The notes below the pieces were generated by a model. The model did no database searches. It was not told the origin of the DNA and was given only the letters and a program-made list of their open reading frames with translations. This document shows positions 1 through 64,000 of a stretch of 64,000 nucleotides of DNA, piece by piece. Where the stretch lies: the NCBI RefSeq assembly GCF_015732185.1, contig NZ_WIQM01000016.1, forward strand, positions 186,001-250,000, in the 5' to 3' direction. The position numbers and the translations under genes were made by a program. How positions within the stretch are numbered: the first letter of the stretch is position 1; each line of letters begins with the position of its first letter. Source of the stretch: Pectinatus haikarae (lineage in GTDB: Bacteria > Bacillota > Negativicutes > Selenomonadales > Selenomonadaceae).

Positions 1-292
1 ATGTTTGATCTTCATGAAGATTAATAATTTTTATCTCATCTTCATTTAATAATTCCTTTTGATATAAAAAGTCAGAAAATTCCTTATATTCTTCTTTATA
101 GAAATCGAAATAAATTTTTTTTATATCTAGTGCAGATTTAAAAATATCTTCAAAAAGTTTTATTAGATACTTTTCGGCAAATGAATTAGTTTTGGTTTTT
201 GATTTATCCATAAATTTTTTTTTCAACTTATCAAATACAGCTTCTTCTTTAATTATACAAAAATATGATTCATTCAATTTTAAAAGTCTCAT
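1..292 (-). CDS. Hypothetical protein, 5' part only (third gene of AVAST-like operon)
   Basis: An open frame starts with ATG at 292-290 and stays open to the window edge, giving the first 97 or so residues of a Lys/Glu/Phe-rich, mostly helical protein that begins MRLLKLNESYF. Its start codon overlaps the stop of the preceding STAND gene in an ATGA arrangement, so the two are probably translationally coupled. I do not recognise the family. Position and coupling fit the third component of a three-gene AVAST type 1-like operon, but that is inference from context. The base composition is as AT-rich as the two genes before it. Confidence 0.6.
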   Translation of the reverse strand, partial: MRLLKLNESYFCIIKEEAVFDKLKKKFMDKSKTKTNSFAEKYLIKLFEDIFKSALDIKKIYFDFYKEEYKEFSDFLYQKELLNEDEIKIINLHEDQT

Positions 293-3084
293 TTCTTTTC
301 TCCATATATAAGTGTAAAAATACTATCGAAATCAATATCTATGTCATTACAAAATATATTTTCTTCGTACAATTGTTTGATAATAATATCATAAGAAGAT
401 TGCTTTATATCCATATTAACCAAGCTACTCAATATTTGCTTTATATTCCCGTTAAGACCTCCATTGGGGTAATTGTTCATTTCTTTTAAAATATCAATAG
501 CAATATCAGGTGAAAATTCATATAAATTTTTCCATAAATTTATTGTATTCCAACAATCTAAATCAAATAAATATAACGTTAATTTGTAAATTATTCTATG
601 ATCTATATTCCATTTATCATACTCAACATTTGCTTGTAGCCAATCTAACAAATAATTATATGGACAAGCAGCACTAGACTCTGTTTGGGAATATCCATAT
701 TCATGCTTATAATAAATCTGAAACATTTCATTCAAAAATTCGCTATACTTACTATTTTCAATTGCTAATTCATTTAATACCTCAAATAATAAATTTATGT
801 TAATTATTTTAAAATAATCACAATCATATTTTAAAATTAAATCATATACTATTCTTTTACTATATTTCTTACAATCAATTAATTCTCTTTTCCATAACCT
901 TTTATCATCTCCTTGAAACCACTTGTCTTCTAGCCCCCATATGTAACGCCAATATAGTTTTTCATATCCTGGCAACTCTTTTAAAATTGGTAATAAACTA
1001 TCAGGTGACATAACTCTAGCTAAATAAAATAAATATTTTGAAACGCCTTCCTTTATGGTACTATAGTTTTCCTCTAACTTTCCCCATAGTTCAGAAATTT
1101 TTTCTTTATCATAATTCTTTAAAATATACTCCGTTAAACAATAATCTCTAAATTCATCAAAAGTAAAACTTATTACCATTGCTGTCTTTCTCAGCATACC
1201 TATTTGTATAAGTTCTTCGTCTTTAAAAACAACCTCATTACTTACCATTTTATATAGCAAGCTCTGTTCCTTTTCACTAAAGATATTTGATGGAACTTTA
1301 AAAAACTCCATATTGTCTAACATATATTTCGCTATTTTATCTAGCAAAGAATAAACATTATCCTTATGGTTTAGTTGCATAACAGGAAATTCTAAACTAT
1401 ATTCATCTGCTTTTTTTTCGATATATTGATTAAAAACTTCGTACTTATATACATCATACAAATATAACTGTTTTTTTCCTGCATTTACCTCACAAAAAAA
1501 TCTTAGTAAGAGAATATCTTCCGTCAATTTTTTGTATGCTCTATCGCTCAATGTATTTTCTCTAATAATAATTTGAAAATATTGTAGATAACCTTTAAAT
1601 ATTCTTTCTTTAAAACTTTCATTTCTAATAGCCATATCTATATGTTCAAAAAATTTTTCATATGTCCCATTCTCAAGTCCCGAAAATTTTTCTTTTAAAA
1701 ATTCATTTCTTGTAGTTAAAATTACTTTTATAAACGAATAATTATTACACTTTTCTAGAAAACCCTTTAAATTTGCACCGAAATTTTCCATAACCGTGTT
1801 TTCATTTAACCCATCTATAATAATTACAAATGATCTGCCTGTTTTCTGCCATTGATCTTCTATTACTGAAAAAATATATTCTATTGTATGATTCCCGAAA
1901 CTTTTTAATTCTTCACTAATCACTAACCATGGATTTTCTTTAAAATCATATGCATTATAATAAAGAACAAAATAGTTCTTTTTTATTAAAAAATTCATTG
2001 TAAAATCGCATAAAAAATTTGTCTTCCCTTGACCTGCATCCTTAGTTAATAAAAGAAACTTTAATGAATTATATTTAATCTTATTCTTTATTCTCCATAA
2101 GGAATGCTCAATTGAATTATTAAAAATATTTTGCCTTATTTTAAAATATTGAGATAATATTTGACTATTTTTTATTTCTTTTAAAGCTTTAGTTTTATTT
2201 TCAGCGTAACATATCTCGTTATTAAAATCTTCAAAAACATTATTGAAATCTGAAAAACTAATATTCTCATTGAATCTATCAAAAGTAATCTTCTTTTCAT
2301 TGCATTCATCCAGCAACTTATTGTATTTACAAAAATTAACATCTTTTATTTCTCTTATCGCTTTTCTTAAAAATAAAATAGGATCAGCAAAATAGCGAAG
2401 AAATTCTTTATAATCACTTTCTTCAACATATATATCTGGAATATATTTTCTGCTTTTAATATTTTTATTAATTTGAACAACTGTAAAATCACTAAGCTTC
2501 TTTTTCAATACAAGCTTACATTCGTTTTCTTTAATATTTTTATCTTGTAATAAGTCAGCAAACCTGTTAACAGAAGACATCCGTATACCCAGTGATCCAT
2601 CATTATCATATGATTGCATTTGTAAAATACCGACAATTCTATTGTTGCAAAGAACAGGTGCACCAGATAATCCTGAATAATCATTAGCTTTGCCAGCAAT
2701 AATGTTTGTCAAATAACAATCCCAATCGTCGGCTTCCGTTACTGAAGGAAGTATGCCTCTACCCGTTACCGAATGTTCCAATTGCTCATTCGATATAAAT
2801 CCATAAATTTTCCAATCAACTTCTTGAGAAAAAATTTCTTCGAGACAAAATATATCTGCCACCTTAGTCAATGAATTAGTTTCTATTTTAAGTACTGCTA
2901 CTGCTGAATTTTCTTTTATAATTTGTGCACTAATTTTACAATCATTAATTACTACGAAATGCTCTTGCCCACAAACAACATGTTTAGCAGTTAAAATTAA
3001 ATTATTATCAATAACTATGCCTGTGCCATTCCGAATGCATTCTTGGTTATAATATGAATTTACTTTTACTATAAACTCTTCCAT
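289..3084 (-). CDS. Trypsin-like protease / STAND P-loop NTPase fusion (Avs1-like sensor)
   Basis: This 931-aa protein has two parts. Residues 1-190 look like a trypsin/HtrA-like serine protease: LILTAKHVV carries His35 and DYSGLSGAPV carries Ser140. Where the catalytic Asp normally sits before AVLK, there is Ala61 (SAVAVLKI), so the triad looks incomplete. Residues from about 340 form a STAND/NACHT-like P-loop NTPase, with Walker A KDAGQGKT (about 348-355) and Walker B FVIIIDGLNE (about 419-428). A long helical C-terminal half follows, as expected of a sensor region. The MBL gene lies 15 bp upstream and the next gene overlaps by 4 bp. The set MBL + protease-STAND + third gene resembles AVAST type 1 antiphage systems, in which the STAND ATPase senses a phage protein and activates an effector. 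The very low GC suggests transfer. Confidence 0.75.
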   Translation of the reverse strand: MEEFIVKVNSYYNQECIRNGTGIVIDNNLILTAKHVVCGQEHFVVINDCKISAQIIKENSAVAVLKIETNSLTKVADIFCLEEIFSQEVDWKIYGFISNEQLEHSVTGRGILPSVTEADDWDCYLTNIIAGKANDYSGLSGAPVLCNNRIVGILQMQSYDNDGSLGIRMSSVNRFADLLQDKNIKENECKLVLKKKLSDFTVVQINKNIKSRKYIPDIYVEESDYKEFLRYFADPILFLRKAIREIKDVNFCKYNKLLDECNEKKITFDRFNENISFSDFNNVFEDFNNEICYAENKTKALKEIKNSQILSQYFKIRQNIFNNSIEHSLWRIKNKIKYNSLKFLLLTKDAGQGKTNFLCDFTMNFLIKKNYFVLYYNAYDFKENPWLVISEELKSFGNHTIEYIFSVIEDQWQKTGRSFVIIIDGLNENTVMENFGANLKGFLEKCNNYSFIKVILTTRNEFLKEKFSGLENGTYEKFFEHIDMAIRNESFKERIFKGYLQYFQIIIRENTLSDRAYKKLTEDILLLRFFCEVNAGKKQLYLYDVYKYEVFNQYIEKKADEYSLEFPVMQLNHKDNVYSLLDKIAKYMLDNMEFFKVPSNIFSEKEQSLLYKMVSNEVVFKDEELIQIGMLRKTAMVISFTFDEFRDYCLTEYILKNYDKEKISELWGKLEENYSTIKEGVSKYLFYLARVMSPDSLLPILKELPGYEKLYWRYIWGLEDKWFQGDDKRLWKRELIDCKKYSKRIVYDLILKYDCDYFKIININLLFEVLNELAIENSKYSEFLNEMFQIYYKHEYGYSQTESSAACPYNYLLDWLQANVEYDKWNIDHRIIYKLTLYLFDLDCWNTINLWKNLYEFSPDIAIDILKEMNNYPNGGLNGNIKQILSSLVNMDIKQSSYDIIIKQLYEENIFCNDIDIDFDSIFTLIYGEKK

Positions 3085-3099
3085 GAATATTCTCCTATG

Positions 3100-4269
3100 C
3101 TAATCTATGGTAATCTCAGAATTACAAAATTCAGCTTTAAATTTATATTTTTCTTGAATATTCTCTATAATTTTCTTCATTTCAACTTCATAATTGAAAT
3201 GTAAAAATAAATTACCTCCTAAAATCACTCTTGCAATTAAGTCTTTTTCAGGATGTCCATATTTTTTCCCATTTGTTGATATCAAAACATGTTTTCCCCT
3301 AGAATGCTCTATCAATTTTATATTTGGTTTAGTAGTTCCGTGATGCGAAATTTTAATAACATCATAGTCCTCTTTTAAATGTTTCCACCATAATTCACTG
3401 TCTGAGTCACCAGTAAATAAAAATCTTTTATTTTTATATTCTATTTCAACAACTATTGATGCTTTGTTTATTACATTCATTTTTGCTAAATTAGATGTTC
3501 CTAACCAATTTTCTATATTGCTAGCAACTGCTGAAATATAAGATGTATCAGATACCTCTTCTTTATATAGCCCCATAAGTAATTCAAATAAGGTTGCAAA
3601 TTCAAAACTATTGTTGATTGCATAATCTTTTCCAAACATTTTTACCATTTCTTTATCAAATTCTGCAGCTAAGCTATCAAGTTGCTTTTTCCCAGGCGAT
3701 AAAACACTAATATTACACTCTCCAATTGAAATTTTACTGCTATTAAATTCATTTATATATTTTACAATCCTATCTCTAAACTGCATGTTTAATCTATATC
3801 CATAAAATGAGCACAATTCTTCGAACTGCTTACTTTGCTGCGCAGAAATTTTTTTTTCTTCAGCTCCGCTTCTCATATATAAACTGCCCTTGGCAACTCT
3901 CATTTGTTTTTTTTGTGTTTCTGATACAATTTTATTTTTATGACAAGTAAATATATCTTTTATAAAGAGAGAGTTAAAAAAACCATTAAACCAGATGTTG
4001 TCTATTTCTATTATGTTAGGGTTTTGTGCAGATCCATTTTCAGTTAGTAATTCAATTGCACCTTCTATATGATCTTGATCAATATGTGATACTATCATCA
4101 AGATTATTTTGCACCCTTTAGCGCGTAGTTGCAACAATAAAGGCTTTAATTTATTATGATAAGTCGCCTTAAATCCACAGTCAATTAGTATACATTCCTT
4201 ATTATCTAACTCTATAACTGAACAATCCCCTGATTCCGCAGGAAGAAAATGAACAACATTTTTCCCCAT
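3100..4269 (-). CDS. MBL-fold hydrolase, ComEC/Rec2-like (Avs1A-like)
   Basis: A 389-aa protein with a metallo-beta-lactamase fold. The metal-binding signature SHIDQDHIEG (H-x-D-x-D-H) lies near residue 61, and later there are FTGDSDSE and the SHHG motif typical of the ComEC/Rec2 C-terminal type. It has no membrane segments, unlike ComEC itself. The start ATG at 4269 follows GGGAG with a 10-nt spacer. It is the first gene of the left-edge operon, 15 bp before the protease-STAND gene. Free-standing ComEC-type MBL proteins occur with STAND proteins in antiphage systems of the AVAST type 1 kind, where they may act as hydrolase effectors. That role is inferred from context. Confidence 0.75.
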   Translation of the reverse strand: MGKNVVHFLPAESGDCSVIELDNKECILIDCGFKATYHNKLKPLLLQLRAKGCKIILMIVSHIDQDHIEGAIELLTENGSAQNPNIIEIDNIWFNGFFNSLFIKDIFTCHKNKIVSETQKKQMRVAKGSLYMRSGAEEKKISAQQSKQFEELCSFYGYRLNMQFRDRIVKYINEFNSSKISIGECNISVLSPGKKQLDSLAAEFDKEMVKMFGKDYAINNSFEFATLFELLMGLYKEEVSDTSYISAVASNIENWLGTSNLAKMNVINKASIVVEIEYKNKRFLFTGDSDSELWWKHLKEDYDVIKISHHGTTKPNIKLIEHSRGKHVLISTNGKKYGHPEKDLIARVILGGNLFLHFNYEVEMKKIIENIQEKYKFKAEFCNSEITID

Positions 4270-4764
4270 TTTATTTTTACTCCCAAATTTTTATTTAATT
4301 AATCACATACAACTCGATAAAAATATTAGAAAGTACTAAAAACTGTATCCACCATAAAAAATACGTGCAACAGTTTAATTTACCACGCCCCTCAAACGCA
4401 GATTTCTATTAATTCTCGCTGGCTTCAAGAAACAATTAGATTAACAAAAAGCAGGTGAAGTCAACTATGCACACCTAGATTTTTAATCAAGCGCAACATG
4501 GGGTTTCTTTGTCAACTATTTTAGCGCATTTAAAGTATTCCTAAGATAGTTCTAATCTCTCACATGTAAATATTCATTAGTTATTTTAATCGTGTTGGGC
4601 CATACTTAAACGGCAAGGGAAGTGTAATGAATTAATCTCCAAATACGTTATTCTAAAATCTCGGCCTTCTTTCACCTCATGGCACCAATTTGATCAAACG
4701 TAGAATTTCTATCAAATTTCCTTGACGTAATCTTCGAGAATCTACCTTTACATTTAATTCCTAC
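4270..4764. other. 495-bp intergenic stretch without a gene
   Basis: No open frame of useful length with a ribosome binding site is visible on either strand. Short in-frame pieces are broken by stops every few dozen bases. The stretch separates the AVAST-like operon from an unrelated membrane protein gene, so it may be decayed DNA from an earlier insertion. The MBL operon promoter must lie in its left part, but I could not pick out a convincing -35/-10 pair. Confidence 0.4.
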
Positions 4765-5451
4765 TTACTGCACAAATACTGAGACGGTTTGTTGTAATTG
4801 GGTTACTACGTCTTTTAGTGTACCCATATGCGAATATATAGTTGATATATGTTTACTAGTTTCTACGAATCTCTCAGTGTTATCATGTTGCTGCTGTAAA
4901 AACAATCTCTGCTTATAATAAAAAACTGGTATATTCAGCGCAAAAAACATTAATAAATTAACAATTCTAGTTGCATTACTACGTACTTCTTCTTTCTTAG
5001 CAGCCCAAAATCTATCATACTCATTTTTAACAAATTCTTTAAAAGTATCCGACATACGAGCTATGTTCATCGCTTTAGATACCTTTTGCAATTTATCCAT
5101 ATAAGATAAAAAAAATTCTGCTTGAGTTTTTGATGGGTTTTTTTCAGATCTTCTGCTAATTGGAGCAATTATTTGCATGGCCAGCAATGTTGCATTTCCG
5201 GCAAGAAATATTAAGTCTACAGCTGAAGAATATTCATTCAGATTATGGGCACCATTTGCCCAATATGGATAAAGTATAATAATTGATGCAACAGCAAGAT
5301 ACGGTAAGCATCGTTTAAAAAGCAAAAAATTAATTTGTTTTATAAAATCATCCGTCAATTCATCAATTCTTATTTTAGTATCATTAGAGTTTTCTTTTGG
5401 AACTCTTCCGATATTTTCTTCAACAATTTTTCGACAAAACCATTTAAACAC
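4765..5451 (-). CDS. Small membrane protein of unknown function
   Basis: A 228-aa protein starting with GTG at 5451, behind an excellent ribosome binding site (GGAGGTGTGAAAG, 8 nt before the start). Residues of about 45-100 contain two hydrophobic stretches (around CLPYLAVASIIILYPYW and DLIFLAGNATLLAMQII), and a third lies near residue 170 (IVNLLMFFALNIPVFYY). The segments between are charged, and the C-terminus is polar and probably helical (KHISTIYSHMGTLKDVVTQL). I do not recognise the family. It lies between two defence-type loci, so an effector or accessory role is possible, but nothing in the sequence proves it. It has no nucleotidyltransferase motif and is therefore not the AbiEii partner of the neighbouring AbiEi-like gene. 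Confidence 0.6.
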   Translation of the reverse strand: MFKWFCRKIVEENIGRVPKENSNDTKIRIDELTDDFIKQINFLLFKRCLPYLAVASIIILYPYWANGAHNLNEYSSAVDLIFLAGNATLLAMQIIAPISRRSEKNPSKTQAEFFLSYMDKLQKVSKAMNIARMSDTFKEFVKNEYDRFWAAKKEEVRSNATRIVNLLMFFALNIPVFYYKQRLFLQQQHDNTERFVETSKHISTIYSHMGTLKDVVTQLQQTVSVFVQ

Positions 5452-5673
5452 CTTTCACACCTCCATAATAGACGCTTTCAAATTATAAGCGTTATCTTTC
5501 AATGACGCATTTCGATTAATATTCATAATAAATATACCGCCTTGTTATTCCAAATAAAAATAGCCTACGCAAAAATTCTTCTTGGCAAAATAATTGTAGA
5601 CAAATTTGATAACTTAAATTAGATGACTTTGCCTGATTTTTCAAGCGAGCCAAGATGGACGCGACAACATCTT

Positions 5674-6270
5674 TCATAACCATACTCCTATAGTAGTTCT
5701 GACTTTCTTTTCTGTTCTTAGTTTTTTTGCATATATCATTAAACGAGGAATATTTTTTTTAGGATCTTTTATATAAGCTTGGATTGCTTTGTTATATATC
5801 TCAACATCCATCTTATTCATTTGACGAAGGCAATCACAAATCACTCTCTCACGGTCATATATTTTCATTGAAATATCCTCTATTGTGCAACTTTCTACTC
5901 CTATTTCCAGAAGCTTCGCCTGCATATAGAATGGTTTTATAGCTGGATAATCAATATCAAAACGTGATTTCGTAGAATTCTTATCAACTGCAAGACACCA
6001 TGCTGCAGGTGTTCTATCCGTATAGCCATAGTACTGAAGAGCCGTTTCCATACAAAGAATCGCATCAGGAAATAGTTTGGCAATTGTGGCAGCTTCACTG
6101 AAGGAACGGTCATCCTGCCATTGATAGTACCCATACCGTATTTTTTCGACGTATCCATCTTGCATAAGCTGGCACAGAAGTTTGTAATAAATACCACATT
6201 CAGAAAGCTCTTTTGTGCGCATAATGCCATCATGGGTATCAAATATTTTTTTTACACTTTCCGTATCCAT
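5674..6270 (-). CDS. AbiEi-type antitoxin / transcriptional regulator (orphan)
   Basis: A 198-aa protein with an N-terminal winged-helix region (GIMRTKELSECGIYYKLL.. then VEKIRYGYYQW) and a following region with ERVICDCLRQ, both typical of type IV antitoxins of the AbiEi family. In abortive-infection AbiE systems, AbiEi represses its own operon by binding inverted repeats in the promoter and counteracts the nucleotidyltransferase AbiEii. No AbiEii gene lies downstream: 222 bp without a gene are followed by an unrelated membrane protein. The toxin is therefore missing, or this is a free-standing regulator. The upstream region carries a near-perfect palindrome (6289-6313) and an 18-bp direct repeat (6312-6329 and 6392-6409) that may be its operators. 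Confidence 0.75.
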   Translation of the reverse strand: MDTESVKKIFDTHDGIMRTKELSECGIYYKLLCQLMQDGYVEKIRYGYYQWQDDRSFSEAATIAKLFPDAILCMETALQYYGYTDRTPAAWCLAVDKNSTKSRFDIDYPAIKPFYMQAKLLEIGVESCTIEDISMKIYDRERVICDCLRQMNKMDVEIYNKAIQAYIKDPKKNIPRLMIYAKKLRTEKKVRTTIGVWL

Positions 6271-6288
6271 GATTACATCCTTTCATAA

Positions 6289-6313
6289 CTTTAAGAAAAT
6301 ATTTTTCTTAAAG
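6289..6313. promoter_or_regulatory. AT-rich palindrome upstream of the AbiEi-like gene
   Basis: The 25-bp segment begins CTTTAAGAAAAT and ends ATTTTTCTTAAAG. Its two arms are near-perfect inverted copies. It lies 19 bp before the start codon of the AbiEi-like gene, overlapping where the promoter and leader should be. AbiEi proteins autoregulate through inverted repeats, so this is a plausible operator. The assignment is inference. Confidence 0.45.
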
Positions 6314-6409
6314 CGGATAAAGTTCTAAATACAGATTACAGCTTTATTTAGCATAAGTCAAATTAATTCTTTAAGAACTTTTTTGTATATTAGCGGATAA
6401 AGTTCTAAA
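6312..6409. repeat. Two exact 18-bp direct repeats, AGCGGATAAAGTTCTAAA
   Basis: AGCGGATAAAGTTCTAAA occurs at 6312-6329 and again, identically, at 6392-6409, 80 bp apart. An inverted copy of its AAAGTTCT core sits between them at 6374-6381 (AGAACTTT). Two direct copies and one inverted half-site in a promoter region look like multiple binding sites for one regulator, most simply the adjacent AbiEi-like protein. Confidence 0.55.
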
Positions 6410-6436
6410 ATAAGCTTTTATTTCTTTCAATATCCA

Positions 6437-6461
6437 CTAGGTGTCCATAATGGACCCCTAG
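6437..6461. repeat. Dispersed palindrome, copy 1 (GTCCATAATGGAC family)
   Basis: A 25-bp palindrome running from CTAG through GTGTCCATAATGGACCCC to CTAG, with one mismatch. The core TCCAT-A-ATGGA is shared with copies at 22384, 24930 and 25054. It lies between the AbiEi-like gene and coiled-coil gene copy A, 176 bp before the AbiEi start. It is probably a binding site of an element-encoded protein. Confidence 0.6.
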
Positions 6462-6477
6462 CTCAAACTATAAATAT

Positions 6478-6509
6478 AGGGCTTTGCTATTATTCATAGC
6501 AGAAGCCCT
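6478..6509. other. Strong hairpin with no T-run
   Basis: AGGGCTTTGCTAT pairs with ATAGCAGAAGCCCT across a 5-nt loop, with one bulged G. Neither strand continues into a clear T-run, so it is a weak terminator candidate. It may insulate coiled-coil gene copy A (ending at 6658) from the AbiEi-like gene on the minus strand. Confidence 0.4.
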
Positions 6510-6657
6510 TATCTCATTTATTCATAAAATATATAAATTTTTCTACTCAAACATAAAAGCATCGAAAATGTTATTTAAAAGAGAACTACCAACAAATGTA
6601 CTTTTATGTATACTAACACATCTCTAATTATCATATAAGTGCATTGCGCTCATTAAA

Positions 6658-7671
6658 TCATCGCGAACGCTCCTTTTGACGTTCTTGACTACGCACATCA
6701 TCTTTTGATTCAACACGAAGAAGTACTTTTTTGGGCTTTTTAATATTAACTTCATTATTAAAAACCTTATCTTGATTAACGTTAACGGTTCTATCTTTCA
6801 ACTCTTCAATTGCATGCTGCACCGACGGCTGCTGCTTTTCTACCATTTTTACTTCTTCTTGCGTTTTTTCTGCGCCCTGCTCTTTCTTATCGAATGGTGA
6901 AAGGTTTAGAACTTTTTCTTTCTTTGCCTGTAAATATTGAATTCCTTTATCAAAAACAAATGCTGTTTTTTGAACGGCCTGGTCCACAATGCTATAAGCT
7001 TTATTCCGAACTGCAACTTTTATTTTATCTGGCATTTCCTGAATACCAGTATAAACTTGCTTTACTTGTTCACGAGCCTCTTTCCATAGAGCAGCTGCGA
7101 TGACCGGCTTTTGCCAACGAATCTCCGCGCGGAGATTTTCTATATCAGAAATAATTTTTTCACCATTATCCACTAAATTCTGCATTTTTTCCGACGAACT
7201 GCCTCTTGTCTGTTCCTGCATCCTCTCAATAATATTCTTGATTTGTTCCATTTCCCGCTGAACTTGTCGTTCACGTTCTACGAGCTTTTCATATTCCGTT
7301 TGCAGAAAAAGACTGGCTTGTTGAAAAAAAGTTACCGTTTTATCTGAAGCGGTCATAATATCCTGCTCAGAACGTGGTTTCTCCGGTACGGCTTGTAAAT
7401 TCTGCAAATTTTCCTTGATAGCTTCATGTTTCGGCTCATATTCCAGCCAAGTTTCCGGCGATGGTATATACTCCTGTTCTGCCTTCAAAAACTGATCCAT
7501 CTTCTCGTACAAATTGTCCGCGGCCTTGCCAATATCATGATGCACAATTTTCGGGGCTTTATCAAGCGTATCTTGTACGCTTTTTTTCATATCCTGTTTT
7601 AGCTGATGTGCAATATTCCCATAATTTTGCACATCAGCTTCATCGATCATCTGCCATAAATCTTTTTCCAT
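6658..7671 (-). CDS. Coiled-coil protein, copy A (paralogue of 18093-19109)
   Basis: A 337-aa, highly charged helical protein. The N-terminal MEKDLWQMIDEAD and the central IPSPETWLEYEPKHEAIKE are nearly identical to the copy at 18093-19109. Long Glu/Gln/Lys-rich heptad-like stretches (residues about 120-170) suggest a coiled coil, and the C-terminus is basic. I do not know a function. Proteins like this accompany ArdC and parAB genes here, which suggests a backbone gene of the mobile element. Similarity to copy B begins at about the start codon: copy B has a GGGAG ribosome binding site, while copy A has only a weak upstream GGTGG. The DNA upstream of copy A may therefore have been replaced by the defence cargo that ends at 7725. 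Confidence 0.65.
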   Translation of the reverse strand: MEKDLWQMIDEADVQNYGNIAHQLKQDMKKSVQDTLDKAPKIVHHDIGKAADNLYEKMDQFLKAEQEYIPSPETWLEYEPKHEAIKENLQNLQAVPEKPRSEQDIMTASDKTVTFFQQASLFLQTEYEKLVERERQVQREMEQIKNIIERMQEQTRGSSSEKMQNLVDNGEKIISDIENLRAEIRWQKPVIAAALWKEAREQVKQVYTGIQEMPDKIKVAVRNKAYSIVDQAVQKTAFVFDKGIQYLQAKKEKVLNLSPFDKKEQGAEKTQEEVKMVEKQQPSVQHAIEELKDRTVNVNQDKVFNNEVNIKKPKKVLLRVESKDDVRSQERQKERSR

Positions 7672-7724
7672 AACGCTTTAATCCACCGTACAGACAAGAA
7701 ACATCCACATCTATAAGGCTAATC

Positions 7725-9044
7725 TTAAGGAAACTCTGTCTTTACCCCTATTGCTTTGATCTCCTGGACGATTTCGGCAATCGGATCGTTTTTTTTCGCC
7801 TTTCTTCTAACCAATTGAACATATCTATCCAACGATTTTTTTACCTCAAGGTCCACAACCTGTTTTGCATAGGCCTCAATCTCATCGGCATATTTACGAA
7901 GTTTCTGCGCTTTAAACCAGCCGGCCATCTGTTGCTCGATGTTCTCGACCAACTGCTTCTGGCGTTTTTCCATGGCCTGGATCGTCTGCAGCTCTTTCTG
8001 TCTTTCTTCTTCAATTGCGCGCTGACGTTCCCGTTCCCTTTCCCTTATTTCCTCTTCCCTGTTCTGTATGACCCATGCAATTTTTGCCTCCAGGGCGGTT
8101 TTGACCATCCACTTGAATACCTCGCCCAATTGTTCTTCTAAAGATGCCTCGGCAGAATCAGCAAGGGCTAAGACCCGCTCCATCTTGTCTTTTTCCCAGT
8201 AATCAGAAATTTGCTTGAATTCAATTTCCAGCTTGCCGGTGAACACTTTTTCATACATGGGCCTGAATTCGTGAACCATGTTTTCGGACGGCATATCGGC
8301 GATGACGGCCCGTCGTTTTGCCATCGCTTCTTTCACCTGAAATGAAAAGGAGTTTTTAAATAAATTAATACTGGCACAGTCGGCAGCTTCTCGTTGGTTA
8401 TAATGCGGACTTTCAACCTTAACCTTACCGCCCACCTCTTCTACCGCTTTTATAAGCGCGTCAACGATCCGGCAGGCCCGATTGCTCTGTCTGTCGGACA
8501 CCTTGATCGGCAAGACCATGTGATCAGGGCGGTATTGTACTTTGGGAAAGAACGCCACGTCCCCGAACTGGAACATATCGCGGAACTGATGCTCTCTGTT
8601 GCGCACCTTCCGATATTCAATTTCCTTTTGATATTCAATAATCAGAGGATGAAATGGGTCGACTTTTTTCGAAACATGGATCTTCCCGCACCATTTTTCA
8701 AACGCCTCCCGGGAGCGGGGTGTAAACACGTCAAGTCCATCGAGCTTTTTCAATTTTTCTGTTGGTTGGGCACTGATATCGATAAATTCCATTTCATGCT
8801 CATGTTTCGTATTTCTTAAAACAATGCTCTCCTCTTTGGCTTTCACTACTGGCAATTCGGGCTTCGACACCTTGGCTCCGGCCTTCACTTTAGCCCAATA
8901 GCCGAGCGGCGGCAGAGGAATTTGCAGATTGATGCAGCGTTTGCGCAGACCGTTGTCGGAAATCCCATAACGCTTTGCTACGGTAGTTACCGGCTCGCTC
9001 CAAACTTCGTTATACAGCTTTGTTCTTTCGTCTTCAGTACTCAT
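7725..9044 (-). CDS. Unknown protein with N-terminal HTH-like domain (second gene of a two-gene module)
   Basis: A 439-aa protein. The first 60 residues (LYNEVWSEPVTTVAKRYGIS, then LRKRC and PLPPLGYWAKVKAGAKV) match a widespread helix-turn-helix-like module, LYxxVWxxPxxxxAxxYGxS..GYWAKxxxGK, often found in proteins near transposons and defence genes. The middle is mixed alpha/beta, and residues of about 320-400 form a long Glu/Arg-rich coiled coil (REEEIRERERERQRAIEEER). Its ATG overlaps the stop of the preceding 552-aa gene by 4 bp (ATGA), so the two are coupled. GC content is visibly higher than in the left-edge operon. I do not recognise the full-length family. DNA binding by the N-terminus is likely. 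Confidence 0.6.
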   Translation of the reverse strand: MSTEDERTKLYNEVWSEPVTTVAKRYGISDNGLRKRCINLQIPLPPLGYWAKVKAGAKVSKPELPVVKAKEESIVLRNTKHEHEMEFIDISAQPTEKLKKLDGLDVFTPRSREAFEKWCGKIHVSKKVDPFHPLIIEYQKEIEYRKVRNREHQFRDMFQFGDVAFFPKVQYRPDHMVLPIKVSDRQSNRACRIVDALIKAVEEVGGKVKVESPHYNQREAADCASINLFKNSFSFQVKEAMAKRRAVIADMPSENMVHEFRPMYEKVFTGKLEIEFKQISDYWEKDKMERVLALADSAEASLEEQLGEVFKWMVKTALEAKIAWVIQNREEEIRERERERQRAIEEERQKELQTIQAMEKRQKQLVENIEQQMAGWFKAQKLRKYADEIEAYAKQVVDLEVKKSLDRYVQLVRRKAKKNDPIAEIVQEIKAIGVKTEFP

Positions 9045-10699
9045 GGCTGTTGCTCATCCTTCCAGTCAACAAAGGAAAACCCAGCTCTCAGCAAGTTATC
9101 TGCCAGCTCTTCGAGCTCTTCCGAACTTTTTACTTCTTCCGGTACGAAATAGCGGCGTCGGTTGTCGTTGAAAAGTGCCGAAATGGACCCTAGAAAATCC
9201 GACAGTCGAGGGTATTCGTACTGATTCAAATACACCTTGTCTTCCTTATAAATTCTGTCAATAAGACTGCTACTAGGAAACCTGTTAGCTAAGTGCACCC
9301 CAACGATGGAATGGCGAAGCTCGCTTAGTTGATTGAATTCTTGTTCAAATTGGCTGTGATTGTTCTTATTCGTAATAAGCTTTGAGATGTCTAAAGATAT
9401 CTTAAGTCGGAGTTTCAGTTCCTTAGCCAGCGTCCTTATCTTGATAATATCCTTGGTTGTTTGCATCAGGTAGCTCGGCTTTGCTTTATGTCTTTGCGGT
9501 CCGTTAACCAGAGCAATGGTGATACCATCGTACTTCTTCAGTTTTTTCTCCAGTTGGCTGTACCTGGCAAAAAACTCTTTTTCGGTGTACATCGGGCCTC
9601 GAAGAGGTGAGAACAATTCCAAAGCGTTTGGCGGACCGTATGCTGCGAAGCTTTCCTGCAAATTGGTTATTACACGGGTCAACTGCCCGTCGTCTTTCCA
9701 GATAAGATCATTTTCCTTGTCATATGAAAGACGTAAGATATATGGTCCGCCGGGGTCGGCCTTCAAAGCCCCAGTTGTCGTTTCCACAAATACACTAGAG
9801 CTCTTGATGTCCTCCGGATAGTCAATCCCTTTATTGATTACGGGAAGCAGAATGTTCATGTTGCGGACGATGTTAACCCGCCCCGTGTTGACACAAAGAT
9901 TCACATATTCCGGCCAGTATTCTGCATCTTCGACCCAGCTATGCACCCAATCATACATGATTAACATTTCCAGTTCGCCTTTACGGCCTTCAATGAATGG
10001 CCTATGGCAATTGTCTTTATATATTTCGTCGACTCCGAAGGGATTGTTATTATAACGGTGATTGTACCGATTAATATGGTAATGCTGCTCAGTACTCCTA
10101 TCGTAGATGCTCTCTACATATTTTTCGTAATATTGATAAGCGATTTCACCGGCAAAGCCAAATAAGTTTACCTTGAATTCCGCATATGTATCCTTTATCC
10201 AAGAAAGCAAGGCTTCGTCCAAATACTTATATCCAGTACGAGAAGGTTTCTCTGTTTCACGTTCCTTTAGCTCTTGCACCAAGATGATAAGCTCTTCCTT
10301 GTGTTCGGCTAACCCCATATCCTGTATTTTGCGATCTTCACAAAACTTGTTAATCATATTTTCAAAATCATCCCTGCTATAAAACAGATCCATATACTCA
10401 TAGCTTTTTAAATGAGATTTTAGCGTTCTGTCAATTCGTGATTTATATTTTTTATAGTACTCGATAATAAAGTCTTTACTGCGGAGTAAGGTGTCAGCAA
10501 TTTCTTTTTCTACCCTCGCCGCCGACTGCTCGAGTTTTATCGTCTCGTAATCATATTCCTCTGGGTTTAGATACGTGTTGAAGTATTCCACTACACATTT
10601 CATTACAGCGGCCATGTTTTCCGCATGATTCTTAAAGTCGAACTCATCGAGTTTCTTCTTTTTTTTCATTTGAGAAATGTACTGCTCAACTGTTAGCAT
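9041..10699 (-). CDS. Unknown 552-aa protein (first gene of a two-gene module)
   Basis: The start at 10699 follows a strong site (GAGGGGTGAAGTGG). The N-terminal third is helical and Lys/Glu/Tyr-rich. A Tyr/Asn/His-rich stretch lies near residues 200-225. The C-terminal part (from about residue 370: ALELFSPLRGPMY, then GITIALVNGP, LRLKISLDISKL and SIVGVHLANRF) has a beta-alpha alternation reminiscent of a TIM-barrel of the sugar-isomerase/AP-endonuclease type, but I see no decisive catalytic motif. It overlaps the next gene by 4 bp. Placed among defence genes with no known function, the pair is a candidate for an undescribed defence module. This is inference. Confidence 0.55.
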   Translation of the reverse strand: MLTVEQYISQMKKKKKLDEFDFKNHAENMAAVMKCVVEYFNTYLNPEEYDYETIKLEQSAARVEKEIADTLLRSKDFIIEYYKKYKSRIDRTLKSHLKSYEYMDLFYSRDDFENMINKFCEDRKIQDMGLAEHKEELIILVQELKERETEKPSRTGYKYLDEALLSWIKDTYAEFKVNLFGFAGEIAYQYYEKYVESIYDRSTEQHYHINRYNHRYNNNPFGVDEIYKDNCHRPFIEGRKGELEMLIMYDWVHSWVEDAEYWPEYVNLCVNTGRVNIVRNMNILLPVINKGIDYPEDIKSSSVFVETTTGALKADPGGPYILRLSYDKENDLIWKDDGQLTRVITNLQESFAAYGPPNALELFSPLRGPMYTEKEFFARYSQLEKKLKKYDGITIALVNGPQRHKAKPSYLMQTTKDIIKIRTLAKELKLRLKISLDISKLITNKNNHSQFEQEFNQLSELRHSIVGVHLANRFPSSSLIDRIYKEDKVYLNQYEYPRLSDFLGSISALFNDNRRRYFVPEEVKSSEELEELADNLLRAGFSFVDWKDEQQP

Positions 10700-10878
10700 G
10701 TTTCCACTTCACCCCTCTGAAATTGCCTTTCTGGGATTGTATCAACTTAAATCCGGCATAATTTTACAATATATTTCAAAATCAAATTAGCACATCTGCG
10801 CCAAAAGTGCAAAAAACGGCAAAGGTTATTGCTTCCTTTACCGGCTATCCGATATTATGATTGCCATCCACAACCAAT

Positions 10879-11031
10879 TCATTTGTACAAGTTTTGTTCT
10901 TCATACTCTCTATACTTTTCAAGAACACTCAAAGCTTTTTCCTTAAGACGCTCTACCAGTTCTTCATGCCTTTTGTCGATTGTCAACCAAAGCTCTCCGT
11001 ATTGCTTGGCAAATGCCTTAAACAGTACGTC
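10879..11031 (-). pseudogene. C-terminal remnant of a helical protein
   Basis: Reading the minus strand from 11031 to the TGA at 10879-10881 gives about 50 codons (DVLFKAFAKQYGELWLTIDK... ending ..REYEEQNLYK) with the composition of a real helical protein. There is no start codon with a ribosome binding site, and an in-frame TAA lies just before it. It looks like the 3' end of a gene destroyed when neighbouring modules were exchanged. The rest of 10700-11118 shows nothing else. Confidence 0.45.
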
Positions 11032-11118
11032 TTAATGTACCTTTTTTACACTAAGTTGTTAATTCCCAAATCAATCCTTATAATCGCATCATTATGAATT
11101 TCGTAATATATATTTATA

Positions 11119-14100
11119 TCAGCTAACACCCTGCATCATAAGGGGCCAAGGACGCCCAGATTCAATATCCGGATGACGCGGCTCAGTGTCAACAATTCCA
11201 TATTCATCGCGCAATTCGTCAATTAGTTCCAGGCACGATACTGCAACATTGGCCGCAATATTGGTTTTCTTAACCATTGCAAAGAGTTTTTTTCGCAGAG
11301 CCGACACATCGACGCTATAGTATTCATAGACGTGCGGCAATGTTTTTTTACCCACAGCTATTTCATTTATCATTCCTTCCAACACCCAATCAAATTTAAG
11401 GTCTTCCTCACCATAGCTCTGTACTAATACCAATAACCCCTCTTCATCTGCAATCTCTGCTATTAAGGGCTTTATTCGAGACTTTGCGGTAGCAGAGAGT
11501 TGCCCATAACGCTGTAATAAATTGTGATATACATCAGGATGGCGAGCGATTAAATCTGGTATACTTCCTGAAAGCAGTCCCTGCTGGTTTCCGGCCACCT
11601 TACCGCTACAGACTAAGTCAAGAATCCTTGTGACTGACGAATCCGTATCACGTAAAACTACTGCATTTAGCCAATAGTAATCTTTATAAAATCGTGGATC
11701 ACCCTCCGCCAATTTGAACAAAGATAACTCCGCCCGCGTATTCGGGGCATGCGCAAGAGAAGCTAATAATTCTTGGAACCTGTAAGGCTCTTTAAGATGT
11801 TCTTTCCCCAAATCTAAAGCTTCATCCAGGGCCTCTGGCTGATCGGAAAAAGGTAATAGTTGCAGCCATTCTACAAGCTGATTATGATGCTCATCCAGCA
11901 ACCATGGTTTCTTCTTAGCCTCTTCTAATAAATCTTTCAGCCCTTGGATAACTATATCGGCTTCTATTTTGTATCCTGCAATAACGAGCGATCTTAAAAG
12001 TTCAAGCTTTTCTGATAGCGGCAACGGTACATGCAAAAGTTCAAAAGCAATAGAACCCCTATCACCATGAGGCATACTTAATGCTATCTTGGCAAGTTTT
12101 AAAACATGTCGGTATTCTTTATCGCCGCAATTAGATGAGTTGATATTATGTATAGCAGAAAAAATCGCTTCAGCAAAAGGTGATAGTGATTCATAGATTA
12201 CATCCTCTTGCTGGCGTCGTAGATGACGGGCAGCTACTTCTGAGAAATCGGGCCATGGTTTAAAAACTTTCCTCTCATAATCGTCCTGTTGTTTATCCCA
12301 GATAATTTTAAGCACATATGCTGCCTCAATACCAAAGTCAAGATCGGATAGGTATCGAAGCATTAATTGAATGACCTTATCTCCGCTAATAGCTGAAAAA
12401 GCATCTTTGTAAATGTTAGTATAGCAAATAGTAGTCTCTTGAAAAGCATATCGATTCCTTGGGTTTGCAGCAAATTCATACTTTGCCTGTTTCCATTGTG
12501 AAAGGTCTTCCAGCAGAAGACTTTGTAGCCCTTCAAAGAACTCTGGCTTTGGAAAAAATGATATTACTCGAACAACTGACGAAAGTTGTTCACGGCTTGC
12601 AGGTAGCGATTTCAGCACCTCAACCCATTGATTAACGGTCTTAACAAGAAATTCTTGAAGTCCTTCATCCGTATTTAATAATTCTGCTTCGTTCTTTTGA
12701 GCATGTCGTGCCAGAATATCTGCTAAAAGTGCAATAACATGCGGCTCATGGGTGTTACTATACGACTGTAGTGTCGTCAGGATTGATACAGGCTGACTGT
12801 AACTAATGCGGTCAATTAAACGCCAGTATTCGCTTCTCGTTATCTCTTCGACCGGTCCGTCCATTTCCTGAATTTTTTTGTCAAGTTTAATCAGCTTTTC
12901 GATGAGAATACTTACCGTCTTTGGCCCAGCTATCACAGTCGCCTCGTCTGCAAAACGATTTTCTTGGGAAGTATTAACAATTAAGTCAATAATGGCCCCT
13001 TCTTCGACTACTCCTGCGTCCCTTAATAAGTCAATTGATCCGTAAGGGGTTTTGCTTCCATTCTCAATACGACACAGAATTCCCCTTTTGACCTCTTGAA
13101 GATATTGTTCCTTTGCCTTTACTAATGTCCAATAGGCGTTATTATCATCTAATGGGAACTCATCCGATACTATGATATCTTCAACTTGCTTTCTAATATA
13201 AGGGCTGATTTCACCATCATTAACAAGCAAACTCAGTTTTTTTAATACATTGGTTTCTTCTGTAATATATGTTAGGTGTTCTTTTTTCCATCGTTCCGCA
13301 ATTTCGGCGTCAGTAATTTCATTCGTATAATTGCTACAAGCAAGCATCTGCCAAATGTCTTCCCTCGCGACTTTGATAATCGCAATGGCAAACCGCTCTG
13401 CACGCCGAAACAAAAGAGCCTCTATCACTGCAAATTGTACTTTGGTACTCGTTTCTAGCTTGGCAAGATTTGTAACAAAGTTTATTCCATCAAGGCCACT
13501 CTCCATAGCGATTTCTGCCAAGACACTTTCACGCACTTCTTCAGGTACAATGGCCAGTCGTTCTTGGATACTAGCGCCCAAGACGCTAGGTCGGAATTGC
13601 CGAGCGACACGAAGGGCTTTTAAATGTATTTGGTCATCAGCATAGGTGACTAATGGCCAAATCTGTTCCGCAAATTCCGGACGTCCAGTAGTGATCATAA
13701 AGCCAATTGCCCGATCCACTTCACCTTGTTTATGCCAACGTAAAGCGAAAGCCTTAATCTTATCTTGAATAATGTCCCAGACGTCCGTCGATGATCTATA
13801 AATCATTTCTGCGGCAAGCATTGGATCGACCGAAATAGACTGCAAAATTGCAGCAGCAACTGCTTTAACACTCTGGGGATCACGATAAGATAATCGTTCA
13901 CACGCAAAAAGGATTGGCTCCTCCCATAAAGGCAAATTAAGAACATTGAAGCTCAGTTGTTTTCCGGCTTCCACATCACCGGCTTCTGCTGCTAGTATCA
14001 TTTTCTCGACATCCAAAGAAGCATACCACTCTTGGATTTGCTGGTGTTGGAAGGAGATTCCGCCACTTCCACCTGACCTAACCAACAAATGCTGATTTAC

Positions 14101-15528
14101 TAGCGTATCAATAACATCCTGTGGCTCCGGCCGATTCGTTATCTGCCCTCCTGTTACTAAATCATTTTCAATCTGACTAATTACGGCACGTGCCATATCC
14201 TCCCGAATTACGGTATTGGAAATACTGGTGGCCTTTGAAGCCAATCCTGCAAGAAATACCTGATGACAGCCAAAAAGCTTTTGCCTTAAAATTAAAGCCC
14301 GTTCCTGCACCCTCTCGTATTCTGCGACAAAACGGTTTAGTACTTCTTCTTTAGTAGTCGGCATTTTCCCAGAAGTAGCATAGGTAAGCAACCAATTCAA
14401 ATAAAGGGGGATTGCTACCAGTTCCCTCACCCCATCCGTTTGCCATGCTTGCTCTAACAATGCTATTCCATTGTCTCCAAGCAATACATGAGCAATCTCC
14501 TTCTGTTGTTCATCAGAAAATGTGTTAAGTTCAAGTTTGGGTCCAGCAATCGACAAATCCCCTACCTGGGGTCTTGTACTGATAGCTATCCTGATACGAG
14601 GAAATTCACGCTGAAGGGTTTTTATTTGGCGATTGACACGAAGCTTCGCTTCATAATCAAGTTCATTCCAACCATCCAACATAAGCTGTAACCGACCATG
14701 ACATGCAAGCAGCATAAAGTGTTGTTCACGGAAATTACGAAAAGCATTCCTCTGGATAAGCATTTTAAAAAAGGTGTCTGATTGCATTGACCATTCTGCG
14801 AGCGGAATAACAACAGCTATCCCGCCTTCCGATGCGAGAATAGTATCTGCAAGCTGTATCATTGTTGTCGTTTTCCCAAGCCCCGGTGCGGCAACAATGG
14901 AAATTTCATTGACAATTTTCATTGCAGCCGCGATGCCTGCCAGGCTAAATACATGGACGCCGTTAGTGTCCTTCGAAGTCATATTAATAGGAACTACGTG
15001 TTTTGGCCAACTCTGCTCGTTCTTGAAATGCTCGATATCTATTCTAGCGGCGCTACGTAGTCGCACTGTCACTTCCTCAAGATCATCATCCTGAGGCAAT
15101 GAAAGACTTCGAATTATTTTAAGATCATCTTCATCCATCTCGACAGGAATTTTTCTTAGGAGCTGAGCATCAATGCTTGACCCTGCAATTGCAGCAAAAG
15201 ATTGGCTCTCAGCTGTACGTTTCCAATCATTCAGCCGTGAAACGGAAAATGCGTCTTCATCACGATCTATGAGAATTGAGCAATTGCTACAGAGCCAAAT
15301 ACCATTAGTAATATTTTTTCTCTGGTCTGGACTAAGTGCTGGATCATATCTGGGCCCACCGGGAGCAGCAGCAGTAATATGTGCCGCTATCCCAGTAATA
15401 ATGACACCTTCGCTACCGGACTTTGCGCCGATTGTGGCCCGTCGGCAATTAGGATTTGAACATAGCCAGGCAACGCGCTTTGCAAGTTCATCTTTCGTTT
15501 TTTGTGTGAAATCGTCTCTATTAGACAT
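11119..15528 (-). CDS. HNH endonuclease / NACHT-type STAND NTPase with long repeat region
   Basis: I chose ATG 15528 (MSNRDDFTQK), giving 1469 aa. A longer frame exists to 15567, but only from a TTG. Residues 15-105 form a Zn-bound HNH nuclease-like domain: CSNPNC (Cys23, Cys28), IAAHITAAAPGGPRYD (His50), NGIWLCSNC (Cys80, Cys83), then FSVSRLNDWK. Residues of about 195-400 form a NACHT/STAND NTPase with Walker A APGLGKTTT (Lys219) and Walker B LQLMLDGWNEL (Asp285). The last 900 or so residues are helical and probably HEAT/TPR-like repeats, the usual sensing part. This nuclease-NTPase-sensor layout is that of bacterial NLR-like antiphage proteins (Avs, bNACHT). The AlbA_2 gene lies 44 bp upstream on the same strand, so they probably form an operon. 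Confidence 0.8.
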   Translation of the reverse strand: MSNRDDFTQKTKDELAKRVAWLCSNPNCRRATIGAKSGSEGVIITGIAAHITAAAPGGPRYDPALSPDQRKNITNGIWLCSNCSILIDRDEDAFSVSRLNDWKRTAESQSFAAIAGSSIDAQLLRKIPVEMDEDDLKIIRSLSLPQDDDLEEVTVRLRSAARIDIEHFKNEQSWPKHVVPINMTSKDTNGVHVFSLAGIAAAMKIVNEISIVAAPGLGKTTTMIQLADTILASEGGIAVVIPLAEWSMQSDTFFKMLIQRNAFRNFREQHFMLLACHGRLQLMLDGWNELDYEAKLRVNRQIKTLQREFPRIRIAISTRPQVGDLSIAGPKLELNTFSDEQQKEIAHVLLGDNGIALLEQAWQTDGVRELVAIPLYLNWLLTYATSGKMPTTKEEVLNRFVAEYERVQERALILRQKLFGCHQVFLAGLASKATSISNTVIREDMARAVISQIENDLVTGGQITNRPEPQDVIDTLVNQHLLVRSGGSGGISFQHQQIQEWYASLDVEKMILAAEAGDVEAGKQLSFNVLNLPLWEEPILFACERLSYRDPQSVKAVAAAILQSISVDPMLAAEMIYRSSTDVWDIIQDKIKAFALRWHKQGEVDRAIGFMITTGRPEFAEQIWPLVTYADDQIHLKALRVARQFRPSVLGASIQERLAIVPEEVRESVLAEIAMESGLDGINFVTNLAKLETSTKVQFAVIEALLFRRAERFAIAIIKVAREDIWQMLACSNYTNEITDAEIAERWKKEHLTYITEETNVLKKLSLLVNDGEISPYIRKQVEDIIVSDEFPLDDNNAYWTLVKAKEQYLQEVKRGILCRIENGSKTPYGSIDLLRDAGVVEEGAIIDLIVNTSQENRFADEATVIAGPKTVSILIEKLIKLDKKIQEMDGPVEEITRSEYWRLIDRISYSQPVSILTTLQSYSNTHEPHVIALLADILARHAQKNEAELLNTDEGLQEFLVKTVNQWVEVLKSLPASREQLSSVVRVISFFPKPEFFEGLQSLLLEDLSQWKQAKYEFAANPRNRYAFQETTICYTNIYKDAFSAISGDKVIQLMLRYLSDLDFGIEAAYVLKIIWDKQQDDYERKVFKPWPDFSEVAARHLRRQQEDVIYESLSPFAEAIFSAIHNINSSNCGDKEYRHVLKLAKIALSMPHGDRGSIAFELLHVPLPLSEKLELLRSLVIAGYKIEADIVIQGLKDLLEEAKKKPWLLDEHHNQLVEWLQLLPFSDQPEALDEALDLGKEHLKEPYRFQELLASLAHAPNTRAELSLFKLAEGDPRFYKDYYWLNAVVLRDTDSSVTRILDLVCSGKVAGNQQGLLSGSIPDLIARHPDVYHNLLQRYGQLSATAKSRIKPLIAEIADEEGLLVLVQSYGEEDLKFDWVLEGMINEIAVGKKTLPHVYEYYSVDVSALRKKLFAMVKKTNIAANVAVSCLELIDELRDEYGIVDTEPRHPDIESGRPWPLMMQGVS

Positions 15529-15572
15529 AACTAAACTTCTGCCCCCAAAGCTCAAAAATCCCGTCAATTTTA

Positions 15573-16742
15573 TTACACATGAGAATAATCGTTACGAAAT
15601 TCTACCAACATTTCATTGAGTACACGACCTGCTTTTAACCTTTTAATAATCTCGTCCCGCGATCGTTTATTCTCTGCCTCAATCCAGCCATACTCCTCAG
15701 GAATCTGTTCGACTCTTTTTATCATCTCTTCTTTCTTCCCGTAAATAAATGAGACAAAATCATCTTTTTCTCTGTCATCCTTAAATATAAGGATAACCTC
15801 ATAAAATCGCTCGCACGCATACTTCGCTTCTTCACTATCTTCTCTGAGCAAGAATTTATGGAGCATGTAGGAAATTTCACTTTTCAGATAATATTTGAAA
15901 GAGTAAGTAATATCCATTTTATATTTATCAAATTTTAGAAATCCCCATTCTGGTACAGTCGTCATAAAACGTCCGCTATCTAAGGTGACAATTCGACATC
16001 CATATAAACGCGTTTCAAAATATTTGATATTCACATACCCATAATTAACCGAAGAATTACACATTGCATATGCATAAAATTCAGGCTTTCCTCGTTCATC
16101 ATCTTCTTCATCATCAAATACAATAGTATACTCAGGATTATATTTGCTATAGTAAAAATTCTCCTCTTTAATCCATTCCTCTTTATTTTTCAGTTTTTTT
16201 ATGAAACGTTCTAACGGAACTGTAGTTAATCCAAACCTTTTTTTCCATAAATACTCTGTGTGGTCAATGTCCGCACTTTTATCAATATCGGTATTCGTAT
16301 CACAGACTCTTGTGTATATATGATAGGCTCGTACAATCCGCCGCTGATCCTTATCCTTATAATCTTCTATTAAATAATAGGGCGTATCTGACGTATTTTT
16401 AACAATAAGTACATCAATCTCATGATCTTGGATATTGAGGGTCCTTAATTCAATACGCGGACGAATCCCTGAGACAAATTTCTTGCTTTTTAACTGATTT
16501 ATAATCTCTTGCTGATTTCTACGCCCTGGATCAGCCTCTACACCAACAATATTACCAGTTTTATCTACAACTCCATATATAATATAAGCGTCTCTATCAG
16601 CGCGATTATTGGCCATACAGATAATATCGTGCAATAAATCAGCGGTATTGGCGTGATGCTTTTCTTTAAAGTCCCAATAATCATCTTCTCGTTTACTCAA
16701 AATCAAACTTTCAATTTCCTCTTGCAGTTCGTTTATATTCAT
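15573..16742 (-). CDS. Schlafen/AlbA_2-domain protein
   Basis: ATG 16742 (MNINELQEEI) follows GGGAGAG with a 5-nt spacer and gives 389 aa. Residues 1-140 match the AlbA_2 (Schlafen AAA_4-type) domain: DDYWDFKEKHH, DIICMANNRADRDAYIIYGV, VGVEADPG, IDVLIVKN. These domains bind nucleic acid and occur in helicase regulators and in conflict systems. The remaining 250 residues are not recognised; an acidic stretch, DDEEDDERGKPE, is near residue 210. The gene lies directly before the HNH-NACHT gene with a 44-bp gap, suggesting a two-gene defence operon. Whether it is a regulator, a second effector or an unrelated passenger cannot be told from sequence. Confidence 0.7.
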   Translation of the reverse strand: MNINELQEEIESLILSKREDDYWDFKEKHHANTADLLHDIICMANNRADRDAYIIYGVVDKTGNIVGVEADPGRRNQQEIINQLKSKKFVSGIRPRIELRTLNIQDHEIDVLIVKNTSDTPYYLIEDYKDKDQRRIVRAYHIYTRVCDTNTDIDKSADIDHTEYLWKKRFGLTTVPLERFIKKLKNKEEWIKEENFYYSKYNPEYTIVFDDEEDDERGKPEFYAYAMCNSSVNYGYVNIKYFETRLYGCRIVTLDSGRFMTTVPEWGFLKFDKYKMDITYSFKYYLKSEISYMLHKFLLREDSEEAKYACERFYEVILIFKDDREKDDFVSFIYGKKEEMIKRVEQIPEEYGWIEAENKRSRDEIIKRLKAGRVLNEMLVEFRNDYSHV

Positions 16743-16957
16743 ATAAACTCTCCCAAAAATATTAATATACATACCATTTTGAAACCTAGTAAAATAAGCT
16801 AATTACTTTCGCTTAGATTACCTTATATAACTAATCATCTTGTAAAAACTACGCTTTCCTCCGATATCGTAACTCACTTCTGAAGATTTTGTTTGTACTG
16901 AGAGTCTGACCATTTATTAACTAAATCATCTAAATAGAAGATATTTCAAATATATTA

Positions 16958-17968
16958 TTAGCGTGGTGATTTGTTATTTTTTTCACCCAACAATTTCATT
17001 TCCATATCTTCCAATGCCTTTATATAATCTTTTTCGGCCTTTGAAACATCACCTAAATGCAATATCTTATATTTTTTATACTCTTCTTTCGCTTTTAGTT
17101 CAGCCGTTTTAGTACTAATTTTTCCGGAATGAGTAAGAATTTCATGCTTAGACAATTTCAGAAATCCATCTAATGCGTCAATCCAATCTGACATATACAT
17201 AGGTATCCTTCTACGAGCCTGCATTTCTGCAAATTCAAGATAAGCAGAAACTACACTGTTTAATGCAGATAATTCATCTTCAGTGCAATAGTTTTTTGCT
17301 ACTAATGCGTCAGCTTGCGTAGGCTGTTCTCCCTTGAAACTAAGTATACCCATATAAGGTTTGTCTGCATCTGCCGAATAATAAATTTTTTCTGCTGCAG
17401 TCTGTCCATGTGCTGCCCAATGCATTTTATTCTGCACAGTTTTGAAAAACAACGCAGAGGCTTCCATTCTCGGATCATAATCAACACTGGTTGCATAGAT
17501 ATCAAGAACCTTTCTCCAAAACACTTTTTCTGAGGAACGGATGTCACGGATACGCTCCAGTAATTCATCAAAATAAATTCCACCGCCATTATTTTTTAAA
17601 AAATCATCATTTATGGCAAATCCTTTTTTCATATACTCTTTCAAAACATTGTTTGCCCAAATCCTAAACTGAGTGCCTCGTAAAGATTTTACACGATAGC
17701 CCACAGAAATAATAACGTCTAAGTTATAATAGTCAACTTGATATGTTTTTCCATCCGCAGCAGTTGTTGCAAAATTTGCAACAACTGAATCTCTTATTAA
17801 TTCGCCTTCTTTAAATATATTTTTTATGTGACGTGAGATGGTAGACTTGTCTCGTTGAAATAGCTCTGCCATTCCATCAATCGAGAGCCAAACAGTATCG
17901 TTATCAAAGGTAGTTTCTATTTTAGTCAGACCATCTTCAGTTTTATACATTATAATTTCAGAATTCAT
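16958..17968 (-). CDS. RhuM-family protein
   Basis: I chose ATG 17968 (MNSEIIMYKTEDG), 7 nt after GAGG; a GTG two codons upstream is an alternative. The 336-aa protein matches the virulence RhuM family: VWLSIDGMAELFQRDKSTIS near the N-terminus, DYYNLDVIISVGYRVKSLRG, FRIWANNVLKEYMKKGFAIND, and later FFKTVQNKMHWAAHGQTAAE. RhuM proteins are common cargo of genomic islands and resemble KilA/antirepressor-type DNA-binding proteins, but their function is not established. It stands alone, between the AlbA_2 gene and coiled-coil copy B, with its own leader. Confidence 0.85.
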   Translation of the reverse strand: MNSEIIMYKTEDGLTKIETTFDNDTVWLSIDGMAELFQRDKSTISRHIKNIFKEGELIRDSVVANFATTAADGKTYQVDYYNLDVIISVGYRVKSLRGTQFRIWANNVLKEYMKKGFAINDDFLKNNGGGIYFDELLERIRDIRSSEKVFWRKVLDIYATSVDYDPRMEASALFFKTVQNKMHWAAHGQTAAEKIYYSADADKPYMGILSFKGEQPTQADALVAKNYCTEDELSALNSVVSAYLEFAEMQARRRIPMYMSDWIDALDGFLKLSKHEILTHSGKISTKTAELKAKEEYKKYKILHLGDVSKAEKDYIKALEDMEMKLLGEKNNKSPR

Positions 17969-18092
17969 ATGCACACCTCGTACTTATTTTTTTATTATAA
18001 ATGTTTCTCCGAAATATTTCCATTAATATATATATAAATTATCCGAGTTTTGGATATATCCCCGCTAGTCATTTTGGCATCATAGCAAAGTT

Positions 18093-19109
18093 TCACAAGG
18101 ATCGGTTCCTTTCATGTTCCTGACTACGCACATTCCCCTTTGATTCAATACGGAGAAGTACTTTCCTTGGCTTTTTAATATTACTTTCATTATCAGAAAC
18201 CTTATCTTGGACGGATGCCACGGTTCTGCCTTTCTCTGGCTCATTTACGCGTTGAACAGCCGACTGCTGTTGTTCTGCTGTCTGCAATTTTTCCTGCTGC
18301 TCCTTTTCTACAGCCTGCCATCTCTTTTCTAATGGTGAAAGATTTAAAACTTCTTCTTTCTTCGACTGAAGATATTGGATTCCCTTGTCAAAAATGGATG
18401 AAGTCTTTTGAATAGCCTGATCCACGATGCTATAGGTTTTGTCCCGAACCGCAGCTTTTATTTTACCCGGCACTTCTCGAATACCAGTATAAACTTGCTT
18501 TACCTGTTCACCCACCTCTTTCCATAGAGCAGCCACAATAACTGGCTTTTGCCAACGAATGTCTTCACGAAGATTTTCTATATCCGAAACAAATTTTTTG
18601 CCATTAACCATTAATTTCTGCATTTCTTCTGGCGAACTACCCTTTGTCCGCTCCTGCATTTGTTCAATAATATTCTTGATTTGCTCCATTTTCCGCTGAA
18701 CCTGCCGTTCACGTTCCATGAGCTTTTCATATTCCGTTTGTAGAAAAATACTAGCTTGCTTAAAGGAAGCTACCGTTTTATCCGAAGCAGCCATAACGTC
18801 CTGCTCAGATTTTGCCTTTTTCTGTACGGCCTGTAAATTCTGTAGATCTTCCTTGATAGTTTCATGTTTCGGCTCATATTCCAGCCAAGTTTCGGGCGAT
18901 GGTACATATTCCTGTTCTGCTTTTAAAAACTGATCCATCTTTTCATACAAATTGTCAGAGGCCTTGCCAATATCACGACGCACGGTTTCTGGGGATTTAT
19001 TCATCGTAGCCTGTACACTTTTTTCTATGTCCTGTTTTAGCTGACTGGCAAGATTACCATAATTCTGCGCATCAGCTTCATCGATCATCTGCCATAAATC
19101 CTTTTCCAT
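18093..19109 (-). CDS. Coiled-coil protein, copy B (paralogue of 6658-7671)
   Basis: A 338-aa helical, charged protein that follows copy A along its whole length: MEKDLWQMIDEADAQNYGNL, SDNLYEKMDQFLKAEQEY, SPETWLEYEPKHETIKE, RRDIGKA and the LSPLEKR region, with a basic end. The ribosome binding site GGGAG lies 9-13 nt before ATG 19109. Upstream, beyond the IS1182-like element, is ardC on the same strand, so ardC-copy B was probably one transcript before the IS arrived. The two copies bracket all of 7.7-18.0 kb. Function unknown; the pairing with ardC and parAB genes suggests plasmid/ICE backbone. Confidence 0.65.
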   Translation of the reverse strand: MEKDLWQMIDEADAQNYGNLASQLKQDIEKSVQATMNKSPETVRRDIGKASDNLYEKMDQFLKAEQEYVPSPETWLEYEPKHETIKEDLQNLQAVQKKAKSEQDVMAASDKTVASFKQASIFLQTEYEKLMERERQVQRKMEQIKNIIEQMQERTKGSSPEEMQKLMVNGKKFVSDIENLREDIRWQKPVIVAALWKEVGEQVKQVYTGIREVPGKIKAAVRDKTYSIVDQAIQKTSSIFDKGIQYLQSKKEEVLNLSPLEKRWQAVEKEQQEKLQTAEQQQSAVQRVNEPEKGRTVASVQDKVSDNESNIKKPRKVLLRIESKGNVRSQEHERNRSL

Positions 19110-19134
19110 AACGATTTTCTCCCTTCAATTTAAA

Positions 19135-20934
19135 GGGGCTGTGACAAAATGAGAAATCATTTTGTCCACAGCCTCTTTTTCTACACAGTTTGAGGCAACA
19201 AGCGGGCAATTACTGAAAAAAGGGCATACAACCCCTTTCCCCATAAAAACTGCTTTTCTACAGTTTATGCGGCTTTCTTCAAACGTAGTCTTTTATTGTG
19301 GTATTTATAAAGATTGTGCCCGATGGAAACCAGGAAAATCTCTAAACGTACCTGTTCCATGCCTTTACGAACAATTCTTTTGTACCAGCGGTTATTTTTC
19401 ATAATCCCAAAAGTACCTTCAGATTGAATCGAGCGATTCATACGAAGAAGCGCTCCTTGAATGCTTTCTAGGTTATCCACAACTTCTTGGTGTATAGAAG
19501 TTAGTTCCTGGTTAAGACGAATCGTCCTGTTTTTATCCGTCTTTTTACACTCGGAGGCATAAGGACAATCTGTACAATTTTCGCACTGGTAGACCTCTTC
19601 CTGACGTCCGTATCGATTCCCTTTTACATTTTGTCTGTATTGAAGGTGAAATGCCTGTCCAGCCGGACAGCGCAGAGTACCTTCTTCATCAATCTTGAAA
19701 TTCACTGCCCGAAACGGATTATCTCGATACTTTGCGTCAGTAGTTTCTTTCTTGTACATAGTGAATTTCATATACTTTTCCATACCGTGCTGCTCACAGT
19801 AAATATAATTGTTGTATGAACCATATCCTGCATCAGCAACTGGATACCTTGGATAAAATCCGTAGGTATTATGAAATTTCTCCAGTAAGGGAACAAAACA
19901 ATCCATGTCTGCACGGTATTGATTTACATCAGCTACAGCTATGTATTCATCTGCAATACCAAATTGAATGTTGTAGGCTGGCAGGAGCTGGTCGTTGCCC
20001 ATATAATCTGTCTTGATCCGCATGAATGTCGCACAGTGATCTGTTTTGGAATAACTGTTCCGGTCTGGACCACAAATGGTTATCTTTTCAACATATTCTT
20101 TGAGTTTCGCTGTATATTCCTGAAGCCGTTCGTAATAGCTCTGCTGGGGTGTTTTTCGATGGCCTTTTCCATGGACAAATTTTGTTTCATCTATTTCATA
20201 GATTTTGGCATACCGATCCGTTACTTCACTTAGGTACTCAGGAACGTATTCGGAATTCGTATCAATTTTGATGCCAAAGCTGGCAAGATCGTCGTTGATT
20301 TCATCGAGTAATCCCGTGACTTTTTCAAAAAGTCTATATCTAGATTTTTCAGTCGCTTTCTTCCATACCCAGCTATATTTATTAGCATTTGCCTCAAATT
20401 TCGAACCGTCAATATACAGATGGCTCAAATCCACATGATCTTTGGCAAAAATTTTATTGTTGATCTCGCTGAACAATTCCTCAACCGATGGTTTGAGCAT
20501 AGTTTCGATAAAATAGCCGAACGTGCGATAAGATGGAGTCTCGCGTTCCATGAGATACATAAAGCGAAGATTGACTTTACAGCTATCTTCGAGCTCACGT
20601 AGCGATATATATCCATTTGTCATAAATCCAAATAAGATTGTTTTCAACATGCTGGTCGGGTTGTATCTGATGCGTCCGGTAACGTGTTCCGGAACATTTT
20701 TCAGGTACTTCTCCAAGTCGATTCCCCCCATGAATCTGTCGAAAACCAGCACAGGATCACAAATATCCAGAAAATCCGAAATAAATAGTGGCAAAACTGC
20801 CTGTTTTGTTTTAAAATAATTGATGGTTGAATTTTTCATTAGACACGTAAAATTTTACCACAAAAAGAGGATCACCGGCTCTTTCGAGCCAGCGATCCTC
20901 TTTTGTTTTTATAGGAGTGTTATTTCACAGCCCC
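19135..20934. mobile_element. IS1182-like insertion sequence, complete
   Basis: About 1.8 kb bounded by inverted ends. The left end begins GGGGCTGTGACAAAAT at 19135 and the right end finishes ATTTCACAGCCCC at 20934, sharing GGGGCTGTGA. It contains one full-length transposase gene on the minus strand. Internal hairpins lie close to both ends (around 19147-19170 and 20870-20905). I see no clear target-site duplication (left flank TTTAAA, right flank TCGCAT). It sits between ardC and coiled-coil copy B. Confidence 0.8.
19265..20839 (-). CDS. IS1182-family transposase
   Basis: A 524-aa intact transposase. The N-terminus (DFLDICDPVLVFDRFMGGID, YNPTSMLKTILFGFMTNGY, SLRELEDSCKVNLRFMYLM) is the DUF772-type domain of IS1182 proteins. 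The DDE catalytic domain follows, with HLYIDGSKFEANANKYSWVW and YPVADAGYGSYNNYIYCEQHG. Near the end there is a Cys-rich segment (CENCTDCPYASEC) and the closing EGTFGIMKNNRWYKRIVRKG with the likely catalytic Glu. Length is normal for the family and no frameshift is seen, so it is probably active. Confidence 0.9.
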   Translation of the reverse strand: MKNSTINYFKTKQAVLPLFISDFLDICDPVLVFDRFMGGIDLEKYLKNVPEHVTGRIRYNPTSMLKTILFGFMTNGYISLRELEDSCKVNLRFMYLMERETPSYRTFGYFIETMLKPSVEELFSEINNKIFAKDHVDLSHLYIDGSKFEANANKYSWVWKKATEKSRYRLFEKVTGLLDEINDDLASFGIKIDTNSEYVPEYLSEVTDRYAKIYEIDETKFVHGKGHRKTPQQSYYERLQEYTAKLKEYVEKITICGPDRNSYSKTDHCATFMRIKTDYMGNDQLLPAYNIQFGIADEYIAVADVNQYRADMDCFVPLLEKFHNTYGFYPRYPVADAGYGSYNNYIYCEQHGMEKYMKFTMYKKETTDAKYRDNPFRAVNFKIDEEGTLRCPAGQAFHLQYRQNVKGNRYGRQEEVYQCENCTDCPYASECKKTDKNRTIRLNQELTSIHQEVVDNLESIQGALLRMNRSIQSEGTFGIMKNNRWYKRIVRKGMEQVRLEIFLVSIGHNLYKYHNKRLRLKKAA

Positions 20935-20939
20935 TCGCA

Positions 20940-22022
20940 TCATCGTGCCATTTCTGTCTGTTTTGACTTGTCCTTTATCGAAACTTGCAGTTTTTGTTTC
21001 CGTTGCTGTCGATTTTTCTTCTCTATTGCTCGATCCGCAATCTCCTGAAACGGCGATACCTTTGTCGGTTCTTTAACCTCTTTGCAAAGCAGTACTTCCT
21101 TACCATTTTCCAACGCTGGTGCTACTTGTTCAAGTCCTTTCAAAAGCATATTCTTTTCAATGTAATCAGCCATTTCTTGGGCTTTAGAAGCTGCCCGATA
21201 CAATTCATTTGGATCATCTTTTAAAACTTTAGCCCAAGACTGCAGGTATGCGGCATGATTCTCAAAATGCTTTTCATCAAATTTAATCCCATATTGCTGC
21301 TGCAAAAACGTGGAGGCAAGCTCAGCCCGTAGTTCCTCTTTGGCGTATTCACTTTTTTCAAAATTGAACATATCCCGATTCATCCGGGTAGAATGCCCCG
21401 TACTGTGAGCAATTTCATGCGCACAAGTTGCATAAAAGCCATCCAGCGTCTTAAATTTTTCTCGCGGTAATACATGGATCTCGTCTGTAGTAGGGCTATA
21501 AAAATTCCGATTGCTCTGATCAAAAAAGATTTTTGCCTCACTGTTTTTCAGCATATTTTCCATGTATTTATTCTTCTCATCTTCAGCAATGGTCAACGGA
21601 TATTCTGGCGGAATCCCTTCCATTTGCTGTGCATTAAATACCGTATAGTATTTAACTATAGGACAATCTAAGTCTTTCAGTTTTTTCTCTTCTTCACCTG
21701 TTTCTTGATTTAATTCTTTGACTGTAATGGATTTGCTCCAAAATTCAATATGCGTTCCTTTTTCGCCTTTTTTGACCTGCCAACCTTTTTCCTGCGCCTG
21801 CTTATACGTGCACCAGCGACTATCAGTATAACCTTTGTCCTCAGCCGCAATCATCAGGCGCATGCGATTGAGTCCTCGATAGGATGACCCCAGCGCCATA
21901 TTATGCGCTGGCTTACCAAAATGCTCAGAATCCCAAAAAAACGGTTTCCCTGCCTCCATGTCTTTTGTTACTTTTTCCACAAGAGCATTCCGCTGCTCCT
22001 GCACATGCTCTGGTAATGACAT
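20940..22022 (-). CDS. ArdC-like antirestriction protein (ssDNA-binding domain plus zincin protease domain)
   Basis: A 360-aa protein. The N-terminal 140 residues match the ArdC/LtrC ssDNA-binding domain (GKPFFWDSEHFGKPAHN, GSSYRGLNRMRLM, WCTYKQAQEKGWQVKKGEKG, FNAQQMEGIPP). The second domain is a zincin-like metallopeptidase with CAHEIAHSTGH (HExxH) and a downstream Glu in KEELRAELAS. ArdC protects incoming plasmid DNA against restriction, and such genes are typical of conjugative or mobilisable plasmids and ICEs. The start is ATG 22022 behind GGGGGTGAAG. Two small genes lie just upstream on the same strand. The IS1182-like element begins 6 bp after its stop. Confidence 0.85.
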   Translation of the reverse strand: MSLPEHVQEQRNALVEKVTKDMEAGKPFFWDSEHFGKPAHNMALGSSYRGLNRMRLMIAAEDKGYTDSRWCTYKQAQEKGWQVKKGEKGTHIEFWSKSITVKELNQETGEEEKKLKDLDCPIVKYYTVFNAQQMEGIPPEYPLTIAEDEKNKYMENMLKNSEAKIFFDQSNRNFYSPTTDEIHVLPREKFKTLDGFYATCAHEIAHSTGHSTRMNRDMFNFEKSEYAKEELRAELASTFLQQQYGIKFDEKHFENHAAYLQSWAKVLKDDPNELYRAASKAQEMADYIEKNMLLKGLEQVAPALENGKEVLLCKEVKEPTKVSPFQEIADRAIEKKNRQQRKQKLQVSIKDKSKQTEMAR

Positions 22023-22033
22023 ATCTTCACCCC

Positions 22034-22150
22034 CTAACGTTTCGCGTTTTCTTCATCGGATTCCTGAGCCAATTCCGCTTTTTCATCCTCGGTCAGTACC
22101 TGTTCATTTAATTCAACCCCATAATCTTCCACAGTTTTTTCCGCCTTCAT
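22034..22150 (-). CDS. Small acidic protein, 38 aa
   Basis: ATG 22150-22148 to TAG 22034-22036 encodes a Glu/Lys-rich peptide (MKAEKTVEDYGVELNEQVL.., ending ENAKR). GGAGGTG lies 7-13 nt before the start, and the start codon overlaps the stop of the upstream small gene (ATGA). The ribosome binding site and coupling support real translation. The function is unknown. It is encoded between the 59-aa protein and ardC in what looks like one operon. Confidence 0.6.
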   Translation of the reverse strand: MKAEKTVEDYGVELNEQVLTEDEKAELAQESDEENAKR

Positions 22151-22326
22151 CGCATTTCACCTCCTGCATTTGGTATCCTTTTTATCACAATTTGGACCTT
22201 TTCCTCATCAAATTTGAGACTCAAAATATAGGCCTTGTCATACCAAATAAGCTCGTTATCCTTGCATACGCCTTGATTTGCCGTTACAATCTTTTTTCCA
22301 TTTCTTACAAACGCCACACTTATCAC
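22147..22326 (-). CDS. Small conserved protein, paralogue 1
   Basis: AGGAGG followed by TAAAG and GTG at 22326 selects this start, giving 59 aa; an upstream ATG at 22359 has no ribosome binding site. The protein (VAFVRNGKKIV.., KDNELIWYDKAYILSLKFDE) is closely similar to the one encoded at 24697-24867, and the similarity begins at these starts, which supports them. It appears all-beta with a charged C-terminus. The dispersed palindrome (22384-22402) lies 57 bp upstream, where the promoter should be. Function unknown. It is coupled to the 38-aa gene and then ardC. Confidence 0.65.
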   Translation of the reverse strand: MISVAFVRNGKKIVTANQGVCKDNELIWYDKAYILSLKFDEEKVQIVIKRIPNAGGEMR

Positions 22327-22383
22327 CTTTACCTCCTGAGCAATTACTAATTTTCCCATTTAAAGTTTATTTCAATATATTAG

Positions 22384-22402
22384 GGGGTCCATAATGGACC
22401 CC
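22384..22402. promoter_or_regulatory. Dispersed palindrome, copy 2 (perfect, GGGGTCCATAATGGACCCC)
   Basis: A perfect 9+1+9 palindrome directly upstream of a possible -10 (TATATT on the minus strand, 22373-22378) of small gene paralogue 1. The matching place upstream of paralogue 2 carries copy 3. The position fits an operator for the small-gene/ardC operon. Confidence 0.65.
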
Positions 22403-22499
22403 TTCACTTGATTTCTATGCAACAAAATGGAAGTCTTCTATATAACTAAAACAATTTGAATCCATCATTTTGGCAAGTAAAATAAATTTAATTCTAAAT

Positions 22500-22554
22500 A
22501 AAAAACCATATTGGAAATACCAACGAATACTTAATTCGTGGTTCCAATATGGTT
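22500..22554 (-). terminator. Rho-independent terminator for the GNAT-glpM operon
   Basis: On the minus strand AACCATATTGGAA pairs perfectly with TTCCAATATGGTT, extended by an inner stem (CCACGAAT with ATTCGTTGG, one bulge), and runs into TTTTTTATTT. It lies downstream of the GlpM-like gene that ends at 22739. The 185 bp between show no gene. Confidence 0.75.
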
Positions 22555-22738
22555 CAATCCGTCATATAAAATTCTTTTTTTAACCTATAATCTTATATAA
22601 TGCCTGTCTATTCCCCTTTTTTAACAAAGTCCGCATATTTAAATTTTCCAGTCTCTTCTTTGCATATCCTCCACCCATCAAAGAGAAATATTATATCAGG
22701 CCCATAATTTAAAGTTCACTTTTTTCGTACAAACCAAA

Positions 22739-23074
22739 CTAGCTAAATTCTTTCCACAGTATTATTACAACGGATGAAAAAGCTGTCCAAACTAAGCTTG
22801 AAAATAAAATCGAATAAAAAATATTATAATTTTTCAAGGTAAAATATAGCACGACAAGAAAAATTATAAAAGGAATCGCTGATGCCATAGCAAAAATTAT
22901 TGTTTCGCGAACTTTTGAAACTCCATGTTCCACATACATGAAATAATAAGCCAAAATACTTAGTCCTGGAAAACTTAATACTAAGCCAGTAACATAGTAA
23001 TTTTTTGTTTTCGATATATAATCTATTATAATCATTAGAATCACAGATATACTGCATTTGATAACTAAATCCAT
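22739..23074 (-). CDS. GlpM-family inner membrane protein
   Basis: ATG 23074 follows AAGAGGAG with a proper spacer and gives 111 aa; a longer frame into the previous gene lacks a ribosome binding site. Four hydrophobic helices are visible. SKTKNYYVTGLVLSFPGLS, YVEHGVSKVRETIIFAM and AIPFIIFLVVLYF follow E. coli GlpM closely, including the KTKNYY and ATIIF-type motifs. GlpM is an inner-membrane protein of unknown molecular function. The gene lies 26 bp after the GNAT gene on the same strand and shares its terminator, so the two are probably one transcript. Confidence 0.75.
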   Translation of the reverse strand: MDLVIKCSISVILMIIIDYISKTKNYYVTGLVLSFPGLSILAYYFMYVEHGVSKVRETIIFAMASAIPFIIFLVVLYFTLKNYNIFYSILFSSLVWTAFSSVVIILWKEFS

Positions 23075-23100
23075 AAGATCTCCTCTTTTAACAATGAAAA

Positions 23101-23613
23101 CTATCCTTCTGTAGGTGCTTTTGGACCCGGTAATTCCAATTGATAAAATGCAAGATCCAGCCATTGATCAAATTTAAAACCGGCTTTTTTAATCACGCCC
23201 GAAAATGTAAAACCTAATTTTTCATGCAATTTTATACTCCCAATATTGGCTGCATCAATTCCGGCAACAAGGGTTGCAAATTCTCTTTCATTCGCAATTT
23301 TTATGAGCTCCTGCATTAATTTTATTGCAATGCCCTCTCTTCTAAAATCCTCATGGACATATACGGAATGTTCGATTGTATATTTATAGGCAGGCCATGC
23401 TCTAAACGGACCAAAAGTAGCAAATCCAGCTACCTTTTTATTTTTTTCAAACACCAACAACGGATAGCCTTCTTGCTTTTTCTTTTCATACCATTGTTTT
23501 CGCTCCTCAATGGTATGCACATTATAATCGTAGACTGCTGTTGTATGTAAGATAGCATCGTTATAAATTTGCAAAATATCCATCAGATCTTTTTCAGTTG
23601 CTTCTCTTATCAT
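23101..23613 (-). CDS. GNAT acetyltransferase, phosphinothricin/methionine sulfoximine type
   Basis: I chose ATG 23613 (MIREATEKD), which follows AGGGA; an ATG 18 bp upstream lacks a site. The 170-aa protein has the GNAT fold with acetyl-CoA signature FRREGIAIKLMQELI (R/QxxGxA/G) and the features of the Pat/Bar/YwnH group: IYNDAILHTTAVYD, VAGFATFGPFRAWPAYKYT, EHSVYVHEDFRREG and HEKLGFTFSG. Members N-acetylate phosphinothricin, methionine sulfoximine or similar amino acids and give resistance to them. The exact substrate is not readable here. A LysR gene is divergently transcribed 130 bp away and may control it. Confidence 0.8.
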   Translation of the reverse strand: MIREATEKDLMDILQIYNDAILHTTAVYDYNVHTIEERKQWYEKKKQEGYPLLVFEKNKKVAGFATFGPFRAWPAYKYTIEHSVYVHEDFRREGIAIKLMQELIKIANEREFATLVAGIDAANIGSIKLHEKLGFTFSGVIKKAGFKFDQWLDLAFYQLELPGPKAPTEG

Positions 23614-23743
23614 TTGTATCCCTGCTTTCATTCTTATTTTTTTATATTGTATCCCTTTCTTTTATAAGTTGTAAAATTGATCTTATGAAGCATTTGCTAT
23701 AGAATCAAGTTATAACAAATTATTTTAGTAAGGAGTACTTTTC

Positions 23744-24658
23744 ATGACACTTCAACAAATTCGATATATCGTGGAAATTTCAAAACACAATTCAATCAGT
23801 AAAGCAGCCTCTGCCCTTTATGTAACGCAACCAAGTATCAGCAAAGCTATTCAAGAGATTGAAAATGAATTAAATATTACCATCTTAGACAGAACAAACA
23901 AAGGTGTTCTCTTCACAAAAGATGGCATGGAATTATTATTTTATGCAAAAATGCTTTTAGAGCAAACAGAATCCATCATCTACCATTTTAATAAACATAA
24001 AATAACCGACGTAACAAGAGTTTCTATATCTTCTCAACATTATGGCTTTGCCATAGAGGGTGTTGCAAAGCTAATGGATTATTTTAGTGAACGCAACTAC
24101 AATATAACCGTTCGCGAAGGAAAAACAACGGACGTAATCAATGATGTATATACGGATAAAAGCATTCTAGGTATTGTCGCATTAACAGACTTAAACAAAT
24201 CTTTTTTTGATCGCTACTTCATCTCAAAATCACTGACATTTACCCCTCTAGCATCAATAACTCAGCATGTTTTTCTTCGAAAAGAGCACCCCCTGTCGCA
24301 GCTCAAATCTATTGAGTTAGAACAATTAAAAGATTATCCGTATCTGACCTATCAGCAAGATGACGTATTGCTTCACTTTGCAGAGGAAGTTATCCACGTG
24401 GATCAGATTAAACAAATCGTTTATTTAAAGGATCGGGGCGCTATGAATAATCTTCTATCAAATACAAATGCCTATAATATAGGAACTGGCTGCATAGTAA
24501 ACAATTACATGAACCCTAATATTATTTCCATTCCACTAGCGGAAGGTTCTTTGATTCAAATAGGGTTAGTAAAACGAAGCGATGTATTTTTGCCTGAAGA
24601 ACTTACTGTATATGTTGATTTTTTGATCACTACTTTAAACGAATCTGTCCCCGGCTAA
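23744..24658 (+). CDS. LysR-family transcriptional regulator
   Basis: A 304-aa protein with ATG 23744 behind AAGGAG (8-nt spacer). Residues 1-60 form the LysR winged helix (MTLQQIRYIVEISKHNSISK, AASALYVTQPSISKAIQEIE), and the rest is a substrate-binding effector domain with two lobes. It is divergent from the GNAT-glpM pair, the usual arrangement in which a LysR protein controls its neighbour and itself from the shared region. The effector is unknown. The gene is part of a cargo bracketed by the two small-gene paralogues. Confidence 0.85.
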   Translation: MTLQQIRYIVEISKHNSISKAASALYVTQPSISKAIQEIENELNITILDRTNKGVLFTKDGMELLFYAKMLLEQTESIIYHFNKHKITDVTRVSISSQHYGFAIEGVAKLMDYFSERNYNITVREGKTTDVINDVYTDKSILGIVALTDLNKSFFDRYFISKSLTFTPLASITQHVFLRKEHPLSQLKSIELEQLKDYPYLTYQQDDVLLHFAEEVIHVDQIKQIVYLKDRGAMNNLLSNTNAYNIGTGCIVNNYMNPNIISIPLAEGSLIQIGLVKRSDVFLPEELTVYVDFLITTLNESVPG

Positions 24659-24696
24659 ATGATCAAGCGCTTAACAAATCTTGACGCTCACCACTA

Positions 24697-24867
24697 CTAC
24701 TCTCTATCTAATTTTTCTATCTTTTTTACCATAATTTCTATCTTTTCCTCATCAAATTTGAGACTCAAAATATAGGCATTATCATACCAAATGAGCTCAT
24801 TATCCTTGAATACACCGCGATTGGTCGATATAATTCTTCTGCCATTTTCAATAAACTCCACCCTCAT
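24697..24867 (-). CDS. Small conserved protein, paralogue 2
   Basis: ATG 24867 (MRVEFIENGRR) has AAGGA about 10 nt upstream and gives 56 aa; an ATG at 24906 has no site. KDNELIWYDNAYILSLKFDE is almost identical to paralogue 1 (22147-22326), including at the DNA level. Unlike paralogue 1 it is not followed by ardC but ends 39 bp from the LysR stop, which is convergent. Palindrome copy 3 is 62 bp upstream of the start. Function unknown; probably a duplicate left by recombination or cargo insertion. Confidence 0.6.
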   Translation of the reverse strand: MRVEFIENGRRIISTNRGVFKDNELIWYDNAYILSLKFDEEKIEIMVKKIEKLDRE

Positions 24868-24929
24868 ACAATTCACATCCTTGACCAGCACATTAATTTT
24901 CCCCATAAAAAATTATTACAAGCCGAATC

Positions 24930-24950
24930 GGGTGTCCATTATGGACCCCC
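24930..24950. promoter_or_regulatory. Dispersed palindrome, copy 3
   Basis: GGGTGTCCATTATGGACCCCC, with one mismatch between the arms and the core in the opposite orientation (centre T). It lies upstream of small-gene paralogue 2 at nearly the same distance as copy 2 from paralogue 1. It is a likely operator. Confidence 0.65.
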
Positions 24951-25053
24951 AAACGAATCGACGTATCCTAAGAAGCAGGGGCAAAATCAGTCGTTTTTAT
25001 ACGACAATGCTGGCCCCACCTACCCCAAGATTAAATTTGCCTACAGTCAGTCA

Positions 25054-25074
25054 AGGTGTCCATAATGGACACCT
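25054..25074. repeat. Dispersed palindrome, copy 4 (perfect 21 bp)
   Basis: AGGTGTCCATAATGGACACC plus a final T, fully symmetric around a central A. It lies between the rep-like gene (stop at 25088) and copy 3, 104 bp from the latter. It is the best copy of the family and not next to any start codon, which fits a centromere- or origin-type site as well as an operator. Confidence 0.65.
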
Positions 25075-25087
25075 AAATTCCAGACAT

Positions 25088-26287
25088 TCACACCGGACTC
25101 TTTTCATCCTGCTCTTTTTTATATTTTTCAAGAAAAGCGTGAAATGGACTATTTTCAGGAATTTCAAATTGATTGGCTTCCTCTTCTGCTTCTCGTTCCA
25201 GAGCAGCTATTTGTTGCCGTTCTATCTCCGCCATTTTTTCTCGCATAGCAGCTTTCTTTTCCTCCTGAAGCTGTTTAAACGCAGCTGGAGCATCAACATA
25301 TCCTTCCCGCAACGCCATATGCAGCCAACCTGCAGGATTATTTATCTTCCCTTTTTGCAATGCCTTTTTCAAAAGTTCCCATTGCTGTTCAACTGCCTCA
25401 AGACCATATTCAGCAATAAATTTCTTTGCAGTAGCAAGCGTAATACCATAGCTTGGCATTACAAAAAGTAAGCTATCCAGTGAATCTTTTATGTTAACCA
25501 TATCTCCAACAACAGTTTCCTCATTCTTGTTTGTTGTTGTTTTTTCTGAGAATTCTCTGTTGTTATTCTCTGGTATTGGTGAGGACAGATTGTCCGATTC
25601 CATAGGGACAAAATGACCGGATGGATTTGGACAACTTGTCCCTATGAAACGGTCATTTTGGGTATTCTCCGCCAAAGGACCCGACAAGCCTTGAATTTCC
25701 TCATAAGGACAATTTGTCTCTATGGATTGGTCACCAACGGAAGCATCTCCCACAGTATCCGTGAGCCCTTGATTTTCCTCATGTGGACATTTTGTCCCTA
25801 TGGACTGGTCACCAACAGCAGCATCGCCCATAGTACCTGCGAACCCTTGATTTTCTTCATGTGGACATTTTGTCCCTATGGACTGGTCACTAACGGCAGC
25901 ATCAATTTCTCCTGATACATCTGGCTCTGATTCTTCATGATTTTCCGTTTCCGGCTCCTCCTTTTCTAGCCCTTCCAACGCAAGATAATCAATCGTGTAC
26001 CACTTTGTGCGATCATAGCCTTTTTGATTGTAGTTGCCGGAAATAACCAATTTTTGCTTCTCTAAGTTGGAAATCGTCCGCGATAAAGTCTTCTGCGACC
26101 AAAACGGAAATTGCTTTGACCAGTCCGCCATGGTGTTATACACCCATTGCCGACCATCGATAATATTTTTACTGCGGTCCACCCAATAATGCAGTTGCTG
26201 TATAAAAAGCGCTTCATTCAAGCCGATTTTTACTGCAAGGCTGGGCAGGCACATCAAAGGAACCTCATTGATCAATAATTTACTCAT
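25088..26287 (-). CDS. Replication-initiator-like winged-helix protein with internal repeats
   Basis: A 399-aa protein, ATG 26287 behind GGGAG. Residues 1-110 form a winged helix typical of plasmid/phage/ICE replication proteins of Firmicutes (GLNEALFIQQLHYWVDRSKN, WSQKTLSRTISNLEKQKLVI, RTKWYTIDYLALEGL). Residues of about 125-230 are a low-complexity acidic linker with three to four 26-aa repeats built on GDQSIGTKCPHEENQG. The C-terminal part has a DnaD-like stretch (FIAEYGLEAVEQQWELLKKA, NPAGWLHMALREGY) and a charged helix. It follows parA and parB on the same strand, as in a plasmid rep-par module. The repeats coincide with iteron-like DNA repeats, so the replication origin may lie inside the gene. 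Function is inferred from domain and context. Confidence 0.7.
   Translation of the reverse strand: MSKLLINEVPLMCLPSLAVKIGLNEALFIQQLHYWVDRSKNIIDGRQWVYNTMADWSKQFPFWSQKTLSRTISNLEKQKLVISGNYNQKGYDRTKWYTIDYLALEGLEKEEPETENHEESEPDVSGEIDAAVSDQSIGTKCPHEENQGFAGTMGDAAVGDQSIGTKCPHEENQGLTDTVGDASVGDQSIETNCPYEEIQGLSGPLAENTQNDRFIGTSCPNPSGHFVPMESDNLSSPIPENNNREFSEKTTTNKNEETVVGDMVNIKDSLDSLLFVMPSYGITLATAKKFIAEYGLEAVEQQWELLKKALQKGKINNPAGWLHMALREGYVDAPAAFKQLQEEKKAAMREKMAEIERQQIAALEREAEEEANQFEIPENSPFHAFLEKYKKEQDEKSPV
25583..25885. repeat. Iteron-like repeats (78-bp period) inside the rep-like gene
   Basis: GGACA-N3-TGTCC occurs at 25583-25595, 25629-25641, 25785-25797 and 25863-25875, with a degenerate copy at 25707-25719. 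The last four sites are spaced exactly 78 bp. From 25629 on, each runs into GTCCCTATGGAC or a variant (25638, 25716, 25794, 25872), and one inverted copy of TCCATAGGGAC lies at 25599-25609. The GTCC-N4-GGAC arms resemble the GTCC-N5-GGAC core of the dispersed palindromes. This is compatible with an origin of replication embedded in the initiator gene, as in RepA_N plasmids. Confidence 0.6.
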
Positions 26288-26314
26288 TTTCTTCTCTCTC
26301 CCAACTGCAGATCA

Positions 26315-27532
26315 TTAATTATTCATGGTATTTGCGACTTGAAAGTTTTTCGAATGCTCACAGGGCCGATCACAATCATCACAACATTCTTTGCATCGTT
26401 CCGGGCAATGAGATTCATCTAAATAAGCCAAGACACCTTTTATAACCTTGACACGTGCCTGCCACTCCTGACACTCTTCTTCTGTTTTATCAGCAGTTTC
26501 TACGGAAAGCCGTTGCTCAGCGTCTTTTAATTTCTCAACAATTTCTTTCTGAAACCAAATTTTTGCGGCAATATCTCTATCTGTCACTTCTTGCTTTTGC
26601 ACAGGTGGTACAGCCTCATCAGTAAAATTAGCACCGTCATTGCTTATATTTTTATCGGTATCATTTTTCTGCGTTTGGTCGAATAGTTTTGTCTGGCCCT
26701 CATCCTCTAATTCACATTCTGTCGGACGCTCTTTCACAACAGGAATAATGTCATTTTTAGGCATAACGATTTTTTTCTTTTCCTCTTTCACAGCCTGCAC
26801 CGTAATTTCTTCTCCCCGGTCCTTAATCGCCTCAACAGCAGAATTCTGCTGTTCTTCATCCATGCTTGCCAATTCTGCTGCAGCTGTAGCCGTAATATTC
26901 CCGGCATCAACCTCGGCCTTAACTTCATCTGAAACCTTCCGTATGGCTTCTTTACGCTGCAGAGAAGTTTCGGAAATACCAAGGATATTGGCAAAATAAG
27001 GGCGAAACTTACCATCAATATTTCCGGCTGCTTTCTGATAATCATAAAGCTTCTTGATGATTGGCTTAATAAGTGCAATTTCATCCGCTTCCTGCGAAGG
27101 TGTCAAATTCCTGCGCTGCCCTTTATTCGGAAATACGATATTCAGCGTTTCCATTTCATCGTCCGTTATGGCATCCTCAAAATCATTGATGATTTCTCGT
27201 GTAATGGTCGGAACCATCGGATTATCTATCAGTCCCTGCTCCAATCGATACAGCTGGGCCAAGCGGCGGCGATGACCGCTGGTAATCATAAATCGGCCAT
27301 CCTCCATCGTCTTTAAAATAATGGGCTCTATATTATGAGTAAGCTGGATCATCATCGCCAGTTCTTCAATATTATCCAAACTATACTTTTCATTTTTAGG
27401 ATTCGGCACCAATTCATGAACGTCTCGCATGATGATTTCTTCCGTAGTGTTAAGTTCCTTACCGCTGCCCTGTCCTGGCTGAGAATTTTTATTTAAAAGC
27501 TTGGCAATTAAGCTTGCTGACTGTTTTTTCAT
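26315..27532 (-). CDS. parB: ParB/Spo0J-family partition protein
   Basis: A 405-aa protein with a ParB nuclease-like N-domain (HELVPNPKNEKYSLDNIEELA, IEPIILKTMEDGRFMITSGH, RRRLAQLYRL) and a central HTH region (LGISETSLQRKEAIRKVSDE). The typical GERR box is represented by SGHRRR. The C-terminal region is long and acidic and ends in a Cys-rich tail (CPERCKECCDDCDRPCEH) that could hold a metal and is not usual for chromosomal ParB. The start is 4 bp after the parA stop, with GGGGGA inside parA as ribosome binding site, so parA-parB are coupled. It should bind parS-like sites; the dispersed palindromes are candidates. Confidence 0.85.
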   Translation of the reverse strand: MKKQSASLIAKLLNKNSQPGQGSGKELNTTEEIIMRDVHELVPNPKNEKYSLDNIEELAMMIQLTHNIEPIILKTMEDGRFMITSGHRRRLAQLYRLEQGLIDNPMVPTITREIINDFEDAITDDEMETLNIVFPNKGQRRNLTPSQEADEIALIKPIIKKLYDYQKAAGNIDGKFRPYFANILGISETSLQRKEAIRKVSDEVKAEVDAGNITATAAAELASMDEEQQNSAVEAIKDRGEEITVQAVKEEKKKIVMPKNDIIPVVKERPTECELEDEGQTKLFDQTQKNDTDKNISNDGANFTDEAVPPVQKQEVTDRDIAAKIWFQKEIVEKLKDAEQRLSVETADKTEEECQEWQARVKVIKGVLAYLDESHCPERCKECCDDCDRPCEHSKNFQVANTMNN

Positions 27533-27536
27533 GATT

Positions 27537-28286
27537 TCATTCCCCCGCTAAAAGTTCTTTGAAAAACTGTACAAGATCCCGTGCAAAGCCACAATTAGGC
27601 GAATACTCAAAAATAGATTTTCTTTCTTCTGCCGATGCTTCCAGCTTATCTTTTGTGTAACGAATTCTGGTCCGAAATAAGGGAAACTGACTTCCTAATA
27701 ACTCAATGCAACGAAACCCATGCGGGGTAGAAGAAAATTTATTGAGAAGACAGCCACGAAACTGCAGTGCAGGATTATATTCCTTAATTGCTTCGATATA
27801 GTCAGCCATCTGTGAAACGCCGCGAATCCCATAAATATCCGGTGTCGTCACAATGATGACTTCATCACTGGCTACCAAGGCATTGATAACGGAGGCATTA
27901 ATTGTTGGAGGGTTATCGATAAGACATACATCATAATTTGCAGCAACCTTTTCTAAGGATTCTTTTAAAATGGTCTGCTGCACAATCTCTTCATCTTTTA
28001 TGACAGCCACATTGGCATCCAATAGAGCAGCACCACTGGCAACAATGTCAATGTTCGAATACCGTGTAGGCTGGATAACCTCCTGAATATCCGCTTTACC
28101 TAGCAGGATATCTGCTAACGATCTTTTCGGATCTGCGTCAAAGAACTGCGAATCATTGCCCTGATCGTCATTATCTATAACCAGTACTCTTAAATCGCAG
28201 CTTTCTGCTATGGCATACGCCATATTAACGGTAATCGTTGTTTTGCCAACGCCGCCTTTTTTGTTGATGAACGAAAATGTTTTCAT
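27537..28286 (-). CDS. parA: ParA/Soj-family partition ATPase
   Basis: A 249-aa ParA ATPase with the deviant Walker A KKGGVGKTTITVNMAYA at residues 9-25, Walker A' VLVIDNDDQGNDSQF, and Walker B VCLIDNPPTINASVINALVA. There is no N-terminal HTH, so it is a short, type Ib/Soj-like ParA. ATG 28286 follows AAAGGA. It is the first gene of the par-rep operon (parA, parB, rep-like). Together with ParB it would partition the extrachromosomal or excised form of this element. Confidence 0.9.
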   Translation of the reverse strand: MKTFSFINKKGGVGKTTITVNMAYAIAESCDLRVLVIDNDDQGNDSQFFDADPKRSLADILLGKADIQEVIQPTRYSNIDIVASGAALLDANVAVIKDEEIVQQTILKESLEKVAANYDVCLIDNPPTINASVINALVASDEVIIVTTPDIYGIRGVSQMADYIEAIKEYNPALQFRGCLLNKFSSTPHGFRCIELLGSQFPLFRTRIRYTKDKLEASAEERKSIFEYSPNCGFARDLVQFFKELLAGE

Positions 28287-28340
28287 AAATTTTCAAGTCC
28301 TTTCGCTTAACTTTTCTATACAAATCAAGCGAAAATCTGC

Positions 28341-28424
28341 TATAATGAATCTTAGAGAACGAGATTTGTTTATAACAAATTTTCACCAGAGCACTATCAG
28401 TTAGCCGCTGATAGTGCTTTTTTC
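28341..28424 (+). ncRNA. Putative small RNA divergent from parA
   Basis: On the plus strand TGCTATAAT (extended -10, 28339-28346) is followed about 45 nt later by a strong terminator: AGCACTATCAG (28390-28400) pairs with CTGATAGTGCT (28408-28418) and runs into TTTTTT. The predicted transcript, roughly 28352-28424, is about 70 nt. It contains a small hairpin (ATTTG..CAAAT) and the terminator stem. No plus-strand protein gene ends here: a 19-codon frame starts inside the -10 box and cannot be translated from this promoter. Short divergent RNAs upstream of par/rep operons often control plasmid copy number. Role inferred. Confidence 0.5.
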
Positions 28425-28435
28425 ATACCCAACTT

Positions 28436-28873
28436 TCATCTGCTCTTAATTCTTACTAAAGCACCTTCCAGTTTCATATCCGGACGTGCCGTAAAGTAAT
28501 AATCGCCCCTATATTCGATAGACGTTGGAAGCCAAGTCATCCATTCTTCTTCATCTGAGAAATATGGTGCATAAACTTCACAACCACTACCACACGTAAA
28601 TTCAATGTCTGTGCCTTCTATTTCGAACCTACCAGCTGAATTTCGGGCTAAGCGCCCTGTTTTACCTATGTCCGCATACATGCGCTTCAAACGCCAGTCA
28701 CTTTCATCGAATGCGTTACTACCTAACCCCAATAAGTGTTTTACATAGGATCTCTCTTCTTCTGTTGCTTTTTCTGGATTGAATTCGTTCTGAATCCATG
28801 CCAAATCATCAACAAGTTCCCGAATTATTGGAGTAGCCTTTCTAAATCGTTCAATCATACCTTGTTTTAACAT
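28436..28873 (-). CDS. DUF5348-like hypothetical protein
   Basis: ATG 28873 (MLKQGMIERFRK) sits 7 nt after AGGAGG, giving 145 aa; an ATG at 28891 would place the ribosome binding site inside the gene. The N-terminal half is helical (PIIRELVDDLAWIQNEF). The C-terminal half is beta-rich (GRFEIEGTDIEFTCGSGCEV, EYRGDYYFTARPDMKLEGAL), resembling DUF5348 proteins that are frequent on Firmicutes plasmids and ICEs. No function is known. The IS remnant begins 31 bp upstream of its start codon, so its native promoter region may have been replaced. Confidence 0.5.
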   Translation of the reverse strand: MLKQGMIERFRKATPIIRELVDDLAWIQNEFNPEKATEEERSYVKHLLGLGSNAFDESDWRLKRMYADIGKTGRLARNSAGRFEIEGTDIEFTCGSGCEVYAPYFSDEEEWMTWLPTSIEYRGDYYFTARPDMKLEGALVRIKSR

Positions 28874-28903
28874 TTTCTGTTCCTCCTTCATTAAAAATGC
28901 GTT

Positions 28904-29374
28904 TTGTTAACTTAAATGAAAATTGAGGCACCGAACCTTTCAATGGTACAATGTTTCTGCTAGAAAACACACCAATCGAAAGGACGATGCCTCATGCAGA
29001 AAATTATACCGATTGTATGCCCTAAATGCAACAATAATCACCATTTTCATAAGTTTGGCAAAGATAAATTCGGTAATCAAAAATATCGCTGCCTTGCTTG
29101 TAAACATCAATTTGCACCAGATGCTCTCCCCAGGGTCAGAGGTAAAAAGTATCCTCCTTGCCCTATGTGTGGAAAATCGTCTTTCTTGCATCACGATTAT
29201 CGTGATTATTCTAACTTTCGTTGCTCTGATAAAAAATGTAATCATTCATTTTTTCAACCAAAATCAACTGCTACTTTGCCACCTTCTGTTTCTAAACTTT
29301 TTGGTAAATCCGATTTATCACGCATGCGTCATCCAGTTCATTTAATCATCACTGTTTTAACTCTTTTTTTCGTA
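28904..29374 (+). mobile_element. 5' remnant of an IS6-like element
   Basis: The segment starts with TTTTGTTAACTTAAATGAAA, similar to the left end of the complete element that follows (TATTGTAAAGTTAAATGAAA). It contains about 128 codons of a transposase, then stops exactly where the second element begins at about 29375. No right half is seen beyond the second element, so it was truncated when the second element arrived or by a deletion. Confidence 0.65.
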
Positions 29375-29380
29375 TTGTAA
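28994..29380 (+). pseudogene. Truncated IS6-like transposase (zinc-ribbon part only)
   Basis: ATG 28994 follows GAAAGGA. The 128 residues parallel the N-terminus of the complete transposase at 29469: CPKCNNNHHFHKFGKDKFGN, QKYRCLACKHQF, PPCPMCGKSSFLHHDY, CSDKKCNHSFF, and MRHPVHLIITVLTLFF aligned with MRYPMHVILTALSMFY. The DDE catalytic domain is missing because the frame ends in sequence belonging to the next element. It is therefore non-functional as a transposase. The two differ clearly in sequence, so they are related elements, not a tandem duplication. Confidence 0.75.
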
Positions 29381-30557
29381 AGTTAAATGAAAGTTGAGGA
29401 CTCGTCAGCCCTTCTGGTACAATAGTTTTATCACAAACACTGTACCTCCCGAAAGGAGACGAGTCCTCATGACAAAATCATATCAGATTTGCTGTCCAAA
29501 ATGCAACAATCATCAAAACTTTTATCGTTATGGCAAAGATAAAGATGGAAATCAAAAATATCTTTGCCGTGTATGCGGGCATCAATTTGTACCATATGCC
29601 AATACAACCGGCAAATCAGGAAGGCCACGCATACGTTCTTACCCAATTTGCCCTATCTGCGGGAAGGCCATGTTTCTTCATCATGAACACAAATATTATT
29701 CAAACTACCAATGTGGTGACAAGAAATGCGGTCATTCCCTTTTTGTCCCAAAACAAGCTGCTATTACAGCACCTTCCATGTCGAAATTGTCAGGAAAAAC
29801 CAATTTCAAGCGAATGCGTTATCCTATGCATGTTATTCTGACGGCATTGTCAATGTTTTATTTAGGCAAGAATTCTTTCCGTAATATTGCTCTTATTATG
29901 CGTACGGTCATGAATATTCAGCTTTCTCACACCACCATCAGCAACTGGTGTACGAAATTTGCCCCTTTGTTTCACAACATTGCACTTGAATTGATACCAA
30001 CGCTCAATTTCGACTCCGATGAATGGCACGCGGACGAAACCGTGGTGAAAATCCGTGGCATGAAATATTATCTTTGGTTAATTGTGGACAGCGAAACACG
30101 TTTTGTCCTCGGCTTTCATCTTTCCAAACACCGGGATAGTCCTCAGGCTTTTTCCCTGCTTAATTCCGTTAAGCACCTTGGCAAACCCAGAGCCATTGTA
30201 ACCGACCGTTACAGTGCCTACAAAGTTCCTGTAAAAGCAGTGCTGAACGTCAAACATATCCGTGTCCACAGCTTCAGTGACGATATCACCAACAACCTGA
30301 TTGAATGCTTTAACAAGCAGTTCAAAGCATGGTATAAAACCAAACAGGGATTTTCTTCTTTCAATTCCGCCAACAACCTTATTGCGGTTTTTCTCTTTTT
30401 TTACAATTTTGTCCGTCCTCATTCCGCTCTTAACAGTTTGACTCCGGCACAAGTTGCAGGGCTCAATCTTTCTGCCAGAAGTAAACACAAGCTTTTGTTC
30501 GTTGCTTGAAGTATTTGGCTGTTTCTGTTTGTTAATCTTTCATGTTTACTTTACAAA
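29375..30557 (+). mobile_element. IS6-like insertion sequence, complete
   Basis: About 1.18 kb. The left end reads TTGTAAAGTTAAATGAAAG (from 29375) and the inverted right end reads TTGTAAAGTAAACATGAAAG (complement, ending about 30556). One intact transposase gene lies inside. No target duplication is visible, as expected if it landed in an older related element. It marks the boundary between the accessory DNA and the chromosomal genes that start at 30790. Confidence 0.75.
29469..30509 (+). CDS. IS6/IS240-like DDE transposase with N-terminal zinc ribbons
   Basis: A 346-aa protein with ATG 29469 behind AAAGGAG. Residues 1-95 carry Cys pairs of two zinc ribbons (CCPKCNN.., CRVCGHQF, CPICGKAMF, CGDKKCGHS). 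The catalytic domain has DEWHADETVVKIRGMKYYLW (first Asp), IVTDRYSAYK (second Asp) and NNLIECFNKQFKAWYKTKQG (Glu), the DDE triad with IS6-family spacing. It ends in NFVRPHSALNSLTPAQVAG. It is complete and looks functional. Confidence 0.8.
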   Translation: MTKSYQICCPKCNNHQNFYRYGKDKDGNQKYLCRVCGHQFVPYANTTGKSGRPRIRSYPICPICGKAMFLHHEHKYYSNYQCGDKKCGHSLFVPKQAAITAPSMSKLSGKTNFKRMRYPMHVILTALSMFYLGKNSFRNIALIMRTVMNIQLSHTTISNWCTKFAPLFHNIALELIPTLNFDSDEWHADETVVKIRGMKYYLWLIVDSETRFVLGFHLSKHRDSPQAFSLLNSVKHLGKPRAIVTDRYSAYKVPVKAVLNVKHIRVHSFSDDITNNLIECFNKQFKAWYKTKQGFSSFNSANNLIAVFLFFYNFVRPHSALNSLTPAQVAGLNLSARSKHKLLFVA

Positions 30558-30564
30558 GCCCAAA

Positions 30565-30598
30565 TAAAAAAGACGCCCAATACGAATATTGAACGTCT
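30565..30598 (-). terminator. Rho-independent terminator downstream of rlmD
   Basis: On the minus strand AGACGTTCAATA pairs with TATTGGGCGTCT (two internal mismatches) around TTCG and runs into TTTTTTAT. It lies 192 bp after the rlmD stop and just outside the IS6-like element. The 190 bp between contain no gene. Confidence 0.6.
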
Positions 30599-30789
30599 AA
30601 TAATAAACTCATTATTTTATTGTAGAATCAAATTATCTTGACTGACAAAATAGCAATTTCTTGTGTCTACTCATACTAGGTTGATAACTACCGAGACATT
30701 GATGTAGTCCTTAACTACCTTTTTGCGCTCAAAACCATCTTTTTTTACAAAGATGCAATGGCGGTAGAAGTAGCGGAAATTAAGGATTT

Positions 30790-32160
30790 CTACATAGTAC
30801 GGCGTTGTATCAACGCTACAGCCTCCACGTGCGAAGTCATAGGGAACATATCCACCGGCTGAATCTGCTCCGCCCCATAACCGAGCCCGTTCAGTATTGC
30901 AATATCACGGGCCAATGATGCCGGATTGCAAGAAACGTACACTATATGTTTTGGACGCATATCAGCAAATGTTTTGAGCACAGTCGGCGTACAGCCTGCA
31001 CGTGGCGGATCAACTACCACCACATCGGCGCGAACGCCCTGTTTATAGAGCTGCGGCATTACAATGGTCGCGTCGCCAACAATAAATTCAGCATTCTTTA
31101 CATGATTATCGCGGGCATTCTTCTGCGCATCAATAACGGCTGGCTTAACTATCTCAATACCATATACTTTTCTGGCTTTTTGAGCCAGAAAAAGTGTTAT
31201 TGTACCTGTCCCGCAGTATGCATCAATAACAGTTTCTCTGCCCGTAAGATTTGCATATTCCAATGCCTTTCTATATAAAATTTCAGCCTGATCAGTATTG
31301 ATTTGAAAGAAAGAACGAGGCGATATATGAAAGGAGAGCATGCCCAATGTATCTTTTATAGTAGGTTTCCCCCACAAGAGGTTAGTTTCCCGCCCCATAA
31401 TTACATTGTTACGATAAGTCTGCACATTTTGCTGAACACTGACAAGCTTCGGCAGCTTTTGCCGCAGAAGACTTACAAATTCCTTACTGCGACGCAATTC
31501 TTTTGTTGCTGTCACAAGCACAAGCATGCACTCTCCGCCCCTACCAACACGCCCGACTACATGACGCAGCATTCCCATATGACGGTCTTCATCGTATACA
31601 CTGATCCCAAGTTTTTGTACAATATCACGGACTGCATTAATAATATCATTGTTCAATTCTTTTTGAATATAACAATTTTCCGTATTTATTATCTGATGAC
31701 TGCCTTGTGCAAAGCAGCCAATAATTATCTTTTTTTTATCTCTGCCGACTGGGAATTGCATTTTATTACGATAATTCCAAGGATTTTGTGCTCCAAGTGT
31801 GGGATGGACAGTTAAATTCTTCTGACCGCCGATTCTTTCGACAGCATCCGTCACCTGCTGCTGTTTTATTTTTAATTGAGTTTCATAAGCAAGATGCTGC
31901 AGCTGACAGCCGCCGCATTCGTAGTAAAGCCCACAGCGTGGCGTCACTCGCTGCGGGCTGGCTGCTGTGATATGGACTATCCTGCCGATAGCATAATTTT
32001 TCTTTATTGTATGAACAACTATTTCTGCCTGTTCGCCCGCCAATGAATAAGGGACAAATACAGTAAAACCATCAATGCGCCCCACACCTTCGCCATTGCT
32101 GCCAAGGCCTGTGATATTGATCGTATATTTAGCATCTTTTTTTATTGGTACAGATTTCAT
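30790..32160 (-). CDS. rlmD: 23S rRNA (uracil-C5)-methyltransferase, RlmD/RumA family
   Basis: A 456-aa protein with an N-terminal TRAM RNA-binding domain (residues 1-65, GLGSNGEGVGRIDGFTVFVP), a Cys cluster CGLYYECGGCQLQHL for an iron-sulfur cluster (residues 77-91), and a SAM-binding methyltransferase domain (DAYCGTGTITLFLAQKARKV, VVVDPPRAGC). The catalytic loop is YVSCNPASLARDI, with the nucleophilic Cys. It uses SAM to methylate a uracil of 23S rRNA; RlmD versus RlmCD specificity cannot be told from sequence alone. It is the first chromosomal gene beside the mobile region. Confidence 0.88.
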   Translation of the reverse strand: MKSVPIKKDAKYTINITGLGSNGEGVGRIDGFTVFVPYSLAGEQAEIVVHTIKKNYAIGRIVHITAASPQRVTPRCGLYYECGGCQLQHLAYETQLKIKQQQVTDAVERIGGQKNLTVHPTLGAQNPWNYRNKMQFPVGRDKKKIIIGCFAQGSHQIINTENCYIQKELNNDIINAVRDIVQKLGISVYDEDRHMGMLRHVVGRVGRGGECMLVLVTATKELRRSKEFVSLLRQKLPKLVSVQQNVQTYRNNVIMGRETNLLWGKPTIKDTLGMLSFHISPRSFFQINTDQAEILYRKALEYANLTGRETVIDAYCGTGTITLFLAQKARKVYGIEIVKPAVIDAQKNARDNHVKNAEFIVGDATIVMPQLYKQGVRADVVVVDPPRAGCTPTVLKTFADMRPKHIVYVSCNPASLARDIAILNGLGYGAEQIQPVDMFPMTSHVEAVALIQRRTM

Positions 32161-32189
32161 TATATTGATAAAGCTCCATTTATAAAATA

Positions 32190-32852
32190 TTATTTTTCAA
32201 CAAATATAACCTTGCGGAAAAGATCAGAAGGATGTTCTAATAAAAGTGCAGCTCCATTTGCCACAAGTTCTTCTTTAGCACGAAATCCCCACAAAACTCC
32301 TACAGGCAGCATCCCTGCATTTACGGCAGTTTGCATATCAACTGAAGAATCACCTATATACACAATTTCCTGAGGTTTCAACGCCATATTTTCGGCGATA
32401 ATAAAAACTTTTTGCGGATCAGGTTTACGTTTAAAACCTGGAAGATCCCCTATAATTTTCTGAAAAGTATTTCTGGCAAATAAGGTTGCGATAATTTTTT
32501 TTGCAGCCTCATCATGCTTATTGGTACAAACTGCAAGCGGAATATTTTTTTTCTTAAGATCTTCCAACATGTTTATTATACCTTCATAGGGTGCGGTTTT
32601 ATCCAGCTGATGTGATTTATACACCGTTTTAAATCTTGCCAATACTTCTTCGCGGATTTTTTCAGATATATTGGCAGGCAGTGCGCGCTCTATGAGCATT
32701 CCTATGCCGTTGCCAACCATGATGCGATATTTATCCACAGGATGTGCAGGATAGCCATATTCCTTCAACACCACATTGACACTATCCGCCAGATCATTCA
32801 AAGAATTTACCAATGTACCATCAAGATCAAAGATGACAGCTTTGTATTCCAT
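32190..32852 (-). CDS. gph: HAD hydrolase, phosphoglycolate phosphatase type
   Basis: ATG 32852 (MEYKAVIFDLDGTLVNS) has AGAGG about 9 nt upstream; an ATG two codons earlier is too close to it. The 220-aa protein has HAD motif I DLDGTLVNS, motif II VCTNK, the Lys of motif III (KRKPDP) and motif IV YIGDSSVDMQTAVNAG. The alpha-helical cap after motif I is of the Gph/PGP type. It most likely dephosphorylates 2-phosphoglycolate formed from DNA repair, though substrate range in this group is broad. It is 29 bp before rlmD on the same strand and probably cotranscribed. Confidence 0.8.
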   Translation of the reverse strand: MEYKAVIFDLDGTLVNSLNDLADSVNVVLKEYGYPAHPVDKYRIMVGNGIGMLIERALPANISEKIREEVLARFKTVYKSHQLDKTAPYEGIINMLEDLKKKNIPLAVCTNKHDEAAKKIIATLFARNTFQKIIGDLPGFKRKPDPQKVFIIAENMALKPQEIVYIGDSSVDMQTAVNAGMLPVGVLWGFRAKEELVANGAALLLEHPSDLFRKVIFVEK

Positions 32853-32878
32853 ATACATATACCTCTATCCTTCATAAA

Positions 32879-33352
32879 TCAAACGTTTTTATGTTCAAGC
32901 TCAAGCAAAAATTTTTTTACCTTTATATTGCGAGTATGCACCGGCAATATTCCCGCTTCATTAACAAGCCGATGACTGGGAATACATATATCTATGTGAT
33001 TTTTATTTTTGGCAGTTTCCACAGCTCGTATAGCTTTCGGCTTACCGACAGCAGCTGCCAGCTCTCCATAAGAGCAGGTATACCCATATGGGATTTGTAA
33101 AAGCGCCTCCCATATTTTTTTCTGAAAGGCAGTTCCATCTTGCCGCAAGGGCAATAAAAATCCTTTTCGGACACCGCTTAGATATTCTGTAATCTGCATA
33201 TAGGTTTCTCTGATCAGCAGTGTCTCTGTTTCAAGCGCCGGGGTAAAAGGTTTATGATAACTTATCCCTGTGATAAATGATTTTTCCTCTGTTATATATA
33301 TATTACCAATCTTTGTCTGATAAACAAATCTTTTTTTCAAGAAAAGATACAC
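32879..33352 (-). CDS. Ogt-like methyltransferase homologue with catalytic Cys replaced by Ser
   Basis: A 157-aa protein with the O6-methylguanine-DNA methyltransferase fold: an N-terminal domain, then FQKKIWEALLQIPYGYTCSY (helix-turn-helix), GELAAAVGKPKAIRAVETA (arginine finger region) and NKNHIDICIPSHRLV. In Ogt/Ada the last motif is PCHRV and its Cys accepts the alkyl group. Here the codon is AGT (Ser), one base from TGT. The usual following GYxGG region is also changed. The protein could not repair by alkyl transfer. It resembles alkyltransferase-like (ATL) proteins, which bind alkylated DNA and hand it to excision repair, though ATLs usually have Trp or Ala there. A sequencing error is possible. 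Confidence 0.75.
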   Translation of the reverse strand: MYLFLKKRFVYQTKIGNIYITEEKSFITGISYHKPFTPALETETLLIRETYMQITEYLSGVRKGFLLPLRQDGTAFQKKIWEALLQIPYGYTCSYGELAAAVGKPKAIRAVETAKNKNHIDICIPSHRLVNEAGILPVHTRNIKVKKFLLELEHKNV

Positions 33353-33388
33353 CTCTCTCCTGATAAGGCAGCATTTTCGCCGCGAAAT

Positions 33389-33733
33389 CTACAATGCTAA
33401 AAGTGTCTTCAGCTCATTCGCTATCTGCTTAAGCCCCCATGGCTGTGCCAGTAATACAGGAATGGCAGCCCGATACTGCTTCAGTGTAGCCATAAGGACA
33501 ACATCCGTATAATCTTTACTCAGATCGGCGCAATAGCGGGAAACGGCTGCATCCCCCCCCTTGCTGAGCATTGTCTGCTTCAGTATATTGGCCGCTTTCG
33601 TTTTTACCTTATATATTCTGACAACACGAAATACTGCTTTTTCTGCCATCATTGCAGTACCCTCTTTTGTACAATCAACATCTAAAAGGATTTTTTCCGC
33701 ATCTTTTTTATCATTGATTTTTATAATTTTCAT
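33389..33733 (-). CDS. Small protein resembling the N-terminal domain of long dihydropteroate synthases
   Basis: ATG 33733 (MKIIKINDKKDAEKIL) avoids overlap with the MBL gene that ends at 33741 and gives 114 aa; the frame extends to 33772. The sequence AVFRVVRIYKVKTKAANILK, QTMLSKGGDAAVSRYCADLS, DVVLMATLKQYRAAIPVL follows the extra N-terminal domain of FolP proteins of clostridia and Negativicutes, but no pterin-binding barrel follows. The role of that domain is unknown to me. The ribosome binding site is weak and the gap to the MBL stop is only 7 bp, so translation is probably coupled. Confidence 0.55.
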   Translation of the reverse strand: MKIIKINDKKDAEKILLDVDCTKEGTAMMAEKAVFRVVRIYKVKTKAANILKQTMLSKGGDAAVSRYCADLSKDYTDVVLMATLKQYRAAIPVLLAQPWGLKQIANELKTLLAL

Positions 33734-33740
33734 AAAATAT

Positions 33741-34361
33741 TCAGACAAAATACGGATTATTGATTTTTTCACTGCCTATGGTAGTGCTTGGGCCATGCCC
33801 CGGATAGACGATGACCGAGTCGTCCAGCGGCAGCAATTTTTCTTTGAGGTTCTCTATCAGCCCGGCAGTTGAACCGCCGGGAAAATCAGTTCTACCTATA
33901 GAACCGGCGAAAAGTGAATCACCGGAAAAAACAAATTTTTCATTTATAAGACAAATACCGCCTGGGCTGTGCCCCGGCGTATGAACCACTCTCAGTCTGC
34001 TGCTGCCGACTTTTATTATATCATCTTCATTCACAAAAAAATCTGCTTTTTTAGACAGTATATTCAATCCCCAGTATGCTGACAGATTCAACTTGGCATC
34101 GGTCAGCATAGGTGCATCCATTGGATGAATACCCAATTTGGCATCAAATTCATTGCAAATATCTGTATTAGCACCGATATGATCACTATGCCCATGCGTA
34201 TTTATTACATACTTGACATCACAGTCTTCTTCTCTTACCCATTCGATGATAAGCTTTGGCTGTGATCCCGGATCAACAATAATTCCCTCCTTTGTGCCTT
34301 CATCAATAGCAAGATAACAGTTTTCTTCAAATGAACCATTCGTAAAAATTTTTACTTTCAT
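33741..34361 (-). CDS. MBL-fold hydrolase, YcbL/glyoxalase II-like
   Basis: A 206-aa metallo-beta-lactamase-fold protein. The metal-binding motif is NTHGHSDHIGA (HxHxDH, residues about 54-63); further ligands are VVHTPGHSPGG (His), FSGDSLFAGSIGRTDFPGG (Asp) and YPGHGPSTT (His). This is the short glyoxalase II-like type found next to rsh in many Firmicutes, without the C-terminal helical substrate domain of true GloB. It probably hydrolyses a thioester, but the substrate is unknown. It begins 4 bp after the rsh stop, in the same operon. Confidence 0.82.
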   Translation of the reverse strand: MKVKIFTNGSFEENCYLAIDEGTKEGIIVDPGSQPKLIIEWVREEDCDVKYVINTHGHSDHIGANTDICNEFDAKLGIHPMDAPMLTDAKLNLSAYWGLNILSKKADFFVNEDDIIKVGSSRLRVVHTPGHSPGGICLINEKFVFSGDSLFAGSIGRTDFPGGSTAGLIENLKEKLLPLDDSVIVYPGHGPSTTIGSEKINNPYFV

Positions 34362-34365
34362 CTTC

Positions 34366-36594
34366 TTAATCCTCTTTTATCTCCTTTACGCCCCCCAAAG
34401 AGCGCGCTACCCTGAATACGTCTTTATTATGCCGAAACTTACTCATTATTACTTCAGCCTGAGCCATGCTGCGTACTTCCAAACTCATTGATATATTTGA
34501 TGTCTTATTTTTTCTGTTCGGCCGCGCGGCTACAGAATGGATATTTATCTTCGATTCGGAAGGTATTGCCAGCAGCGCTGTAAGAACCCCCGGATGATCA
34601 TTGCAAATAATATCTATCGTTACGGTATATGTCTTATCAAGGCCCACATCCCAGCTTACATCGACAACACGTGAAAGATCATTATCAGCATTTAATACAT
34701 TGGGGCAATCCGCACGATGGATAGATACCCCGCGGCCTCTTGTTATATAACCGATTATAGAATCACCTGGTATCGGATTGCAACATCGCGACAAATGCAC
34801 AAGAAAGCCGCTCTCACCATCAACGAGAATCCCGTGACTGCCTTTTTTCTTTTCACCCTGTGGTTTTATTTTTTCCAGCATCTGCGATATATCGGACGGT
34901 GTAACTTCTTTCAGATCCTTTTTGTAAAGCTCGATGAGGCGGGAGATGACTCCGTTTACGGTAATACCACCGTACCCAAGTGATGCCAAAAGATCATTGG
35001 CATTTTGAATATTCATTTTCTGCGCAACTATATCAAGCCGGTTTTCCTTGAGCATTTTTTTTGAATCATAGCCGAGATGCTTAATTTCTTTTTCGATGAG
35101 AGCCATGCCAGAGTCAATATTTTCTTCACGTTTCTGCCGCTTGAACCATTGGCGTATTTTAGTGCGCGTTTCAGATGAAGCCACTATATTAAGCCAATCA
35201 GGACTTGGCCCGTTATTTTGAGAATTACTGAGTATTGATACTATATCACCATTATGAAGTTTATATTCAAGAGGTACGATTTTACCGTTTATCGTTGCCC
35301 CTACACAATGATTGCCAATATCAGTATGTATACGATATGCAAAATCAATAGGATTTGAACCTTTTGGCAGACCGATGACATCGCCCTGCGGTGTAAAAAC
35401 AAAAACCTCATCAGAGAATATGTCGACCTTAAGCGCCTCAACATATTCATCAGGATCACTCAATTCCGTCTGCAGCGAAATAAGCTGACGCAGCCATGAT
35501 AATTTTTGATCATAAGCATTGCTGGCATCTATGCTTTTCCCTGATTCCTTATATTTCCAATGTGCGGCAATGCCGTATTCAGAAATCTGATGCATCTGAA
35601 ACGTTCGTATCTGTATTTCCAATGGATAACCATTTGCCGCGATTACTGTGGTATGGAGCGATTGGTACCCGTTGCTTTTGGGCATTGCTATATAATCCTT
35701 AAATCTGCCGGGGATAGGCTTCCATATATTGTGAATTATCCCCAAAACTGTATAACATTCCTGTACAGTTGAAACCAATACCCGCACAGCTGACAGATCA
35801 TATATTTCACTTATATCTTTATTGTCCCGCTTCATTTTCCGCCATATGCTGTAAAAATGTTTGGCACGGCCTTGTATCTCAGCATCTATATTTGCTTTTT
35901 TTATTTCTTCGGACATCTCTTCCACAGAATCATCTATAAATTTCTGACGTTCCTGCCGTTTTTGTTTGACCTTTTCAACAAGATCATAATATTCTTCAGG
36001 ATAGAGATATAAAAAGCACAGATCTTCCAGTTCCCATTTTATATTGGAAATCCCCAGACGATTGGCCAAAGGAGCATAGATTTCCAGAGTTTCTCTGGCT
36101 ATCCTCTTTTGCTTTTCTTCCGGTACGTATTTTAGCGTGCGCATATTATGAAGCCTGTCAGCCAATTTTATCATTATGACACGTATATCCTTAGCCATAG
36201 CTAAAAACATCTTGCGATAACTTTCAGACTGCTGTACTTCCTTCGATTTAAAATGAATCTTATTTAATTTGGTAACACCGTCAATTAAAAGAGCAACCTC
36301 TTCGCCAAATTTATTTTTCATTTCTTCCAGCGTAAAGGTCGTATCTTCCACTACATCATGTAAAATAGCCGCAGCTATAGTGACTTCATCTATATGCATT
36401 TGTGTGAGTATAGCAGCCACATGCAGAGGATGAATAATATAATGTTCTCCCGAAGCTCTTTTCTGGTCAAAATGCGCTGCATATGCCAGATCATAAGCTT
36501 CCTGTATTATGTTGATATCAGCGCTCGGCTGGTATTCCTTTACAGCAGTTTTTATATCCTCTATTGTTATTTCGACGGCGTTGTCATCAATCAT
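34366..36594 (-). CDS. rsh: Bifunctional (p)ppGpp synthetase/hydrolase, RelA/SpoT family
   Basis: ATG 36594 (MIDDNAVEITIEDIK) follows GAGGG with 8 nt; an ATG 15 bp upstream would contain that site. The 742-aa protein has all Rsh domains: the HD hydrolase (HPLHVAAIL, AAILHDVVEDTTFT, IMIKLADRLHNMRTLKYV); the synthetase (IYDLSAVRVLV, GRFKDYIAMPKSNGYQSLHT, LEIQIRTFQMHQISEYGIAAH); TGS (VFVFTPQGDVIGLPKGSNPI); a region with RCCNPIPGD; and a C-terminal ACT domain. The HD motif is intact, so it should both make and degrade (p)ppGpp in the stringent response. The upstream gene cstA is divergent. MBL and folP-like genes follow in the same direction. Confidence 0.93.
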   Translation of the reverse strand: MIDDNAVEITIEDIKTAVKEYQPSADINIIQEAYDLAYAAHFDQKRASGEHYIIHPLHVAAILTQMHIDEVTIAAAILHDVVEDTTFTLEEMKNKFGEEVALLIDGVTKLNKIHFKSKEVQQSESYRKMFLAMAKDIRVIMIKLADRLHNMRTLKYVPEEKQKRIARETLEIYAPLANRLGISNIKWELEDLCFLYLYPEEYYDLVEKVKQKRQERQKFIDDSVEEMSEEIKKANIDAEIQGRAKHFYSIWRKMKRDNKDISEIYDLSAVRVLVSTVQECYTVLGIIHNIWKPIPGRFKDYIAMPKSNGYQSLHTTVIAANGYPLEIQIRTFQMHQISEYGIAAHWKYKESGKSIDASNAYDQKLSWLRQLISLQTELSDPDEYVEALKVDIFSDEVFVFTPQGDVIGLPKGSNPIDFAYRIHTDIGNHCVGATINGKIVPLEYKLHNGDIVSILSNSQNNGPSPDWLNIVASSETRTKIRQWFKRQKREENIDSGMALIEKEIKHLGYDSKKMLKENRLDIVAQKMNIQNANDLLASLGYGGITVNGVISRLIELYKKDLKEVTPSDISQMLEKIKPQGEKKKGSHGILVDGESGFLVHLSRCCNPIPGDSIIGYITRGRGVSIHRADCPNVLNADNDLSRVVDVSWDVGLDKTYTVTIDIICNDHPGVLTALLAIPSESKINIHSVAARPNRKNKTSNISMSLEVRSMAQAEVIMSKFRHNKDVFRVARSLGGVKEIKED

Positions 36595-36845
36595 AATAAT
36601 TACCCTCATTCATTTAAATCGCCCAACGGAAACATATTTACATTTCAACTGAACTTTTGTTATTGATTGTATCATATTAATACATTTCATAGCAATAGAT
36701 TAAACATCGACATCATCCCCGGATTCATACCCGATCTGCGGCCGCAGCGTTTTTTTGATCTTATGAATCCCGGTAAACTGTTTTTATCTGTACCTTATAT
36801 AATAAAGATATACACCGTTTATATATACAACTTAACAAATAAAGT

Positions 36846-36874
36846 TTGACTAAAAATATTAAAAATGTTATATT
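36846..36874 (+). promoter_or_regulatory. Sigma-A promoter of cstA
   Basis: TTGACT (36846-36851), 17-nt spacer, TATATT (36869-36874) on the plus strand, 107 bp before the cstA start. The rest of the 386-bp gap between rsh and cstA holds no gene. The long leader after the promoter (about 100 nt) could carry post-transcriptional control, but I see no known riboswitch in it. Confidence 0.65.
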
Positions 36875-36980
36875 AACATTCATATATTATCATAAGAATT
36901 ATTTAGGAAGATTTATTGCCTTACTGAACGTTTCAGAGCGGTCAGTGATTCTTTAAATCACATGAAAGGAGTCAATATAT

Positions 36981-38678
36981 GTGAATGGCATAACAATGCT
37001 CGGTCTTGCAATTATTATCTTCATAATCGGCTATTTTACCTATGGACGATGGCTGGCAAAAAGCTGGGGAATAGATTCAAACGCACAAACACCTGCATAT
37101 AAGTACGAAGATGGTCAGGATTATACCCCCGCCTCCAAGTTTATGGTTTTTTCTCATCAATTTTCCTCCGTCGCAGGAGCAGGTCCTGTTACAGGTCCCA
37201 TTATAGCCGCAATGTTTGGCTGGCTGCCCGCTTTTTTATGGATCGTTCTGGGCGGTCTTTTTTTTGGCGGAGTACAGGATTTTGTATCTCTTTATGCTTC
37301 GGTAAAGAATGAGGGAAAATCAATGGGCGTGCTCATTGAACAGTATATCGGTAAAACCGGGAAAAAATTATTCCTATTCTTTTGCTGGCTTTTTACTTTG
37401 CTTGTTATAGCAGCTTTTGCTGATATAGTAGCTACTACTTTCAACGGTTTTGCCAAAGATGGCAGCCGGTCACTGCCGGGAGCGGCTGCCGCATCAATCT
37501 CCATGATATATATCGCCGGTTCTTTGCTTTTCGGTATCTTCGTAAAAAAACTTAAGCCTTCCGAGAGCATCCGCTTTATCGCCGCCATTATTCTCATGGT
37601 GCTCATGATATCTGCCGGCATCGCTTTTCCTATGTATTTTACACGTGATATTTGGATCATAATTGCATTGGGATATTCGTTCATAGCTTCTGTTCTTCCT
37701 ATGTGGCTTCTGATGCAGCCTCGCGATTATTTAAGCACTTTCTTATTGATCGGTATGATCATAAGCGCTGTCGCAGGTATAATCATAGCCAATCCAACGA
37801 TAAATATGCCCGCCTTTGTTGGTTTTGAAGTCAAGGGGCAAGGTCTTTTCCCCATATTATTCATAACGATAGCCTGCGGAGCTGTTTCAGGCTTCCACAG
37901 TCTCGTTTCTTCAGGCACATCATCAAAAACTGTATCTAATGAAAAAGATATGCTCTTTATAGGTTATGGCTCAATGCTTGTGGAATGTGTTCTGGGAGTT
38001 GCCGCTCTTGTGATCGTCTGCGCAGCAGCTACTAACGGACAAATGCCTGAAGGTACACCGTTTCAAATATTTTCCGGCGCTGTAGCAGGTTTTTTGAGCA
38101 TGTTCGGCCTGCCTGAAGTATATTCTGTATGTGTGATAACGATGTGCGTATCAGCGTTAGCCTTTACTACGCTTGACACTGTGGTGCGGGTCGGCCGTCT
38201 TTCTCTTCAGGAACTTTGCAGCGGCGATTCTCCTGAAACAATGAATCCCATTCAAAAAATATGCGTAAATAAATACGCTTCAACATTGATAACAATAGGT
38301 ATCGGCTATATGCTCTGCCGGATAGGTTATATGAATATATGGCCTTTATTCGGTTCGGCAAATCAACTTTTAAGCGCTCTTGTATTAATTTGCATGGCAG
38401 TATTTCTGCGCATGACCAATCGCAAAGGCTGGATGCTCTATATCCCCACAGTGATAATGTTTCTGGTCACACTTACTGCACTGTCACAGGCAGTTTACCG
38501 CATCATCAGTAAATTGATAACCGGCAGCGGTTTTATATTCATGATCGATGGACTGCAGTTTATTATAGCTGTGGCACTGATGGTTTTGGCTGTTTCAGTT
38601 GCAAGCCATTGCGGCAGGGAATTATTGCATGCCAAAAAAAATATATCTCCAGGCAATAGTCTGCTTGAAGACAAATAA
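36981..38678 (+). CDS. cstA: CstA-family carbon starvation transporter (peptide/pyruvate)
   Basis: A GTG start at 36981 follows AAGGAG with a 9-nt spacer; an overlapping ATG runs straight into a stop. The 565-aa protein is strongly hydrophobic with about 15 membrane segments. Family motifs: the N-terminal GYFTYGRWLAKSWGID, FSHQFSSVAGAGPVTGPIIA, LGGLFFGGVQDF, FHSLVSSGTSSKTVSNE and LDTVVRVGRLSLQEL. It is shorter than E. coli CstA (about 700 aa), as is common in Firmicutes. CstA/BtsT proteins import peptides or pyruvate under nutrient limitation. It is transcribed away from rsh and ends at a shared terminator with dnaJ. Confidence 0.88.
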   Translation: MNGITMLGLAIIIFIIGYFTYGRWLAKSWGIDSNAQTPAYKYEDGQDYTPASKFMVFSHQFSSVAGAGPVTGPIIAAMFGWLPAFLWIVLGGLFFGGVQDFVSLYASVKNEGKSMGVLIEQYIGKTGKKLFLFFCWLFTLLVIAAFADIVATTFNGFAKDGSRSLPGAAAASISMIYIAGSLLFGIFVKKLKPSESIRFIAAIILMVLMISAGIAFPMYFTRDIWIIIALGYSFIASVLPMWLLMQPRDYLSTFLLIGMIISAVAGIIIANPTINMPAFVGFEVKGQGLFPILFITIACGAVSGFHSLVSSGTSSKTVSNEKDMLFIGYGSMLVECVLGVAALVIVCAAATNGQMPEGTPFQIFSGAVAGFLSMFGLPEVYSVCVITMCVSALAFTTLDTVVRVGRLSLQELCSGDSPETMNPIQKICVNKYASTLITIGIGYMLCRIGYMNIWPLFGSANQLLSALVLICMAVFLRMTNRKGWMLYIPTVIMFLVTLTALSQAVYRIISKLITGSGFIFMIDGLQFIIAVALMVLAVSVASHCGRELLHAKKNISPGNSLLEDK

Positions 38679-38747
38679 TTGATGTTTTCTTCAATGTAAA
38701 ATCTGCATTTTATCTTACTAATACAGAGATTTCATTCAAATAAAAAC

Positions 38748-38772
38748 GGAGCCTATTCGGCTCCATTTTTTT
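38748..38772. terminator. Bidirectional terminator between cstA and dnaJ
   Basis: GGAGCC (38748-38753) pairs with GGCTCC (38759-38764), followed by ATTTTTTT on the plus strand and preceded by AAAAA, which reads as T-run on the minus strand. It serves the convergent cstA (+) and dnaJ (-). It overlaps the dnaJ stop codon by 2 bases. Confidence 0.8.
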
Positions 38773-39919
38773 ATTTGAAAAATTGCTTGATCTTATCTTG
38801 CCAGCTTTTTTGTTCAGGATTTACATTTTCGTTTTTTTCATCGGCAAATTCACGCAAAAGCTCTTTTTGTCTTGAGGTAAGTTTCTGCGGTGTCAGCACT
38901 TTCACTTTCACATGCTGATCGCCGCGTCCATTGCCGCGAAGATAGGCAATCCCCTTTCCCTTCATTCGCAGGATAGTACCGGACTGTATACCTGCCGGAA
39001 CTGATATTTCCACTTTTCCATCCAGTGTAGGCACTTCTATCTTATCACCCAGCGATGCTTGTACGAAAGAAACAGGAACTTCACAAATGACATCATTCCC
39101 ATTGCGATGAAAAATTTTGTGCGGTCTTACCGTAATATAAACATATAAATCGCCCGGACTGCCGCCTCTGTCACCTGCTTCGCCGCCTCCGGACACACGA
39201 ATGCGCGAATTATCGTCTACCCCCGCCGGAATTTTCACATTTATCTTGCGGCGTATACGGGTATGCCCTTCACCACGGCAATCTGGACAGGGTTTCTTCA
39301 CTATTTTACCTGTTCCGCCGCATCTATCGCAAGTACGTGCGTTCACCATACGCCCAAACGGCGTATTATGAACTTCCTGTACCTGACCTGTTCCATGACA
39401 TTTAGGACATTCCTCAGGCTGTGTTCCGGGAGCAGCTCCGCTGCCATGACAGGTTTTACATTCTTCCGTGCGCGGGATCGTAAGTTCTGCTTCTTTACCA
39501 AAAGCAGCTTCCTCAAAATCGATTTCCAAATTATAGCGCAGGTCATCACCTCGCTGAGGGCCCTGGCGCCTGCCGCCTGATCTGCCGCCGCCACCAAAGA
39601 AAGCATCAAAAATGTCACCAAAATCAGATGAGCCGTCACCGAAACCGCCGAATCCTCCAAAACCACCGGCTCCACCGCCTCCGCCGCCTTCAAATGCCGC
39701 ATGTCCAAATTGATCATATTGCGCACGCTTTTGTGAATCCGACAGCACTTCATAGGCTTCATTAGCTTCTTTAAATTTTTCTTCGGCCTCTTTGGCATTA
39801 TCTTTATTAAGGTCAGGATGGTATTTGCGGGCCATTTTTCTAAATGCTTTTTTTATATCAGCCTCGGTAGCATCTTTAGAAACACCGAGGACCTCGTAAT
39901 AATCTCTTTTTTCGCTCAC
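38771..39919 (-). CDS. dnaJ: Chaperone DnaJ (Hsp40)
   Basis: I chose GTG 39919 ([13 protein letters not shown]), 5 nt after AAGGTGG; another GTG three codons upstream is possible. The 382-aa type I Hsp40 has the J domain with HPD motif ([11 protein letters not shown]), a Gly/Phe-rich linker, four CxxCxGxG zinc repeats ([36 protein letters not shown]), and substrate-binding C-terminal domains. It stimulates DnaK ATPase and delivers unfolded clients. It is the last gene of hrcA-grpE-dnaK-dnaJ, 87 bp after dnaK across a hairpin that may lower its expression. Confidence 0.96.
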
Positions 39920-39945
39920 TTTATCCACCTTGATATACAGATTAA

Positions 39946-39979
39946 CCTGATGACTTTTATGTGAATCAAAGTCATCAGG
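39946..39979 (-). other. Hairpin between dnaK and dnaJ
   Basis: CCTGATGACTTT (39946-39957) is perfectly complementary to AAAGTCATCAGG (39968-39979), a 12-bp stem with a 10-nt loop. No T-run follows on the minus strand, so it is not a full terminator. It is more likely a partial attenuator or RNase barrier that sets the dnaK to dnaJ ratio. Confidence 0.55.
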
Positions 39980-40006
39980 CCATCATCCTATTTTAAATGC
40001 ATTTAA

Positions 40007-41857
40007 TTATTTTTTATCATCGTCTACTACTTTATAATCCGCATCCACTACATCGTCACCGTCTTTTTTGGCAGCATCTCCCGCAGCTTGCTGCGCATCA
40101 GGACCGGCTGGTTGGCCTTGAGCCTGGGCCTGTTGATAAGCAGCTGCACTCATTTCATAAAGAGGCTTCTGCAGTTCTTCTGTCGCTTTCTTTATAGCTT
40201 CTATATCCGTGCCTTTAAGTGCTTCTTTTACTTTATCGGAAGCCGCCTGTATTTTTTCCACAGCTGCTTTATCAGCTTTATCACCAAGATCCTTTATCGC
40301 TTTTTCTGCCTGATAAACCATACTGTCAGCTGTGTTTCTTGTATCTATTTCTTCCTTGCGTTTTTTATCTTCAGCTGAGTGAGCTTCAGCTTCTTTTACC
40401 ATACGGTCAATATCATCCTTGCTCATACCGCTGTCAGACTGAATAGTGATTTTCTGTTCTTTACCCGTGCCAAGATCTTTCGCTGATACATTAACTATAC
40501 CATTAGCATCAATGCTGAACGTGACTTCAATGCGTGGAACGCCTCTGGGTGCAGGTGGAATATCGGCCAATTCAAACCGCCCAAGAGTCTTGTTGCCTTC
40601 CGCCATATCACGTTCTCCCTGCAGAACATGGATATCAACAGAAGGTTGATTATCCGCTGCGGTTGAAAAGACCTGACTTTTTGAAGTAGGAATTGTCGTG
40701 TTTCTTTCAATAATTTTTGTACATACACCGCCCAATGTTTCAATTCCAAGAGACAGCGGCGTTACGTCAAGCAGCAGAACATCTTTTACATCGCCGGCAA
40801 GAATACCACCCTGAACGGCGGCACCTATAGAAACACATTCATCCGGATTTACTCCGCGGCTCGGTTCTTTGCCAATTTCTTTTTTAATAACATCCTGAAC
40901 AGCCGGTATACGTGTCGACCCGCCGACAAGGATAATTTTATCTATATCATTTACTGTAAGACCTGCATCAGCCATAGCTTTTTTTGTGGGTTCGATGGTC
41001 GCGGCAACGAGATCAGCCGTTATTTCATCAAATTTCGCACGTGTCAGTGTAAGATCGAGATGTTTCGGACCGCTTGCATCAGCTGTAATAAACGGCAGGT
41101 TTATATTTGTTGAAGTCATATTTGAAAGCTCTATTTTAGCTTTTTCTGCTGCTTCGATCAAACGCTGAGCGCTCATTTTATCCTTAGAAAGATCAATACC
41201 GTTGGTTTTTTTGAATTCATCTACCAGCCAGTCCATAACTCGTTTGTCAAAATCATCGCCGCCTAAACGAGTATTACCATTAGTTGCTTTTACTTCGAAT
41301 ACCCCATCGCCAAGTTCCAGGATGGAAACATCAAAAGTACCGCCGCCAAGGTCAAATACAAGAATAGTTTCATCTTTATCTTTGTCAAGGCCATACGCCA
41401 AAGATGCGGCTGTAGGTTCATTAATTATGCGCAAAACTTCAAGTCCTGCTATTTTACCGGCATCCTTAGTAGCCTGACGCTGACTGTCATTGAAATATGC
41501 CGGTACTGTGATAACTGCCTGACTCACAGTTTCACCAAGATATGCCTCAGCATCAGCTTTAAGTTTCTGCAGAATCATTGCAGATATTTCAGGAGGTGTA
41601 TAGTCCTTTCCATTAACTGTGACTTTATAGTTTTCACCCATATGACGTTTTATTGAAGCGATCGTACCATCTGGATTGGATACAGCCTGTCTTTTAGCCA
41701 ATTGACCGACAAGACGTTCTCCGTCCTTTGTAAAACCTACTACGGAAGGAGTTATACGGCTGCCTTCCGGATTTGTAATAACAGTCGGTTCTCCGCCTTC
41801 CATAACAGAAACTACAGAATTAGTTGTACCTAAATCGATACCAATTATTTTTGACAT
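40007..41857 (-). CDS. dnaK: Chaperone DnaK (Hsp70)
   Basis: A 616-aa Hsp70 with ATG 41857 after AGGAGG. The nucleotide-binding domain shows [39 protein letters not shown] and [17 protein letters not shown]. The substrate-binding domain and lid end in an Ala/Gln/Gly-rich tail and the acidic [14 protein letters not shown] that binds co-chaperones. It lacks the 24-residue insertion of proteobacterial DnaK, as normal for Firmicutes. It is controlled with the operon by HrcA/CIRCE. Confidence 0.97.
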
Positions 41858-41980
41858 TATAAAATTCCTCCTATATCTTTATGTACTAAATTATAGTGAT
41901 TATCTTTTTTTGTTTCCCTGCAAGGCCAAGCTTTTATGCTTTCTGCTCCTCTTAGGGAAAAATACGCTGTACTTGTACTG

Positions 41981-42589
41981 TTAATTAGAAACTACTGTGA
42001 CCATAGCCGGACGCACTACACGGCCATGAACCGTATATCCCTTTTGCAGTTCCTGCTCGATACTGTCATCTTCTTTGTCAGCATCCTCTACACGCATCAC
42101 CGCCTGATGAAAATTGGGATCAAATTTTTCACCGGATGTTTTTATTACCTCAAGACCATTCTTTGTAAGGACTTCCTGAAATTGATTAAGAACCATCTTC
42201 ACGCCTTCCAGAATAGCCGCACCATCATCAGTCTTAGCAGTCACTGCCCGTTCAAGATTATCCAGCACAGGAAGCATATCTTTTACAAAGCCCTGCAGGA
42301 TCACCTCGGAAATTTCCGATTTCTCTTGATTGCTGCGCCGGCGGAAATTAACAAAGTCGGCCTGCAGACGTTTAAAACGATCCTCTGCTTCCGCTAAAGC
42401 TTTTTCCCCGTCTGCAATTTGCTGCGCAGCCGAATCGGCATCGTTATCTTCACTGCCCGTGTTATCTTCTGCATCAGCAGCCTGCGTCTGTATATCCTGT
42501 TCCTCACTGATTTCCCTTTGCATTTCTTCCAGTTTTTCGCTGTCCTTCTTTTTCATTTCATCTTTTATATATGACATGTTTGGCCCCAT
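41981..42589 (-). CDS. grpE: Nucleotide exchange factor GrpE
   Basis: A 202-aa GrpE. The N-terminal 70 residues are acidic and Lys/Glu/Gln-rich (disordered). The coiled coil and head follow: RFKRLQADFVNFRRRSNQEK, DMLPVLDNLERAV, GVKMVLNQFQEVLTKNGLEV, FDPNFHQAVMRVEDAD and GYTVHGRVVRPAMVTV. It releases ADP from DnaK. The start is uncertain: ATG 42589 has no spaced site, while ATG 42577 has a weak GGGG before it. It follows hrcA by 14 bp; the 123-bp gap to dnaK shows no terminator. Confidence 0.95.
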   Translation of the reverse strand: MGPNMSYIKDEMKKKDSEKLEEMQREISEEQDIQTQAADAEDNTGSEDNDADSAAQQIADGEKALAEAEDRFKRLQADFVNFRRRSNQEKSEISEVILQGFVKDMLPVLDNLERAVTAKTDDGAAILEGVKMVLNQFQEVLTKNGLEVIKTSGEKFDPNFHQAVMRVEDADKEDDSIEQELQKGYTVHGRVVRPAMVTVVSN

Positions 42590-42603
42590 CTCTTTTTTAT
42601 ATT

Positions 42604-43638
42604 TTATAAAAACCGCTTCAGCATACGAGCCATATTTTCATTCATAAACTCCAATAAAGCTATCACCTTGCTGTACTCCATCCTTGTTGGTCCTAAGACT
42701 GCTATAGTACCGAGAGGCTGTCCGTCAAAATGGTAAGTGGCTTTTATTATACTGCAGTCCTTTATCGTTGTATACTTATTCTCCTGTCCGATCGTAACAG
42801 TAAGACCGGTATCTGACTTCTGCATCTGACTGTACAGAATATCACGAAGAATAGGCTCTTCCTCAAGCATAAGCAGTATATTTTTCACTTTATTGATGTC
42901 ATGAAATTCCGGCTGATCAAGCAGCTGCGGTGTTCCCTCTGTATAAATCTGATTACGTTTTTTTCCTGCCAGAGCATGCTCAACTATATCTATTATTTTA
43001 TTGAAAGCAGCTGTATCAATCATCTCTGAACGCATCTTATGAATAGCGCCCATGCTGATCTCACTTATTTTTTTCCCAGATAAATAAGCATTAAGCGACT
43101 CGGCTATCTGTTCAAAATCAAGCATTGATGATCCATGAGGCATTTTTATTATTTTATTTTCAATATAACCTGTATCGCTCATAATCGCAGCCACAACATT
43201 TTGATCATCAAGCGACACAAATTTTATATAATTGAATGTAGATTCTGCCAGCTGCGGTGTTATAACCATAGAAACATTATTGGTAAGATGCGATATGATT
43301 TTGGCCGTTTCACGAAAAACACCGTCCAGCCGCTGTACTTTTGTATCATACCACTGCTGAATCGTATCCATCTCCGTAGCTGTGATTTTTGTCGGAGTCA
43401 AAAGATCATCCACATAAAAGCGATATCCTTTGGAAGAAGGAACACGTCCGGAAGAAGTATGCAGATGCTCAATATAGCCTAAAAGTTCCAAATCAGCCAT
43501 TTCATTGCGTATAGTAGCCGGACTTATTCCCAAGTCATATTTTCTGGCTATAGTACGTGAACCCACAGGTTCAGCTGTTGATATATAATCATCAATGATA
43601 GCCTGCAGTATACGCTGTTTTCTTTTGTCAAGCATCAT
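42604..43638 (-). CDS. hrcA: Heat-inducible transcription repressor HrcA
   Basis: A 344-aa repressor, ATG 43638 behind GAGGAGG. The N-terminal winged helix (LDKRKQRILQAIIDDYISTA, GSRTIARKYDLGISPATIRN, EMADLELLGYIEHLHTSSGR) is followed by the HrcA dimerisation/GAF-like domain, ending in TIAVLGPTRMEYSKVIALLE. HrcA binds CIRCE as a dimer and needs GroEL to stay folded, so heat releases repression. It is the first gene of the dnaK operon and repressed by its own product through the CIRCE at 43682. Confidence 0.95.
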   Translation of the reverse strand: MMLDKRKQRILQAIIDDYISTAEPVGSRTIARKYDLGISPATIRNEMADLELLGYIEHLHTSSGRVPSSKGYRFYVDDLLTPTKITATEMDTIQQWYDTKVQRLDGVFRETAKIISHLTNNVSMVITPQLAESTFNYIKFVSLDDQNVVAAIMSDTGYIENKIIKMPHGSSMLDFEQIAESLNAYLSGKKISEISMGAIHKMRSEMIDTAAFNKIIDIVEHALAGKKRNQIYTEGTPQLLDQPEFHDINKVKNILLMLEEEPILRDILYSQMQKSDTGLTVTIGQENKYTTIKDCSIIKATYHFDGQPLGTIAVLGPTRMEYSKVIALLEFMNENMARMLKRFL

Positions 43639-43681
43639 GCCACCTCCTCTTTAGCCAAATTTAAAATGCAGCGGGTATTTA

Positions 43682-43708
43682 TTAGCACTCTCAATTAGTG
43701 AGTGCTAA
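43682..43708. promoter_or_regulatory. CIRCE operator
   Basis: TTAGCACTC, 9-nt spacer TCAATTAGT, GAGTGCTAA: an exact match to the CIRCE consensus. It lies directly downstream of the sigma-A promoter of hrcA and 44 bp before the start codon, so HrcA bound here would block transcription. Confidence 0.97.
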
Positions 43709-43720
43709 TTTCTAATTAAA

Positions 43721-43749
43721 AATATACAACCATTTAATCAAAATGTCAA
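43721..43749 (-). promoter_or_regulatory. Sigma-A promoter of the hrcA-dnaJ operon
   Basis: On the minus strand TTGACA (43749-43744), 17-nt spacer, TATATT (43726-43721). Transcription would start at about 43714, just before the CIRCE. Confidence 0.9.
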
Positions 43750-43907
43750 GAAATTTGCCCGTAATTTTTTATCTATGAAAATATTATGTTGTTCAGCTAT
43801 TCCCAGTATAAATTTAATATCAAAAACAGAAACTATATTTATTCTAAAGCGCTTGAATATATTATATAATATATTTATTTCAATATCATATGTTTGGGGA
43901 AACTTCT

Positions 43908-46778
43908 ATGAAACAAATCAGTTCTGATTTTACGAAAGCTCTGCTCACATCTTTTGTTGATACAGACTCTCCTTCAAAAGAAACCTTGAGATCTGAGCTT
44001 GTCTACAATGATTTTGCACAAAATCGCAGCATTATATCTTCGCTGGAAAAATTATTAAAAAACTGCACAAGTTTTGATTTCGTCACAGCCTTTATTACTA
44101 AGAGCGGTTTACTGCTTCTTAAAGATTGTCTCAGCCTATTGGAAAAAAACAAAATCAAAGGCAGAATCATTACTTCTGATTACCTGAATTTTACCGATCC
44201 TTCAGCTTTGGCTGAACTGCGCCGTTTTTCCAATATTAAACTGAAGATCTACACAGAAAACAACCTGCACACAAAGGGATATATATTTTACACAAAACAA
44301 GAGGCTTCTATTATAATAGGCAGCGCAAATATAACGCAGGAAGCTTTGAAAGCAAACGAAGAATGGAACACAAAACTTATTTGTACCAAAAACAGTGAAT
44401 TATACAAAAAGATTACCGATCGTTTTGCCCTGCTCTGGGATAGGTCTGAACCAATAACTGACCAATGGCTTGAAGAATACAAAAAGTATTATAATCTGCT
44501 TCAGGCTTCCCGCAAGAAATTTGAAACTGCTATTTTTCAAAAATCGCCTAAAATACGCGCAAACATGATGCAGAAAACTGTACTTGCTTCTCTGCTTCAG
44601 CTCCGCCAGCATGGGAAAGACAAGGCACTGCTGATTTCGGCAACAGGAACAGGAAAAACTTTCTTAAGTGCCCTTGATATAAAAAGCTTTAACCCACGCA
44701 GAGTCTTATTTGTAGCACACCGTGAACAGATATTGCGCCAGGCTGAAAAAAGCTATAAAAAGATTTTAGGCAATAATATTTCTACCGGTTTTCTGACAGG
44801 AAAGCAAAAAGACATTCATGCTGATTTTACTTTTGCCAGTATAAGCATGCTAATGAAGGAACATATTATAAAACTTTTCTCTCCCATAGATTTCGACTAT
44901 ATAATTATTGACGAAACACATCGAGCCGGTGCAGATGGATATAAGCATTTTTTAGCTTATTTCAAACCTGCTTTTTTGCTTGGCATGACAGCCACCCCAG
45001 AACGCACGGACGATTTTGATATATATGGTTTGTTTGATAATAATATTGCTTATGAAATACGACTTCAGGAGGCAATGCGTGAAAACATGCTCTGTCCCTT
45101 CCATTATTTTGGCATAACCGATATTCAACTGAACGGAAAACCTGTCAGTGATGATATTTCCTTCAGTAAATTAACCTGTCACGAACGCGTCAATCATATA
45201 ATAAAAAAAGCTTCTTTTTATGGCTGCAGCGGTACACGCGTGAAAGGACTCGTGTTTTGCCGCACCAGAGAAGAAGCTTATACGCTTTCCTGTTCATTTA
45301 ATGAAAAAGGCTTCCACACACTCGCGCTTTCTGCAAGAGATTCGCAGAAAACCAGATCTGATGCAGTAAAAAAATTAGCCCAGAAAGACAGGATGACCGG
45401 CATAGACTACATTTTTTCCGTGGACATCATGAATGAGGGAATTGATATACCTGAGGTAAATCAAATAATTTTGCTGCGTCCTACCCAATCTCCCATTATA
45501 TTCGTTCAGCAGCTGGGCAGAGGCTTAAGAAAATGCACAGAAAAAGATTATGTGGTTATTCTTGATTTTATAGGTAACTATACTAATAATTTTATGATTC
45601 CGATAGCTCTTTTTGGCGATAATTCTTACAATAAAGATAATCTTCGCCGTTGTATAAACTACGGTAAAAACCTTTTGCACGGTCCTTCCACTGTCAGCTT
45701 TGATCCGATAGCACGAAAAAATATTTATGCAGCTATTGATACAGCACGCTTCAATGATACAACCCTTCTCCGCAAAGCTTACGATGATTTGAAAAATAAG
45801 CTGGGGAAAATTCCGTTGCTCAGCGATTTCAGCGCTTTCGGAACGATTGACATATTGAAATACATGGAAAAATTTGGTTCATATCATTTTTTTCTGAAAA
45901 AATATGAAAAAAAATATACAGTGAATTTTTCCACTGAACAGGAAGAAATTCTTCTTTTCATTTGCAAACGTTTTGCTCATGGTAAACGGATTCATGAAAT
46001 AGAAATGCTGAACCTTCTTTTAGAAAACACTGGCATCCTCTCTGCCAAATTCACGGAACGATTACGATCAAAATATGGGATAAAGCTAACTATGAACGAA
46101 AAAAAATCTGTGATCAGAAATCTGACCAATATGTTTACAATCAGCAATGAAAGGAATAAATATAAGCATTGTGTTTTTATAAAAAGCACAGGCAATAACT
46201 ATATAATTTCCGATGAATTTTCTTATTATCTGCAAGATAAAATTTTTAAGGACAAACTTAAAATGCTGCTCCATTTTGCAGAAGCACGCTTTGAAAAATA
46301 TTACACAAACAATTATAAAAATACCTGTCTTTGCCTCTATCGAAAATATACTTATGAAGAAGTCTGTTATCTGCTCAACTGGCCGCAAAAGATTAATCCC
46401 AATGCCATGGCAGGATATTTCTATGAGAAAACAACCAAAACCATGCCCGTTTTCATCAATTATGTAAATTCTGACAAAAAACGTGTTGCTTACGCAAATA
46501 AATTTACGGCAAATAACTGCATAAATGCTTACTCAAAATCGAACAGGAAAATTGATTCTACAGATGCCTCACACGTTTACGACACCACAGAGGGTAACCA
46601 TCTTTATTTATTTGTCCGCAAATCTTATGATCAAAAGGAAGGTAAAGAATTTTATTTTCTGGGTGAAATAAAAGCTGCGGGCGGCCCCATTCCTGCACCT
46701 CAATTTAATGGCTTTGAAGTTAACTATAAATTGGAGACGCCTGTACGTACAGATATTTTTGATTATCTTACTGATTGA
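43908..46778 (+). CDS. PLD-nuclease / SF2 helicase / DUF3427 protein
   Basis: ATG 43908 (MKQISSDFTK) has GGGGAA upstream; ATG 43890 is an alternative. The 956-aa protein has an N-terminal phospholipase D-type domain (NNLHTKGYIFY.. SIIIGSANITQEAL, an HxK..GSxN motif), then a superfamily 2 helicase: Walker A ISATGTGKTFLSALDI, DEAH-type box YIIIDETHRAG, GMTATPERTDDF, and motif VI FVQQLGRGLRKCTEKDYV. The C-terminus is a DUF3427 domain (HLYLFVRKSYDQKEGKEFYF). This architecture is widespread and often linked to DNA defence or repair, but its role is not settled. It stands alone, divergent from hrcA and convergent with the rpiR-like gene. Confidence 0.8.
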   Translation: MKQISSDFTKALLTSFVDTDSPSKETLRSELVYNDFAQNRSIISSLEKLLKNCTSFDFVTAFITKSGLLLLKDCLSLLEKNKIKGRIITSDYLNFTDPSALAELRRFSNIKLKIYTENNLHTKGYIFYTKQEASIIIGSANITQEALKANEEWNTKLICTKNSELYKKITDRFALLWDRSEPITDQWLEEYKKYYNLLQASRKKFETAIFQKSPKIRANMMQKTVLASLLQLRQHGKDKALLISATGTGKTFLSALDIKSFNPRRVLFVAHREQILRQAEKSYKKILGNNISTGFLTGKQKDIHADFTFASISMLMKEHIIKLFSPIDFDYIIIDETHRAGADGYKHFLAYFKPAFLLGMTATPERTDDFDIYGLFDNNIAYEIRLQEAMRENMLCPFHYFGITDIQLNGKPVSDDISFSKLTCHERVNHIIKKASFYGCSGTRVKGLVFCRTREEAYTLSCSFNEKGFHTLALSARDSQKTRSDAVKKLAQKDRMTGIDYIFSVDIMNEGIDIPEVNQIILLRPTQSPIIFVQQLGRGLRKCTEKDYVVILDFIGNYTNNFMIPIALFGDNSYNKDNLRRCINYGKNLLHGPSTVSFDPIARKNIYAAIDTARFNDTTLLRKAYDDLKNKLGKIPLLSDFSAFGTIDILKYMEKFGSYHFFLKKYEKKYTVNFSTEQEEILLFICKRFAHGKRIHEIEMLNLLLENTGILSAKFTERLRSKYGIKLTMNEKKSVIRNLTNMFTISNERNKYKHCVFIKSTGNNYIISDEFSYYLQDKIFKDKLKMLLHFAEARFEKYYTNNYKNTCLCLYRKYTYEEVCYLLNWPQKINPNAMAGYFYEKTTKTMPVFINYVNSDKKRVAYANKFTANNCINAYSKSNRKIDSTDASHVYDTTEGNHLYLFVRKSYDQKEGKEFYFLGEIKAAGGPIPAPQFNGFEVNYKLETPVRTDIFDYLTD

Positions 46779-46785
46779 GAATCTA

Positions 46786-47640
46786 TTACAGTCTTTTTTG
46801 CGCTATAACTTTTCTCATTTTGCCAATGTTTTTCATATATGAATCATGATTTTTTATTGCTATTCCTGTATATAGAAGATCAATAATCGCCATATGGATC
46901 AATCTGGATGCCACAGCCTCAGATCTGTAATGCACTTCGCGTCCCATACCATTCAATGATATATCGGCAAGCTTTGCCAGCGAAGAACGCGCGTAACTTG
47001 TTACAGCAACAATTTTTGCCTTGCTTTTTCTGGCTATCTTAACTGACTCCAGCAGCTCAATTGACTCTCCCGTATGAGATACCGCTATTACGGCATCATT
47101 TTCATTGAGGAGAGACGCCGATGTAAATTGCTGATGCGAATCACAATAAGCCTGTACGGGTATGCCAAAACGAATAAATCTTGTTTCAATATCGCGGCAG
47201 ACAGTAGCTGAATTGCCAAAACCATAAGTGACTATACGTCTGGCTTTGCTCAGCAGCTCAACGGCACTTTCCACATCTTTGAAATTCAACAGCTTCAGCG
47301 TATCCTGCAGCCCATCCGAGATGTTCTTAAAGATTTTACCGGCCAGTATATCATAGTTGTCGTCAACACTTATATCCTGATATACAGTCTCGTCAGGAGA
47401 AAATATTTCTCTGGCAAGTGCTATTTTAAGCCCCTGCAGACCACTGAAACCAAGTTTTTTACAGAATCGAGATACCGTTATTTCTGAACTGCCGGTATTG
47501 GCTGCTATGTCGGATACCGTTTGTTCTATAAAATTTTTTGCATTGGCCAATATATAATCGGCTATACGCCGCTCAGATTTAGTAAGGTTATCATAGGAAC
47601 TGCGCAGAATCGGCAATTGTATCTGGTTCTCTTTTTTCAT
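46786..47640 (-). CDS. RpiR-family transcriptional regulator (HTH plus SIS)
   Basis: A 284-aa regulator. The N-terminal HTH_6 domain shows KSERRIADYILANAKNFIEQ, TVSDIAANTGSSEITVSRFC and KKLGFSGLQGLKIAL. The C-terminal SIS sugar-phosphate-binding domain shows RRIVTYGFGNSATVCRDIE, NENDAVIAVSHTGESIELLE and AKIVAVTSYARSSLAKLADI. These proteins sense phosphosugars. It lies directly downstream of the sugar-acid cluster but behind a terminator, so it has its own promoter. It probably regulates that cluster; this is inferred from position. Confidence 0.88.
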   Translation of the reverse strand: MKKENQIQLPILRSSYDNLTKSERRIADYILANAKNFIEQTVSDIAANTGSSEITVSRFCKKLGFSGLQGLKIALAREIFSPDETVYQDISVDDNYDILAGKIFKNISDGLQDTLKLLNFKDVESAVELLSKARRIVTYGFGNSATVCRDIETRFIRFGIPVQAYCDSHQQFTSASLLNENDAVIAVSHTGESIELLESVKIARKSKAKIVAVTSYARSSLAKLADISLNGMGREVHYRSEAVASRLIHMAIIDLLYTGIAIKNHDSYMKNIGKMRKVIAQKRL

Positions 47641-47691
47641 TTATATCTCTCACTTTAAAGTAAATTGTATTTTTATTGTACTATAAAAAAT

Positions 47692-47748
47692 AAAAAAAAA
47701 GAAATCCTTAAACAAATAATACAAAATAATTGAATTGCTTAAGGATTT
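47692..47748 (-). terminator. Terminator at the end of the sugar-acid operon
   Basis: On the minus strand AAATCCTTAA (47748-47739) pairs with TTAAGGATTT (47711-47702) across a 27-nt loop and is followed by CTTTTTTTTTATT. It lies 7 bp after the zinc dehydrogenase stop. Confidence 0.75.
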
Positions 47749-47754
47749 TACATT

Positions 47755-48846
47755 TTAACCGACTATTATATTTTTATGCTTTTTTATATCTTCATCTACT
47801 GCACGCATATCCGGTATGACTGCGACTCTCAATCCGGCGCGTTTCTCAACCAGCTCCATCCCTCTGCAAATATCATCCAGCGCAACTATATGTGTCAAAA
47901 GTTTATCAGCATCAATTTTCTTACTTCTTATCATTTCAATGGCCAGTGCATTATGGCGTGGTGCGGATGAAAATGTTCCATACAATGTAATCTGCCGATA
48001 ATGGATAAAATTAACATCAAAATTCAACAAGGGTTTATCTTTAGGAAGTCCTGCAAACAAACATACCTTTCCCATTTTACCAGATATTCTTATTCCCATG
48101 TTTTGAGCATCTGCACTTCCTGCCGTTACTATAGCAGCGTTTACACCTAAACCTTCAGTCAGATCCATTATCTTTGTTGCTGCATCTTCTTTACTTGTAT
48201 CAATATATGCATCATATTTAAAATTTTTTGCACCTTCCAGTCGCTTGCCGCTGCGATTAATCAAAAAAACTTTTCCTGCTCCGTGTGCTCTGGCAAGTTC
48301 CGCATGCATTAATCCTATAGGACCTGCACCAATCACTGCTACTGTATCTCCAAGCTGTATATTCATGGCCTCCTGACCATTTATCACACAAGCCAGCGGT
48401 TCCGCTAACGAAGCGCTCAAATAATCCACCTCATCGGGAATAAAATTAACATTTCCCGCTCGTACTGCATTTGCCGGTATCTTCACATATTCGGCAAAAC
48501 CACCATTATAAATATGAGCAATTGTTTTTCTTGTCGGACATAAGTTTTGGTGACCCGATAAACAATAGGAACAACTGCCACAGCCAATTCCGGGCGCAAC
48601 AATTACTCTGTTCCCTGTGTGATATCGTTCTATTCCTTCTCCTGTTTCGACAATGGCACCGGCAAATTCATGTCCCAATACAATGGGAGGCTTTATGGAA
48701 TTATGTCCATGTTTAAATGTTCGTAAATCTCCTCCGCATATAGCGCAGGCTTTGACTTTTACAAGTAATTCCCCATTTCCGACCGATGGTTTTTCAATAT
48801 TTTCCACACTTATATCATTAATGCCTCTGTATATCGCTGCTTTCAT
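47755..48846 (-). CDS. Zinc-dependent alcohol dehydrogenase, sorbitol/threonine dehydrogenase type
   Basis: A 363-aa medium-chain dehydrogenase. Catalytic zinc ligands: KACAICGGDLRTF (Cys) and VLGHEFAGAIVETG (His, Glu). The structural zinc site is GCGSCSYCLSGHQNLC with four Cys. The NAD(P)-binding Rossmann motif is VAVIGAGPIGLMHAELARAH. This type oxidises polyols or reduces keto sugars, for example L-idonate 5-dehydrogenase or sorbitol dehydrogenase. The location at the end of a gluconate-like operon suggests a hexonate or polyol as substrate; the exact one cannot be read. The start ATG 48846 follows a GGAATGA-type site. Confidence 0.83.
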   Translation of the reverse strand: MKAAIYRGINDISVENIEKPSVGNGELLVKVKACAICGGDLRTFKHGHNSIKPPIVLGHEFAGAIVETGEGIERYHTGNRVIVAPGIGCGSCSYCLSGHQNLCPTRKTIAHIYNGGFAEYVKIPANAVRAGNVNFIPDEVDYLSASLAEPLACVINGQEAMNIQLGDTVAVIGAGPIGLMHAELARAHGAGKVFLINRSGKRLEGAKNFKYDAYIDTSKEDAATKIMDLTEGLGVNAAIVTAGSADAQNMGIRISGKMGKVCLFAGLPKDKPLLNFDVNFIHYRQITLYGTFSSAPRHNALAIEMIRSKKIDADKLLTHIVALDDICRGMELVEKRAGLRVAVIPDMRAVDEDIKKHKNIIVG

Positions 48847-48905
48847 ATTTTAAGTCATTCCTTCCGCCTCATTCAATATAATTAAATATTTTTCTGTTGA
48901 AAAAT

Positions 48906-49973
48906 TTATTTAAATTCATCGAGAATAACATTCACTTCATCTGAGTTGACAAACCAGCGCAGATCTCCTTGCCCGGCCGCTCTTTTAATTTCCTGCAGCA
49001 ATATATATGGTGTTCTATTGAATGTATCTTTTGTAGAACCCGCCAGATGAGGTGTAATGGTTACATTTGGCAATGACATGAACGGATGATCAGCCGCTGG
49101 AGGTTCCACCCAATATACATCAATGCCTGCGCCGCCAATTTTCTTTTTTTGAAGAGCATCAATAAGTGCCTGTTCCTCGATCAATCCAGCTCTGGCCGTA
49201 TTTATAATATAAGCTGTCGGTTTCATAACGGCAAATTGATCGGCCCCCATAAGCTCTTGTGTTTCATCTGTCAAACGTGCATGCATACTGATAAAATCAG
49301 AATTTTTACACAAGTACTCCAATGTTACCTTGTTCCCTCCGCAAGCTTTAATATCGTCATCTTTTGCATATGGATCATATACTAAAATTTTCACATCAAA
49401 TCCGCTGAGTTTTTTTGCCACTAAATGTCCAATATAGCCAAAACCAACGAGACCAATTGTTTTTTCATACATATCTCCTACAAAAGAAACATTAGTATAC
49501 TCTTTTTTCCAATTACCTTTTTTTAGTTCAGCATGAGCACGTGCTATATTGCGCATTTCAGCAAGCATCAATCCCACCGTATAATCAGATACAGCATGCG
49601 CGTTGCGTCCCATTGTTCTTGAAACGGCGATCCCCCTTTTAGTAGCGGCATCTACATCGATATTTTCCACACCGGCACGACATACGCCAATAATCTTGCA
49701 CTTTTTTGCTGCTTCAATAATTTGTGCATTGATTGGCGTATGCTGCGTAATAATCATATCCACCTCAGACACAAAGTCAAATATCTCCCGGGGCGGTTTT
49801 CCTACAGACGGACCTTGCTTTTCTACAATGCTGCGCAAATACCAAAATTCTTCATTACTGGCCGGCTTCCAATCTACACAATGAACCTTTATATTTTTTC
49901 CCAAAACATCATAAACAGCTTTTGCTAATTTCTGTGAAGATAATAATGGATCACCTATTACTAAAATTTGCAT
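48906..49973 (-). CDS. D-isomer 2-hydroxyacid dehydrogenase (NAD-dependent)
   Basis: ATG 49973 (MQILVIGDPLLSSQ) follows GGAGG with an 8-nt spacer; the frame extends five codons further. The 355-aa protein has the NAD-binding motif TIGLVGFGYIGHLVAKKLSG, the Arg in ISMHARLTDETQELM, the Glu in INTARAGLIEEQALIDAL, and catalytic His in VTITPHLAGST. It resembles phosphoglycerate/2-ketogluconate reductases. In a hexonate operon it may reduce a 2-keto-sugar acid, such as 2-ketogluconate to gluconate. Substrate is inferred from context. Confidence 0.8.
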   Translation of the reverse strand: MQILVIGDPLLSSQKLAKAVYDVLGKNIKVHCVDWKPASNEEFWYLRSIVEKQGPSVGKPPREIFDFVSEVDMIITQHTPINAQIIEAAKKCKIIGVCRAGVENIDVDAATKRGIAVSRTMGRNAHAVSDYTVGLMLAEMRNIARAHAELKKGNWKKEYTNVSFVGDMYEKTIGLVGFGYIGHLVAKKLSGFDVKILVYDPYAKDDDIKACGGNKVTLEYLCKNSDFISMHARLTDETQELMGADQFAVMKPTAYIINTARAGLIEEQALIDALQKKKIGGAGIDVYWVEPPAADHPFMSLPNVTITPHLAGSTKDTFNRTPYILLQEIKRAAGQGDLRWFVNSDEVNVILDEFK

Positions 49974-49994
49974 TAATAAAACCTCCAAATATTT

Positions 49995-50351
49995 TTATTC
50001 AAATCTTATTGTATCTCCGATCATTACACGCGGAAGGCCGTTCCCCTTCAGCATTATATGTCCTGGTTGCTCAACCTTATCCATACCCTTGAAAACCAAA
50101 GTACAATGTCCTTTTTCTTTCAAAGTACGCATGGCCTCATCACCAACGGCTGTAACCGCATACTCCATACCTGCTATATGCAGTTTATCACCTGCTGCTA
50201 TTTCTCCATCTATTTCACCCTTGCTATGTGCTACTACCATATTCATGTATTCATAGGGAACATCCTTATCAAAAAGGATCATACTGTCACGTGTCTGCAT
50301 AAATTGCAGTACAAATTCACCTATATTAGTGATCACAACTTCATATTTCAC
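49995..50351 (-). CDS. PTS glucitol/sorbitol-type IIA protein (orphan)
   Basis: A 118-aa protein with a GTG start at 50351 whose G is the last base of the kinase stop (TAGTG), and AGGAGG upstream within the kinase end. It matches the PTSIIA-gutA family (SrlB): EVVITNIGEFVLQFMQTRDS, ILFDKDVPYEYMNMVVAHSK, AGDKLHIAGMEYAVTAVGD and EKGHCTLVFKG. The phosphoacceptor His in the AHSK segment is present. No IIB or IIC gene lies in the operon and uptake is by GntP, so this IIA probably has a regulatory role or works with a permease encoded elsewhere. Confidence 0.8.
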   Translation of the reverse strand: MKYEVVITNIGEFVLQFMQTRDSMILFDKDVPYEYMNMVVAHSKGEIDGEIAAGDKLHIAGMEYAVTAVGDEAMRTLKEKGHCTLVFKGMDKVEQPGHIMLKGNGLPRVMIGDTIRFE

Positions 50352-51877
50352 TATAAATTCCTCCTCAAGGATAAAAACTTGGTCTGTATTTCAGTAACTT
50401 TTTTATTGAATTCTATAAGCGCAGGATACATCTTAGAATTTAATGATTCATAAAGCTGCATATACCTTATATGTTTTTCTGCATCAGGACTATATATTTT
50501 TTCTGGGAACGCAACTTTAGAGACCGCATCTTCAGAATTTTTGTAAATCCCCGCTCCAAGACCTGCCAACATAGCCGCTCCCAGTGCTGCAGCTTCAGGG
50601 ACCTGTTTGCTTTTCACCGGAATACCCGTAACATCGGCTTTCATCTGCAGCCAAAAATCACTTTTTGTTGCTCCTCCTATAGCATAAATAGAATCAATAT
50701 TTTTACCTGACATTTTCTCAATTTCTATAATGATACTATGCATTTCAAAGCACAGCCCTTCTAATATGGCTCTGACAAAATCTCCTCTTTTAGACGCTCT
50801 TGTTACTCCTAGAAACGCTCCTCTGGCACATGGATCACTGCCTAATGAATACCTGCCTGAAAAATACGGCATCAGCATGCATCCATTAGAACCGATCGGT
50901 TGTTTTTCAGCTTCCTCAATGAGTTCTTCAAAAGAAGCACACTTAAATTCTTTTTTAAACCATTCAAAAATTCCGCCTGAAGAAACAATCATACCCATAA
51001 TATAATATTTATCGTCTACAACATATGATACTGAAGTAAAGTTTTTACCAATAAATTCAGGATCATTTTTAGGTTCATCAACAATCGCCACTATTTGTTC
51101 ACTTGTTCCGGTAGAATCTAGCATTTGACCTGATTTGATTATTCCTGTAGCGAAAGTCCCGCACGCATAATCTATTCCTCCGGCATAAACAGGCGTGCCT
51201 TCCGGTAATCCGGTAATATCTTTTATTTTTTTTGTAGTACACCCTACCAATTCTCCAGGACGGATAGGATCAACAAAAATTTCTCTGGGCAGACCTGATG
51301 CTTCGATTATTTCTTCAGACCATTGCCGTTTTCGCAGATCAAAAGCCATCGTACGGCAGGCATTTGTCCAGCTTGTTTTAGCTGTCCCTGTTAATTTATA
51401 ACTGATAAAGCCCTGTATTTGTATATAGTATTTTGCTTTTTTCATAACTTCCGGCCGATTCTTCATAATCCACTGCAGCTTCGTGATTCCGGCCACAGGA
51501 TTAGGATTGATACCGGTTATATCATAAACTTTATCTACACCAAATCGGCCCCATTCTTCAGCTATTTTATCTGTACGCGTATCAAACCAACGTATCGTCG
51601 GATGAACCGGATAACCTGCTTCATCCAACAGCACATCTTCTCCGTTTGCAGCTACACCTATACCTACACATTTATCTTCTGACAATGCATCACTTACATC
51701 CTTTATACAGGCAGCGATATTTTCCCACATCTTTTGAGGATCCAATTCGGCCCACCCGTTTTCTTTATAAACCGTATTCCCCGGGCGAGTAGATACGGAT
51801 AAAAAGTTGCCGTCATAGTCACAGGCAATTACTTTATAATTTGTTGAACCCACATCAATACCCATTAAATATCCCAT
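50351..51877 (-). CDS. FGGY-family carbohydrate kinase (xylulokinase/gluconokinase-like)
   Basis: A 508-aa sugar kinase. FGGY_N: MGIDVGSTNYKVIACDYDGN, NGWAELDPQKMWENIAACI, and the catalytic-Asp region AGGIDYACGTFATG. FGGY_C: GANGCM-like SNGCMLMPYFSGRYSLGSDP, AILEGLCFEMHSIIIEIEKM, YAIGGATKSDFWLQMKADVT and PEAAALGAAMLAG. It phosphorylates a sugar or sugar acid with ATP. It overlaps the PTS IIA start by one base and follows gntP by 30 bp. It differs from the second FGGY kinase at 54954, so the cluster can probably handle two substrates. Confidence 0.85.
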   Translation of the reverse strand: MGYLMGIDVGSTNYKVIACDYDGNFLSVSTRPGNTVYKENGWAELDPQKMWENIAACIKDVSDALSEDKCVGIGVAANGEDVLLDEAGYPVHPTIRWFDTRTDKIAEEWGRFGVDKVYDITGINPNPVAGITKLQWIMKNRPEVMKKAKYYIQIQGFISYKLTGTAKTSWTNACRTMAFDLRKRQWSEEIIEASGLPREIFVDPIRPGELVGCTTKKIKDITGLPEGTPVYAGGIDYACGTFATGIIKSGQMLDSTGTSEQIVAIVDEPKNDPEFIGKNFTSVSYVVDDKYYIMGMIVSSGGIFEWFKKEFKCASFEELIEEAEKQPIGSNGCMLMPYFSGRYSLGSDPCARGAFLGVTRASKRGDFVRAILEGLCFEMHSIIIEIEKMSGKNIDSIYAIGGATKSDFWLQMKADVTGIPVKSKQVPEAAALGAAMLAGLGAGIYKNSEDAVSKVAFPEKIYSPDAEKHIRYMQLYESLNSKMYPALIEFNKKVTEIQTKFLSLRRNL

Positions 51878-51907
51878 GGTATTGTCTCTCCTTTTATAAC
51901 CTTAAGG

Positions 51908-53233
51908 TTACACAAACATTGAAATCACCAGTACACCGATAAGTCCCATAACTGAAATTATGGTTTCCAGTGCACACCATGTCTTTACAGTTTCCTTAAC
52001 AGTAAGGCCAAAGAACTCTTTAAAAAGCCAAAATCCGGGATCATTTGGCGGACTTATTATCAAACTACCCGCACCTGTAGCAAGAACCATAAGTTCAGGA
52101 CTTACTCCCGTCAGAGCCACAAGAGGTGCCGCAATTCCACCGGCAGTGAGTGCTGCTACCGTAGCAGAACCGCAGGCGATACGGATGACAGCTGCAATAA
52201 GCCATGCCAGAAGCAGCGGAGACATATTCGAACCCGACAATAATTCTCCTATGTATTTGCCGACACCGCTGTCTATGAGTATCTGTTTCAGCGCTCCCCC
52301 GCCGCCGACAATCAAAAGTATCATAGCGATGGCCAGAACAGCGCTTTCCACTGTCTTCATTATTTCAGTCATTGATTTTCCGCGGCTGAGTCCAAAAGTA
52401 TATATAGCAATACTCACAGAAATTGCAAGTGCCATATCAGGTGTTCCTAAAAATGTCAGAACATTGAACAGTAATGAATCCTTAGCAAGTGTCAATTTAG
52501 CTATCGCAGCGGCAGCCATCAAAACAACGGGAATGAGTGCCGTTAAAATACTGGTTAGAAAACTCGGCATTTCGTCATCCTTAAATACTTTTGGATTATA
52601 TAATCCCTCTGGTATTTCCGGATTCAAACCTTTTACACAATTATAAAACAGCGGCCCGCTTACGATTGCAGTAGGAATAGCTATTATCGCACCGTACACA
52701 AGAGTAAGCCCGATATCAGCATTGTAAATAACGGCAATAGCCGTAGGTCCGGGATGCGGCGGCAAAAAACCATGTGTTACGGAAAGAGCCGCTGCCATCG
52801 GTATCCCTACTTCCAAAAGAGGGATCTTGGCTGAGGCGGCAATAGTGAATACCAGTGGTATTAACAGTACAAAGCCAATTTCATAAAATAATGCTATCCC
52901 TACAATAAATCCTGTAATACATACGGCCCATTTTACGTTCTTCCGACCGAATACATTGATAAGCGTGGTAGCGATTCTCTGCGCTCCGCCGCTTTCTGCC
53001 ATAAGCTTACCGAGCATTGCGCCAAAGGATACGACTATTGCCAGCCCCCCCAGAGTCCCCCCCAGCCCCTTTTCGATCGTGGGGATGATCTGAGTAATCG
53101 GCAGTCCTTCTGCATATCCCACAATGCCTGCTACCAATACTAACGACAAAAAACTATTGAGTTTAACTTTAACGATTAAAAAAAACAAAATGGCTATTCC
53201 AATTGCTAAAATAATTAATGGCATAAATTTCAC
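51908..53233 (-). CDS. GntP-family gluconate/hexonate:H+ symporter
   Basis: A 441-aa, highly hydrophobic permease with about 12-14 membrane segments. GntP family signatures: LVAGIVGYAEGLPITQIIPT, GLGGTLGGLAIVVSFGAMLG, MAESGGAQRIATTLINVFG, PHPGPTAIAVIYNADIGLTL and AAVIRIACGSATVAALTAGG. It imports gluconate or related sugar acids with protons. It heads the operon gntP-kinase-IIA-hydroxyacid dehydrogenase-zinc dehydrogenase behind its own promoter at 53272-53300. Confidence 0.9.
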   Translation of the reverse strand: MKFMPLIILAIGIAILFFLIVKVKLNSFLSLVLVAGIVGYAEGLPITQIIPTIEKGLGGTLGGLAIVVSFGAMLGKLMAESGGAQRIATTLINVFGRKNVKWAVCITGFIVGIALFYEIGFVLLIPLVFTIAASAKIPLLEVGIPMAAALSVTHGFLPPHPGPTAIAVIYNADIGLTLVYGAIIAIPTAIVSGPLFYNCVKGLNPEIPEGLYNPKVFKDDEMPSFLTSILTALIPVVLMAAAAIAKLTLAKDSLLFNVLTFLGTPDMALAISVSIAIYTFGLSRGKSMTEIMKTVESAVLAIAMILLIVGGGGALKQILIDSGVGKYIGELLSGSNMSPLLLAWLIAAVIRIACGSATVAALTAGGIAAPLVALTGVSPELMVLATGAGSLIISPPNDPGFWLFKEFFGLTVKETVKTWCALETIISVMGLIGVLVISMFV

Positions 53234-53271
53234 TCCTTTAAAAATGTAAATATCATTAGCAAATAACTGGT

Positions 53272-53300
53272 ATTATATAGAACATAGTAACTCTGAACAA
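53272..53300 (-). promoter_or_regulatory. Sigma-A promoter of the gntP operon
   Basis: On the minus strand TTGTTC (53300-53295), 17-nt spacer, TATAAT (53277-53272), 39 bp before the gntP start. The -35 is weak, which is usual for promoters needing an activator or low basal expression. Confidence 0.6.
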
Positions 53301-53367
53301 AATTTATATATTTAAAGTAAATACACAAATTTCCAAATATAAAATTAATTATAAATACGATTTTGTA

Positions 53368-53437
53368 TTGCAGTTAATTTCTCTGCAGACTTACCTTACT
53401 AATCCGCAGAGAAATTATCCTTGCAATATAACTGCAA
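53368..53437 (-). promoter_or_regulatory. Nested inverted repeats between gnd and gntP
   Basis: Inner arms TAATTTCTCTGC (53375-53386) and GCAGAGAAATTA (53406-53417) are perfect inverted repeats 19 nt apart. Outer arms TTGCAGTTA (53368-53376) and TAACTGCAA (53429-53437) are also perfect. No T-run follows on either strand. The region may be a double operator for the RpiR regulator or a structured attenuator separating gnd from the gntP operon. It lies 68 bp upstream of the gntP promoter. Confidence 0.55.
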
Positions 53438-53449
53438 AGCTTTCACAGT

Positions 53450-54871
53450 TTATTTATAGTGCTCCTGCCACTCATGATGAAATACGCCTTCCTTATCAGT
53501 TCTTTCATATGTGTGCGCGCCGAAATAGTCTCTTTGCGCCTGAATCAGATTAGCACCGATCTGCGGACTGCGATGAGCATCTAAATATTGCAGCGCATTT
53601 GACAAAGCCGGTACAGGAATTCCTTTATTTATGGCAAGACAAATTATATTACGTAAACTTGACTGATTTTCATTTATATTTTCAAGAAAAAATTTGTCAA
53701 ACATTAAATTCGGCAGATTCTTATTTTTCCCATAAGCTTCCGTTATCTTATTCAGAAACTCAGCCTGTATTATACATCCGGCACGGAAAATAGAAGCTAT
53801 TTTCCCAAAATCAAGATCCCATCCGTATTCCTTACTAGCCGAATTATATAGAGAAAATCCTTGAGCATAAGCAATTATCTTAGCCGCATACAGACTTTTA
53901 CGTACTTCCTCTATAAAAGAATCACTCATTTTTTTGTCATATACGGGTGCTTTTATTTCAGCAGAAGCTTTTTTCCGTTCTTCCCGTAAATTGGATAAGA
54001 CACGTGTATTGCACGCCGCAGTGATCATGGAAATATCAACGCCCTGCTTTAAAGCCTGAATACTGGTCCAGCGCCCTGTTCCTTTTTGTCCTGCACTGTC
54101 CAATATTTTGTCTACAAGTTGTCCATCTTGATTGTTTTCGTCATTTTCAGCAAAAATATCTGCCGTTATACCGATAAGATAGCTGTGCAGCTCACCTTTA
54201 TTCCACTCATGAAATATTTCCGATAATTTTTTATTATCAAAACCACCTACATGACGGAGCAGCAGATAGGTCTCTGCGATAAGCTGCATGTCGGCATATT
54301 CTATACCATTATGAACCATTTTTACGTAATGGCCGGCACCATTATCACCGATATAGGTGCAGCAGGGTTCTTCACCCACATGCGCTGAAATAGCCTCAAA
54401 AACAGGCTGCACATGTTTATATAGATCTTTATTCCCCCCCGGCATTATGGATGGTCCGAATCTTGCACCTTTTTCGCCGCCGGAGATTCCAACACCAAAA
54501 TAGTTTATCCCCTTTTCCTTTAGATACGAATAGCGCCGTATAGTATCTTCAAAAAAGGAATTGCCTCCGTCAATTACTATATCGCCCTTATCAAGCTGCG
54601 GGATCAATTCTTCAATTACTGAATCAACTGGTTTGCCCGCTTTGATCATAAGCATCACTCTGCGCGGACTTTTCAGCGAATGCAAGAATTCCTGCATACT
54701 ATAGAATCCTTCTAAATTTTTGTGCGGTGTATTCTTAATTACTTCTCTTGTAAGATTGGCTGTACGATTATACGCAGCTACCTTAAAACCATGATCCGCC
54801 ATGTTGAGAGCAAGATTGCTTCCCATGACAGCCATTCCGATTATGCCTATATCCATTTCCGGCATTGTCAT
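53450..54871 (-). CDS. gnd: 6-phosphogluconate dehydrogenase, decarboxylating
   Basis: A 473-aa protein (ATG 54871; a GTG directly upstream and an ATG two codons later are alternatives). N-terminal NADP-binding motif: DIGIIGMAVMGSNLALNMAD. Family signatures: GISGGEKGARFGPSIMPGG, GAGHYVKMVHNGIEYADMQL (catalytic Lys and Asn), LDSAGQKGTGRWTSIQALKQ, IAYAQGFSLY and RAGCIIQAEFLNKI. It oxidises 6-phosphogluconate to ribulose 5-phosphate and CO2. It is 79 bp after the gluconokinase-type gene on the same strand, so both steps from gluconate to ribulose 5-phosphate are encoded together. Confidence 0.95.
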   Translation of the reverse strand: MTMPEMDIGIIGMAVMGSNLALNMADHGFKVAAYNRTANLTREVIKNTPHKNLEGFYSMQEFLHSLKSPRRVMLMIKAGKPVDSVIEELIPQLDKGDIVIDGGNSFFEDTIRRYSYLKEKGINYFGVGISGGEKGARFGPSIMPGGNKDLYKHVQPVFEAISAHVGEEPCCTYIGDNGAGHYVKMVHNGIEYADMQLIAETYLLLRHVGGFDNKKLSEIFHEWNKGELHSYLIGITADIFAENDENNQDGQLVDKILDSAGQKGTGRWTSIQALKQGVDISMITAACNTRVLSNLREERKKASAEIKAPVYDKKMSDSFIEEVRKSLYAAKIIAYAQGFSLYNSASKEYGWDLDFGKIASIFRAGCIIQAEFLNKITEAYGKNKNLPNLMFDKFFLENINENQSSLRNIICLAINKGIPVPALSNALQYLDAHRSPQIGANLIQAQRDYFGAHTYERTDKEGVFHHEWQEHYK

Positions 54872-54953
54872 CACCTGTCCCTTTTTGTAATAAATATTAT
54901 ACTCTTTAATTATATTTCATGATGCGCAAAAAATATCCTTTTAACCAAAATTT

Positions 54954-56501
54954 TTAATGCAGTTTAGTCTGGTAAGAAACAATATCTGCAAATTCATCCT
55001 GCAAATTGAAATATAATCTGCTGAATATGTCATATAATCGCTTGTACACTTCCGTATTTTCGGCAATTGGTGCAAAAATTTTTTTTGAATTAACCAGTGC
55101 TGCCGTTTCATTTATATTCTTTAAAGTACCGTCAGAAATAAATCCAAGAACAGCTGCACCAAAGGCGGCACCTTCACTATTGCCCGGTAATATCAGCTTT
55201 TGATCGAGAACATCCGCAAGTATTTGCAGCCATAGCGGAGATTTAGTAAAGCTGCCGCTTACTCTTATATCTTTGATATTGCCAAAATCCTGCAAGGCCA
55301 TAAATACACTATTCAGGCAATAGCAGATTCCTTCCATTGCGGCCCGAATCATATGCGAGCGTCCATGATTTAAAGACAATCCAAAAAATATACCACGCAG
55401 TTCCGAATTCCAATAAGGTGCCCGTTCACCTGTGAAAAACGGCATTAATATCAGTCCTTCAGAGCCCGGTGCTACATGTCCCGCTTTCAACGTCATCAGA
55501 TCGTACGGATCTACATCTATGTTTTCCATTTGATTTTTGCTGTAATGGCAAACCTTGTCACGCAGCCATCGCAATATCATACCGCCGTTATTTATCGCTC
55601 CTCCGGCTACCCACATTTCATCTGTCAGGTTATAGCACCAAGTTCTCATATGCTTATCGACCATCGGTTTGGTCGTCAACATACGCAATGCACCGCTTGT
55701 ACCTATAGTAGCGCTCAATTGCCCCGGATTTACTGCACCTATCCCCACATTGACAAGCACGCCGTCCGTTGCGCCGATGACTACCGGCATTCCACTTTGC
55801 AGATGAAGAAATTCGGCTGCCCGCCTGCTTAAAAATGAATGATAAGTGGTAGAAACTATGGCCGGCAGTGCAGTTTTTTTTACACCTGCATACCTTAAAA
55901 TTTCATCATCCCAATCCATTTTTTTTGCATTGTACATTCCGCTGGTACTGGCGGTAGAATGATCAATAACCCATTCACCCGTCAGATTATAAAATATGTA
56001 ATCTTTTAATGAGCCTATATATTTAGTTTTTTTGAATATATCTTCAGCATACTTACGCAGCCATAAGATTTTTGCTAAAGGATAACAAGCATGAATGGGG
56101 CAACATGTTCTGTTATAAAAGTCCCTTGACAGCTCAGTATCTTTTTTCAATTCACGTACTATATTCAGGCTGCGGCTGTCTGCCCATGTCTGCATATTCA
56201 TCAACGGTTTTTTAGCCTCATCCAGACCTGCAAAACTATGCATAACTGTACTCAGAGCTATTCCCGATGCTTTTATATTTTTATACCGAAGCTGATCGGC
56301 GGTATTTTTTATCACTTCTTGAACAGCCTCATAAATTTGCAGCGGACTTTCCTCAGCCCAATCAGGCCGTGGTGTCAGCAGCGGATAAAATGCCTCCGAC
56401 GAACCTATATTTGTAGAATCAGCCATATATGCTATAGCACGCACTCCCGTAGTGCCAATATCTACACCTATCCATACTTGATCAGGAGGATCTTTTTTCA
56501 T
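54954..56501 (-). CDS. gntK: Gluconokinase, FGGY family
   Basis: ATG 56501 (MKKDPPDQVWIGVDIGTTGV) is preceded by GGAAGGTAGG; the frame extends 20 codons further without a site. The 515-aa kinase shows FGGY motifs (VWIGVDIGTTGVRAIAY, MPVVIGATDGVLVNVGIGAV, LSATIGTSGALRML, GAINNGGMILRWLRD, LILMPFFTGERAPYWNSELR, SEGAAFGAAVLG), closest to the B. subtilis GntK type. It converts gluconate to 6-phosphogluconate, the substrate of the next gene, gnd. Its own promoter lies at 56552-56580. Confidence 0.85.
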   Translation of the reverse strand: MKKDPPDQVWIGVDIGTTGVRAIAYMADSTNIGSSEAFYPLLTPRPDWAEESPLQIYEAVQEVIKNTADQLRYKNIKASGIALSTVMHSFAGLDEAKKPLMNMQTWADSRSLNIVRELKKDTELSRDFYNRTCCPIHACYPLAKILWLRKYAEDIFKKTKYIGSLKDYIFYNLTGEWVIDHSTASTSGMYNAKKMDWDDEILRYAGVKKTALPAIVSTTYHSFLSRRAAEFLHLQSGMPVVIGATDGVLVNVGIGAVNPGQLSATIGTSGALRMLTTKPMVDKHMRTWCYNLTDEMWVAGGAINNGGMILRWLRDKVCHYSKNQMENIDVDPYDLMTLKAGHVAPGSEGLILMPFFTGERAPYWNSELRGIFFGLSLNHGRSHMIRAAMEGICYCLNSVFMALQDFGNIKDIRVSGSFTKSPLWLQILADVLDQKLILPGNSEGAAFGAAVLGFISDGTLKNINETAALVNSKKIFAPIAENTEVYKRLYDIFSRLYFNLQDEFADIVSYQTKLH

Positions 56502-56551
56502 TGGAATACCTACCTTCCTTTCGTCCTGAATATATTTTATTTTCTGAATAA

Positions 56552-56580
56552 ATAATACCACATGATTATATTTTTTGCAA
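56552..56580 (-). promoter_or_regulatory. Sigma-A promoter of gntK-gnd
   Basis: On the minus strand TTGCAA (56580-56575), 17-nt spacer, TATTAT (56557-56552). A palindrome TGATATAAAAATATCA lies 29 bp upstream of the -35 (56609-56624) and could bind a regulator. Confidence 0.6.
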
Positions 56581-56651
56581 TAAATAAATCATTTTAAATA
56601 TTTTTTTTTGATATAAAAATATCATATCTATTATTTCATATGTTTTGAAAC

Positions 56652-56685
56652 ATAATAAAAGCCCCTGTTAAAATAACAGAGGCTT
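56652..56685 (-). terminator. Terminator downstream of yqeY
   Basis: On the minus strand AAGCCTCTGTTA pairs with TAACAGGGGCTT (one mismatch) around TTT and runs into TTATTATG. It lies 38 bp after the yqeY stop. Confidence 0.75.
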
Positions 56686-56722
56686 CTTGCTTCCCAATCG
56701 GAAAACATGTTTTCATTCTTAT

Positions 56723-57166
56723 TTAGTTCAACAATTCTCTGACGACATCATTTACCAATTTTCCATCAGCTTTGCCCTTTACTTCCGGCATTATAAGTTT
56801 CATGACTTTGCCCATATCCTTAGCCGTTGATGCCCCGGTCTTTTCCACAGCATCTTTTACTAAAGCACGCAACTCGTCTTCTGATAACTGTTTTGGCAAA
56901 TAAGGCATTATAACAGCAATTTCTGCTTCAGTTTTTTCAACCAAATCAGCTCTGCCGCCTTTTTGAAATTCAGTGAGTGAATCATGACGCATTTTAAGTT
57001 CTTTGCTTATAATGCTGATCACCCCATTGTCGTCAAGATCAGTCTTGCCGTCAATCTCAGCCTGACGCACTGCTGAACGCATTGAACGGATAACAGTAAG
57101 ACGATCTGCCTGTCTAGCCTTCATGGCTTCCTTCATATCAGCCATAAGCCTATCCTTGATTGACAT
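56723..57166 (-). CDS. yqeY: GatB/YqeY domain protein
   Basis: A 147-aa protein of the YqeY family: SIKDRLMADMKEAMKARQAD, RLTVIRSMRSAVRQAEIDGK, ADLVEKTEAEIAVIMPYLPK, QLSEDELRALVKDAV and DMGKVMKLIMPEVKGKADGK. The fold equals the tRNA-binding C-domain of GatB, but no amidase activity is known for the free protein. It follows rpsU by 20 bp on the same strand; rpsU-yqeY is a conserved pair in Firmicutes. Confidence 0.9.
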   Translation of the reverse strand: MSIKDRLMADMKEAMKARQADRLTVIRSMRSAVRQAEIDGKTDLDDNGVISIISKELKMRHDSLTEFQKGGRADLVEKTEAEIAVIMPYLPKQLSEDELRALVKDAVEKTGASTAKDMGKVMKLIMPEVKGKADGKLVNDVVRELLN

Positions 57167-57186
57167 TTCTTTAACCTCCGCGTTCT

Positions 57187-57366
57187 TTAAGCTCTGAATC
57201 TACGTTTACGAGCAGCTTCAGATTTTTTCTTACGTTTTACGCTAGGTTTTTCATAATGCTCACGTTTTCTGACTTCAGCGAGGGTACCTGCTTTTTGGCA
57301 AGTGCGTTTAAAACGACGAAGCGCACTGTCAATTGTTTCGTTTTTTCCAACTTTAACTTCTGACAT
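57187..57366 (-). CDS. rpsU: 30S ribosomal protein bS21
   Basis: ATG 57366-57364 to TAA 57187-57189 encodes 59 aa beginning [20 protein letters not shown], then [20 protein letters not shown] and a strongly basic tail ([16 protein letters not shown]). This is a normal full-length bS21. GGGAGGG lies upstream of the start. It is first in an rpsU-yqeY transcript from the promoter at 57424-57453. Confidence 0.96.
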
Positions 57367-57423
57367 TTATATCTTCCCTCCCCTCCACACGCAATGGGAG
57401 TGTATTGTTCGCTACACCAAGTA

Positions 57424-57453
57424 ATTATAACTGACAAACAGTACAATTGTCAA
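57424..57453 (-). promoter_or_regulatory. Sigma-A promoter of rpsU-yqeY
   Basis: On the minus strand TTGACA (57453-57448), 18-nt spacer, TATAAT (57429-57424). Both hexamers are perfect consensus, fitting a highly expressed ribosomal protein gene. Confidence 0.85.
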
Positions 57454-57459
57454 TAATAA

Positions 57460-57807
57460 TTAACCCGGTGGCCATTGCATGGATCTACCGCCGATAAGAT
57501 GAAAATGAAGATGATCTACAGTTTGACCGCCCTTGACTCCTGTATTCACTACAAGACGAAATCCGTCATCCGCGATCTTAAGCTTCTTTGCCAGCTCTGG
57601 AACAACATCAACCATTATATGTGATACGATATCTTTATCTTCCGGTATGGCAGTATTAAGATTTTTGATGTGCTTTTTCGGTACGATCAATATATGCACA
57701 GGTGCCTGAGGCTCCAGATCTTTAAAAGAAACGACCATATCATCTTCATAAATGATATCAGCTGGTATATCTCTGGAAACAATTTTACAAAAAATGCAAT
57801 CTGACAT
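57460..57807 (-). CDS. HIT-family nucleotide-binding protein (HinT type)
   Basis: A 115-aa protein with N-terminal CIFCKIVSRDIPADIIYEDD and VSFKDLEPQAPVHILIVPKK, and the histidine triad GGQTVDHLHFHLIGG (HxHxH) near the end. HinT-type proteins hydrolyse AMP-lysine and other purine nucleoside phosphoramidates. The gene lies between mtaB and rpsU in the usual Firmicutes order and ends 7 bp before the rpsU promoter. Confidence 0.93.
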   Translation of the reverse strand: MSDCIFCKIVSRDIPADIIYEDDMVVSFKDLEPQAPVHILIVPKKHIKNLNTAIPEDKDIVSHIMVDVVPELAKKLKIADDGFRLVVNTGVKGGQTVDHLHFHLIGGRSMQWPPG

Positions 57808-57881
57808 AGCTGCACCCCCGTTCGAGGAAAAATCCTATTTTATAATAATTCGTTTTTTATTTTGCAATACCTTCTTAAATC

Positions 57882-59180
57882 TCAAAATAAATTCTCAGCC
57901 CACAGCCCGTCTTTATATAATTTTGTCATTTTCATAGATTGTATATTTCCTCTGTCTATTTTTTCTCGTGTATATACTTTGATATAATTGCTTGTGTGTC
58001 CGTCGGCCGTTCCATCCTCCATAGTCTTTTCAAACAATACTGACAGCGTTTTTCCCAGAAAGCGGCTGCAGTATTGTCGTGATTTTTCATCACTTAGTGC
58101 CTGCAGGATGTGCACCCGCTGCCTTTTCACAGCATCGTCCACTTGCTGCGGCATATCTGCGGCAGGTGTTCCTCTGCGTTTCGAATAGGGGAACGCATGT
58201 ATGCGGCATATGGGCAGTGTTTTAATATATTCTATACTGTTGATAAATTGTTCATCCGTCTCACCGGGGAACCCTGCTATCACATCTGTAGAGACGGCAA
58301 TATCCGGCACTTTATTTACAATTTTATTCAGCAGTTCCGCATAATCTTTTACCGTATAGTGTCTGTTCATTCTCTTCAAGATAACATCATTGCCTGCCTG
58401 AAGCGGCAGATGCAGATGATGGGCAAAATTATCATTGCCCGCCAGCAGTTCCAGCAGCGGTTCTGAAACTTCTATTGATTCTATTGATCCTAATCTCACT
58501 CGTTTTACTCCATCGATAGAAAGTACTGCTCTAACTGCATCTGACAGGGAACTCCCATCTTTCATATCCCGTCCATAGGAGCCAAGATGTATGCCGCCAA
58601 GAACAATTTCGTGGAAACCATTGTTTATAAGTTTTTGGGTCTCTTTCTTTATACTTTCTATCGGCCGTGAACGCAGCGGCCCTCTTGCATAAGGAATAAT
58701 ACAATAGGAACAAAAATTTGTGCATCCATCTTGAATTTTTAAAAAAGCTCTTGTCCTGGATTGCATGCCAAACATTGGTATATCTTCAAAATCATGGTCC
58801 TGCATAACATTTTTTACGCTTGTCACGAACTCATGCTTCTGAGCAGCGCGTTCCACTATTTCCACAATATTTTTTCTTTCATTAGTGCCTATTATCGCCT
58901 TTACGCCTTCAATGTTTTCTATTTGCTCCGGTTCCAGCTGCGCATAGCAACCTGTAACGGCGACAACAGCTTTTTCATTGAGGTGTATAGCCCGTCTTAT
59001 CAGCTGACGTGATTTTCGCTCTCCCAAGTGCGTTACCGAGCATGTATTTATTATATAAAAATCGGCCATTTCCGTAAAATCAACTATTTCATAGTCTTTC
59101 TTCCGAAAAAGTCCCATCATTGTTTCTGTTTCAAACTGATTGACCTTGCAGCCAAGTGTAGTAAATGCAACTTTCGACAT
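57882..59180 (-). CDS. mtaB: tRNA (t6A37-C2)-methylthiotransferase MtaB
   Basis: ATG 59180 (MSKVAFTTLGCKVNQFETE) follows AAGGA; the frame extends 7 codons more. The 432-aa radical-SAM enzyme has the N-terminal UPF0004 domain with cluster Cys residues (LGCKVNQ, NTCSVTHLGERKSR, VAVTGCYAQLEPE), the radical-SAM CxxxCxxC motif in QDGCTNFCSYCIIPYARGPL, and a C-terminal TRAM domain. GCKVNQ and the length mark it as MtaB rather than MiaB. It converts t6A37 to ms2t6A37 in tRNAs decoding ANN codons. It is downstream of rsmE on the same strand. Confidence 0.93.
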   Translation of the reverse strand: MSKVAFTTLGCKVNQFETETMMGLFRKKDYEIVDFTEMADFYIINTCSVTHLGERKSRQLIRRAIHLNEKAVVAVTGCYAQLEPEQIENIEGVKAIIGTNERKNIVEIVERAAQKHEFVTSVKNVMQDHDFEDIPMFGMQSRTRAFLKIQDGCTNFCSYCIIPYARGPLRSRPIESIKKETQKLINNGFHEIVLGGIHLGSYGRDMKDGSSLSDAVRAVLSIDGVKRVRLGSIESIEVSEPLLELLAGNDNFAHHLHLPLQAGNDVILKRMNRHYTVKDYAELLNKIVNKVPDIAVSTDVIAGFPGETDEQFINSIEYIKTLPICRIHAFPYSKRRGTPAADMPQQVDDAVKRQRVHILQALSDEKSRQYCSRFLGKTLSVLFEKTMEDGTADGHTSNYIKVYTREKIDRGNIQSMKMTKLYKDGLWAENLF

Positions 59181-59236
59181 ATAAATCCTTTCTTCGTACA
59201 ACTATCGTCACTATAGTTAAATATGCAATTTCATAT

Positions 59237-59968
59237 TCAAGTGCCGAGATCACCTTTTTCATACTGCAATATCGTTAACGCGGCTATTGCTGCTGTTTCC
59301 GCACGCAATATTCTTTTCCCCAGTGATACGCTTGTTATTCCTGCCCTTCTGCATTTTTGCACTTCTTCAGCAGAAAAACCGCCTTCAGGTCCTATGATAA
59401 CGGCATACTTACTGCCGTTTTGCTGTTGTAAGTATTGTTTAAATGGTAAAGTATCCTCATTTTCATAACAAATGCAGGTGATATTCTTTTCAGCCGTTTC
59501 AACAGCCTCTGCAAAATTTATCACCGAACATATTTCCGGTCGCACATCTCTGGCGCATTGTTTAGCAGCTTCATCCGCAATTTTCTGCCACTTTTTCTGC
59601 CTTTTTTGACGCTTGTCAATGTCATATTTTACAACGCAATTTTGACTGGCTACAGGAATTATTTTGCTGACGCCCAATTCAACTGCTTTCTGGACGATAT
59701 AATCCATCTTGTCAGCCTTCGGCAGACACTGCAGCAGAATTGTCTTTATCGGCGATTCCTGTATATTTTCCATCAGTCCCAGAACATTTAAAATTACTCT
59801 CTGCGGTTCGCATGACTCAATCTGTGTATTTGCCGTTTTGCCATTCTTATCGGATATTACTATTTTTTGTCCTGGTTTGGCACGCATAGCATAAAGCAGA
59901 TGCAGCGCATCTTCACCTTCGATCACAATGCGTTCTGCCAATTCAGCTTCTATAAATAATCGGCGCAT
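59237..59968 (-). CDS. rsmE: 16S rRNA (uracil1498-N3)-methyltransferase RsmE
   Basis: A 243-aa SPOUT-fold methyltransferase. The N-terminal PUA-like region has HLLYAMRAKPGQKIVISDKN. The SPOUT domain shows LPKADKMDYIVQKAVELGVS, KIIPVASQNCV, KKWQKIADEAAKQCARDVRP, the knot motif YAVIIGPEGGFSAEEV and SLGKRILRAETAAIAALTIL. It methylates U1498 of 16S rRNA. The start codon overlaps the prmA stop by one base (TGATG), so the two are coupled. Confidence 0.94.
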   Translation of the reverse strand: MRRLFIEAELAERIVIEGEDALHLLYAMRAKPGQKIVISDKNGKTANTQIESCEPQRVILNVLGLMENIQESPIKTILLQCLPKADKMDYIVQKAVELGVSKIIPVASQNCVVKYDIDKRQKRQKKWQKIADEAAKQCARDVRPEICSVINFAEAVETAEKNITCICYENEDTLPFKQYLQQQNGSKYAVIIGPEGGFSAEEVQKCRRAGITSVSLGKRILRAETAAIAALTILQYEKGDLGT

Positions 59969-60906
59969 CAGTTATTTTCCCTGTACTTTATTATCAATGC
60001 TGCCCAACCGCCTTTTTCCTTTATATCAACAATATGCATATTATGTTTTTTTGCCGCTGTTTTTATATCGGGTAAACGCTCTTCTATTATTCCGCTGGCT
60101 AAAAGTATCCCTTTTTTATCAAGCTTGCCTGAAATTTCGTCAAATAACCGAATTATTATATCGGCTATAATATTAGCCGATATAAAATCAGCTTTACCTT
60201 GAAAGTTTTGCAGCAGATCGCTTTGAAAACAGTTGATTTTATCTGATACATTATTTTTTCTTATATTTTCACTTGCAACTTTTACTGCCACATTATCATA
60301 ATCTGCCGCCTGTATATCTTCGACACCGAGTTTTGCAGCACATACAGCTAAAATACCGGAACCTGTTCCTACATCAAACACTTTCATATCTTTCTGCAGA
60401 TATTTTTCCATAAATTTTACACACATAGAGGTCGTAGGATGAGTCCCCGTGCCAAAAGCACATCCTGGATCCAATTCTATTACCAATTCATTTTCCGTTT
60501 TCTCATACTTTTCCCAGGATGGTTTCACAACCACTTTTTCACCAATTTTTACAGGATGAAAATATTTTTTCCAATTATTTGCCCAGTCCTCTTCCTTTAT
60601 ATCTGAGTATGTCATTTCGCAGGGAGCAGTATTCACTGTTTTAGACAATTTTTCCAACCGAACATTCAAAGCTTTAATTCTTCCATCAAGCAGCTCATCT
60701 TTTGGCAGCCAAGCATCCACTATAACGATTTCGACATTTTGCTGCAGCGGAATATCCGTATAATCCCAAAGCTTAGAATTTATATAATCATTTATGATAG
60801 CAGGGTCTTCCATAGCTACCCCATTTGCACCAATATCGTCAAAAACAGAAGCGATAAGATCCATTGCTTCGTGCGAAGTACGAACAGAAATTTGCATCCA
60901 ATCCAT
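59968..60906 (-). CDS. prmA: Ribosomal protein L11 methyltransferase PrmA
   Basis: ATG 60906 (MDWMQISVRTSHEAMDL) follows GAGGAG with an 8-nt spacer; the frame extends 5 codons. The 312-aa enzyme has the N-terminal L11-recognition domain, then KPSWEKYEKTENELVIELDP, GCAFGTGTHPTTSMCVKFME, and the SAM-binding MKVFDVGTGSGILAVCAAKL, VEDIQAADYDNVAVKVASEN and ADFISANIIADIII (the NxxA-type motif). It methylates ribosomal protein uL11. It starts the prmA-rsmE-mtaB run. Elsewhere in Firmicutes this run directly follows dnaJ; here the heat-shock operon is about 17 kb away. Confidence 0.95.
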   Translation of the reverse strand: MDWMQISVRTSHEAMDLIASVFDDIGANGVAMEDPAIINDYINSKLWDYTDIPLQQNVEIVIVDAWLPKDELLDGRIKALNVRLEKLSKTVNTAPCEMTYSDIKEEDWANNWKKYFHPVKIGEKVVVKPSWEKYEKTENELVIELDPGCAFGTGTHPTTSMCVKFMEKYLQKDMKVFDVGTGSGILAVCAAKLGVEDIQAADYDNVAVKVASENIRKNNVSDKINCFQSDLLQNFQGKADFISANIIADIIIRLFDEISGKLDKKGILLASGIIEERLPDIKTAAKKHNMHIVDIKEKGGWAALIIKYRENN

Positions 60907-60951
60907 TTTATTGCTCCTCATATCCGAATCATTTTTATTAATTTATTATCC

Positions 60952-60980
60952 ATTATAGCGGATTTCAAAATACTTGTCAT
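60952..60980 (-). promoter_or_regulatory. Sigma-A promoter of prmA-rsmE
   Basis: On the minus strand ATGACA (60980-60975), 17-nt spacer, TATAAT (60957-60952), 46 bp before the prmA start. Confidence 0.7.
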
Positions 60981-61056
60981 TCCAGTCCAGTTTATTTTCA
61001 CCTTTTATCGTGTCTTTATCCTCAGTCCCTCAGCATACCAGACTGCATTTCACAAA

Positions 61057-61102
61057 ATAAAAAAGAAGAAACTCAGCTGAATCTTCTGCTGGCTCTTCTT
61101 TT
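61057..61102 (-). terminator. Terminator of the aroF-tyrA operon
   Basis: On the minus strand AAAAGAAGA pairs with TCTTCTTTT, with an inner AGC/GCT stem, and runs into TTTATTTTG. It lies 58 bp after the tyrA stop and before the prmA promoter. Confidence 0.6.
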
Positions 61103-61159
61103 AAGGAAAATCTACTAAATAATATATCTGCTGATAATACTTCATCCACTGCTAAAAAA

Positions 61160-62056
61160 TCACTCTATCTCATATATACTTTTTGTTTCATTCAGTATCT
61201 TATCCCGCATTTCCTTAGCTACAGTAAAATAATCATACAGCTTTTCTCTGTCTTTACTTTCTATCGCTCCTGTCACTTCTGATAATATTTCCTGCAGAAT
61301 CTGTAAGTTGTTCACGATGGCTGCAGAATTAGACAAGCATATATCCGCCCACATATCCGCATTGGATGAGGCAATCCTGGTCGTGTCTTTGAAACCGCCC
61401 CCCGCGAGCTTTATGCACTCGTCAAGATCGTTATAATTACGGTTCAAGAGACTCACTAATGCAGCTGCGGTGATATGAGGCACATGGCTTATCAAAGAAG
61501 CGCAGCGATCATGGCTGGCCAGATCAAGTTCAGTTATATTTGCGCCTGTCATCTTGATAAGAGCGCAGATTTTTTCCACGGCATCTTCAGAAACCGGCAT
61601 AGCCGGGTCTTTAATTATCACGTAGCATTTATTTTTAAATAAATCTTTTGATGCTGCGGACACACCGCTCTTTTCTCTTCCGGCCATCGGGTGTGCCGAC
61701 ACGTAATGAACAGAATCCGGCAGTATCTTGCGCAAAGCATTTGCCAAATATTGCTTGGTGCTGCCCGCATCCGTTATTACAGCCCCGTTTTTCAGATAAG
61801 GTCTTATTTGTTTGACAATAGGAACCATCTGCAACACAGGTGTGCTCAGATAGATTATATCAGCATCCTTAACAGCCTCCGCATTGCTGAGAAAGCATTT
61901 ATCCACTGCCCCTATTTTTTCGGCAGTCAGGCAGGATACTTCGGTACGGGTAGTCCCCGTTATATAAATATCATCTTTAAGCTTATCTTTTATTGCCATT
62001 CCAAAGGACCCGCCGATAAGTCCCACACCCAAAATCGCCAGTTTCATTTTTGCCAT
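61160..62056 (-). CDS. tyrA: Prephenate dehydrogenase
   Basis: A 298-aa NAD-dependent enzyme: N-terminal MKLAILGVGLIGGSFGMAIK (Rossmann), DIIYLSTPVLQMVPIVKQI, GAVITDAGSTKQYLANAL, VHYVSAHPMAGREKSGVSAA (catalytic His in SAHPMAG), and C-terminal LASHDRCASLISHVPHITAA and GGGFKDTTRIASSNADMWAD. It converts prephenate to 4-hydroxyphenylpyruvate for tyrosine. There is no fused chorismate mutase and no C-terminal ACT domain. It starts 1 bp after the aroF stop, so the pair is coupled and shares the T-box leader. Confidence 0.94.
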   Translation of the reverse strand: MAKMKLAILGVGLIGGSFGMAIKDKLKDDIYITGTTRTEVSCLTAEKIGAVDKCFLSNAEAVKDADIIYLSTPVLQMVPIVKQIRPYLKNGAVITDAGSTKQYLANALRKILPDSVHYVSAHPMAGREKSGVSAASKDLFKNKCYVIIKDPAMPVSEDAVEKICALIKMTGANITELDLASHDRCASLISHVPHITAAALVSLLNRNYNDLDECIKLAGGGFKDTTRIASSNADMWADICLSNSAAIVNNLQILQEILSEVTGAIESKDREKLYDYFTVAKEMRDKILNETKSIYEIE

Positions 62057-62057
62057 G

Positions 62058-63068
62058 TCATCTTTTTCCCATCATGGCTGCTATTGCCTTGACTTCAGTC
62101 ATAGTCGATTCAAAATTCTGCGGTGTCAAGGATTGATCTCCGTCACTTAAAGCACATTCCGGATGCGGATGAACTTCTATTATAAGTCCGTCTGCTCCTG
62201 CTGCTATTGCCGCCCTTGCCATAGGCCGCACCATCTGCCATCTGCCTGTTCCATGACTGGGATCAGCAATAACGGGCAGATGCGACAGCTCTTTAACGGC
62301 AGCTACAGCACTCAGATCCAAAGTATTTCTGGTAAAAGTTTCATATGTCCTTATACCGCGCTCGCACAATATAATATTATAATTTCCTTCATTAGCTATA
62401 TATTCAGCAGCATTGAGCCACTCGCTTATAGTCGCTGACAATCCTCTTTTCAAAAGCACAGGTTTGTGTGTTTTTCCCACTTCCTTGAGCAATTGGAAAT
62501 TCTGCATATTTCGCGCACCAATCTGCAATACGTCCGCGTAATTACTGATCATATCTATATCATTTTGATTTACCACCTCAGTAACTACACGTAAATCAAA
62601 TTTTTCACCGGCTTCTTTTAGCATAGCCAGGCCTTCCTCTGCAAGCCCTTGAAAATCATACGGAGAGGTGCGCGGTTTAAATGCTCCGCCGCGCAGGAAG
62701 GCCGCTCCTCCTTTTTTTACACATTCTGCGGCTTCCATAAGCTGTTCTCTGCTTTCCACTGCACAGGGACCAGCCATCACTGCCAAATGAGGACCACCTA
62801 TCTTTACTCCATTGACATCGACTATAGTATCTTCCTGCCGAAATTCACGGCTTACTAATTTATATTTTTCTGTAATACGAATCGTTTTTTCCACCCCTTG
62901 AAAAGCATTCATCTGCAAACCAGAAATAATTTTCTTGTCGCCTATCACACCCACAATCGTCCTTACAGCACCTTCAGATAAATGATAAGATAATCCCTCT
63001 GCCTCTATTTTTTCCTCAACTTTGTTCAAATCTTCCCGCGAAGCGTCAGGACTCATTACAATAATCAT
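62058..63068 (-). CDS. aroF: 3-deoxy-7-phosphoheptulonate (DAHP) synthase
   Basis: ATG 63068 (MIIVMSPDASREDLNKVEEK) follows GGAGG with a 7-nt spacer. The 336-aa enzyme has an N-terminal ferredoxin-like regulatory domain (residues 1-75, as in Thermotoga-type DAHP synthase) and a TIM-barrel catalytic domain: VMAGPCAVESREQLMEAAEC, LRGGAFKPRTSPYDFQG, VLQIGARNMQNFQLLKEVG, KPVLLKRGLSATISEWLNAA, ILCERGIRTYE, VIADPSHGTGRW. It condenses PEP and erythrose 4-phosphate, the first step of aromatic biosynthesis. Feedback through the N-terminal domain is expected, and transcription is controlled by the T-box. Confidence 0.94.
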   Translation of the reverse strand: MIIVMSPDASREDLNKVEEKIEAEGLSYHLSEGAVRTIVGVIGDKKIISGLQMNAFQGVEKTIRITEKYKLVSREFRQEDTIVDVNGVKIGGPHLAVMAGPCAVESREQLMEAAECVKKGGAAFLRGGAFKPRTSPYDFQGLAEEGLAMLKEAGEKFDLRVVTEVVNQNDIDMISNYADVLQIGARNMQNFQLLKEVGKTHKPVLLKRGLSATISEWLNAAEYIANEGNYNIILCERGIRTYETFTRNTLDLSAVAAVKELSHLPVIADPSHGTGRWQMVRPMARAAIAAGADGLIIEVHPHPECALSDGDQSLTPQNFESTMTEVKAIAAMMGKR

Positions 63069-63118
63069 CTTAATTCCTCCAAAATCATCAAAATATAAAA
63101 TATGCGATGAATGCAAAC

Positions 63119-63371
63119 AAAAAAACCCGTCCCCAAAAAGGGACGAGCAATTACCCGTGGTACCACCCTACTTGCTTATGCAAGCCGCTTATTTCAGATA
63201 CTAACATATCCTAGCCCAAGATAACGGGGGCAATCCGGCACAGCCTACTGCAATTTCAGCCTGCTGCTCACAAGTGTATTTCCACCGGCATATTTATCAT
63301 GTTTCACCACCCCATGACTCTCTGCAAAATACCATCCAGTGTACTTTTCCTGCTCACTGCATTTCATCTTG
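63119..63371 (-). promoter_or_regulatory. T-box leader of aroF-tyrA, apparent tyrosine specifier
   Basis: On the minus strand AGGGTGGTACCACGGG (63169-63154) is the T-box antiterminator sequence that pairs with the uncharged tRNA 3' end. It is followed by the terminator CGTCCC-loop-GGGACG (63145-63128) and seven T. Upstream, Stem I shows an AGAGAGTCATGG-type apical region, and UAC followed by A in GGAAATACACTTG (63278-63276), the expected position for the specifier codon. UAC reads tyrosine, matching TyrA. When tRNA-Tyr is uncharged the operon should be read through. Specifier assignment is by eye. Confidence 0.88.
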
Positions 63372-63377
63372 TATAGC

Positions 63378-63406
63378 AATATACCAACATTTTTTATATT
63401 TGTCAA
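63378..63406 (-). promoter_or_regulatory. Sigma-A promoter of the T-box leader
   Basis: On the minus strand TTGACA (63406-63401), 17-nt spacer, TATATT (63383-63378). It places the transcription start at about 63371, just before Stem I of the T-box. Confidence 0.85.
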
Positions 63407-63487
63407 GCAATCTTTTTGTAAAACTGTTATATGCAACGATCTTATTTAGCCGCAACAAAAAACACATTCTGTTTATTTTTACATTAC

Positions 63488-63517
63488 AAAAAGGCAGATA
63501 AATATCTGCCTTTTTTA
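63488..63517. terminator. Terminator downstream of hpf (bidirectional)
   Basis: AAAAAGGCAGAT - AAAT - ATCTGCCTTTTTT: a compact stem of GGCAGAT/ATCTGCC with A-run before and T-run after, so it works in both directions. It lies 19 bp after the hpf stop. Confidence 0.85.
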
Positions 63518-63535
63518 TGCCAGTCTATCACAATA

Positions 63536-64000
63536 TCAGCGGCTTGGCTCTATCAAACCATAGTTGCCATCTTTACGCCGATATACTACATTTACTTCTT
63601 CTGTTTTTGCATCCCGAAATACAAAAAATTCATGATTTATCAAATTCATCTGCATGATAGCTTCCTGTACATCCATCGGTTTTACTGCGAAGCGTTTTGT
63701 TTTGACGACAGGATACTCATCTTCGCTGCCGGCTGATTCATCTGCCGATATCGGCGGTACTGCTTCAATTTTAAAGCTGCCATTTCTAAAACGGCGTTCT
63801 AATTTTGTTTTATGTTTGCGTATCTGACGTTCCAATTTTTCTATAACAAGATCTATAGACGTATACATATCCATTGTCGATTCTTCGCCCCGCAGTAATA
63901 TGCCCTGCACAGGAACAGTGACTTCGACAATATGCCTGCCTTTTATTACCGTGAGCAAGACTGTTATTTCTCCAACGGTGTCAAAATATTTCGTTACCTT
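63536..64000 (-). CDS. hpf: Ribosome hibernation promoting factor, long form (5' end outside window)
   Basis: The frame is open to the right edge, with residues KVTKYFDTVGEITVLLTVIKG belonging to the N-terminal HPF/RaiA domain, so the first roughly 35 residues are missing. Visible parts: RHIVEVTVPVQGILLRGEES, TMDMYTSIDLVIEKLERQIR, KHKTKLERRFR, a linker, and the C-terminal dimerisation domain KTKRFAVKPMDVQEAIMQMN, NHEFFVFRDAKTEEVNVVYR, RKDGNYGLIEP. Long HPF binds the 30S decoding centre and pairs 70S ribosomes into 100S dimers in stationary phase. Rightmost gene of the window. Confidence 0.93.
   Translation of the reverse strand, partial: KVTKYFDTVGEITVLLTVIKGRHIVEVTVPVQGILLRGEESTMDMYTSIDLVIEKLERQIRKHKTKLERRFRNGSFKIEAVPPISADESAGSEDEYPVVKTKRFAVKPMDVQEAIMQMNLINHEFFVFRDAKTEEVNVVYRRKDGNYGLIEPSR

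Follow-up and report, generated by a model that had tools for sequence, protein, structure and literature searches.

What becomes of an Ogt-type protein, a suicide repair enzyme by descent, when the cysteine that should take up the alkyl group is replaced by serine? The question is raised by one gene in the window, i.e., the whole stretch of 64,000 nucleotides of Pectinatus haikarae analysed here (GCF_015732185.1, contig NZ_WIQM01000016.1, positions 186,001 to 250,000). The gene stands in a co-directional row in the order relA, MBL hydrolase, small ORF, ogt, HAD and rlmD, made up of the following features.

30790..32160, minus strand: RlmD 23S rRNA methyltransferase, locus context
32190..32858, minus strand: HAD-family hydrolase, phosphoglycolate-phosphatase-like (below the NCBIfam cut-offs), locus marker
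32879..33352, minus strand: ogt homologue with Ser for the catalytic Cys, frame intact, listed start GTG
32975..32977, minus strand: Ser codon AGT at the alkyl-acceptor position (complement read)
33389..33736, minus strand: small ORF upstream of ogt, without Pfam or NCBIfam match
33741..34361, minus strand: metallo-beta-lactamase-fold (MBL) hydrolase, locus marker
34366..36609, minus strand: RelA/SpoT family protein, locus context

The ogt frame (32879-33352) is open from the GTG over 157 aa. Since the TTG start of three congener ogt genes aligns with its fifth codon, the TTG at 33340 is the likelier start, and the protein probably has 153 aa. An earlier note on this DNA, made from the letters, had described the product, from its IPSHRLV motif, as a homologue of Ogt in which Ser replaces the alkyl-accepting Cys, and the profile matches bear this out (PF01035, 88.1 bits, above the cut-off of 27; TIGR00589, 88.9 bits, above 46.4). 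The N-terminal domain PF02870 scores 19.2 bits, below its cut-off of 21, and the N-terminal part can be aligned along its length to the congener Ogt. An AlphaFold2 model (5 sequences, mean pLDDT 76.8, hinge residues 115-118 below 50) places three strands and one helix in that part, with structure matches falling mainly over residues 32-152. The best matches of the model are OGT/MGMT proteins, such as M. tuberculosis OGT (4wx9, Z 13.1, rmsd 3.0 over 118), along with human C145S (1t38, Z 11.2, rmsd 2.7 over 115) and Sulfurisphaera tokodaii C120S (7e1p, Z 11.4); the S. pombe ATL lies lower (3gx4, Z 9.0, rmsd 2.9 over 85). Such a predicted structure supports the Ogt fold, not the geometry of the pocket.

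The window motif reads I-C-I-P-S-H-R-L-V against IPCHRVI in the congeners, whose Cys codons at this place are TGT in G004 and TGC in G001 and G002. As the earlier note remarked, AGT is one base away from TGT, the very codon used by G004, and the GY-GG region is altered as well: the GYSGG/GYAGG loop of the congeners has become VHTRN, and Pro138 has also been lost. Is the Ser then a sequencing or assembly error at this codon? The single-base distance from G004 and the Cys in three congeners would suit such an error; however, many in-frame changes surround the codon, Ser is written with TCG in two other genomes, and the assembly is 99.57% complete in 17 contigs. Because a TCG-encoded Ser occupies the same column elsewhere and the window protein has nine rare residues at conserved columns (see below), neither chance nor a single misread base accounts for the Ser, and we regard an error as extremely improbable. 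The same two observations, the TCG codons being in two species of another genus, bear out the earlier opinion that more than a sequencing error is involved.

The neighbourhood provides the frame in which relatives can be compared. The HAD gene directly follows ogt also in G001, G002, G004, G090, G027 and G093. The whole set of MBL hydrolase, small ORF, ogt and HAD is found together in G001, G002 and G004 of the window's genus and in G090 of another genus, while G027 and G093 of a third genus, hereafter g24, have HAD after ogt but a different upstream gene. The small ORF, which we take to resemble the N-terminal part of some dihydropteroate synthases (33389-33736), occupies the same place in G001, G002, G004 and G090 and also, there without ogt, in G003 and G010, so that both its sequence and its position are conserved across six further genomes. 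No ogt match was found between the small ORF and HAD in G003 and G010, where the two genes are separated by about 50 bases (L295 2157-2203 in G003, L297 1447-1498 in G010). Judged by the locus neighbours, G003 is the nearest congener of the window (91/99), and since it lacks the gene, ogt is dispensable in this group. Just past rlmD, at 29394-30509 on the plus strand, there is an IS6-family transposase gene (NF033587, 187 bits, cut-off 125).

At this locus G001, G002, G004 and G090 (L038) carry Cys in the motif, whereas the window (codon AGT) and the g24 genomes G027 and G093 (codon TCG) carry Ser. The window Ogt shares 60-63% identity with the Cys-bearing congener genes. In a 64-row tree, it groups with G001 and G004 (100/91) and then with G002 (100/94), and the g24 pair joins outside those four (the six together, 99/87). 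Mapping Ser onto this tree needs two changes, and its starred branches force two. Read from the aligned sequences and this tree, Ser at the motif is a derived state reached by two independent Cys-to-Ser changes, and the best explanation of the window gene is an old, vertically inherited ogt of the Pectinatus group. The earlier note had proposed looking for the residue in close relatives and had taken Cys there as a refutation. Close relatives do have Cys, namely the three congeners with the gene at this place, so that this refutation applies in part. Because the same replacement arose independently in g24 and stands there under purifying selection, the Cys of the congeners points to a derived change rather than to an error.

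How rare is this replacement? Across 235 genomes or records we obtained 250 Cys and 3 Ser in 253 genome-and-motif contexts, which are best matches plus fetched places and not a random sample of Ogt; this agrees with the earlier description of the Ser variant as unusual. The motif position is visible in 258 of the 262 loci (not in L167, L173, L174 and L253), and in terms of distinct sequence contexts, before 29 phylum loci were included, there were 209 PCHR and 2 PSHR. The family survey gave matches in 116 of 189 genomes, all 116 of which were read, yielding 131 contexts with 128 Cys and 3 Ser. The class survey gave matches in 279 of 380 genomes, with letters read for the 30 listed loci and for 60 fetched places outside the family, and the phylum survey gave matches in 129 of 299 genomes, with 29 further loci read, all 29 PCHR. 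No Ser form beyond the three was found among the family, class and phylum loci read. Nor was a natural Ser form of Ogt/MGMT found among the open-licence papers listed on ATLs (alkyltransferase-like proteins) or inactive alkyltransferases, and open-licence papers on MGMT with Negativicutes turned up only gastric cancer and brain tumour topics. Seven family genomes (L158, L160, L156, L157, L163, L112 and L161) hold a second PF01035-like type with the motif (A/E)E-YG-YPCHRV, in which Cys is kept and there is no Asn hinge at the usual place.

What else has changed around the Ser can be read in human AGT-type numbering, assigned by ungapped offset from the Cys column. All three Ser proteins retain Tyr114, Asn137, His146, Arg147 and Glu172. 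At position 128 the window has Arg and g24 has Gln, the counts among the Cys rows being Arg 115, Gln 80, His 12 and Lys 1; an Arg-to-Gln loss of the finger was considered as damage in g24 and ruled out, because 80 of the 208 distinct Cys rows have Gln there. Position 148 is Leu in both Ser lineages, against Val 202, Ile 6 and Leu 0 in the 208 distinct Cys rows. At the 32 columns conserved in at least 80% of those rows, the window carries nine rare residues and g24 four, whereas the Cys rows have 0.90 on average and five at most. All four rare g24 positions (131, 145, 148 and 150) are among the window's nine, an overlap noticed post hoc (4/4 within 9, p 0.0035; 0.012 without the Cys column).

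Could Ser itself have become the working acceptor? In human AGT the Cys accepts the alkyl group with the help of His146 and Glu172, according to PMC10779285, and one may imagine a Ser-His-Glu nucleophile in place of Cys-His-Glu, capable of slow repair or acting on other adducts. The retention of His146, Arg147 and Glu172 in all three Ser proteins would fit this idea; however, alkyl transfer by human C145S AGT was not detectable and its DNA binding was >95% active, as PMC4150771, a paper mostly on C145A, describes it, and C145S has been used for trapping a stable substrate complex (PMC10779285). We therefore hold a Ser acceptor to be very unlikely, and we infer, by analogy with these mutants, that the window Ogt has lost alkyl transfer. 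Because C145S binds without transfer, binding without repair is likewise to be expected of a Ser protein that retains the other elements; the window copy may nevertheless fail to hold the flipped base, because its GY-GG loop and Pro138 are lost. The laboratory-made mutants (human C145S, S. tokodaii C120S) carry the same replacement, while the natural Ser proteins have changed further.

Another group of this kind without an acceptor Cys is that of the ATLs, in which Trp mostly stands for Cys and the Asn hinge is absent; they interact with UvrA and flag lesions for excision repair (PMC10779285). The window protein resembles ATLs such as E. coli Atl/YbaZ and S. pombe Atl1 in that it has no acceptor Cys, keeps the Tyr and the Arg finger, and is encoded in a genome with UvrA. 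It differs from them in that Ser, in the window and g24 alike, occupies the place where ATLs mostly have Trp, that both lineages keep the Asn missing from the ATL hinge, and that it probably has the N-terminal part which ATLs are without. An Ala-type ATL is found in Thermus. With active Ogt/AGT/MGMT it shares the domain, size, locus, orthology with the Cys congeners and most active-site neighbours, but an active Ogt has the acceptor Cys in PCHR where the window has PSHR and Val148 where the Ser proteins have Leu, and in the window copy the GY-GG loop is lost too. Counting the protein among the known ATLs is not supported, since it has a residue other than their usual Trp and retains the Asn hinge. 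Going by its residues, it is neither an active Ogt, the defining Cys being gone, nor an ATL, for which Trp and the missing hinge fail.

The clearest information on whether such a protein still does anything comes from g24. Between G027 and G093 the Ser gene shows 10 synonymous changes and 1 non-synonymous change (dN/dS 0.026, Fisher 1.4e-6), in comparison with 0.022-0.067 for five neighbouring genes and 0.10 for the Ada-linked Cys-Ogt of the same genomes. As both species have Ser, this constraint acted after the replacement, and the Ser gene there is therefore not decaying. Purifying selection in g24 is the strongest sign that a Ser-Ogt has some function.

For the window copy, the competing explanation is that of a relic: its ogt would have lost selection beside another Ogt and become an intact-looking pseudogene, with Ser as one neutral hit and g24 as a separate story. 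The absence of the gene from the otherwise intact locus of the nearest congener, G003, and of G010 speaks for this, as do the nine rare residues and the end branch of the window ogt in the 64-row tree, which is longer than those of its sisters (0.49 vs 0.18-0.21). An intact frame is also not beyond neutral drift, given that a simulated neutral gene stayed free of stops in 36% of cases at 0.05 and in 15% at 0.1 substitutions per site. On the other side stand the intact frame and locus themselves and the place of the changes. The three Cys congeners agree at 96 positions, at 20 of which the window copy differs: 12 of the 26 in the stretch from the hinge to the active-site loop are changed, compared with 8 of the 70 lying outside it (Fisher 4.9e-4). 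Treating the Cys congeners one by one as the odd one out gives 4 to 7 changes, none of them in that stretch. Neutral change is not expected to cluster so. Relative to G004, with G002 as the outgroup, ogt shows 25 to 11 changes (p 0.029), of which the N-terminal part contributes an equal 7 to 7 and the C-terminal domain 18 to 4, and the neighbours give 22 to 18 for HAD, 12 to 11 for the small ORF and 34 to 19 for the MBL hydrolase (p 0.053). Relative to G001, the figures are 23 to 10 for ogt (p 0.035; N-terminal 6 to 4, C-terminal domain 17 to 6), 12 to 39 for HAD, 11 to 9 for the small ORF and 19 to 19 for the MBL hydrolase.

An omega of 1 over the whole window branch is rejected as well (2 delta lnL 16.2), although saturated synonymous sites (a one-ratio fit puts the end branches at roughly 4 to 16 neutral units) make this test a weak one, and the branch includes the Cys period. 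Because of this saturation, we rely on the rejection itself and discard a branch-specific dN/dS value for the window copy. Finally, the independent Ser lineage is strongly constrained and shares three further altered positions with the window, which also weighs against decay. Altogether we consider the relic a real possibility, to which we give rather less than even weight; for the window copy taken alone, we rate a retained function and slow decay about equally likely.

Another Ogt does exist in every Ser genome. In a PF01035 scan of seven genomes, each of the three Ser genomes had two matches and G001, G002, G003 and G004 one each; with the window Ogt as query, G090 and G010 gave one match each. 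In the three Ser genomes, the additional Ogt has PCHR and lies near an Ada-type regulator, accompanied by an AlkD-like protein (PF08713) in the genome of the window and by an HhH-GPD protein in g24. The Ada metal-binding domain scores above the cut-off in 3/3 Ser genomes and in 0/5 others (G001, G002, G003, G004 and G090), and sub-cut-off Ada matches occur in G090 and at a second place in the window's genome. The sole Ogt of G003, like that of G010, belongs to another clade of the 64-row tree. Thus, of the nine genomes compared at the locus, the four that carry Cys gave no sign of a further Ogt, while the five in which a further Ogt occurs have either Ser (three) or no gene there (two), a pattern found after looking and based on few independent events. 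A second Ogt alone does not bring about the loss of Cys, because 15 family genomes show two different motif contexts, and apart from the 3 Ser genomes all of them (12) keep Cys in both. In G027 (L060 5008-6267, minus strand) the Ada-linked Ogt shares one 419-aa frame with a downstream Cys-rich protein, and in G093 (L061 4937-6448, minus strand) they form two ORFs, 152 and 270 aa long.

On balance, we favour, with a little better than even confidence, a Ser-Ogt without alkyl transfer, possibly an ATL-like non-catalytic lesion binder, in a genome equipped with a second Cys-Ogt. The scenario would run as follows. The second, Ada-linked Cys-Ogt would first have taken over alkyl transfer, presumably before the old ogt of the locus lost its catalytic Cys for a Ser that would not accept an alkyl group. 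The protein has nevertheless kept its fold, base-flipping Tyr, Arg finger, Asn hinge, motif His and Arg, and C-terminal Glu, and its likeliest role today would be to bind O6-alkylguanine DNA or an altered set of lesions; a lesion so bound could then be passed to excision repair via UvrA, as by the ATLs with Trp. By analogy, a Ser-Ogt most probably works as a non-catalytic binder of lesions or DNA.

More tentatively, the two lineages may represent a second route to ATL-like sensors, in which Cys-to-Ser and Val-to-Leu changes would have occurred at least two times in Ogts with an N-terminal part and the Asn hinge, each in a genome with an Ada-linked Ogt able to do the repair, and been selected as non-repairing lesion binders; this is possible rather than probable. 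This recurrent natural Cys-to-Ser change, with purifying selection in one genus and a second Ogt in the genome, is a natural experiment in turning a suicide repair enzyme into a non-catalytic protein, and it bears on the origin of ATLs. In practice, annotation by PF01035 or TIGR00589 alone would label a Cys-less protein of this kind a methyltransferase.

A full-length UvrA gene is present in all three Ser genomes. No second UvrA place above the cut-off was found in the window's genome, and g24 has a second, shorter UvrA-like gene (G027:C36:107204-109390 and G093:C4:28776-30962), a 781-codon frame scoring 747 bits over joined pieces.
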